From an uncultured Ignavibacteria bacterium (GTDB lineage Bacteria; Bacteroidota; Ignavibacteria; SZUA-365), in the NCBI GenBank assembly GCA_913061095.1, contig CAJXVM010000036.1:1-32121 (forward strand): a stretch of 32,121 nucleotides of DNA, read 5' to 3'. The notes below the pieces were generated by a model, which was not told the DNA's origin, searched no databases, and saw only the letters and a program-made list of their open reading frames with translations. Position 1 is the stretch's first letter. Each line of letters opens with the position of its first letter. Below are positions 1 to 32,121 of the stretch, in pieces. The translations under genes were made by a program, and so were the position numbers.

Positions 1-349
1 GGACCACACGCTCACGCGTGTGGTTACCGCATGCCACCGACGGATGGCGCTAGCCGCACCCGTCAGGGTGTTGATGGGGGACGCACGCGTCGGACCACAC
101 GCTGACGCGTGTGGATACCGGATGCCGCCGACGGATGACGGTAGCCACACCCATGAGGGTGTGGATGGGGGACGCACGGGTCGGACCACACGCTGACGCG
201 TGTGGATACCGCATGCCGCCAACGGATGGCGCTCGCCACACCCGTCAGGGTGTGGATGGGATGGGCGTCCCGCGTTGGACCACACGCTCACGCGTGTGGT
301 TACCGCATGCCACCGACGGATGGCGCTAGCCACACCCGTGAGGGTGTGG
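1..349. repeat. Tandem array of four double-hairpin modules (period 91-94 bp)
   Basis: Four copies of a 70-bp module occur at 4-73, 95-164, 186-255 and 280-349. Each has hairpin A (arms CCACACGC/GCGTGTGG, 4-nt loop), a 30-bp conserved spacer and hairpin B (arms CCACACCC/GGGTGTGG, 4-nt loop). G-rich linkers of 21, 21 and 24 bp separate the copies. Copy 1 has a decayed B hairpin. Loops of A and B are reverse complements in copy 3 (TGAC/GTCA) and copy 4 (TCAC/GTGA), so the module is also an imperfect inverted repeat overall. The same family recurs at 2388, 4180, 8174 and, partially, 28011. The array lies upstream of acs; no gene is seen in it. REP/BIME-like behaviour is an inference. Confidence 0.9.
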
Positions 350-469
350 TCGGCGATGCGCACCACCATCCCCCGGTCCCACATCCCCGCCGCCCCGCTT
401 GCATTTCATCTGTCCAGTACGCAGTATTAGGGATATACATTGTCGACAATATCAGCATTGGAGGACGCG

Positions 470-2362
<1,893 letters not shown>

Positions 2363-2387
2363 ACGGACAGCAGGGGGAGATGGTACA

Positions 2388-2483
2388 GCATGCCGCCAAC
2401 GGATGGCGCTAGCCACACCCGTGAGGGTGTGGTTGAGGTGGCACCCCGCGCCTGACCACACGCTCACGCGTGTGGTTACCGCA
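2388..2483. repeat. Repeat copy between convergent genes; probable bidirectional terminator
   Basis: The region holds half of the conserved spacer, then hairpin B (2413-2432, loop GTGA), a 23-bp linker and hairpin A (2456-2475, loop TCAC) with the first bases of the following spacer. It fills almost the whole gap between the convergent acs and T9SS-cargo genes. The TAA stop of the minus-strand gene (2478-2476) directly touches hairpin A and is made from the repeat's own TTACCGC flank. Termination is inferred from position and stem strength; there is no T-tract. Confidence 0.8.
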
Positions 2484-4110
2484 GCAGCAGCATCTTCCGT
2501 TGCACGACCCCTTCATCGCTCACGAGGCGACAGAAATAGAGTCCACCCGGCAGATCCGCGCCCCGCAGCACAACCGAATGTGCGCCGCGGGTGTAATCCG
2601 CATCGGTGAGCACCGCCACCTCGCGTCCCATGACGTCGTGCACGGTAAGCCGCACATGCGCCGCCATCCCGAGTGTGAATGGAATGGATGTGACATCGCG
2701 GAAGGGATTCGGTGAGTTCTGCTGCAGGGCGATGCCGTCGGCTGCGGTGGGAGGATTGTCCGCCGCGGTGATATCCGAATTCACGTAGATGCGGAATCCG
2801 CGGGAGCTGTCAGCAAGGACGTTGGATGCAGGCGTTTCATAAATCGTATCCGTCGAGACCGCGTACCACATCAGTTCCGTCGCTTCGCCCTTCCAGTCGG
2901 GCTGTGCCGTCAGCAGGTGGCTGCGGAGCTCGGCGACCGTGATGCTCAGCGAGGAATCAATCCAATCGAACGGTCCCGGTGAGGCCCATGCTGTGGCACC
3001 CCCGCTGCTGCTCGTACTCCGATCGTAAAATTCCACGCGGTGAAAAAGAACATCCGAGTACACCACGGGATCAAAGAGACCGATCATGGCATTCGTGTAC
3101 GGATCAGGAGGAACAGGATTCCGCCATCGAAATGTGATGGTACTGTCGTCCGCCGCGGTCGCGAGATTGATGTGGGTTTCATCGGGGGGATACATCTGCT
3201 CGAAGGGATACGGCGCATGATCCGCGACATAGAACGCGTCGCAGACGCCGCGGATGAATGATTTGTCCCGGTGTATGAACGTGATGCGATGACCGGCATC
3301 GATTCCCTTCTCCCGACGGATCGTGGGAAATGCGAAAAAATGCGTTACTCCTCCCGGTACGGAGAGATCGCTGTCGAGAAGGGAATGCTGCCAGATGTCG
3401 TACCAGCCGGGCTGCGGGGGACCGGGCGGTTGATCGCCGAACTCTCCGGGAAAGTCGAGCACCGTGTAGACGGGCACGCTGTCGAAGACCGTGTTCAGAT
3501 AGCGGTCCCGCGCCGTGACCACTACCTCGAACGGACGGTGGCTGAACATCACGTCTTTCTGTGCCTGGAACGGATCGGTCAAATCGACGAGAAAATTCGC
3601 CAGGGTATCCGGGACGAACGTCATCACCGGGCTCTTCTGATTCAGGTAGTGGACATACGGTGTAATCTCGAGATGGACATTCTCTTCGGCCTTGGTGTTT
3701 CTCAGGCATATCTCGGCGCGTCCGTCTTCGAACTTGTCTGCTGAAAGGGCGAACACATACTCACTGAGCTGCAGAATCGGTTGATCCGCGAAGCGGATGC
3801 TGTTCCAGGAATATCCTTCCGGATCGTCGTTCCACGTCCTGTTCGAGCTGTCGCGTTCCGCCGTTGTGCCCATGATGTTGATCGTGACGTCTGATCTCAG
3901 CGTATCCCAGCCGGTGATCACGTTGCCGAGCGAATCACGCGCCACAAGTTCGAAGCACACCGGTTCGCCCGCGGTGAGCACGAGCGTGTCGGGTCCCGCA
4001 TATTCCAGCGCGACCCCCCGCGGCTGTGCGCACGCATCCGGCGCCTGCAAAAGGAAAACAGCGAAACACGCGAACACGGCAGCAGACGAAAGTGCCTTGA
4101 GACGAAGCAT
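2476..4110 (-). CDS. Secreted protein with C-terminal type IX secretion sorting domain
   Basis: A 544-residue protein of unknown function. Residues 1 to about 27 form a signal peptide (basic start, hydrophobic core, cleavage after DACA). The last 80 or so residues are a typical T9SS type A sorting domain: it opens with LQQNSPNPF, contains VHDVMGREVAVL and GGLYFCRL, and ends in a KMLLLR tail. In Bacteroidota such domains direct export through the outer membrane and are then cleaved. The middle part is rich in beta-strand-like segments and has no recognised catalytic motif. The start at 4110 is chosen because AAGGAGG stands just upstream and the signal peptide begins there; the open frame continues further upstream. 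It is convergent with acs and divergent from the AraC-type gene. Confidence 0.88.
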   Translation of the reverse strand: MLRLKALSSAAVFACFAVFLLQAPDACAQPRGVALEYAGPDTLVLTAGEPVCFELVARDSLGNVITGWDTLRSDVTINIMGTTAERDSSNRTWNDDPEGYSWNSIRFADQPILQLSEYVFALSADKFEDGRAEICLRNTKAEENVHLEITPYVHYLNQKSPVMTFVPDTLANFLVDLTDPFQAQKDVMFSHRPFEVVVTARDRYLNTVFDSVPVYTVLDFPGEFGDQPPGPPQPGWYDIWQHSLLDSDLSVPGGVTHFFAFPTIRREKGIDAGHRITFIHRDKSFIRGVCDAFYVADHAPYPFEQMYPPDETHINLATAADDSTITFRWRNPVPPDPYTNAMIGLFDPVVYSDVLFHRVEFYDRSTSSSGGATAWASPGPFDWIDSSLSITVAELRSHLLTAQPDWKGEATELMWYAVSTDTIYETPASNVLADSSRGFRIYVNSDITAADNPPTAADGIALQQNSPNPFRDVTSIPFTLGMAAHVRLTVHDVMGREVAVLTDADYTRGAHSVVLRGADLPGGLYFCRLVSDEGVVQRKMLLLR

Positions 4111-4179
4111 GATACCCCTCCTTGGGCTGATACGCGGAACGCAGATATATACGGATATCTTCATGCGGAATCAACCGCC

Positions 4180-4272
4180 GTGTGGGTGGGGCACGCGTCG
4201 GACCACACGCTCACGCGTGTGGATACCGCACACCGCTAACGGATGACGGTAGCCACACCCGTAAGGGTGTGG
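4180..4272. repeat. Double-hairpin repeat copy in a divergent promoter region
   Basis: A complete 70-bp module (hairpin A 4203-4222 with loop TCAC, 30-bp spacer, hairpin B 4253-4272 with loop GTAA), preceded by a remnant of the G-rich linker. It sits between two divergent genes. Hairpin B ends only 12 nt before the chosen ATG of the AraC-type regulator, so it must be in that gene's 5' leader or promoter. Confidence 0.9.
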
Positions 4273-4284
4273 TACATTGCGCGG

Positions 4285-5529
4285 ATGCGTATCTTCCCAT
4301 TATTCTGTACCGTGCTGTCATCCATCAATAATATCGCTCTCATCCTCGGCATCGCGCAGGGACTTTTCCTCGCGGCGCTGCTGCGGCAGCGGCACTGGAA
4401 ACTTTATGCGAACCGCTTCCTCGCCGCGCTGATGGCGGCGTATGCGCTCATCCTGCTCAATCTCCTCGCGCAGGATCTCGGGTTCCATGCGCTGCATCCG
4501 AAGCTCTGGCTGCTGCTGAGCGGACTGCCGCTGCTCAGCGGTCCCCTTCACTACCTGTACGCGCGTCATCTCATCCATCCCGACCGCCGCTTCGGCCGGC
4601 GCGAATGGCTGCACTTCCTGCCGTTCATCCTCTACAAGCTCACCGAGCTTCCGCTGCTCTTCGGCGATCCGGATGCGCTGGCATTCATCCTCCGTGACGT
4701 CACGGCGCACGACATGCCCTGGCGCTTCTTCCTCTTCAACTGGGCGATCATCGCGCAGTCGCTGCTCTATCTCGGCGGGACACTCATTATGCTGCAGCGG
4801 CACGCGCGCGGACTCGAAGACGTCGTCTCCTCCGCGCATCACCTGCGCCTGACCTGGCTGCGCAACATCACGCTGCTTTCCCTCGTCGCCTGGCTGCTGT
4901 TCACGATCGAGTTCAGCTTTTTCCTCGGCGGCATGACCCTCGCCGACCGCTTCGGCGTCACCGGCATCCTCGGCGGCGTGCTCGTCTACGTCATGGGTTA
5001 TCTCGGACTCGCCCGTTCCGAAATCCTCGAAGCCCACGGTATCGCCGCCTCGTTGCAGGATCTCTCACAGTACAGGAAAGTGCAGCAGCAAGCGGGAGCC
5101 CCACGTGTGAGCGTGGGGATGGACCGTCCGAAGTCATCCCCATCTTATTCTTACTCCAAATCCGGCCTCTCCGACGAAGCAGCCGCCTCCATCGAACACC
5201 GCCTCCGCGCTGCGCTGGAGGAGAAACATGTTTACCGCGACAGCGCCCTCACGCTGCCGAAACTGGCAGAGCAGCTGGATGTCTCACCGCACAACCTCTC
5301 CGAAGTCATCAATACGCGCGTTGGAATGAATTTTTTCGACCTCGTCAACGGCTACCGCGTGCGTGAGGTGCAGCGGCGCCTGGAGGATCCTGCCGGCCGG
5401 CAGTTCACGGTGCTCGCGATCGCCTTTGACGCCGGGTTCAATTCAAAAACGTCGTTCAATACCATATTCAAGAAACAGACAGGAATGACGCCCTCGGCAT
5501 ACCGCGAATCGCGGGGCGCAGCGGTCTGA
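4285..5529 (+). CDS. Membrane-bound AraC-family transcriptional regulator (7TM-like + HTH)
   Basis: A 414-residue protein. The first ~250 residues carry about seven hydrophobic segments, as in the Bacteroidota regulators in which a membrane sensor is fused to a DNA-binding domain. A polar linker of about 50 residues follows. The C-terminal ~100 residues are an AraC-type double helix-turn-helix: LPKLAEQLDVSPHNLSEVIN is the first HTH, and AFDAGFNSKTSFNTIFKK followed by TGMTPSAYR is the second with its family signature. The ligand and targets are unknown; the neighbouring TonB receptor gene is a plausible target (inference). The ATG at 4285 has only a weak ribosome site, and a GTG 27 bp downstream is an alternative. 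A hairpin repeat lies immediately upstream, and a related hairpin is embedded in the linker. Confidence 0.85.
   Translation: MRIFPLFCTVLSSINNIALILGIAQGLFLAALLRQRHWKLYANRFLAALMAAYALILLNLLAQDLGFHALHPKLWLLLSGLPLLSGPLHYLYARHLIHPDRRFGRREWLHFLPFILYKLTELPLLFGDPDALAFILRDVTAHDMPWRFFLFNWAIIAQSLLYLGGTLIMLQRHARGLEDVVSSAHHLRLTWLRNITLLSLVAWLLFTIEFSFFLGGMTLADRFGVTGILGGVLVYVMGYLGLARSEILEAHGIAASLQDLSQYRKVQQQAGAPRVSVGMDRPKSSPSYSYSKSGLSDEAAASIEHRLRAALEEKHVYRDSALTLPKLAEQLDVSPHNLSEVINTRVGMNFFDLVNGYRVREVQRRLEDPAGRQFTVLAIAFDAGFNSKTSFNTIFKKQTGMTPSAYRESRGAAV
5099..5118. repeat. Hairpin related to the repeat family inside the AraC-type gene
   Basis: Perfect 7-bp arms CCCCACG/CGTGGGG enclose a 6-nt loop TGTGAG. Its arms and loop resemble hairpin A of the dispersed family read in reverse. 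It falls in the low-complexity linker between the membrane and HTH domains, encoding the APRVSVG stretch in frame. It may be a decayed insertion tolerated by the linker; chance similarity is possible. Confidence 0.45.
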
Positions 5530-5715
5530 CATTCGACCTCCCGGATGAACAGCGGTGGGATTCGAATGCCCGGGCGCATGCGGATCGAGGTTCGGACGTC
5601 CGGGCAAGCGCTGATGTGACATTCGAATGCCACGGTTGAATGCCGATTCAAGGTTCGAATGCGCGGGGCGAACGCCGACTTGAGGTTCGATCCGCTGGGA
5701 AGGAACGCTTTGCGC
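5503..5715. repeat. Degenerate tandem repeat, unit about 29-32 bp, at least six units
   Basis: Units start with TTCGA/TTCGG at 5532, 5561, 5591, 5622, 5654 and 5686. The spacing is 29, 30, 31, 32 and 32 bp. The rough consensus of the first half is TTCGAATGCCCGGGCG, followed by a variable part often ending GAGG. A seventh, more diverged unit may cover 5503-5531, which includes the last codons and stop of the AraC-type gene. The array fills most of the 240-bp gap before the TonB receptor gene. No direct-repeat/unique-spacer alternation is seen, so it is not a CRISPR array. Confidence 0.65.
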
Positions 5716-5770
5716 GCGGATGTTTGCGTATTTGCGGCCGCATATGTTCATCAACCGGAAGCTATCGTCC

Positions 5771-8173
5771 ATGCGGCCCATTATTCCCTTCAGTATTTTC
5801 ATCCTCTTTCTCTGCACGGTTTTCCTGAACCTCACAACCCTCGCGCAGGATGCGCCATTAACCGGGCGCATCCATGGAAGCGTCACCGACGCGGAAACCG
5901 GACAGCCGCTGCCCGGCGCGAATGTGCGGATCCTCGAAACGATCAGGTCTTCTCAAACCGGTCGCGACGCCGGAACGGATCACGGAACCACCACCGGTCG
6001 CGATGCCGGAGCGAATCGAAGTGCCGGCACGAATCGCGGTGCGGCGACAGACGCCGGGGGCGCGTTTTCCATTCCCGGCATCCCGCCCGGGACGTATCGT
6101 CTGCGCGTGAGCTTCATCGGATACGAAGCGCGGGTGGTGACCGACGTCGTCGTGCGTCCCGCGCGTAGCACGCAGGTCGCAATAACCCTCCATACCACAT
6201 CCCTCGAAACCGACGCCGTGGAGATCACCGCCGGCTATTTCACTGCGCCCGCCGACGCCCCAGTCAGCACCGCGGAGTTCTCGGGCGAGGAAATCCGGCG
6301 CGCGCCGGGCTCGGCAGGGGACGTCAGCCGCATCATGATGGTGCTGCCCTCCGTCGCGAAAGTCAACGACCAGTCCAACAGCCTCATCGTCCGCGGGGGG
6401 AGTCCCCTTGAAAACGCCTTCTTCATTGATGGGATTGAAGTCCCCAACATCAACCACTTTCCGGCGCAGGGGGCGAGCGGGGGACCGCTGGGACTTCTGC
6501 CGGTCGACCTGATCCGTGACGTGCGTTTCTCCGCGGGCGGTTTCCCCGTGCAGTACGGCGACCGGCTCTCGGCGGTGATGGATATCACGCTGCGTGAAGG
6601 CAGCCGTGACGGCATGGCGGCGCAGGCGGATCTCAACTTCGCGGGCTTCGGCGGGGTGATGGAGGGTCCGCTGGGCGACCGCGGCTCCTGGGTCGTCTCC
6701 GCGCGGCGCAGCTACCTCGACCTGCTCGTCTCCGCGGTGGACGTCGGCAGCTCGGTCGCGCCCTGGTACGGCGACGCCGCCGCGAATATCACTCTGGATG
6801 TCTCCCCCCGGCATCGCCTCAGCGCCATGGCGCTGTGGAGCGACGATCACAACGATCCCGAGTACGAGACGGCGGTGGAAAACGACATGCAGTATTTCGG
6901 GAGGCAGGATATCTACAACGCCACGGCCGGACTCACCTGGCGGGCGCTGTGGAGCAGGAGCACCTTCAGCAACACCACGCTGTCGTTCACCGGGATGCGC
7001 TTCCGCGAACATTTCCTCTACACGGCCAGCCGCGGCGAGGCGCTCGACAACCGGTCCGACGAACGCTGGCTGCAGCTGCGGCACACCACCCGCGCGCGCA
7101 TCACGCCGTGGCTCAGCGTCGAGGGCGGCGGGGACGTCAAGCATCAGCAGGCCGCGTTCGACAGCCGCTACGGGGCGGCGACAGGACCGCTGGGCGAGCC
7201 GCTGCCCGCCTTCACCTTCAATGAGGATGCCCGGTTCACGCTCATCGGCGCACATGCCGCGGCAATTCTCACTCCCCTCGCGCCGCTCAGCCTCACCCTC
7301 GGGATGCGCGCCCAGTACGGCAGCTGGAACCGGCGCGTCGAATGGCAGCCGCGCGCGTCGGCATCCCTTAAGATCACACAGCGCACCGCGCTCAGTCTTG
7401 CAGCGGGAATCTACACGCAGAGCCTCCCGCTGATCCTCCTCGCCCAGAGCGACGACAGCCGCGCATTGCCCGATCTTCGTTCGTCGCATCTCGTCGCGGG
7501 TGTTTCTCATTTGCTCACCGCCGACACGCGTCTCACGCTGGAGGGGTACCTCAAGCGCTACGACCGCTTCCCGGTGGATCCCGCGCAGCCCGGACTCTTC
7601 ATCGTCGACGAGCTGACGTACCGCTACGGCTTCTTCACGCCCCACGGACGCCTGGAGTCAGGCGGCGAGGCGCACTCCCGCGGCGTGGAGCTGACCCTGC
7701 AGAAAAAACTCGCGCGCGACGTGTACGGACTCGCCAGCGCCGCGTGGTCCGCCGCCCGCTACACCGATGCGAGCGGCGTGGAGCGTGCGCGGGTGTACGA
7801 CAACCGCCTGCTCTTCAGCGTGGAGGGGGGATGGAAGCCGTCGGATGTATGGGAGTTCAGTCTGCGCTGGATCTGGGCGGGCGGTGCGCCGTACACGCCG
7901 ATGGATGTCGCCGCGTCGCGGGCTGCGCGGCAGGAGGTGCTCGACGCCGGACGCATCAACGGCGCGCGGCATCCCGACTATCATTCGCTCAACCTCCGCG
8001 TCGACCGCCGTTTCAACTTTGCGCGCTCCAGTCTCGTCGTGTACCTCAGCGTCTGGAACGTCTACGACCGCCGCAACGTGGCCGGATACATATGGAGCGA
8101 GGAAGAGCAGGGCGTCAAGACGCTGTATCAGTGGGGCATGCTGCCCATCTTCGGCATCGAATGGGAGCTCTGA
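5771..8173 (+). CDS. TonB-dependent outer-membrane receptor with carboxypeptidase-regulatory-like N-domain
   Basis: An 800-residue outer-membrane protein. A signal peptide covers roughly residues 1-25, ending near TLAQ. It is followed by a CarboxypepD_reg-like beta-sandwich (GSVTDAETGQPLPGANVRI ... GYEARVV), a plug domain with SLIVRGGSPLENAFFIDGIE, and a long C-terminal beta-barrel. Such receptors import a substrate using TonB/ExbBD energy; the substrate cannot be told, and no SusD partner is adjacent. The N-domain is interrupted at about residues 57-95 by a low-complexity insert rich in Gly, Arg, Thr and Ala with repeated GRDAG/ANR/GTNRG units, encoded by imperfect DNA repeats. The ATG at 5771 is chosen for the GGAAG ribosome site and the signal peptide; ATGs at 5720 and 5744 are alternatives. 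The TGA stop touches a truncated hairpin repeat. Confidence 0.88.
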   Translation: MRPIIPFSIFILFLCTVFLNLTTLAQDAPLTGRIHGSVTDAETGQPLPGANVRILETIRSSQTGRDAGTDHGTTTGRDAGANRSAGTNRGAATDAGGAFSIPGIPPGTYRLRVSFIGYEARVVTDVVVRPARSTQVAITLHTTSLETDAVEITAGYFTAPADAPVSTAEFSGEEIRRAPGSAGDVSRIMMVLPSVAKVNDQSNSLIVRGGSPLENAFFIDGIEVPNINHFPAQGASGGPLGLLPVDLIRDVRFSAGGFPVQYGDRLSAVMDITLREGSRDGMAAQADLNFAGFGGVMEGPLGDRGSWVVSARRSYLDLLVSAVDVGSSVAPWYGDAAANITLDVSPRHRLSAMALWSDDHNDPEYETAVENDMQYFGRQDIYNATAGLTWRALWSRSTFSNTTLSFTGMRFREHFLYTASRGEALDNRSDERWLQLRHTTRARITPWLSVEGGGDVKHQQAAFDSRYGAATGPLGEPLPAFTFNEDARFTLIGAHAAAILTPLAPLSLTLGMRAQYGSWNRRVEWQPRASASLKITQRTALSLAAGIYTQSLPLILLAQSDDSRALPDLRSSHLVAGVSHLLTADTRLTLEGYLKRYDRFPVDPAQPGLFIVDELTYRYGFFTPHGRLESGGEAHSRGVELTLQKKLARDVYGLASAAWSAARYTDASGVERARVYDNRLLFSVEGGWKPSDVWEFSLRWIWAGGAPYTPMDVAASRAARQEVLDAGRINGARHPDYHSLNLRVDRRFNFARSSLVVYLSVWNVYDRRNVAGYIWSEEEQGVKTLYQWGMLPIFGIEWEL

Positions 8174-8432
8174 GTACACCCGTGAGGGTGTGGATGGGGT
8201 GGGGCGCTCGCGGGGAACCACACGCTTACGCGTGTGGCTACCGCATGCCGCCGACGGGTGGGGGCTCACGCCTGCCCCACACGCTCACGCGTGTGGCTAC
8301 CGCACGCCGCCGACGGATCGGGTGTGATCACGCGTGTGGCTACCGCATGCCGCCGACGGATCGGGTGTGATCACGCGTGTGGCTACCGCATGCCACCGAC
8401 GGGTGGGGTTAGCCACACCCGTGAGGGTGTGG
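8174..8432. repeat. Rearranged double-hairpin repeat cluster between convergent genes
   Basis: Contents in order: truncated hairpin B (8176-8191), linker, hairpin A (8218-8237, loop TTAC), a short spacer, hairpin A (8277-8296, loop TCAC), then two copies of a 43-bp unit starting at 8318 and 8361. In these units the left arm of A has been replaced by GGGTGTGATCA. Hairpin B (8413-8432, loop GTGA) closes the cluster. Junctions occur in the shared CCGACGG core, as expected from recombination between copies. It separates the TonB receptor gene from the convergent hemerythrin-like gene and probably terminates both. Confidence 0.85.
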
Positions 8433-8443
8433 TCGGTCGGAGG

Positions 8444-9088
8444 TCAATCTTCGTGAAGGAGCCGATCCCATGTATACCCGGCACGCTGAATGGCGCGCCT
8501 GGCGGGATCGAGTCCGGCGGGATTGTTGATGTTGGGATTGAGTCTCGTTTCAGGATGGTTTTCCAGGCGCTCAAGCAGCTCGGGCTGATCGGTACGCGCG
8601 CAGTGGTCGAGCACGTCGTAGAGCGTATTCTGCGTCTCCTCGAGCAGGTTGTGCTTTTCGAGCAGGGAACGCAGCACCGTGATGAGCTCATCATCCGGCG
8701 GGGGCACCAGCAGCGCGGCGATGGCGCCGTGTTCGAGATGGATCTGCTGCAGCGCGAAAAAGCCGTTTTCGCTGCGCTCGCGGATCAGCGGCATCACGAT
8801 ATTCTCCTCGATCGCGATATGACGGAGGAGTCCGCGGCGAAACGCATCGTACCGCTCACGGTCGATATCCCCACCGGCGACCGCTTCGGTGAGTACCGCA
8901 TCGAGCCGGCGATGATCCTGCGTGAGATATTCGGATGGAAGCACAGGCGAAGATCTTTCGGAGAGTGGGGGAAATCCTGCACCACGAGGTGCGAACACTA
9001 AAATGAACAAAGGATGCGAATCCTCCAAGAGTCCGGCCGTCACCCGCATCATTTCGCTCCGCATTATTTCACTTCGCATGTGGTTCAT
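8444..9088 (-). CDS. Hemerythrin (HHE) domain protein
   Basis: A protein of up to 214 residues with a four-helix HHE domain. Visible ligand-type motifs are TQDHRRLD, HIAIEENIVMPLI, HLEHGAIAALL and EKHNLLEETQNTLYDVLD, i.e. spaced His and HxxxEE patterns that bind a di-iron centre and O2, NO or related ligands in this family. A C-terminal extension of about 40 residues follows. The start is uncertain. The ATG at 9088 has a G-rich run just upstream but adds about 48 residues without recognisable domain. A GTG at 8944 begins directly before the domain, with a poor ribosome site. It diverges from the oxidoreductase gene at 9213 and converges on the TonB receptor gene. Confidence 0.75.
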   Translation of the reverse strand: MNHMRSEIMRSEMMRVTAGLLEDSHPLFILVFAPRGAGFPPLSERSSPVLPSEYLTQDHRRLDAVLTEAVAGGDIDRERYDAFRRGLLRHIAIEENIVMPLIRERSENGFFALQQIHLEHGAIAALLVPPPDDELITVLRSLLEKHNLLEETQNTLYDVLDHCARTDQPELLERLENHPETRLNPNINNPAGLDPARRAIQRAGYTWDRLLHED

Positions 9089-9144
9089 ATCCCCCCGAAA
9101 GTGTAATTTCAGGATTAATCCCATCCGGGCCCATGCGAACACTC

Positions 9145-9176
9145 CACCGATCCGTCGCTGACGGACCGCGTCGGTG
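9145..9176. promoter_or_regulatory. Stem-loop in divergent promoter region
   Basis: Arms CACCGA and TCGGTG enclose a perfect inner stem TCCGTC-GCT-GACGGA, with a 5-nt bulge on the right side. It lies between the divergent hemerythrin-like and oxidoreductase genes, 37 bp before the latter's ATG. It could be an operator or a leader hairpin; no regulator can be assigned. Confidence 0.35.
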
Positions 9177-9212
9177 CCTGCATCCCGGTGCAACCACAGA
9201 GAGGAGTGACGA

Positions 9213-10193
9213 ATGAACGCAATGATATATGAACGGTACGGCGGACCCGAGGTGCTGCATCCGCGGGAAGTGGAGACGCCGGTGCCGGGCGACGATGAGA
9301 TCCTGATACGCATACACGCAGCGACGGTGACGTCGGGCGACTGCCGTCTGCGCAGCATGAACGTGCCGCCGGGTTTCCGGCTGATGAGCCGCGCGATGTT
9401 CGGACTGACGAAACCGCGCAGGCAGATCCTCGGCACCGAGCTCGCCGGCGTCGTCGAATCCGCCGGAGCGAACGTGCGCCGCTATTGCGCCGGTGACCGC
9501 GTGTTCGCCTTCCCCGATTCCACGATGGGGACGTACGCGGAATACAAAGCCATGCCGGAGGACGGTCCGGTCGCGCACATCCCCGGTGATATCCCCTTCG
9601 AGACCGCCGCCGCACTGTCTTTCGGCGGCACGACCGCGCTGCATTTCCTGCGGAAGGCGAAGCTGCGCGAGGGCGAAACCGTGCTCGTCAACGGCGCATC
9701 CGGGGGCGTGGGCAGCGCCGCGATACAGATCGCCCGGCACATGGGCGCGGAGGTCACCGCGGTATGCAGCGCCGCGAACGCGGAACTGGTGCGCTCCCTT
9801 GGCGCCGCGCATGTCATCGATTATGCAACGGAGGATTTCACGGCGGGTGCTCGCCGCTACGATGTCATCGTGGACACGGCCGGGACGGCGCCGTTTGCGC
9901 GCAGCAAGCACGCGCTCGCGGAGAACGGACGCCTGTGCCTCGTGCTCGCCGGCATGCCGCAGCTTCTCGCCGCGCCGCTGCAGTCCATGTCCGGCGGCAG
10001 GAAGGTCATCGCGGGCGTGGCGACCGGCACGGCGGAGGATCTGGAGTATCTCGCAGACCTTGCGGAAGCGGGATCCTTCACTCCCTTCATCGACCGCCGC
10101 TTCCCGTTCGACGGGATCCCCGACGCGCATCGCCACGTCGAGACCGGGCGCAAGCGGGGGAATGTCGTCATCACCATGCATCCTGATGATTGA
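9213..10193 (+). CDS. NAD(P)H quinone oxidoreductase-like MDR-family dehydrogenase (zinc-free)
   Basis: A 326-residue medium-chain dehydrogenase/reductase. The N-terminal GroES-like domain (from YGGPEVLHPREVETP, with ILGTELAGVVESAG) lacks the Cys/His zinc ligands of alcohol dehydrogenases, as in the QOR subfamily. The Rossmann domain has NGASGGVG at residues 160-167 and a following IDY segment. It probably reduces quinones or enals with NADPH; the actual substrate is unknown. GAGGAG upstream of the ATG is a clear ribosome site. It stands alone between a divergent gene and a 76-bp gap to the next gene. Confidence 0.88.
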   Translation: MNAMIYERYGGPEVLHPREVETPVPGDDEILIRIHAATVTSGDCRLRSMNVPPGFRLMSRAMFGLTKPRRQILGTELAGVVESAGANVRRYCAGDRVFAFPDSTMGTYAEYKAMPEDGPVAHIPGDIPFETAAALSFGGTTALHFLRKAKLREGETVLVNGASGGVGSAAIQIARHMGAEVTAVCSAANAELVRSLGAAHVIDYATEDFTAGARRYDVIVDTAGTAPFARSKHALAENGRLCLVLAGMPQLLAAPLQSMSGGRKVIAGVATGTAEDLEYLADLAEAGSFTPFIDRRFPFDGIPDAHRHVETGRKRGNVVITMHPDD

Positions 10194-10269
10194 ACGAACG
10201 CAAATGTATTGACACGCAGCGCGCGCATGACGATCTTGGGGCTATTATCTCATTTCCGGAGATTCGGTT

Positions 10270-11004
10270 GTGAAACGATGCATTCTCACGCTTCTCATCA
10301 TCTCCGCCTGCACCGCGCAGGCGCGCGCGCAGGTCGATCTTGACATCGAAACCGGCGCCATCTTTCCCGGCTACAACGACGTGCGCATCCCCGGCGACGA
10401 CGGCACGCTCTTTTCCCTCACCGAAGAACTTGAGGCCGATCCGGAAGCATTCTATCGCATCCGCGTGATGTATCATTTCAACGAGCGCCATCACCTGGGC
10501 GCGCTGTATGCGCCGCTTTCATACAACTCCACCGGACAGCTGGATCGGGCGCTCGTGTTCGAAGGCGAAACCTTCCCCGCGCAGACCCCGCTGGAGAGCA
10601 CCTACAAATTCAACTCCTACCGTCTCTTCTACCGCTATGATTTCCTGCGCAGTGATGCCATCGAAATCGGCGCCGGCTTCACCGCGAAAATCCGCGACGC
10701 GAAAATCGCCGTCAGCGGCGGGGGACGTGATTCCGAAAAGACCAACGTCGGCTTCGTGCCCATCATCCATTTCCGCGTGCTCTGGAAATTCGCCGGGGAC
10801 TTCGCGCTGCTGCTCGACGGCGACGCCCTCGCCGCCCCGCAGGGACGCGCCGAAGACGTCCTCGCCGCGCTGCTCTACCGGGCATCCGACGCCGTCGACC
10901 TCAAGGCCGGTTACCGCATCCTCGAAGGCGGCGCCGACAACGATGAAGTCTACAACTTCACGCTCATCAACTACGCATCCGTCGGAGCGATCATTCATTT
11001 CTGA
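10270..11004 (+). CDS. Putative outer-membrane beta-barrel protein
   Basis: A 244-residue protein with a signal peptide (residues 1 to about 20, ending ARAQ). Alternating hydrophobic/polar strands such as FYRIRVMYHF, YRLFYRYDFL and VPIIHFRVLWKF follow, and the chain ends in ...VGAIIHF with a terminal Phe, a usual BAM signal. This fits a small 8-10-strand barrel of unknown role. The start is GTG at 10270, chosen because GGAGA lies 7 nt upstream and the signal peptide begins directly there. Confidence 0.72.
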   Translation: MKRCILTLLIISACTAQARAQVDLDIETGAIFPGYNDVRIPGDDGTLFSLTEELEADPEAFYRIRVMYHFNERHHLGALYAPLSYNSTGQLDRALVFEGETFPAQTPLESTYKFNSYRLFYRYDFLRSDAIEIGAGFTAKIRDAKIAVSGGGRDSEKTNVGFVPIIHFRVLWKFAGDFALLLDGDALAAPQGRAEDVLAALLYRASDAVDLKAGYRILEGGADNDEVYNFTLINYASVGAIIHF

Positions 11005-11027
11005 ACGGCGCTGCATCGGTGGGACGC

Positions 11028-11147
11028 ATGTGCCGTGATGAAGGAGGAGCAAACCACGACGGTCTTCTGCAGGATGCCCACGTTGAGCATCTGAATCTCG
11101 ACGTACAGCAGTGGCTGGCCGCACTCGAGGAACGCGAGAAATTATAG
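11028..11147 (+). CDS. Possible small ORF or gene remnant (39 codons)
   Basis: The frame runs from ATG 11028 to TAG 11145-11147. Its end, with LNLDVQQWLAALEEREKL, looks like an amphipathic helix and like the tail of a larger protein, but I do not recognise the family. No good ribosome site is seen. It may be a remnant or chance. An inverted repeat GTTTACG/CGTAAAC (11151-11157, 11167-11173) follows directly and could act as a weak terminator. Confidence 0.25.
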   Translation: MCRDEGGANHDGLLQDAHVEHLNLDVQQWLAALEEREKL

Positions 11148-11283
11148 CGGGTTTACGTCGCCTGCTCGTAAACTCGGTACAGATGCACACGGAATAGGCA
11201 CACTGCCAGGCCGTTGCTCTTGCCGCAGAGATATGAGGATCGTACCATACGAACCCATCCGAGAAAAAGCACAGGACAATTTC

Positions 11284-11604
11284 ATGAAGCATGAGACACC
11301 GATCGTCAGGCTGTTCCTGACCAGGATGAAACCAGCGTTCTTTCAGCTGTCCGAGGAAGAACAGCAGCAATTCATGGCGCGCGATCGCGCCAACCTTGAC
11401 GCCCTGGGAATGCAGGCGATTTCCATGGTTGACTGCAGCGAAAGCGATTCTGAATGGGACTTCATCGGGGTGGAAGGATGGCCATCGTTGAAAGCGGTGG
11501 AGGAACGGGAGCGATTTGAAAACGAGGAGCTCCAGGTCACCCGGTATATTGAATACGAGGTTCACCTTGGTGTCGCGCAGTCCTTCGAGGACTACGGCCG
11601 GTAG
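11284..11604 (+). CDS. Hypothetical protein, small alpha/beta fold
   Basis: A 106-residue acidic protein. It starts MKHETPIVRLFLTRMKPAFF, followed by LSEEEQQQFMARD and a segment YIEYEVHLGVAQSFEDYGR at the end. The strand-helix-strand rhythm suggests a dimeric ferredoxin-like (DUF6616/dabb-type) fold, but the family is not certain and no catalytic residues are evident. The ATG at 11284 is chosen for an AGGA site; the frame also opens at ATG 11233. It lies in the same direction as the SRPBCC gene 51 bp downstream. Confidence 0.55.
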   Translation: MKHETPIVRLFLTRMKPAFFQLSEEEQQQFMARDRANLDALGMQAISMVDCSESDSEWDFIGVEGWPSLKAVEERERFENEELQVTRYIEYEVHLGVAQSFEDYGR

Positions 11605-11655
11605 CATCCCGCTGCTGCAAGAGGCGAAGGTTTACACGAATCGTTTGAGGCAATC

Positions 11656-12108
11656 ATGGAGCATGAAACATCACCTGCTGTCACCGCGGATGCGAAGGCG
11701 CTTGTCCGGGCGCCCCTCGAGACCGTCTGGTCCGTCCTGACCGCGATCGAAGACTGGCCGCGGTGGAACGATGACGTTGCGCGCGTCGCGATCACCGGTC
11801 CGCTCGAACCCGGCACCGCCTTCCGCTGGAAAGCGGGCGGGATGCCCATCGCATCCGTTCTGACCGCCGTCGAACCCCCGAAGCACATCGCGTGGAAGGG
11901 CAGGGCGCTGGGCATCCGCGCCGTTCACGAATGGACGCTCGACATCCGCGACGACGGCGTGCTCGTCCGCACCACCGAATCCTTCGACGGACTCCTCCCG
12001 CGCCTCCTGAAAGGATGGACAAAAAACATGCTCACCGCCACCCTCAACAGCAGCGTGTCGATGCTCAAGAAGGAGTGCGAACGGCAGGCGGAGGAGACGG
12101 CGGAATAA
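11656..12108 (+). CDS. SRPBCC family protein (polyketide cyclase/dehydrase-like)
   Basis: A 150-residue START/Bet v1-like protein. Typical features are the N-terminal strand and helix APLETVWSVLTAIEDWPRWN, the central FRWKAGG ... EPPKHIAWKGRA strands, HEWTLDIRDDGVLVRTTESF, and a long C-terminal helix ending in ECERQAEETAE. The family binds hydrophobic ligands; the ligand here is unknown. GAGG lies 6 nt before the ATG. It is followed 72 bp later by the Rid-family gene on the same strand. Confidence 0.85.
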   Translation: MEHETSPAVTADAKALVRAPLETVWSVLTAIEDWPRWNDDVARVAITGPLEPGTAFRWKAGGMPIASVLTAVEPPKHIAWKGRALGIRAVHEWTLDIRDDGVLVRTTESFDGLLPRLLKGWTKNMLTATLNSSVSMLKKECERQAEETAE

Positions 12109-12180
12109 TCCTGAAGCCCATCCGTGGATGGCCCATCCATGGCCGGCAGGAGTCGAGGAACTCAATCAAAGGAAGAACAC

Positions 12181-12627
12181 ATGCATCGTCAGAACATCGC
12201 ATCCGGCGCGCCTTGGGAAGACCTCGTGGGATACTCGCGCGCGGTGAAAGTCGGTCGGCACGTGCACGTCTCCGGAACCACCGCCACCACCCCGGACGGC
12301 ATCGCGGGCATCGGAGATCCGTACGAGCAGGTACTGCAGACGTTGAGGAATATCGAATCCGCCCTCGCGCAGGCCGGCGCGACACTCGCCGACGTCGTGC
12401 GCACCCGCATCTACGTCACCGACATTGCACGCTGGGAGGACGTCGGCCGCGCGCACCGGGAGTTCTTCGGAGACATCCGTCCCGCCACCAGCATGGTGGA
12501 AGTCAGCAAGCTCATCACCCCGGAAATCCTCGTCGAGATCGAGGCGGATGCGTATATCGATGACAACGCGGATATTCTCCTGCCGGATTCCATGCGCGGG
12601 AAGGCATTGGATGCTGCATCCGAATGA
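12181..12627 (+). CDS. Rid-family (YjgF/UK114) protein lacking the RidA arginine
   Basis: A 148-residue Rid/YjgF protein. Visible family signatures are [41 protein letters not shown] and [21 protein letters not shown]. In true RidA enzymes (2-iminobutanoate/2-iminopropanoate deaminase) an Arg just before the SxVEV segment (E. coli Arg105) binds the substrate carboxylate. Here that place is Thr103 in ATSMVEV, so this is more likely another Rid subfamily without demonstrated imine deaminase activity. The C-terminus is extended by about 20 residues. The ATG at 12181 follows an AAAGGAAG ribosome site. Confidence 0.88.
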
Positions 12628-12762
12628 GACGGAAGCTTGGCTGGACTCTCCAGCGTGTGGATCTGCGGCGACGCTCGGATGTATCTCCGAAGAAAGCGGG
12701 AAAGCCCTTGCCTCCGATAATCAGGATGGCGATTTTTCCATGCAGACGAACATGAGAGACTG

Positions 12763-13923
12763 ATGCCACGTGTACACGTAAAACCGGAACTCATTCGCTG
12801 GGCGCGGGAGCGTGCCGGCCGCAGCATCGAGGAGTATGCGGTCCGGTTCCGGAAGCTCGACGAATGGGAGAACGGCGCATCGCAGCCGACAATGAAGCAG
12901 CTGGAGGCGTTCGCGAAAGCGACGCACGTTCCGTTTGGATACTTCTTCCTCCCGGAACCGCCGGAAGAACGCCTGCCGATTCCTGACCTCCGTACCATGC
13001 GCAATCAGGACATCCGTCATCCGAGTCCGGATCTGCTGGACACGATTCATGCCATGCAGCGCCGTCAGGCATGGCTGCGGGAAGACCGGATTGAATGCGA
13101 ATCCGAGCCGATGGATTTCGTGGGAAGCGCCCACTTGGCGGATGATGCGGATGCGATCGGTCGGGAGATGCGGCGTTTACTCGGCCTCAGTGACGGGTGG
13201 GCCGGACACATCCGCACCTGGCAGGAAGCAGTCGGAGAACTGCGGCGCGCCATCGAACAGCTTGGCGTGATGGCCGTCATCAACGGTGTTGTGGGAAACA
13301 ATACGCACCGCACACTGGATGTCGAAGAATTCAGGGGATTCGCGCTCAGCGATGCATATGCACCACTCATTTTTGTCAACGGTGCCGACGCGAAATCGGC
13401 GCAGATGTTCACGCTTGCGCACGAACTCGCGCACATCTGGCTCGGAGAAAGCGCACTGACAGACAGCGGTTTGATGTCGGAACCGTCGCGGGACATGGAA
13501 TCGTGGTGCGATAGGGCGGCGGCGGAGTTCCTCGTTCCGGCTCGTGAACTCAATGCACTGTGGCGGACAATCAGGGATCAAGCGTCGCCATTCGAGGAAA
13601 TTGCGCGATCGTTCAAAGTCAGTCCGATCGTTGCCGGTCGTCGTGCCATGGATCTTCGGCTCGTCGACAGGGACTCCTTCTTTGACTTTTACCGCGAATA
13701 CATCGCAAGGGGGCGAACGCAGTCTCCCACCGGCAGCGGCGGTGATTTCTACCACAACCAGAATACGCGCGTGGGTGAAATGTTCGCCACGCAGGTCATC
13801 CGCGCAGCGAAGGGCGGCCGTCTCAGCTTCAGGGAAGCCTACGACCTGACCGGACTCAGCGGCGGCGCATTCCAGGAGTACGCGCATCGTTTGGGGATGG
13901 ATATGCCGGGGAGATTTTCGTGA
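12763..13923 (+). CDS. XRE-HTH and ImmA/IrrE-family metallopeptidase-like protein
   Basis: A 386-residue protein. The N-terminal ~60 residues form an XRE-like helix-turn-helix (WARERAGRSIEEYAV ... LDEWENGASQPTMKQLEAFA). The central domain carries the zinc-protease motif HELAH at residues 220-224 with a distal acidic segment SWCDRAAAEFLVPA, the ImmA/IrrE signature. The C-terminal ~80 residues resemble the tail of the COG2856 type. Relatives act as phage or mobile-element repressor proteases or as antitoxin components. The usual partner beside this architecture is a PIN-like toxin gene; instead a frameshifted mini-ORF starts in a 4-nt GTGA overlap with this stop codon. The gene marks the left edge of the defence island. 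Confidence 0.85.
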   Translation: MPRVHVKPELIRWARERAGRSIEEYAVRFRKLDEWENGASQPTMKQLEAFAKATHVPFGYFFLPEPPEERLPIPDLRTMRNQDIRHPSPDLLDTIHAMQRRQAWLREDRIECESEPMDFVGSAHLADDADAIGREMRRLLGLSDGWAGHIRTWQEAVGELRRAIEQLGVMAVINGVVGNNTHRTLDVEEFRGFALSDAYAPLIFVNGADAKSAQMFTLAHELAHIWLGESALTDSGLMSEPSRDMESWCDRAAAEFLVPARELNALWRTIRDQASPFEEIARSFKVSPIVAGRRAMDLRLVDRDSFFDFYREYIARGRTQSPTGSGGDFYHNQNTRVGEMFATQVIRAAKGGRLSFREAYDLTGLSGGAFQEYAHRLGMDMPGRFS

Positions 13924-14046
13924 GACTAGGCGAGGTGATCAAACTGAAAATCCGCATGGAAATCGATCTTGAAGCCCGCGATAGGGAGTGAAATTCCTTT
14001 GCTAGAAGTTGAGGATTTCACAGTCGTAGCAAATGATTTAGCATAG
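13920..14046 (+). pseudogene. Frameshifted remnant of a gene coupled to the ImmA/IrrE gene
   Basis: A GTG at 13920 overlaps the upstream stop (GTGA) and opens 23 codons (MRLGEVIKLKIRMEIDLEAR...) before TGA at 13989. In another frame, from 13990, reading continues through EIPLLEVEDFTVVANDLA to TAG at 14044-14046. Skipping one base near 13989 would give one ~41-residue protein. The 4-nt overlap is typical of a translationally coupled partner. The family is not recognised; a decayed toxin or a genuine mini-protein are both possible. Confidence 0.4.
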
Positions 14047-14231
14047 GATTTTAGCTTAGGGAGTCTTGGTCAGCATGAAATCACATACATCGTTAATGTC
14101 ACAGGGAGGAATATTCCCTCAAAAAGAGAAATGTCGGGCTCCCTATGATGGAATTCTCTTGAATTGACATCGAATTTGCTTGCTATTTGCCACCTCACGG
14201 GGCATATTGTGGGACAAAATGTCACAAATCG
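14047..14231. other. A+T-rich intergenic segment upstream of the R-M operon
   Basis: No gene is seen. The segment contains TAGGGAG (from about 14055) and its complement CTCCCTA (from about 14140), a palindrome GGAATATTCC in between, and a perfect TTGACA box at 14164-14169. No well-spaced -10 element can be named with confidence. It probably holds the promoter of the R-M operon. Confidence 0.3.
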
Positions 14232-14247
14232 CACCCCGTACGGGGTG
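14232..14247. promoter_or_regulatory. 16-bp perfect palindrome, likely operator of the methyltransferase gene
   Basis: CACCCCGTACGGGGTG is a perfect palindrome 9 nt before the AAAGGAGA ribosome site of the methyltransferase gene. The methyltransferase starts with its own helix-turn-helix. Cytosine-5 methyltransferases of the EcoRII/SsoII group are known to repress their own genes by binding such inverted repeats through an N-terminal HTH, so this is the natural candidate site (inference). Confidence 0.6.
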
Positions 14248-14268
14248 TCCACTGAAAGGAGACCGCAA

Positions 14269-15540
14269 TTGACCTTTTCCGAACTGAGAGAGTCGGCCGG
14301 ACTCACGTTGCAGGAGGTCGCAGCAGACAGCGGCTACCATGTTCGCACCGTGCGTCGATGGGAGAATGGTGAGGTCGTTCCGAAAAAACCCGTAATGGAA
14401 CAACTGAAGCGCATCGCTGAATCGCGGCATGACTATGTCGTACGTCCGGAGGATCGGTTCACATTCATCGATCTGTTCGCCGGAATCGGAGGGATGCGCA
14501 AAGGTTTCGAGGCGGTGGGTGGCCGCTGCGTATTCACAAGTGAATGGGACAAGTACGCGCGCATGACATATGCCGAGAATTTCCCGTCCGATCATCCGAT
14601 CGCGGGGGACATCACCAAAATTCCGCCGCAGGACATCCCTGCACATGATGTCCTTGTTGCCGGCTTCCCCTGCCAGCCCTTTTCCATCGCGGGAGTTTCC
14701 AAGAAAAACGCCCTGCGTCGCCCACATGGTTTCAGGGATAAAACCCAGGGAACATTGTTCTTCGACATCGCCCGGATACTGGAATATCACCGCCCGAAGG
14801 CATTTCTGCTTGAGAACGTCAAGAATCTTGAACGGCATGACCGTGGCAACACATTCCGCGTCATCAGGGAGACACTGGAGGAGCTCGGGTATCATTATGA
14901 CTGGAAAATCATTGATGCAAAAGGGTGGGTGCCACAACACAGGGAACGGATTTTCATTGCAGGATTTCGGGAGGATCTTGGGTTCAGCTTCGATTCGATG
15001 CAGATCAACGACCCGAAAAAAGGACCGAAGCTGCGGACTGTTCTCCATGCGCAGAACGGTACGGAAGCTCCAGAGCCACCGTTTACCGAAGGAAGGTATG
15101 GAAGGGTAAGCAGCCGTTACGTACTTACACCTCACATGTGGGACTACCTTCAGAAATATGCGGAGAAACACCGCGCACGCGGCAACGGATTCGGATTCGG
15201 ACTTGTCGGACCGGACGAAACAGCACGAACCCTCTCTGCGCGGTATTACAAGGATGGTTCGGAGATACTCATTCGGACGCCGGGCATTCCGAGGCGGTTG
15301 ACCCCGCGGGAATGCGCACGGCTCATGGGATTCGACGTACCCGATGGTCCAAGATTTTCAATACCGGTGTCCGACACCCAGGCATACCGTCAGTTCGGAA
15401 ATGCCGTCGTCGTGCCGGTGGTGGAGTCCGTCGCACGGCACATGCTGCCGTTCATTCTCGGTGGCGCACAGGAAGCCGTCGGACAGCTCAGACTTACGTT
15501 TGACCGAAAAGGATCACAACCGATGCCAGCCCATGTCTGA
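14269..15540 (+). CDS. HTH-fused DNA cytosine-5 methyltransferase (EcoRII/Dcm type)
   Basis: A 423-residue protein that methylates cytosine in DNA and protects the host from the restriction enzyme encoded two genes downstream. Residues 1 to about 50 form a helix-turn-helix ([23 protein letters not shown]). The methyltransferase motifs follow in order: [10 protein letters not shown] (residues 66-75, SAM site), FPCQPFS with nucleophile Cys135, ENV at 182-184, QHRERIF near 223, a target-recognition region, [12 protein letters not shown] and [13 protein letters not shown]. Start choice: a TTG at 14269 with AAAGGAGA 6 nt upstream; the open frame extends back to 14164 with no better site. Its end overlaps vsr by 8 nt. 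The CCWGG specificity is inferred from the EcoRII-like partner. Confidence 0.93.
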
Positions 15541-15994
15541 TACCGTCTCCCCCAAAATCCGCAGCCGCATGATGGCAGGAATTCGGGGGAAGGACACGAA
15601 GCCGGAAATCCTCGTCCGGCACCTGCTCCACGAGCGCGGCTTCAGGTACCGGCTGCACAGGAAAGATCTGCCTGGAAAGCCTGACATCGTATTGCCGAAG
15701 TATTCCGCGGTCGTTTTCGTCAACGGCTGTTTCTGGCATGGACACGACTGCCGATTTTTCAAACTTCCCGGAACGCGGACCGAATGGTGGGCCGCCAAAC
15801 TGGAGCAGAACAGATCACGTGACCGGAAAAACGTCGGCCAACTGCGTGATGCAGGGTGGCGTGTGCTCATTGTCTGGGAATGTGCGATGCGCGATCCGGG
15901 TTCCATCCCTCCGGATACACTGGGAGCGCGAATCAGCACTTGGCTGAAATCCCGAAACGGAATGAAGGAAATCAGGGGAGGTGAATTACCATGA
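15533..15994 (+). CDS. vsr: Very short patch repair endonuclease Vsr
   Basis: A 153-residue nuclease that nicks DNA at T:G mismatches left by deamination of 5-methylcytosine. It aligns without gaps to what I recall of E. coli Vsr in the catalytic region: Asp51 (KPDIVL), GCFWHGHDC at 65-73 and Asp97 (RDRKN), followed by VWECAM. The position of E. coli His64 is Asn, which I believe is common in homologues. The ATG lies inside the methyltransferase gene and the stop overlaps the restriction gene start (ATGA), so the three genes are translationally coupled. Confidence 0.95.
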
Positions 15995-17208
15995 GCGGAT
16001 TCGGATACATATCCGACTATTTCACCGGCGTCGCATCGAAGCGGCTCACGGCTGTGGAGATTGATCCGTCGGTATCCAGGCAGCATGAGTTCAATGGCGT
16101 CGCAGCACTGAAGCTGCTCTGGGGGACAGAAACGATAAAGATTCCGGCACGATTTCTCTACCTCGGTGATGATGACGAAGACCGGGTCAATGACACAGGG
16201 AATCTTACATGGTATGATTCGAGAAAGAACCAGCCGAAGCGCAGTCCCGAGTTCAGGCTGTATTATGAAGCCAACGATGCTTTGCCGCATGCTGCCCACG
16301 GTGATCTGGCGATCGTCGCAAAACGCAGGGACGAGAGCGCGGTCGTCATTGTCGCCAAACAGGGCTCGACCTATGAAAGCAGGCTGATCTGGCTATTCGA
16401 TCTCGAGGAGACCGTAAAGTCATTTACCGCGTCGGAAATTCAGGATGACAGAAATCGGGAGGCTGATTATCTCGTCCGATCGATTCTCGAAGAGCTGGAA
16501 ATCGAAACCGAGCCGAAGGATACAGACTTCCTTGATGTGCTTCTCGGAGAGTTCGGTGCTGACTTTCCGACGACAGAGAAGTTTTCGGCCTTCGCGCGAT
16601 CCACTGTTCACGACGCACCGGTAAAAGAGAACCCGGACGCAGCACTGATGCTCTGGTTCGAGAGAGAGGAACTGCTCTTCCGTACTCTTGAACAGAATAT
16701 CGTTGCACAGCGGTTGGAACAGGGATTTGCCGATGTCGATGATTTCATAAGCTACTCACTCAGCGTTCACAACAGACGGAAATCACGAGTTGGATACGCG
16801 CTGGAGCATCATCTCGCCTGTATTTTCACTGATTTCGGTCTGCGATTTTCCCGACACTGCAGGACGGAAAACAGAGTTGACGCGGACTTCATGTTTCCGG
16901 GGAAGATGCAGTACCATGATCCAGAATTCCCGGCAGCATCATTGACGATGCTGGGAGTGAAATCAACATGCAAGGATCGTTGGCGGCAGGTCCTCTCAGA
17001 GGCCGACAGGATAAAGCACAAACACCTCTTCACCCTCGAGGGAGGGATCAGTGTCGCCCAGACGACCGAGATGAAGAGTCATAGTCTCTCCCTTGTTCTG
17101 CCTGCAGCTCTGCACCGCTCCTTCAGATCCGAGCAACAGGAGATTCTGTTCTCGCTCAGAGCATTCATTGATCACGTGGCAGAAAAATCGGATTCTTCGG
17201 TGAGATGA
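15991..17208 (+). CDS. EcoRII-family type II restriction endonuclease
   Basis: A 405-residue enzyme, almost the same length as R.EcoRII (404). The C-terminal domain holds RRKSRVGYALEHHL, VDADFMFPG, VKSTCKDRWRQVLSEA and KHKHLFTLEGGIS. The EcoRII catalytic residues, as I recall them, fall at the same numbers here: Asp299, Tyr308, Lys324, Lys328 and Glu337. The N-terminal half should correspond to the effector-binding domain of EcoRII, which makes such enzymes require two recognition sites. The recognition sequence is probably CCWGG or a close variant (inference). AGGGGAGGTGA precedes the ATG, which overlaps the vsr stop. Placing the nuclease last in the operon would delay it behind the methyltransferase. 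Confidence 0.93.
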   Translation: MSGFGYISDYFTGVASKRLTAVEIDPSVSRQHEFNGVAALKLLWGTETIKIPARFLYLGDDDEDRVNDTGNLTWYDSRKNQPKRSPEFRLYYEANDALPHAAHGDLAIVAKRRDESAVVIVAKQGSTYESRLIWLFDLEETVKSFTASEIQDDRNREADYLVRSILEELEIETEPKDTDFLDVLLGEFGADFPTTEKFSAFARSTVHDAPVKENPDAALMLWFEREELLFRTLEQNIVAQRLEQGFADVDDFISYSLSVHNRRKSRVGYALEHHLACIFTDFGLRFSRHCRTENRVDADFMFPGKMQYHDPEFPAASLTMLGVKSTCKDRWRQVLSEADRIKHKHLFTLEGGISVAQTTEMKSHSLSLVLPAALHRSFRSEQQEILFSLRAFIDHVAEKSDSSVR

Positions 17209-17256
17209 TTTCAAACAGACAAAATGGGTTAGCCAGAACTAAAGGAGAAGCATACT

Positions 17257-18321
17257 GTGAAGAACTTCGATACGAGGGCCTATAGCATTGCGGACTTCCT
17301 AGAGTGGCACAGCAATGGACTGCTCGAACTCAGTCCAGATTTCCAGCGAAGAACTGTCTGGTCTGGGAAGGCAAAATCGTATTTGATCGACACGATCGTG
17401 CGGGGCCGCCCTATTCCGAAAATTCTGATAAGTCAGAAACTCAAAAGCTCTCGAACTGTACGAACGGTCGTGGATGGCCAGCAGCGACTTCGCGCCATCC
17501 TTGAATTCATTAATGGTGATTTCGCGATATCTAGAGCCCACAACAAGGAAATGGCGGGGATCCGATACCCGGCAATGTCGGAGGAAGAGCAGACCGAGTT
17601 TCTTCAATACGAACTCGGGGTCGACCTCCTGTTTGATCTGAATTACGAGGATCTTCTGGATATTTTCGCTCGAATCAACTCATACACCGTATCTCTCAAC
17701 ACACAGGAAAAACTGAATGCCAAGTACCTTGGGTACTTCAAACAGGCAGCATTTGACCTTGGCTATCGGTATGTCGATTTCTTCCTTCGTGCGTCAGTGA
17801 TGACAAAGCCCAAAGTCACGCGAATGGGGGAAGCAGAACTCGCGGGTGACCTCTTGGTCTCGCTTGTCGACAGTGTTCAGACGAATAAATCTATCGAGAC
17901 CTTCTACAAAAAATTCGAGGACGATCCAGGACAACTCGAGCAAGCAGAGATCAAGTTTGACAAGACAATGTCGTTCATTGGTGCAATCTACCCCCCAGAG
18001 GAGCTGGCAGGGACAAACTGGTCTCGAATTCATCTATTCTACACGCTGTTCACTGCCATTGCGCACTGTCTCTTTGGACTTGGAGGCCTTTCTAACTCCG
18101 TAAGATGTAAACTAACAAAAGCCAAGGTAGGTCAGGTACGAGTTTCGCTGGACGAGATAAGTGCAAGGTATGATGATGTGGCTGCAGACATGGACAGCCC
18201 ATCCGCTCCAAAAGACTACAAGTCATTCATAACTCGGTCTCGTCGGGGAACTACGGATACCGTGTCTCGCGTCGAGCGTGCAGAGTTTGTTTGCCGTAAG
18301 ATCAAGAAGCACTTGGGCTAA
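17257..18321 (+). CDS. DUF262 (GmrSD/ParB-like nuclease) domain protein
   Basis: A 354-residue protein. The N-terminal DUF262 domain shows FQRRTVW (residues 29-35), YLIDTIVRGRPIPKILI and VVDGQQRLRAIL with the signature Asp73-Gly-Gln-Gln-Arg77. This domain occurs in type IV modification-dependent systems such as GmrSD and in several anti-phage systems. No DUF1524 HNH nuclease domain follows; the C-terminal half is mostly helical and unassigned. The start is GTG at 17257 with AAAGGAGA 8 nt upstream. The base composition is visibly more A+T-rich than the housekeeping flanks. It is directly followed, with no gap, by the HEPN gene, and starts 48 bp after the restriction endonuclease. Confidence 0.88.
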   Translation: MKNFDTRAYSIADFLEWHSNGLLELSPDFQRRTVWSGKAKSYLIDTIVRGRPIPKILISQKLKSSRTVRTVVDGQQRLRAILEFINGDFAISRAHNKEMAGIRYPAMSEEEQTEFLQYELGVDLLFDLNYEDLLDIFARINSYTVSLNTQEKLNAKYLGYFKQAAFDLGYRYVDFFLRASVMTKPKVTRMGEAELAGDLLVSLVDSVQTNKSIETFYKKFEDDPGQLEQAEIKFDKTMSFIGAIYPPEELAGTNWSRIHLFYTLFTAIAHCLFGLGGLSNSVRCKLTKAKVGQVRVSLDEISARYDDVAADMDSPSAPKDYKSFITRSRRGTTDTVSRVERAEFVCRKIKKHLG

Positions 18322-18957
18322 ATGACAATGAAGACGAGACCCGCAGCATGCTTGGCTGTTCTGCAGAAGGAATACCGTGCGCTGCGAAAGCTGAACGACA
18401 GGAATCAAAAACAGTTTTCCAGCGCTTCCGGAAACCTGAAGCTCACAAGAGCGCAAATGCACCTTCTGACTGAGACTGTGTTTTTTGGCGCCTTCAGGGC
18501 GTACGAGCAGTTCCTGAGAAACGTGTTTCTGCTCTACTGTAGCGGTCAACAGCCTAGTGGCAGGAAGTTGGCTCGGACTTTCCTGCAGCCGAAGACGATC
18601 AGCCATGCGGAAACGCTCATAAAGTCTTCCATGCCATTTTTGGACTGGAGTAGCCCGGATACCCTTATAGAAAGATCTGAAGCCTATCTGAAGGACGGTT
18701 ACCCAGTGAAGAATCCTCTGACGACCAATCTGGTTACATTGCGCGACATAAAGAAGGTGCGTAATCAGATCGCACACATGTCAGTCGAATCTACCCTCGA
18801 TTTTAAAAAGGTTCTCAAGTCACACTTCAGCACTGTGCCCCTCAGGATTCCCCGACCGGGGGAGTACTTGCTCCTTCCCTGCAAAGGGAACAACTCTACT
18901 TACTACCTGATTAGCTACATGGACACAATGGAAGACGTTGCCAAACAGATGACGTAG
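18322..18957 (+). CDS. HEPN-domain protein, partner of the DUF262 protein
   Basis: A 211-residue helical protein. The segment FFGAFRAYEQFLRNVFLLYC and the motif RNQIAH at residues 147-152 (R-x4-H, the HEPN catalytic signature of ribonuclease toxins) place it in the HEPN superfamily, probably the MAE_28990/MAE_18760-like or RiboL-PSP branch. Members of these branches have been noted beside DUF262 genes (from memory of comparative-genomics work). The ATG touches the TAA stop of the DUF262 gene, indicating translational coupling; a second ATG two codons later is an alternative. RNA cleavage or infection-induced toxicity is inferred, not shown. A short strand-rich tail follows the helical core. 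Confidence 0.75.
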   Translation: MTMKTRPAACLAVLQKEYRALRKLNDRNQKQFSSASGNLKLTRAQMHLLTETVFFGAFRAYEQFLRNVFLLYCSGQQPSGRKLARTFLQPKTISHAETLIKSSMPFLDWSSPDTLIERSEAYLKDGYPVKNPLTTNLVTLRDIKKVRNQIAHMSVESTLDFKKVLKSHFSTVPLRIPRPGEYLLLPCKGNNSTYYLISYMDTMEDVAKQMT

Positions 18958-19076
18958 CAGTTGCATATAAACCGAGTCCACAGTACCAATGAATGTCACG
19001 CCGAGCTGGTTTTCTAATGACCGGTGGCTTCTGATGGTTAATAGTCTTCCGTGTATTCTAAAACATCATTCTGTTC

Positions 19077-20081
19077 ATGGGAACCGAAATCAAAACCTGG
19101 GAAATCAGAGACGGCAAACCCGTAGCTGTCGAAACGACGCTCACCGAAGCGGGGCGCTATGAAGCGCTTGATCTGGAATCATGGATCGTGGCGGATCCCG
19201 GGATTGTGCGGCCGGGACTGCGGCTGATCGGACGGCAGGTGATGACCAACTCCGGTCCGCTGGATCTGCTGGCAATCGACCGGTCGGGTGACCTCGTGGT
19301 GATCGAACTGAAGCGAGATAGGCTTCCACGTGAGGCGCTGGCGCAGGCGATTGATTATGCGTCGGATCTGGCGGCGTGGTCGATAGACAAGATCAGTGAG
19401 GCCTGCATGAAGTATACAGGCGAGAGTCTCGAGGATGTGTTCAGCTCCAGCTTCCCGGAAGTCGATCTCGAAACGACGAAGATCAATGACCGGCAGAGGA
19501 TCGTGCTCGTTGGCTTCGGTGCGGAAACGGCGCTGGAACGCATGGTCGAGTGGCTTTCGGATAACTATGGCGTGAGTATCAACGCAGTGATCCTGAAGTA
19601 TGTACGCACGGCGACGGGCTCGGAGACTCTCACCAGGACGGCGGTGATCTCCGAGGAACTGGAAGAGAAACGCAGCCGCGACAAGAAGTTCACCATCCCG
19701 ATGTCGGATGATCCCGGACAGTACGAGGAGGATGATCTCAGGCGCTTATTGATAGAATATCTTTCGCAGGACCTCGTGACGGCACAGCGCATCCGCGACG
19801 TGCTCATTCCCGGCTGCCTGAAACAGGATAAGTTCACACGCGAAAAATTGAAGGAAGAATTCCTCCATCAGAATCCTGATGTGGAGCCGACCAAGGCCGG
19901 ATATTCCCTTTCAGTCATCTCGGGCCAAATGGGCTTGAAGAAAAACGACTTCCTCCGACAGGTCATCGGCTACGAATATCCAACGTATGAATGGGAGAAG
20001 GACAACTACTTCATCCGACCCGAATATCGGCAGCTTGTCACCACGGTGCTTGAGGCAATCCGGAAGGAAAACGGTTCCTAA
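19077..20081 (+). CDS. NucS/DUF91-like PD-(D/E)XK nuclease domain protein
   Basis: A 334-residue protein. Residues ~45-100 form an endonuclease-NucS-like core: GRQVMTNSGPLDLLAID with Asp63, then LVVIELKRD with Glu77 and Lys79, followed by a helix with Q, the PD-(D/E)XK catalytic arrangement. The N-terminal DNA-binding domain of archaeal or actinobacterial NucS is not evident, and the C-terminal ~150 residues (EEDDLRRLLIEYLSQDLV..., YPTYEWEKDNYFIRPEY) are unassigned. It probably acts on DNA, perhaps in repair or defence, as the last gene of the island. No clear ribosome site precedes the ATG. The G+C content is back to the level of the flanks, so it may have arrived separately from the genes upstream. 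Confidence 0.75.
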   Translation: MGTEIKTWEIRDGKPVAVETTLTEAGRYEALDLESWIVADPGIVRPGLRLIGRQVMTNSGPLDLLAIDRSGDLVVIELKRDRLPREALAQAIDYASDLAAWSIDKISEACMKYTGESLEDVFSSSFPEVDLETTKINDRQRIVLVGFGAETALERMVEWLSDNYGVSINAVILKYVRTATGSETLTRTAVISEELEEKRSRDKKFTIPMSDDPGQYEEDDLRRLLIEYLSQDLVTAQRIRDVLIPGCLKQDKFTREKLKEEFLHQNPDVEPTKAGYSLSVISGQMGLKKNDFLRQVIGYEYPTYEWEKDNYFIRPEYRQLVTTVLEAIRKENGS

Positions 20082-20094
20082 TAGTAAGAGGGAT

Positions 20095-20117
20095 GGAGCC
20101 GGTGGTAGTCCGGCTCC
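20095..20117 (+). terminator. Possible terminator hairpin after the NucS-like gene
   Basis: Perfect 8-bp arms GGAGCCGG/CCGGCTCC surround a 7-nt loop, 13 bp after the stop codon. No T-tract follows, so intrinsic termination is uncertain. Confidence 0.4.
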
Positions 20118-20181
20118 AAATAAGGGGATAAGAATGACCTCCGTTGCAGGGGGAAGCCTTATCACGCGGTGATACGCGATA

Positions 20182-20418
20182 TCAACCACCCTTCCGCATC
20201 CGCAGCACATCTCCCACCAGGATCGCGGCGGGATAGAGCACTTCCTCTTCCTGCCGGGCGTGGGTGATGAGCCGTTCGGCGAAGGCGACGGCGGCGTCGT
20301 TTCCTGCGGCGATGCCGGTTTCACGGCGCTGCTTCGCGGCGGCGTGTATGTCGCGGTGTTCGGCGAGCATCCCGGGCATGGCGGCGCGGTGGCTGACGGT
20401 TTTAGCGAATTCAGGCAA
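20182..20418 (-). pseudogene. C-terminal fragment of a hemerythrin (HHE) protein
   Basis: 78 residues containing MLAEHRDIHAAAKQ and AERLITHARQEEEVLYPAAILVGD, which match the second half of an HHE domain (HxxxH and HxxxEE...YP patterns). The first helices with their metal ligands are missing. The only start is a TTG at 20418 without a ribosome site, and the upstream frame runs into the TTACCCGGGTAA repeats and a stop at about 20445. The gene was probably truncated when the repeats arrived or expanded. It is convergent with the NucS-like gene. Confidence 0.55.
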
Positions 20419-20420
20419 TA

Positions 20421-20490
20421 TTACCCGGGTAAAATTGGGTTTTTATCCGGGTAAAAATGCCAAAAGGGGGGATTATACCCGGGTAAAAAT
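20421..20490. repeat. Three palindromic TTACCCGGGTAA-type repeats
   Basis: A perfect 12-bp palindrome is at 20421-20432. A decayed copy (ATCCGGGTAAAAA) starts at 20445, and a third (TACCCGGGTA) is at 20476-20485. Each is followed by an A-run and then TGG or TGCC. They lie between the hemerythrin fragment and the SAM methyltransferase gene, about 110 bp upstream of its ATG. They may be a mobile palindromic repeat or an operator cluster. Confidence 0.6.
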
Positions 20491-20597
20491 GGGAGAGGAT
20501 TCGTGCGTGATGCGCGGTTTCGCGGGCTTCGCGGAGCGCAGTTTGTTGAGGCAAAATCCTTAAGTTAGCAGACAATCATATCAGAGGATGGACTTTC

Positions 20598-21353
20598 ATG
20601 GATATGCTGAAATTCTACGACATCACGCACCGTGAGCATCTGATACTCAATCCCACGAGCGAGGAAAAACTGGCGCGCCTGGTGGAGCTTCTGCGCCTGC
20701 CGGCGGATGCGCAGGTGGTCGACATCGCGTGCGGGAAGGGCGCGTTCCTGATTCGCCTGGCGGAAGCCCAAGGCGTTCGCGGCACGGGCGTCGACATTTC
20801 CGCGTTCCATATCGCCGATGCGGAGAAGAAACTCGAGGAGCGGGTGCCCGGCGCGGACATCACGTTCACGGCGATGGAAGGTGCGGAGTTCAGTCCGGAT
20901 GCACCGCACAGCCTGGACCTGGCATCCTGCATCGGCGCGAGCTGGATCTACGGGGGACATGCCGGTACGCTCGATGCGCTGATCGGCATGGTGAAGCCCG
21001 GCGGCTGGGTGATCGCGGGAGAACCGTTCTGGCGGCAGGAGCCGGCAGCGGAGTACCTGGAAGCGCTGGAGTGCGCGCGGGAAGATTTCAGCAGCCACGC
21101 CTCGAATGCGGAAGCAGGCCAGCAGCGGGGACTGCAGCTCGTCCACACCATCGTGAGCAGCAAGGACGACTGGGATCGGTACGAAGGCCTCCAGTGGCTG
21201 GCCGCGGACGCGTATGCGCGCACGCATCCGGATGATCCGGACCTGCCGGAGCTGGCTGAGAAAGTCAGCACCGCGAAGACGGCCTACCTGCGATGGGGTC
21301 GCGACACGCTCGGCTGGGCGATTTACGTGTTCAGATTACGCTCCGTGGCCTGA
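20598..21353 (+). CDS. Class I SAM-dependent methyltransferase
   Basis: A 251-residue protein. The SAM-binding motif VVDIACGKG is at about residues 39-47, followed by GTGVDIS at the end of strand 2 and VKPGGWVIAGEPFW after the core. The substrate is not evident; the N-terminus MLKFYDITHREHLILNP and the Trp-rich C-terminus resemble small-molecule methyltransferases. The ATG at 20598 has GAGG about 10 nt upstream. It is monocistronic by spacing. Confidence 0.87.
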   Translation: MDMLKFYDITHREHLILNPTSEEKLARLVELLRLPADAQVVDIACGKGAFLIRLAEAQGVRGTGVDISAFHIADAEKKLEERVPGADITFTAMEGAEFSPDAPHSLDLASCIGASWIYGGHAGTLDALIGMVKPGGWVIAGEPFWRQEPAAEYLEALECAREDFSSHASNAEAGQQRGLQLVHTIVSSKDDWDRYEGLQWLAADAYARTHPDDPDLPELAEKVSTAKTAYLRWGRDTLGWAIYVFRLRSVA

Positions 21354-21483
21354 CGGGGAGCGCTGCGGAAGAAGCTCTTACGTCAAACACACTTTTGCAT
21401 TTCCATGACAGGACCATGACATCCGGTGCGCACGAATCCGCGTTCTTTGTACCGAGTCATTCATTATTGTCAAGGAGCATCTC

Positions 21484-22812
21484 ATGACACGGGAACAGAA
21501 GTACACGACAACGACAGGCATCCTGGGCCATATCCTCGCAATCCTGTCCATTCTCACGCTGTTCGCAGCCTGCTCGGAGGATGAGAGTATCGTGGAGCCA
21601 GCGGATCCGGGACTTCGCATGGCTGTCATATCAGACCTGCACTACTATGATCCCTCACTGGGCATGGAGGGACAGGAATGGCAGATGGGCCTGTTTGCCG
21701 ATCCGAAGCTGCTGACGGAAAACGCCGATATCCTTTCGTCGCTGTTCACCTCCGTGAAGACTTCCGATGCCGAGGTTGTTCTCGTGCCGGGCGACCTCAC
21801 GAAAGACGGGGAAAAGCACAACCACGAGGCAATGGCGGCTTTTCTGCGGTCGCTCGAGAGCAGCGGCAAGAAGGTGTTCGTCGTGCCGGGTAACCACGAC
21901 GTCAACAATCCCGTGGCGAAGAGCTTCCATGGCGATCCCGCTGTGAGCATTCCGGGCGTGACTCCCTCAGAATTCGCACAGATCTACGACGAGTTCGGAT
22001 ACGGCGAGGCAACAGACCGCGACCCCGCATCGCTCAGCTACGTGGCGGCGTTGCAGCCGGATCTCTGGCTGATCGCCATCGATGGCTGCGTCTACACTAC
22101 CGGGGAAGAGACCCCGCCCACCTACGGCTCCATCTCGGAGGCCACGGCCTCCTGGGTCGTCTCGAAGCTGCAGGAAGCAAAGTCACAGAACATACGCGTC
22201 ATCGCCATGATGCACCATGCGCTCGTGGAGCATTTCACAGGACAGAGCACTTTCCCGGTGACGGCCGAGTACGTGGTCAGTGACTGGCAGCAGCGCGCAT
22301 CGTCCTTCGTACAGGCAGGAATGAAGATCCTGTTCTCCGGACACTTCCACGCGAACGACGTGGTGTCGTACGCCGAAGGCAGCAATACCCTCTACGACAT
22401 TTCCACCGGCTCACCGCTCAGCGCACCCTGTCCGTGGCGCCTGGCGACTCTGTATAAGGATGGCCGACTGACTCTGGACACGCGGACGATAACGAACGTG
22501 AGCGTCCCCGGTGGAAACTTCCCCCGGTACGCGACGGAATATCTGACCACCGGCATGACAAACCTCGTGGCCTATATGCTCGTGAATGATTTTGGCGTGC
22601 CTGACGAACTGGCCGGTCAGATCGCACCGGTTGTCGCCGCTGCCTACGTGGCCAATTACGCCGGTGACGAGGAGATGGACACCGCTTCCGAACAGGCAGT
22701 GACAATGCTCAACAGTCTTGGTGACCCCACGGCTGCCCTGCTGGCGCAGCTTATCACCTCGATGCGCACCGACCTGCCGCCGGCGGACAACGCTCTCTCC
22801 ATCACGCTCTGA
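21484..22812 (+). CDS. Calcineurin-like metallophosphoesterase, probable lipoprotein
   Basis: A 442-residue protein. The N-terminus has a lipoprotein signal with lipobox LFAAC at about residue 30, so it is probably membrane-anchored outside the cytoplasm. The metal-binding motifs appear in order: DLHY, GDLTKDG, GNHD, MMHH and GHFH, the binuclear metallophosphatase set. A C-terminal region of about 100 residues follows the catalytic domain. The substrate is unknown. An AAGGAG ribosome site precedes the ATG. The strong hairpin at 22861 follows 48 bp after the stop. Confidence 0.9.
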   Translation: MTREQKYTTTTGILGHILAILSILTLFAACSEDESIVEPADPGLRMAVISDLHYYDPSLGMEGQEWQMGLFADPKLLTENADILSSLFTSVKTSDAEVVLVPGDLTKDGEKHNHEAMAAFLRSLESSGKKVFVVPGNHDVNNPVAKSFHGDPAVSIPGVTPSEFAQIYDEFGYGEATDRDPASLSYVAALQPDLWLIAIDGCVYTTGEETPPTYGSISEATASWVVSKLQEAKSQNIRVIAMMHHALVEHFTGQSTFPVTAEYVVSDWQQRASSFVQAGMKILFSGHFHANDVVSYAEGSNTLYDISTGSPLSAPCPWRLATLYKDGRLTLDTRTITNVSVPGGNFPRYATEYLTTGMTNLVAYMLVNDFGVPDELAGQIAPVVAAAYVANYAGDEEMDTASEQAVTMLNSLGDPTAALLAQLITSMRTDLPPADNALSITL

Positions 22813-22860
22813 CGGTCCCGTTGTGGGCACCACACGGGTGCCGCGTATTGTACGAACTTC

Positions 22861-22890
22861 ACACCCCCGCAGTCCCATGTGCGGGGGTGT
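22861..22890 (+). terminator. Strong hairpin terminator
   Basis: Perfect 11-bp arms ACACCCCCGCA/TGCGGGGGTGT with an 8-nt loop, followed by TACTTTATT. It is placed right after the metallophosphoesterase gene and is the best terminator candidate in the window. Only three consecutive T follow. Confidence 0.7.
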
Positions 22891-23127
22891 TACTTTATTC
22901 GCGGCAGTGTCAAAACAAGATGACAGTTCGCTGCGGAGTTCGTTCTCTTGTCTGAAGCAGACTTCCACGATAACCGGGCTCGCGGTGTCGCCGGTGAGTT
23001 TCGTGAACAGTAAGTCACCCGCGACCCAAATCTGACTGGCGTCCCCCGACGCGTAAGCAAACGTCATCCCGCGTGTTCCATTATGAACACAGGATCACAA
23101 CCAGCCAGATCATGGAAAGGTACCTAC
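22891..23127. other. Intergenic segment; possible minus-strand gene fragment
   Basis: No convincing gene. On the minus strand, a frame opens at ATG 23067 and reads about 58 plausible residues (including GDASQIWVAGDLLFTKLTGD and SPVIVEVCFRQENELRSEL) before running into the terminator hairpin. It may be a remnant of an extracellular beta-rich protein, but I do not recognise it. Confidence 0.25.
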
Positions 23128-23181
23128 ATGAAACGCCTCACGATCCTCGCGATCCTCCCTGCTGGGCCTTTCTTGATGTAA
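23128..23181 (+). pseudogene. Truncated start of a secreted-protein gene
   Basis: A GGAAAGG ribosome site precedes an ATG at 23128 and 17 codons, MKRLTILAILPAGPFLM, then TAA at 23179-23181. This is the start of a signal peptide with nothing behind it. The adjoining sequence is a heptamer-like repeat and then the convergent decarboxylase gene. The body of the gene has probably been deleted; a functional leader peptide is a less likely alternative. Confidence 0.5.
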
Positions 23182-23183
23182 TA

Positions 23184-23212
23184 TTTCTTCGCTCTCTTCG
23201 TCCCTTCGTTGT
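23184..23212. repeat. Heptamer-like repeat after the decarboxylase gene
   Basis: Read on the minus strand it runs as GAA-rich near-heptamers (GAAGGGA, CGAAGAG, AGCGAAG) immediately after the TGA stop of the decarboxylase gene. Similar short GAAGG/CACGAAG heptamer tracts are common between genes in many environmental bacteria (general knowledge). Confidence 0.45.
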
Positions 23213-24580
23213 TCACATTACATGTTGTTCCACGGTTGTGTGTATGCGCTCGACCCAGCTGGCGTGCTCGGGTTTCATGAGGGCGCTGCGAAGAACGGTG
23301 GTCCATTCGGCGTCGGCGCGGAGGTCGGGGTAGCGCGCGGTGAGCAGGCTGGTCGGTACACGCAGCTTGCTCAGGTACAGCGGGTTCTCTTCGTCGTTCA
23401 TGGTGCGCTCGAAGACGTCCGCAGCATGCGCGGAGATGCCACTCGCGCTGCGCTCGCCGGTGTCGGGGAAGAAGGCGACGATGTCCAGCTCCGGCTCCAG
23501 CACGAGCGAGAGTCTGTCGGATGTGCGGATGCGTTCACTCCATTCGAGCGCGGCGCTGCGGCAGCGGCGGAGGACGGCGCCGAGTCCTGTGTCGGATGCC
23601 AGCGGCAGCAGACGCAGGGTGAGCCACAGCGCGGCGGCGGATGCGCCCGCGCGCGAGCACTCGAGACTGATCTCCCCGAGATGCAGGTCGTCGGATGTGA
23701 AGTATGTGTAGGGCGAGTCGTGCACGTAATGGCGTCCGACCGCCGGATCGCGGAAGAGCACGCAGCCGCATCCGTAGGGCTGCAACCCGTGCTTGTGCGG
23801 ATCCACGACGATGCTGTCGGCTTCGCCGATGGCTTCGAACGCGGCGGAATCCACGCAGTCCTGCGCATCGTCCGCGATGAGCGTGAAAAATCCCCCGTAC
23901 GCGGCATCCACATGAATCCGGAAGCCATGGCGTTCGCGCAGTTCCAGCATACGGGGCAATGGATCCAGCGCGCCGACTCCGGTCGTGCCCAGCGTCGCCA
24001 CCACGGTGCCGATATCCTCGGAGAGACAGAGGGTGTTGAGCGCGTCGGGATCCATGCGTCCGCCGGCGTCGGCGGGCACTTCCACGGCGCGGATGCCGAG
24101 CACTTCGCACATGCGGCTGTGGGTGTAATGCGCCTGGGAGGAGAAGGCAACCGCGCGTCCGGGCTGCTCGTGCCGGGCGATGTACAGTGCCTCGAGGTTG
24201 GCGATAGTGCCGCTGGAGGTCAGGTGACCGAGATGCTCTTTGTAGCCGAACATGCGCGCGAGGTCTGTGGTGAGCTCCTTTTCGATCTGTCCGGTGGCGG
24301 GACCCCCGTCGAGCGCGTGGTTGTTGGGATTGATGAGCATGGCGGCGAGGTAGCCGAGCACGGCGGCGTGATGCGGCGGCTTGAGCATCTGTCCAGCGTA
24401 CATCGGGTGGAAAAAGGGATAGTTGTCCTGCAGCCGCGCTTCGAGCTCCTGCAGTCCCTCGCGCAGGAGCCGGTCGTCCACCTGCAGACTGTCATCCTCA
24501 TGAAACGGGAGCCAGCGCGCGCGGAAACGGCGCTGCGCGTCAATCACATCCGGGAGCATGGCAGCGAGCTGATCGAGCAT
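23213..24580 (-). CDS. Group II pyridoxal-dependent decarboxylase family protein
   Basis: A 455-residue PLP enzyme of the aromatic-amino-acid/glutamate/diaminobutyrate decarboxylase group. The PLP-aspartate motif HVDAAYGGF and the Schiff-base lysine in DPHKHGLQPYGCG are clear. The N-terminal HPMYAGQMLKPPHHAAV and LTSSGTIANLEAL blocks are also family hallmarks. The substrate amino acid cannot be deduced. AAGGACG precedes the ATG at 24580. It is divergent from galT and convergent with the truncated secreted-protein remnant. Confidence 0.9.
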   Translation of the reverse strand: MLDQLAAMLPDVIDAQRRFRARWLPFHEDDSLQVDDRLLREGLQELEARLQDNYPFFHPMYAGQMLKPPHHAAVLGYLAAMLINPNNHALDGGPATGQIEKELTTDLARMFGYKEHLGHLTSSGTIANLEALYIARHEQPGRAVAFSSQAHYTHSRMCEVLGIRAVEVPADAGGRMDPDALNTLCLSEDIGTVVATLGTTGVGALDPLPRMLELRERHGFRIHVDAAYGGFFTLIADDAQDCVDSAAFEAIGEADSIVVDPHKHGLQPYGCGCVLFRDPAVGRHYVHDSPYTYFTSDDLHLGEISLECSRAGASAAALWLTLRLLPLASDTGLGAVLRRCRSAALEWSERIRTSDRLSLVLEPELDIVAFFPDTGERSASGISAHAADVFERTMNDEENPLYLSKLRVPTSLLTARYPDLRADAEWTTVLRSALMKPEHASWVERIHTTVEQHVM

Positions 24581-24671
24581 GGATCGTCCTTGTATCGGTA
24601 TAACGGTCGTTGAATCCGAATATAGGAAATTCTATGTTGCGGGGGACTTCACACACAGCAGCAGGACCGCC

Positions 24672-25676
24672 ATGTCGGAATTCAGGCAGAATCTCGCCAC
24701 GAAGGAATGGGTGATCATTGCGCCGGACCGCGGGGCGCGGCCGCGCGACTATGCCTCGGAGGCGGAGCATAACGGTGACGTGCCGGGTCATCGTGAGGAT
24801 TGTCCCTTCTGTCCGGGCAACGAGGAGAAGACCGCCGAGGAACTGCTGCATCTCGAGCGCGACGGCTCGTGGCTGATCCGCGTGGTGGAGAACAAGTTCA
24901 GCGCGCTGAGCACGGAGCATTCCGTGGCGCGGCGGGAGTACGGGCGTTTTCTGAAGTCGGACAGCTACGGGCATGCCGAGGTGATCATCGAGTCACCGCG
25001 GCACTGTGACACGCTCGCCACGTTGCCGCCGGCGCATCTCGAGGATGTGCTGCGCGTCTACCGCATGCGGATCTCGGAGATCAGCATGATGAAAAACATC
25101 GCGATTGTGATGCTGTTCCGGAATTATGGTCCCCGCGCGGGCACGTCGCTCGAGCATCCGCACACGCAGATCATCGCCTCGCCCATCATTCCGCCGCATA
25201 TCCGCGATCCCTTCCAGAAGGCCGCGCTGCATTACGATTCCTGGGGCAGCTGCGTGTACTGCGACATGGTGGAAGAGGAAATCCGGCAGCAGGAGCGCAT
25301 GGTCTACGAGAACGACGCGTACGCGGTGTTCTGTCCCTTCGCCGCCCGCACGCCCTACGAAGTGCGCATTTATCCGAAGGAGCACAACGCGAGTTATTTC
25401 TGGACGCCGAAGGAGGAGATGGCGCCGCTGGCCGACGCGCTGGGCACGGCGCTGCGCGCGATGCACGCGCTGCTCGGCAATCCCAGCTACAATCTTTTAT
25501 TGCGCACCTCGCCCGTCGGCGACGAAGACGTGCGCTACCTGCACTGGTACATGGTGATCGTGCCGCGCATGTCCACTCCCGCCGGCTTCGAGATGGGCAG
25601 CGGGATATACATCAACAGCGTTGCGCCCGAGCAGAGTGCGGAGGCGTTGCGGGGGGCAGTAGGCAGGAGGCAGTAG
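24672..25676 (+). CDS. galT: Galactose-1-phosphate uridylyltransferase
   Basis: A 334-residue Leloir-pathway enzyme that exchanges UMP between UDP-glucose and galactose-1-phosphate. The zinc site CPFCPGN and the HIT motif GTSLEHPHTQ, with nucleophile His164 (HPH at 162-164), are present. A second CVYC pair and a C-terminal YLHWYMVIVPR complete the family. The ATG at 24672 is chosen because MSEFRQNLATKEWVIIAPDR is the usual start; the frame extends back to 24579. The last residues (GAVGRRQ) and the TAG stop are encoded by the GGCAGTA heptamer repeat, so the native C-terminus was probably replaced. No other gal genes are adjacent. Confidence 0.93.
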   Translation: MSEFRQNLATKEWVIIAPDRGARPRDYASEAEHNGDVPGHREDCPFCPGNEEKTAEELLHLERDGSWLIRVVENKFSALSTEHSVARREYGRFLKSDSYGHAEVIIESPRHCDTLATLPPAHLEDVLRVYRMRISEISMMKNIAIVMLFRNYGPRAGTSLEHPHTQIIASPIIPPHIRDPFQKAALHYDSWGSCVYCDMVEEEIRQQERMVYENDAYAVFCPFAARTPYEVRIYPKEHNASYFWTPKEEMAPLADALGTALRAMHALLGNPSYNLLLRTSPVGDEDVRYLHWYMVIVPRMSTPAGFEMGSGIYINSVAPEQSAEALRGAVGRRQ

Positions 25677-25696
25677 GCAGTGGGCAGGACGCAGTA
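25655..25696. repeat. Six-copy heptamer tandem repeat (GGCAGTA type)
   Basis: Consecutive units GGCAGTA, GGCAGGA, GGCAGTA, GGCAGTG, GGCAGGA, CGCAGTA at exact 7-bp spacing. It overlaps the end of galT, supplying its stop codon, and ends 20 bp before the stop of the convergent surE gene. Confidence 0.85.
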
Positions 25697-25715
25697 TTCG
25701 CCCTTTCAGGGCGCT

Positions 25716-26498
25716 TTACTGCTTCTTATGCAGCCGCCCGATATCCCATTCCTGCATGATCTCGAAGAGGCGCTGATCAGTGAGGTGATAATGCAGGGGC
25801 GTGACAGAGATCATGTTTTTGCGCAGGGCGGCGTCGTCGACGATGGGATTTTCATCCCACACATACTTGCCGACGAGCCAGTAGTAGTCGCGTCCGACGG
25901 GATCGCGGCGCGTCTCGAAACCGTCATCCCACCAGGAGCGCCCCTGCGTTGTCACGGCGACGCCTTCGATTTCGTCAGCGGATACGTTCGGCACGTTGAC
26001 GTTCAGGAGGGTGCCGCCGGGGAGTCCGCGCTCCAGCACTTCCTTCGCGATCTTGCGGGCGAAGGCCGCGGCGACGCGCAGGTCGGATTTCAGCGAGTGC
26101 GAGGCGTGGGAGATCGCGATGGCGGGAATGCCGAGGATGGCGCCCTCCGTGGCGGCGGAGACGGTGCCGGAGTAGATGACGTTGATGGAGGTGTTCATCC
26201 CGTGGTTGATGCCGGAGACGACGAGGTCGGGCCGGCGGTCGAGCAGCGTGGAGACGCCGAGCTTGACGCTGTCGGCCGGCGTGCCCTCCACGGCCCAGCC
26301 GGTGAAGGTCTTGCCGCGCTCTATCGGACGCGCCCGCAGCGGCGTCTGCACGGTGATGGCGTGTCCGACGGCGCTCTGCTGCGTCGCCGGCGCCACGACG
26401 ACGACATCCGCGATTCTGCGCAGCGACATCACCAGCGCGTAGATGCCGGGGGAGTCGTAGCCGTCGTCGTTGGAGACAAGTATGTAGGGACGTTTCAT
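25716..26498 (-). CDS. surE: 5'/3'-nucleotidase SurE
   Basis: A 260-residue survival protein E, a metal-dependent nucleoside monophosphatase. The metal-binding SNDDG motif is at residues 8-12, followed by VVAPATQQSAVGHAIT (SGxG/SxxG-type active-site block), VSGINHGMNTS and YSGTVSAATEGAILGIPAIA. The ATG at 26498 gives the usual N-terminus but has no ribosome site. A GTG nine codons upstream (26525) has a G-run very close to it and is the alternative. It is convergent with galT. Confidence 0.93.
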   Translation of the reverse strand: MKRPYILVSNDDGYDSPGIYALVMSLRRIADVVVVAPATQQSAVGHAITVQTPLRARPIERGKTFTGWAVEGTPADSVKLGVSTLLDRRPDLVVSGINHGMNTSINVIYSGTVSAATEGAILGIPAIAISHASHSLKSDLRVAAAFARKIAKEVLERGLPGGTLLNVNVPNVSADEIEGVAVTTQGRSWWDDGFETRRDPVGRDYYWLVGKYVWDENPIVDDAALRKNMISVTPLHYHLTDQRLFEIMQEWDIGRLHKKQ

Positions 26499-26627
26499 CG
26501 GGGGGATCGCTTTGTCAGGTTTCACATCCCCCTAATGTACAATCTCCGGAGGTAACGGGCACGAGGGTAACACAGATCAAACAGTGCGTGTGCCGCTTCC
26601 CGTGTCACCCGCTCGTTCGCTGTTCGA

Positions 26628-26948
26628 CTATTCGTCTTCGACGATCACCGCGGTGCCGTAGACGAGGATTTCCGCGGCGCTCTGCATGAGGAAGCTGGTG
26701 GAGAAGCGCACGTCGAGGACGGCATTGGCGCCGAGGGCCTCGGCATCCTCGAGCATGCGGTCGACGGCCTGGTCACGCGCCTCGGCCATGAGCTTGGTGT
26801 ACTCCTGGATTTCGCCGCCGACGAGGGTTTTTAATCCGGCAAGAATATCCTTTCCCAGGTGGCGGACGCGGATTGTGTTGCCGCGCACGACGCCGAAGGT
26901 TTTGACGATACGTTTTCCCGCGATCTGCGGGGATGATGCGATAATCAT
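26628..26948 (-). CDS. YbjQ/UPF0145 family protein
   Basis: A 106-residue protein of the YbjQ (heavy-metal-binding domain, DUF74) family. It shows the typical GVVRGNTIRVRHLGKDILAGLKTLVGGE start, the helix EARDQAVDRMLEDAEALGANAV and the final VRFSTSF ... ILVYGTAVIV strands. Its function is unknown; the fold forms pentamers. AAGGAGGT stands 6 nt before the ATG, which overlaps the upstream stop (ATGA), so it belongs to the sigma/anti-sigma operon. Confidence 0.9.
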   Translation of the reverse strand: MIIASSPQIAGKRIVKTFGVVRGNTIRVRHLGKDILAGLKTLVGGEIQEYTKLMAEARDQAVDRMLEDAEALGANAVLDVRFSTSFLMQSAAEILVYGTAVIVEDE

Positions 26949-27397
26949 CGGATGACCTCCTTGTATTTATCGTGACGCGATGTGAACCAGCGCTCACGAA
27001 TGACGGAGAACAGTAGCAGGAAGAATCCCGCCGCGAGCGTGAAGATGCCGATTTTGACGATGAGCGGCACCTGCGCATTGGCCCAGAGGGCCTGCACGGC
27101 CTCGAGCGCGAGCCATGCGGAAAGTACGACGGCGCCGAGCGACACGAGTATCCACGCGATGCCGCGTTCGAGGCGGTTGTAGACGCCACGCCAGTAGCCG
27201 TCCCAGACCTCCGGGGCGGGCGATGAGAGTTTGAGATCCATGGTGGCCTCCTTGACCTTGCGATATGACTGCCATTCGCGGCGGCACTCGTCGTCGCGAA
27301 GGAAATTGTCGAATTCCGAATGCTCGCTCCCCGCGAGCTCGCCGTCCAGCGCCTTCATCATCAGAAGATGAAAGCGGTCTCGTTCCATGCTGTTCAT
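26945..27397 (-). CDS. Putative membrane anti-sigma factor
   Basis: A 150-residue protein with a soluble N-terminal part (MERDRFHLLMMKALDGELAG ... FLRDDECRREWQSYRKVKEA) resembling anti-sigma zinc-finger-like domains. The usual zinc His/Cys set is incomplete. Two hydrophobic segments (about residues 78-103 and 111-133) put it in the inner membrane. The ATG overlaps the sigma factor stop (ATGA) with GGAGG 7 nt upstream. The role as anti-sigma factor is inferred mainly from position, size and topology. Confidence 0.75.
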   Translation of the reverse strand: MNSMERDRFHLLMMKALDGELAGSEHSEFDNFLRDDECRREWQSYRKVKEATMDLKLSSPAPEVWDGYWRGVYNRLERGIAWILVSLGAVVLSAWLALEAVQALWANAQVPLIVKIGIFTLAAGFFLLLFSVIRERWFTSRHDKYKEVIR

Positions 27398-27951
27398 AAC
27401 ACATCCTCCAGCAGATCCTTCAGGTGTTTCCGGGCGTAGTACAGGCGCGACATCACGGTGCCCTGGGGACACTCGAGCAGCTCGGCGATCTCGGCGTAGC
27501 TGCGTCCGTCGAAGTCGCGCATGACAATGATCTCGCGCTCTTCGGGACGCAGGCGGTCCATCGCGCGCCGCACCTCGTCGCGCAGCATGGCGCGGTCGGT
27601 GCTCGCGGCTGGATCGTCTTCCGCGCTCGCGACCTCCTGCACCTGCAGTACGTGGGAGAAGGGGACGGCCTGCGCGGCACGGTCCCGCAGCCGGTTCAGG
27701 CACAGGTTGCGCAGGATGCGGTAGTACCAGGTGAAGAAGCTGCGTCCCTTCTCGAAGCGCCGGATGGCGCCGTAGGCGCGGATGAACGCGGCCTGCGAGC
27801 AGTCCATGGCCTCGTCATGCGAGCCGACCAGCGCGAGCGCGGAGTAGTATGCCGGCTGCATGTACTGCCGCACCAGCTCGCCGTAGGCTTCTTTCTCGCC
27901 GCCCTGGATGCGCGCGATCAGTTCGTCGTCGTTTCGTGATGTCGGATTCAT
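27394..27951 (-). CDS. ECF-family RNA polymerase sigma factor
   Basis: A 185-residue sigma-70 of the extracytoplasmic-function type. Region 2 runs from ELIARIQGGEKEAYGELV to FFTWYYRILRNLCLNRLRD, with the DCSQAAFIRAY core-binding helix. Region 4 is LRPEEREIIVMRDFDGRSYAEIAELL followed by GTVMSRLYYARKHLK, the HTH that reads the -35 element. Regions 1.1 and 3 are absent, as usual. The ATG at 27951 follows AGGAA. It heads a three-gene operon with the anti-sigma factor and the YbjQ protein, and probably activates its own promoter; the signal is unknown. Confidence 0.93.
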   Translation of the reverse strand: MNPTSRNDDELIARIQGGEKEAYGELVRQYMQPAYYSALALVGSHDEAMDCSQAAFIRAYGAIRRFEKGRSFFTWYYRILRNLCLNRLRDRAAQAVPFSHVLQVQEVASAEDDPAASTDRAMLRDEVRRAMDRLRPEEREIIVMRDFDGRSYAEIAELLECPQGTVMSRLYYARKHLKDLLEDVL

Positions 27952-28010
27952 GATGGATTCCTGTCTGTCCTCTGTCAATGATACCCGGGAGCGGGGGAAT
28001 TATTCAAGTC

Positions 28011-28036
28011 CCCCACCCTCACGGGTGTGGTTAGCG
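28011..28036. repeat. Partial hairpin repeat, inverted orientation
   Basis: A hairpin with inner arms CACCC/GGGTG around loop TCAC, with one mismatch further out. It is followed by TTAGCGCAT, the inverted flank of hairpin B. It is the half-element of the 70-bp family, reversed relative to the other copies, between the divergent sigma-factor and cyclophilin genes. Confidence 0.65.
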
Positions 28037-28128
28037 CATACCACAGACCATCGCCCGGAACCCATCGCCCCTCTCGCCAAGTATGATTATATTCAAAGTA
28101 TTCGATAATCGACCAACCAAGGAGTTCC

Positions 28129-28953
28129 ATGAAAAGCATTCTGATATCCACCCTCACCATGCTGTTGCTGATCACTGCCGCCGATGCGCAGGAGAAGTCC
28201 GCACAGGTGCAGGAGAAGTCCGCACAGGCGCAGGAGAAGCCAGTGGTGCTGATGAAAACCGAGCTGGGCGACGTGACGCTCGAACTGTGGCCGGATATCG
28301 CGCCGAAGACGGTGGATAATTTCGTCGGACTCGCCATGGGCACGAAGCAGTGGAAGGATCCGAATTCGAACGAACTGAAAAGCGAGCCGTTTTATGACGG
28401 ACTCACCTTCCACCGGGTGATCGATGATTTCATGATCCAGGGCGGCGATCCCACCGGCAGCGGCTCGGGCGGACCGGGCTACACCTTCGAGGACGAGATC
28501 TTCGAACAGGGCGAGGAGCTGACCGGCAAGATCACCGACGAGGACGCCGCGCTGAAAATTTTCCAGGACATGATGATTCCGTACTTCCAGAAAACACCTG
28601 CTGCCGATTCCGCGCTGATCGCCATCACCGAACAGTGCCAGGAGCAGCAGAGCGGGCGTCCGATGATGGCGCACGATGTGGAGTGGTACAAGGAGAAAAC
28701 CGGCTACGAGGGACCGATCTACCGCAACGGCGCGCTGAAGGCGAAGGTGGCCTACGGCACGATCTGCATGGCGAATGCCGGTCCGAACACGAATGGCTCG
28801 CAGTTCTTTATCGTCACCAAGAAACCCGGCGCGGACTGGCTCGATGGCAAGCACACAGTGTTCGGCAAGGTGGTCAAAGGCATGGATGTCGTGCACAGGA
28901 TCGAGAAGAAGGGCAACGGCGTGAAGATCAAGTCGATTCGCCTGGTGGACTGA
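28129..28953 (+). CDS. Secreted cyclophilin-type peptidyl-prolyl isomerase
   Basis: A 274-residue PPIase with a signal peptide (residues 1 to about 20, ending ADAQ), so periplasmic. The cyclophilin core shows YDGLTFHRVIDDFMIQGGDPTG, CMANAGPNTNGSQFFIV and HTVFGKVVKGMDVV. Between the two halves of the core lies an insert of about 70 residues (ITDEDAALKIF ... YRNGALKAK). Just after the signal peptide a 21-bp in-frame tandem repeat encodes QEKSAQV/QEKSAQA/QEK. AAGGAG precedes the ATG. A hairpin-repeat remnant lies about 90 bp upstream and heptamer repeats lie behind. Confidence 0.92.
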   Translation: MKSILISTLTMLLLITAADAQEKSAQVQEKSAQAQEKPVVLMKTELGDVTLELWPDIAPKTVDNFVGLAMGTKQWKDPNSNELKSEPFYDGLTFHRVIDDFMIQGGDPTGSGSGGPGYTFEDEIFEQGEELTGKITDEDAALKIFQDMMIPYFQKTPAADSALIAITEQCQEQQSGRPMMAHDVEWYKEKTGYEGPIYRNGALKAKVAYGTICMANAGPNTNGSQFFIVTKKPGADWLDGKHTVFGKVVKGMDVVHRIEKKGNGVKIKSIRLVD

Positions 28954-28962
28954 ATTATCATT

Positions 28963-28999
28963 GTGGGCGCGAAGCCACGAGGACACAAAGACACGAAAT
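28963..28999. repeat. Short CACGA/GACACAAAG-type repeat tract
   Basis: Near-heptamer units (CCACGAG, GACACAA, AGACACG) follow the cyclophilin stop and precede the polyphosphate kinase start. They are of a type seen between genes in many environmental genomes (general knowledge). Confidence 0.45.
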
Positions 29000-29017
29000 G
29001 ACTCGTTCGAGGGCGCA

Positions 29018-29884
29018 ATGAATACTGATCGATTTGTCGTTCCGCATGACCGGAAAATCCGTCTGGAGGATTATGATCCGGGTTTCACCGGCGCGTTCAA
29101 AAGCAAGAAGGATGCGAAGAAGAAGCTGAAGCATGACATCCTGCGACTGGCGGAGCTGCAGGATGTGCTGTACGCCCACGACGTGTATTCCCTCCTGATC
29201 ATTTTCCAGGCGATGGATGCGGCGGGGAAGGACAGCACAATCAAGCATGTGATGTCGGGTGTGAATCCGCAGGGCTGCCAGGTGTTCAGCTTCAAGGCGC
29301 CCTCGGCCGAGGAGCTGGATCACGACTACCTCTGGCGCTGCATGCAGCGGCTGCCGGAGCGCGGACGCATCGGCATCTTCAACCGCTCCTATTACGAGGA
29401 GGTGCTGGTCACGCGCGTCCATCCCGAAATCCTCGCCCGGCAGAAACTGCCGTCCGACGCGCACAGGCATATCTGGAAACACCGCTTTCGCGAGATCAAC
29501 GACTTCGAACGCTACCTGCACGACAACGGGACGCGCGTGGTGAAGTTTTTCCTCCATGTCTCGAAGGAGGAGCAGCGGCAGCGCTTCCTCGACCGCATCA
29601 ACCGGCCTGACAAGCACTGGAAGTTTTCGGCGAACGATGTGAAGGAGCGCGCGCACTGGGACGACTACATGGCGGCGTATGAAGACATGTTCAATCATAC
29701 CAGCACCCCATACGCGCCCTGGCATATCGTGCCCGCCGATCACAAGTGGTTCACGCGCGGCGCCGTGGCGGAAATTCTCATCAGCACGCTGGAATCGATT
29801 GATCTCCATTATCCCGTTGTCACCGTCGAACACCGCGAGCAGCTCGAAGAGAGCCGCATCCATCTCGAAAACGAACCGCGCTGA
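29018..29884 (+). CDS. Polyphosphate kinase 2 family protein
   Basis: A 288-residue PPK2-type kinase that transfers phosphate between polyphosphate and nucleotides. The Walker A-like segment FQAMDAAGKDSTIKH is at about residues 66-80, the Walker B and lid region FNRSYYEEVLVTRVHP is at about 122-137, and the substrate block RFLDRINRPDKHWKFSANDVKERA is also present. The length is that of single-domain PPK2; whether it acts on AMP, ADP or GDP cannot be decided by eye. The ATG at 29018 is chosen for the usual N-terminus; the frame also opens at 28961 inside the repeat tract. Its TGA stop lies inside the start of the following 70-bp tandem repeat. Confidence 0.9.
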   Translation: MNTDRFVVPHDRKIRLEDYDPGFTGAFKSKKDAKKKLKHDILRLAELQDVLYAHDVYSLLIIFQAMDAAGKDSTIKHVMSGVNPQGCQVFSFKAPSAEELDHDYLWRCMQRLPERGRIGIFNRSYYEEVLVTRVHPEILARQKLPSDAHRHIWKHRFREINDFERYLHDNGTRVVKFFLHVSKEEQRQRFLDRINRPDKHWKFSANDVKERAHWDDYMAAYEDMFNHTSTPYAPWHIVPADHKWFTRGAVAEILISTLESIDLHYPVVTVEHREQLEESRIHLENEPR

Positions 29885-30032
29885 CGTAACGGGAACGCTC
29901 CGGGCATGATATCCCCCGGATGCAGAAGCTGCTTCTGCGAAGCAAGGCACTCTGACGCAGCGGGGATGCAACCAACAGATATCCCCGGATGCAGAAGCTG
30001 CTTCCTGACTGACGAATAACCCTGACGCAACG
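29881..30032. repeat. About 70-bp tandem repeat, two full units and a start of a third
   Basis: CTGACG(T/C)A(A/G)CG occurs at 29881, 29952 and 30022 (periods 71 and 70). Within each full unit the block GATATCCCC-GGATGCAGAAGCTGCTTC recurs (29908 and 29978). The first copy contains a perfect hairpin GCAGAAG-CTG-CTTCTGC (29922-29938); the second is degraded. The array starts at the stop codon of the polyphosphate kinase gene and fills the gap to the S9 peptidase gene. Confidence 0.75.
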
Positions 30033-30055
30033 AATACAATCGGAGACAACACCGA

Positions 30056-32107
30056 ATGACATCCCGACGCACCATTCCATCCATTACCATTCTGCTCATC
30101 ATCATGTTTGCCGCTCCGCTCGGCGCGCAGCAGGGCGAACCGATGTCGGCCGAGGCGCTGTGGAAGCTCACGCGTGTCGGTGGACTCGCGCTTTCGCCTG
30201 ACGGCGGGACGGCGGCCGTGGTGGTGACGACCAACGACATCGAGAAGAACAAACGCAACGGCGACATCTGGCTGATCGACGTGGAGGACGGCACGGCGAA
30301 GCAGTTCACCACCGGCGAGAGCAGCGAGGGCGGACCGCAGTGGAGTCCCGATGGGAGCATGATCGCCTTCACCGCGAAGCGCAACGACGACGAGCGGCCC
30401 CAGCTGTACGTGATTTCCAATCGCGGCGGGGAGGCTCGGCGCATCACCGAGATGCCGATGGGTGTCTCGAACCTGCACTGGTTTCCCGACGGACGCAGCA
30501 TCGCATTTGTTTCGTCGATGCTTCCGGAGTACGGCAGCCAGTTCGATTCGCTGCGCGCGGAAATCAAACGTCGCAAGGAGAGCAAGGTCAGCGCGAAGAT
30601 CACCGAAGACCGCCTGTACCGCTACTGGGATCACTATCTGACTGACGGCTACCTGCAGCACATCTACAGCGTAGATATCCGTACCGAGAATGTGAAGGAT
30701 CTTACGCCCGGGATGAACCGCTACTTCAGCTACAGCGGCGGGGTGGATTATGACATTGCTCCCGACGGCGAGGAGATCGCCGTGGCCGCGCTCACCGCGG
30801 GTCCTCCCTACGACGAACTGTACTTCGACATCTACACGATCCCCACCGACGGCAGCGGCGACATGACGAGCGTCACATCCGACAATCCGGGAGACGACAT
30901 GCATCCCCGCTACACACGGGACGGGAAGTACCTGCTCTACGGCCGGCAGCTGCGCACGGACATGAACGCGGAGAACGTGAAGCTGACGCGGATGGACCGT
31001 GCGTCGGGCGAGGTCGTCGAGCTGTGTCACGACTTCGACCGCAGCGCCTCGGGCTGGGTCACTGACACACAGGATAAAACCGTGTACTTCACTGCGGCGC
31101 ATTTCGGCACGACGAGCGTGTTCTCGGTGCCGATGACGGGCGGCGCGGTGAGCACCATCCTCGACCGCGGCACGAACGGCAGTCTGCAGGTCGCTGACGG
31201 ACGCATCGTCTTCCTCCATGAGAATCTCAGCGCTCCCGGTGCGCTGCACGTGATGAACACCGACGGCACGGCGCTGCGCAAGCTGACCACGTTCAACGAC
31301 GAGATGCTCGCCGGCATCGAAATGGGACGTGTGGAGAACCGCTGGATATCCGGCGCGGAGGGGGACAGCGTGCAGATGTTTGTCATCTACCCGCCGGGCT
31401 TTGATCCCGCCAGAAAATGGCCGCTGCTCGTGCTCGTGCACGGCGGTCCCCACGGCGCGTTTTCCGACCGCTTCCATCCGCGCTGGAACGCGCAGGTGTT
31501 CGCTTCGAGCGGCTATGTCGCGATCATGCCGAACTTCCACGGCTCGGTCGGATTCGGCGAGTACTTCGCCGACCGCATCAACGGTGCGCATCCGTACCTG
31601 CCGTACATCGATGTGATGAAGGCCACCGACGTAATGACCGCGGAGCCGTACATCGATTCCACCCGCATGGCCACGGCCGGCGGCAGCTACGGCGGCTACC
31701 TGGTCTCGTGGATCGGCGGACACACCGACCGCTACGCCTGCATCATCAATCACGCGGGCGTGTACAATCTGATGGCGCAGTTCGGCTCGGATGTCACGCA
31801 TCACCGCGACATCAGCTACGGCGGCACGCCGTGGGAGGGACGCGACAACGTGCTGAAGTGGAGTCCCTCGCAGTACGCCGCGAATTACAATACCCCGACG
31901 CTGGTGATTCACGGCGAAAAGGACTACCGCGTGCCGTACGGGCAGGCGCTCGAGGCCTACGGGATGATGAAGGCCAAGGGCGTGCCCGCGAAGCTCATCA
32001 TATATCCCGACGAGAATCACTGGATTCTCTCCGCGCAGAACTCGATTCACTGGTACGGCGAGTTCGACGCCTGGCTGCAGCGCTGGATCGGCGCCGGGGG
32101 ACGCTAG
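30056..32107 (+). CDS. S9 family (prolyl oligopeptidase-type) serine peptidase, secreted
   Basis: A 683-residue protein with a signal peptide (residues 1 to about 24, ending GAQ). A seven-bladed-type beta-propeller follows, with TolB-like repeats such as ALSPDGG, PQWSPDGSMIAF and HWFPDGRSIAF. The C-terminal alpha/beta-hydrolase domain has catalytic Ser544 in GGSYGGY, Asp623 in GEKDYRVP and His655 in DENHW, the acylaminoacyl-peptidase/DPP-like triad. It presumably degrades peptides in the periplasm. The ATG at 30056 has GGAGA about 9 nt upstream. The stop is 14 bp before the window end. Confidence 0.93.
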   Translation: MTSRRTIPSITILLIIMFAAPLGAQQGEPMSAEALWKLTRVGGLALSPDGGTAAVVVTTNDIEKNKRNGDIWLIDVEDGTAKQFTTGESSEGGPQWSPDGSMIAFTAKRNDDERPQLYVISNRGGEARRITEMPMGVSNLHWFPDGRSIAFVSSMLPEYGSQFDSLRAEIKRRKESKVSAKITEDRLYRYWDHYLTDGYLQHIYSVDIRTENVKDLTPGMNRYFSYSGGVDYDIAPDGEEIAVAALTAGPPYDELYFDIYTIPTDGSGDMTSVTSDNPGDDMHPRYTRDGKYLLYGRQLRTDMNAENVKLTRMDRASGEVVELCHDFDRSASGWVTDTQDKTVYFTAAHFGTTSVFSVPMTGGAVSTILDRGTNGSLQVADGRIVFLHENLSAPGALHVMNTDGTALRKLTTFNDEMLAGIEMGRVENRWISGAEGDSVQMFVIYPPGFDPARKWPLLVLVHGGPHGAFSDRFHPRWNAQVFASSGYVAIMPNFHGSVGFGEYFADRINGAHPYLPYIDVMKATDVMTAEPYIDSTRMATAGGSYGGYLVSWIGGHTDRYACIINHAGVYNLMAQFGSDVTHHRDISYGGTPWEGRDNVLKWSPSQYAANYNTPTLVIHGEKDYRVPYGQALEAYGMMKAKGVPAKLIIYPDENHWILSAQNSIHWYGEFDAWLQRWIGAGGR

Positions 32108-32121
32108 TCCGCCATGCCCGA

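What the first reader, a model, noticed from the sequence alone, without database searches (positions are those of the whole stretch)
1..349. 70-bp module of two hairpins with complementary tetraloops and an exact 30-bp spacer
In five intact copies (four at 1-349, one at 4203-4272) hairpin A and hairpin B are always 30 bp apart. The loops are reverse complements in copies 3 (TGAC/GTCA) and 4 (TCAC/GTGA), so sequence changes in one loop are matched in the other. The module can fold as two hairpins with kissing loops or as one long stem. This suggests selection on structure or on symmetric recognition by a protein, beyond a simple REP element.
Basis: partly seen in the sequence, partly recalled or inferred. 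Interest (0 to 1): 0.66.

Follow-up and report, generated by a model that had tools for sequence, protein, structure and literature searches.

The report
REP doublets with an IS200-like transposase
The repeated hairpin pairs are a genome-specific family of REP (repetitive extragenic palindrome) doublets, present in about 260 copies and probably spread by a small IS200-like transposase that was not previously tied to such repeats; the complementary loops come simply from two copies of one element lying in opposite directions.

Summary
The hairpin pairs and the 30-bp spacer are real. They belong to a tagged, oriented palindrome, GCGGTA(A/G)-CCMCACSC-GTVA-GSGTGKGG, with about 257 copies in this genome and none in 11 relatives of the same family. 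Hairpin A is this element on the minus strand and hairpin B is the same element on the plus strand. The module is therefore an inverted REP doublet (BIME/REPIN type) with tags inside. Genome-wide, its spacer is nearly always 29 or 30 bp.

The loop-loop covariation claim fails: loops match in 17 of 39 doublets against 15.9 by shuffling. The loops look complementary because the partners are inverted and only three loops are common. What does covary runs the other way: inverted neighbours almost never share a stem type (1 of 84, against 38 of 42 for direct neighbours). This makes the long stem unfavourable.

The likely mobilising enzyme is a 151-aa Y1 HUH protein (C16:102169-102621) flanked by 9 and 2 REP palindromes within 700 bp. 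It is a subclass 1.2 protein (Y---Q--HH), a group reported without REPs. Phylum-wide, 16 of 71 such genes sampled have one palindrome family on both sides, against 0 of 710 with shuffled flanks. Transposase activity itself is inferred, not shown.

The parts
4..23 (-). REP (hairpin A, copy 1), minus orientation, tag (as TTAC) on its right side
54..73 (+). REP (hairpin B, copy 1), degenerate stem, tag CTAG at 50-53
95..114 (-). REP (hairpin A, copy 2)
145..164 (+). REP (hairpin B, copy 2), tag GTAG, loop ATGA
186..205 (-). REP (hairpin A, copy 3), loop TGAC
236..255 (+). REP (hairpin B, copy 3), loop GTCA
280..299 (-). REP (hairpin A, copy 4), loop TCAC
330..349 (+). REP (hairpin B, copy 4), loop GTGA
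2413..2432 (+). REP between convergent genes; with the next one it forms a tags-outside doublet (23 bp)
2456..2475 (-). REP, partner of 2413-2432
4203..4222 (-). REP (hairpin A, copy 5), between divergent genes
4253..4272 (+). REP (hairpin B, copy 5), loop GTAA, tag GTAG
8174..8193 (+). degenerate REP directly after the stop codon of the TonB-receptor-like gene
8218..8237 (-). REP
8277..8296 (-). REP; half-copies of hairpin A with the following spacer recur at 8330-8361 and about 8373-8405
8413..8432 (+). REP
28011..28030 (-). isolated REP, tag (as TTAG) on its right side

Best explanation
The 70-bp module is an inverted doublet of one REP element, GCGGTA(A/G)-CCMCACSC-GTVA-GSGTGKGG, with the two tags facing each other across 29-30 bp. 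The family has about 257 copies and is specific to this genome among those searched. Most likely it is a non-autonomous mobile element moved on single-stranded DNA by the small HUH-Y1 transposase at C16:102169-102621. That enzyme would read the tag and the asymmetric GTVA loop, as studied TnpA_REP enzymes do, and cut beside the hairpin. The fixed spacer would set how the two sites are presented to an enzyme expected to be dimeric. Tandem arrays such as 1-349 arise by later duplication of doublets. Partner stems are held different (mostly G-C vs C-G at base pair 7), so the doublet folds as two short hairpins rather than one long perfect palindrome that would be unstable. Shown: the element, tag, orientation, spacing, copy number, heterotypy, and the transposase flanked by the repeats. 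Inferred: mobility, recognition, and the reason for heterotypy.
For: Copy number: 129 forward and 128 reverse places, control pattern 0, and 0 places in 11 other genomes of the family. Orientation: with orientation set by the loop, 84 plus hairpins have the tag only on the left and none only on the right; 92 minus hairpins have it only on the right and 1 only on the left. The oriented 5' flank is G.83 C.75 G.81 G.61 T.87 A.96 (A/G). Spacing: 39 of 45 tags-inside doublets have 29 or 30 bp, while tags-outside pairs spread over 12-28 bp. Stems: base pairs 3 and 7 change on both sides (A-T/C-G, G-C/C-G). Transposase: PF01797 E 7.5e-24, DHIH and YIQNQEEHH motifs, flanked by 9 and 2 palindromes of the REP family within 700 bp. 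The second gene at C8 (52% identity) is flanked by its own TAG-CCCCGAC-GTSA-GTCGGGG palindromes, with 5 of 6 genomic places beside it. Phylum sample: 16 of 71 relatives have one palindrome family on both sides vs 0 of 710 shuffled. Own-genome baseline: 4 of 392 ORFs, the only one with at least 2 per side being the C8 tnpA. Heterotypy: 1 of 84 inverted vs 38 of 42 direct neighbours share a stem class. Loop and tag reading by TnpA_REP enzymes: PMC8266576.
Against: No transposition event, excision product or cleavage was observed. Only one genome carries the expanded family, so cognate status rests on proximity and co-occurrence. The genome also has two class 2 RAYT-like genes (C5 about 172.5 kb). 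In several relatives the palindromes stay local to the gene (G262, G151), which could equally be IS ends or regulatory hairpins. 55 of 71 relatives show no palindrome family on both sides at these settings.
Confidence: 0.72

Rival explanations
1. The REPs are ordinary GTAG REPs mobilised by one of the two class 2 RAYT-like proteins at C5 about 172.5 kb (L018); the C16 gene merely sits in a REP-rich spot.
For: The L018 175-aa protein passes NCBIfam REP_Tyr_transpos NF047646 (99.6 vs cut-off 80); GTAG-tagged REPs are classically paired with class 2 enzymes (PMC6006769).
Against: No REP of this family is listed beside these genes; the nearest listed place on C5 is 160909. Homologues (71% and 45% identity) stand side by side in G004 of the same genus, which has no such REPs, though that genome is 87% complete. 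The C16 gene has REPs close on both sides.
Confidence: 0.14
2. One reading: two hairpins with co-evolving loops that kiss, or a symmetric protein site selected on loop complementarity.
For: Loops complementary in copies 3 and 4.
Against: Genome-wide loop match equals shuffling for tags-inside (17 of 39 vs 15.9) and tags-outside pairs (19 of 43 vs 18.7). Inversion of one element with three common loop types explains the rest.
Confidence: 0.03
3. The repeats are kept mainly as cis elements (transcription end, mRNA stability or nucleoid/gyrase sites); mobility is historical.
For: Strong bias to non-coding stretches: 36% fall inside predicted ORFs vs 87% of random points; several lie directly after a stop codon or between convergent genes (8174-8432, 2413-2475). 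Roles of this kind are discussed for REPs (PMC3733652).
Against: Absence from all other genus and family members searched, singletons, arrays and a divergent-promoter position fit a spreading element better than a conserved regulator. Not exclusive with the best explanation.
Confidence: 0.1

Closest known systems
GTAG-tagged REP families and their dimers (Di Nocera 2013, PMC3733652)
   Same: Tag at one foot of a short GC-rich palindrome, subfamilies with alternative paired stem bases, inverted dimers, 20-100 bp spacers, heterodimer preference in many families, intergenic location.
   Different: Tag is mostly GTAA/GTAG/GTAT with CTAA/CTAG variants inside a longer GCGGTAR motif; tetraloop GTVA. 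The fixed spacer is in the tags-inside dimers, whereas that paper's rule of thumb gives conserved spacers to tags-outside (HH) dimers.
REPIN / BIME (Bertels and Rainey 2011, PMC3116915; E. coli y-z BIMEs)
   Same: Inverted REP doublet of near-fixed length, intergenic, clustered in tandem arrays; E. coli y-z pairs are likewise heterotypic (PMC8266576).
   Different: REPINs are drawn as one long hairpin; here two hairpins are favoured in 28 of 39 doublets.
REPtron with class 2 TnpA_REP/RAYT (PMC6006769)
   Same: Single gene flanked on both sides by the repeat family it presumably mobilises.
   Different: The enzyme is subclass 1.2 (151 aa, Y---Q--HH), which that study tabulates with no associated repeats.
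IS200/IS605 insertion sequences (IS608, ISDra2)
   Same: HUH-Y1 transposase, single-stranded hairpin recognition; nearest solved relatives are IS200-family transposases.
   Different: tnpA is single copy while the palindromes number about 257; no mobile tnpA-plus-ends unit seen in this genome.

Membership tests
REP (GTAG superfamily) | short palindrome in many intergenic copies | tested here: met
   129+128 places, control 0; intergenic bias
REP (GTAG superfamily) | unpaired GTAG-type tag at one foot | tested here: met
   GCGGTAR; T 0.87, A 0.96, last base A 0.48 / G 0.38 / T 0.13; the strict GTAG form is a minority, so this is a relaxed tag
BIME/REPIN | two REPs in inverted orientation at characteristic spacing | tested here: met
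   39 of 45 tags-inside doublets at 29-30 bp
BIME/REPIN | doublet folds as one long hairpin (REPIN sense) | tested here: inconclusive
   predicted long stem better in only 11 of 39 natural doublets, but the mean difference is small, -18.6 vs -21.9 kcal/mol
BIME/REPIN | doublet is mobile | not testable with these tools
   no reads or strain series available
REPtron | tyrosine transposase gene flanked by the REPs | tested here: met
   C16 tnpA with 9 upstream and 2 downstream palindromes of the family within 700 bp
class 2 RAYT / TnpA_REP (for the C16 protein) | passes the REP_Tyr_transpos model; Y---NP motif | tested here: not met
   NF047646 21.8 vs cut-off 80; motif YIQNQEEHH
TnpA_Y1 subclass 1.2 | about 150 aa, DH[IV]H, Y---Q--HH | tested here: met
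   151 aa, DHIH, YIQNQEEHH; definition from PMC6006769
IS200/IS605 insertion sequence | multi-copy unit of tnpA plus ends | tested here: not met
   two diverged tnpA genes (52% identity), each single copy

The most novel reading that the evidence does not exclude
Subclass 1.2 Y1 proteins are a separate lineage of REP-mobilising transposases in this phylum. Each would be paired with its own tagged palindrome family, ranging from repeats confined to the gene's flanks, through about ten dispersed copies, to full genome-wide expansion as here, showing steps from IS200 ends to REPs.
Probability: 0.45. Interest if true: 0.65.

Novelty: new variant of a known kind. Interest (0 to 1): 0.45.

Why it matters
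REP sequences are among the commonest repeats in bacteria, and how they arise from IS200-like transposons is open. A class 1 (IS200-side) enzyme with its own REP family, next to related genes whose palindromes have not spread, gives natural intermediates to test. The sharp contrast between inverted neighbours (almost never the same stem) and direct neighbours (nearly always the same stem) offers a quantitative handle on why REP dimers are heterodimers, which PMC3733652 left without an obvious explanation.

Tried and rejected
Loop-loop covariation: rejected by shuffling. Rfam families: no match in the window. Class 2 RAYT as cognate: weakened by location and by G004. Kissing loops as a function: no support. 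The first energy script gave meaningless long-stem values because the constraint removed all pairs; redone. The first palindrome-flank script missed the C16 gene through a letter-diversity filter; repaired. Gene-context classes rest on greedy longest ORFs and overcount 'inside ORF' for GC-rich palindromes. An earlier count gave 7 places for the C8 family; the correct count is 6.

Full report
What is in the window. Hairpins of the form CCACACSC-NNNN-GSGTGTGG occur at 18 places (up to 3 mismatches) against 0.61 expected. Modules A-30 bp-B lie at 4-73, 95-164, 186-255, 280-349 and 4203-4272. The four at the start repeat every 91-94 bp. No Rfam family matches. The window is the whole contig C36 of a 4.61-Mb, 42-contig genome. 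The array at its start shares a rare variant (CCGCACCC...GGGTGTTG) with the end of C14, so the assembly probably breaks inside it; C5 end and C15 start look alike in the same way.

One oriented element. In 2.37 Mb of the genome I found 233 hairpins. The loop is GTGA, GTCA or GTAA in one orientation, and TCAC, TGAC or TTAC in the other, in all but eight. A GTA(A/G)-like tag sits on the left of GTVA hairpins and on the right of the others: 84 plus hairpins tag-left, 92 minus hairpins tag-right, 1 contrary case; the rest have no recognisable tag or one on both sides. The oriented flank consensus is GCGGTA(A/G). Hairpin A is thus the minus-strand copy and hairpin B the plus-strand copy of one element. 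The tag, short GC-rich stem and alternative paired stem bases are the marks of GTAG-type REPs (PMC3733652).

Spacing. Tags-inside doublets have 29 bp (18 cases) or 30 bp (21), with six outliers. Tags-outside neighbours range from 12 to 28 bp. The nearly fixed spacer is therefore real and specific to one arrangement.

Loops do not covary. Loop identity between the partners of tags-inside doublets is 17 of 39 against 15.9 expected (p=0.41); one per array 11 of 23 against 10.6. Tags-outside pairs behave the same.

Stems do covary, inversely. Base pair 7 is G-C in one partner and C-G in the other in 32 of 39 tags-inside doublets (7 matches against 19.5 expected). Counting one per array, 3 matches of 23 against 11.4 (p=0.0006). 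Combining base pairs 3 and 7, inverted neighbours share the stem class in 1 of 84 cases and direct neighbours in 38 of 42; one per array 0 of 36 and 19 of 22, Fisher p=1.6e-12. Direct neighbours probably match because they come from tandem duplication, so they are a contrast and not a neutral null; the shuffle test makes the same point without them. Predicted DNA energies: two hairpins -21.9, long stem -18.6 kcal/mol on average, long stem better in 11 of 39. If the partner were an exact inverse copy, the long stem would win in 39 of 39 (-32.5). Heterodimer preference is known for other REP families and protection from SbcCD-type cleavage has been suggested (PMC3733652).

Distribution. The pattern has 129 forward and 128 reverse places here and none in four other genomes of the genus or seven of the family. 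36% fall inside greedily predicted ORFs against 87% of random points.

Transposase. The genome holds three PF01797 matches. C16:102169-102621 encodes 151 aa with DHIH and YIQNQEEHH. It passes the IS200/IS605 model NF033573 (67.7 vs cut-off 55) and fails the RAYT model NF047646 (21.8 vs 80). Its nearest solved relatives are IS200-family transposases. These motifs and the length fit TnpA_Y1 subclass 1.2, described as low copy, mostly in Cyanobacteria and Bacteroidetes, generally without IS200 end structures and tabulated with no REPs (PMC6006769). Here it stands within an array of this REP family. The 52% identical C8 gene has its own palindromes, TAG-CCCCGAC-GTSA-GTCGGGG, of which five of six genomic places flank it and one lies at C16:99388. 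The tag and loop are alike in both families while the stem differs.

Is that general? I examined 71 loci of this protein group (two own, 69 from the phylum; 70 with Y...Q..HH). In 16 the same palindrome family occurs on both sides within 700 bp; 0 of 710 with Markov-shuffled flanks. Among 392 own-genome ORFs of 350-700 bp, 4 score, and the only one with at least two per side is the C8 tnpA. The 71 are the best-scoring relatives, not a random sample, and shuffled flanks are a lenient null. The trait is patchy on the tree: 11 changes against 14.6 shuffled, 5 of 500 shuffles as low. Copy number differs: dispersed at about ten places in G163, 12 places in G332, confined to the gene's flanks in G262 and nearly so for one G151 gene.

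Alternative enzyme. Two class 2-like genes lie together at C5 about 172.5 kb. Homologues of both lie in one locus of G004 (71%, 45%), where the REPs are absent. This argues against them but is not decisive.

Verdict. The observed doublets are REP doublets of the BIME/REPIN type. The complementary-loop argument is an effect of inversion. The new part is the link to a subclass 1.2 transposase, supported by position, co-occurrence and a phylum-wide sample; mobility and recognition remain to be shown at the bench.

Noticed in passing
window 1; G000 C14 end, C5 end, C15 start: Contig ends fall inside REP arrays and share array-specific variants (C14 end with C36 start, C5 end with C15 start), suggesting adjacency in the chromosome and arrays longer than assembled.
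   Followed up: partly
L018 1435-2718 (C5 about 172.5 kb): Two neighbouring class 2 RAYT-like genes without REPs of this family beside them; homologues lie in one locus of G004.
   Followed up: partly
L016 1349-1369 and 1944-1964: The C16 tnpA is also bracketed by one further hairpin type, GCCCGCCG...CGGCGGGC, just outside the gene on both sides; possibly the remains of its own IS200 ends.
   Followed up: no
L216 (G151), L213 (G163), L208 (G332): Palindromes beside related tnpA genes come in two or three stem types per locus, so heterotypy may be general.
   Followed up: no
G000 stretches L049-L168: Two other recurrent hairpin arms, GCCGAGCC (15) and ATGTCACC (14), may be terminators or a further repeat family.
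   Followed up: no
window 8330-8405: Truncated half-copies of hairpin A followed by the normal spacer repeat in tandem, as if doublets had been duplicated with deletions.
   Followed up: no
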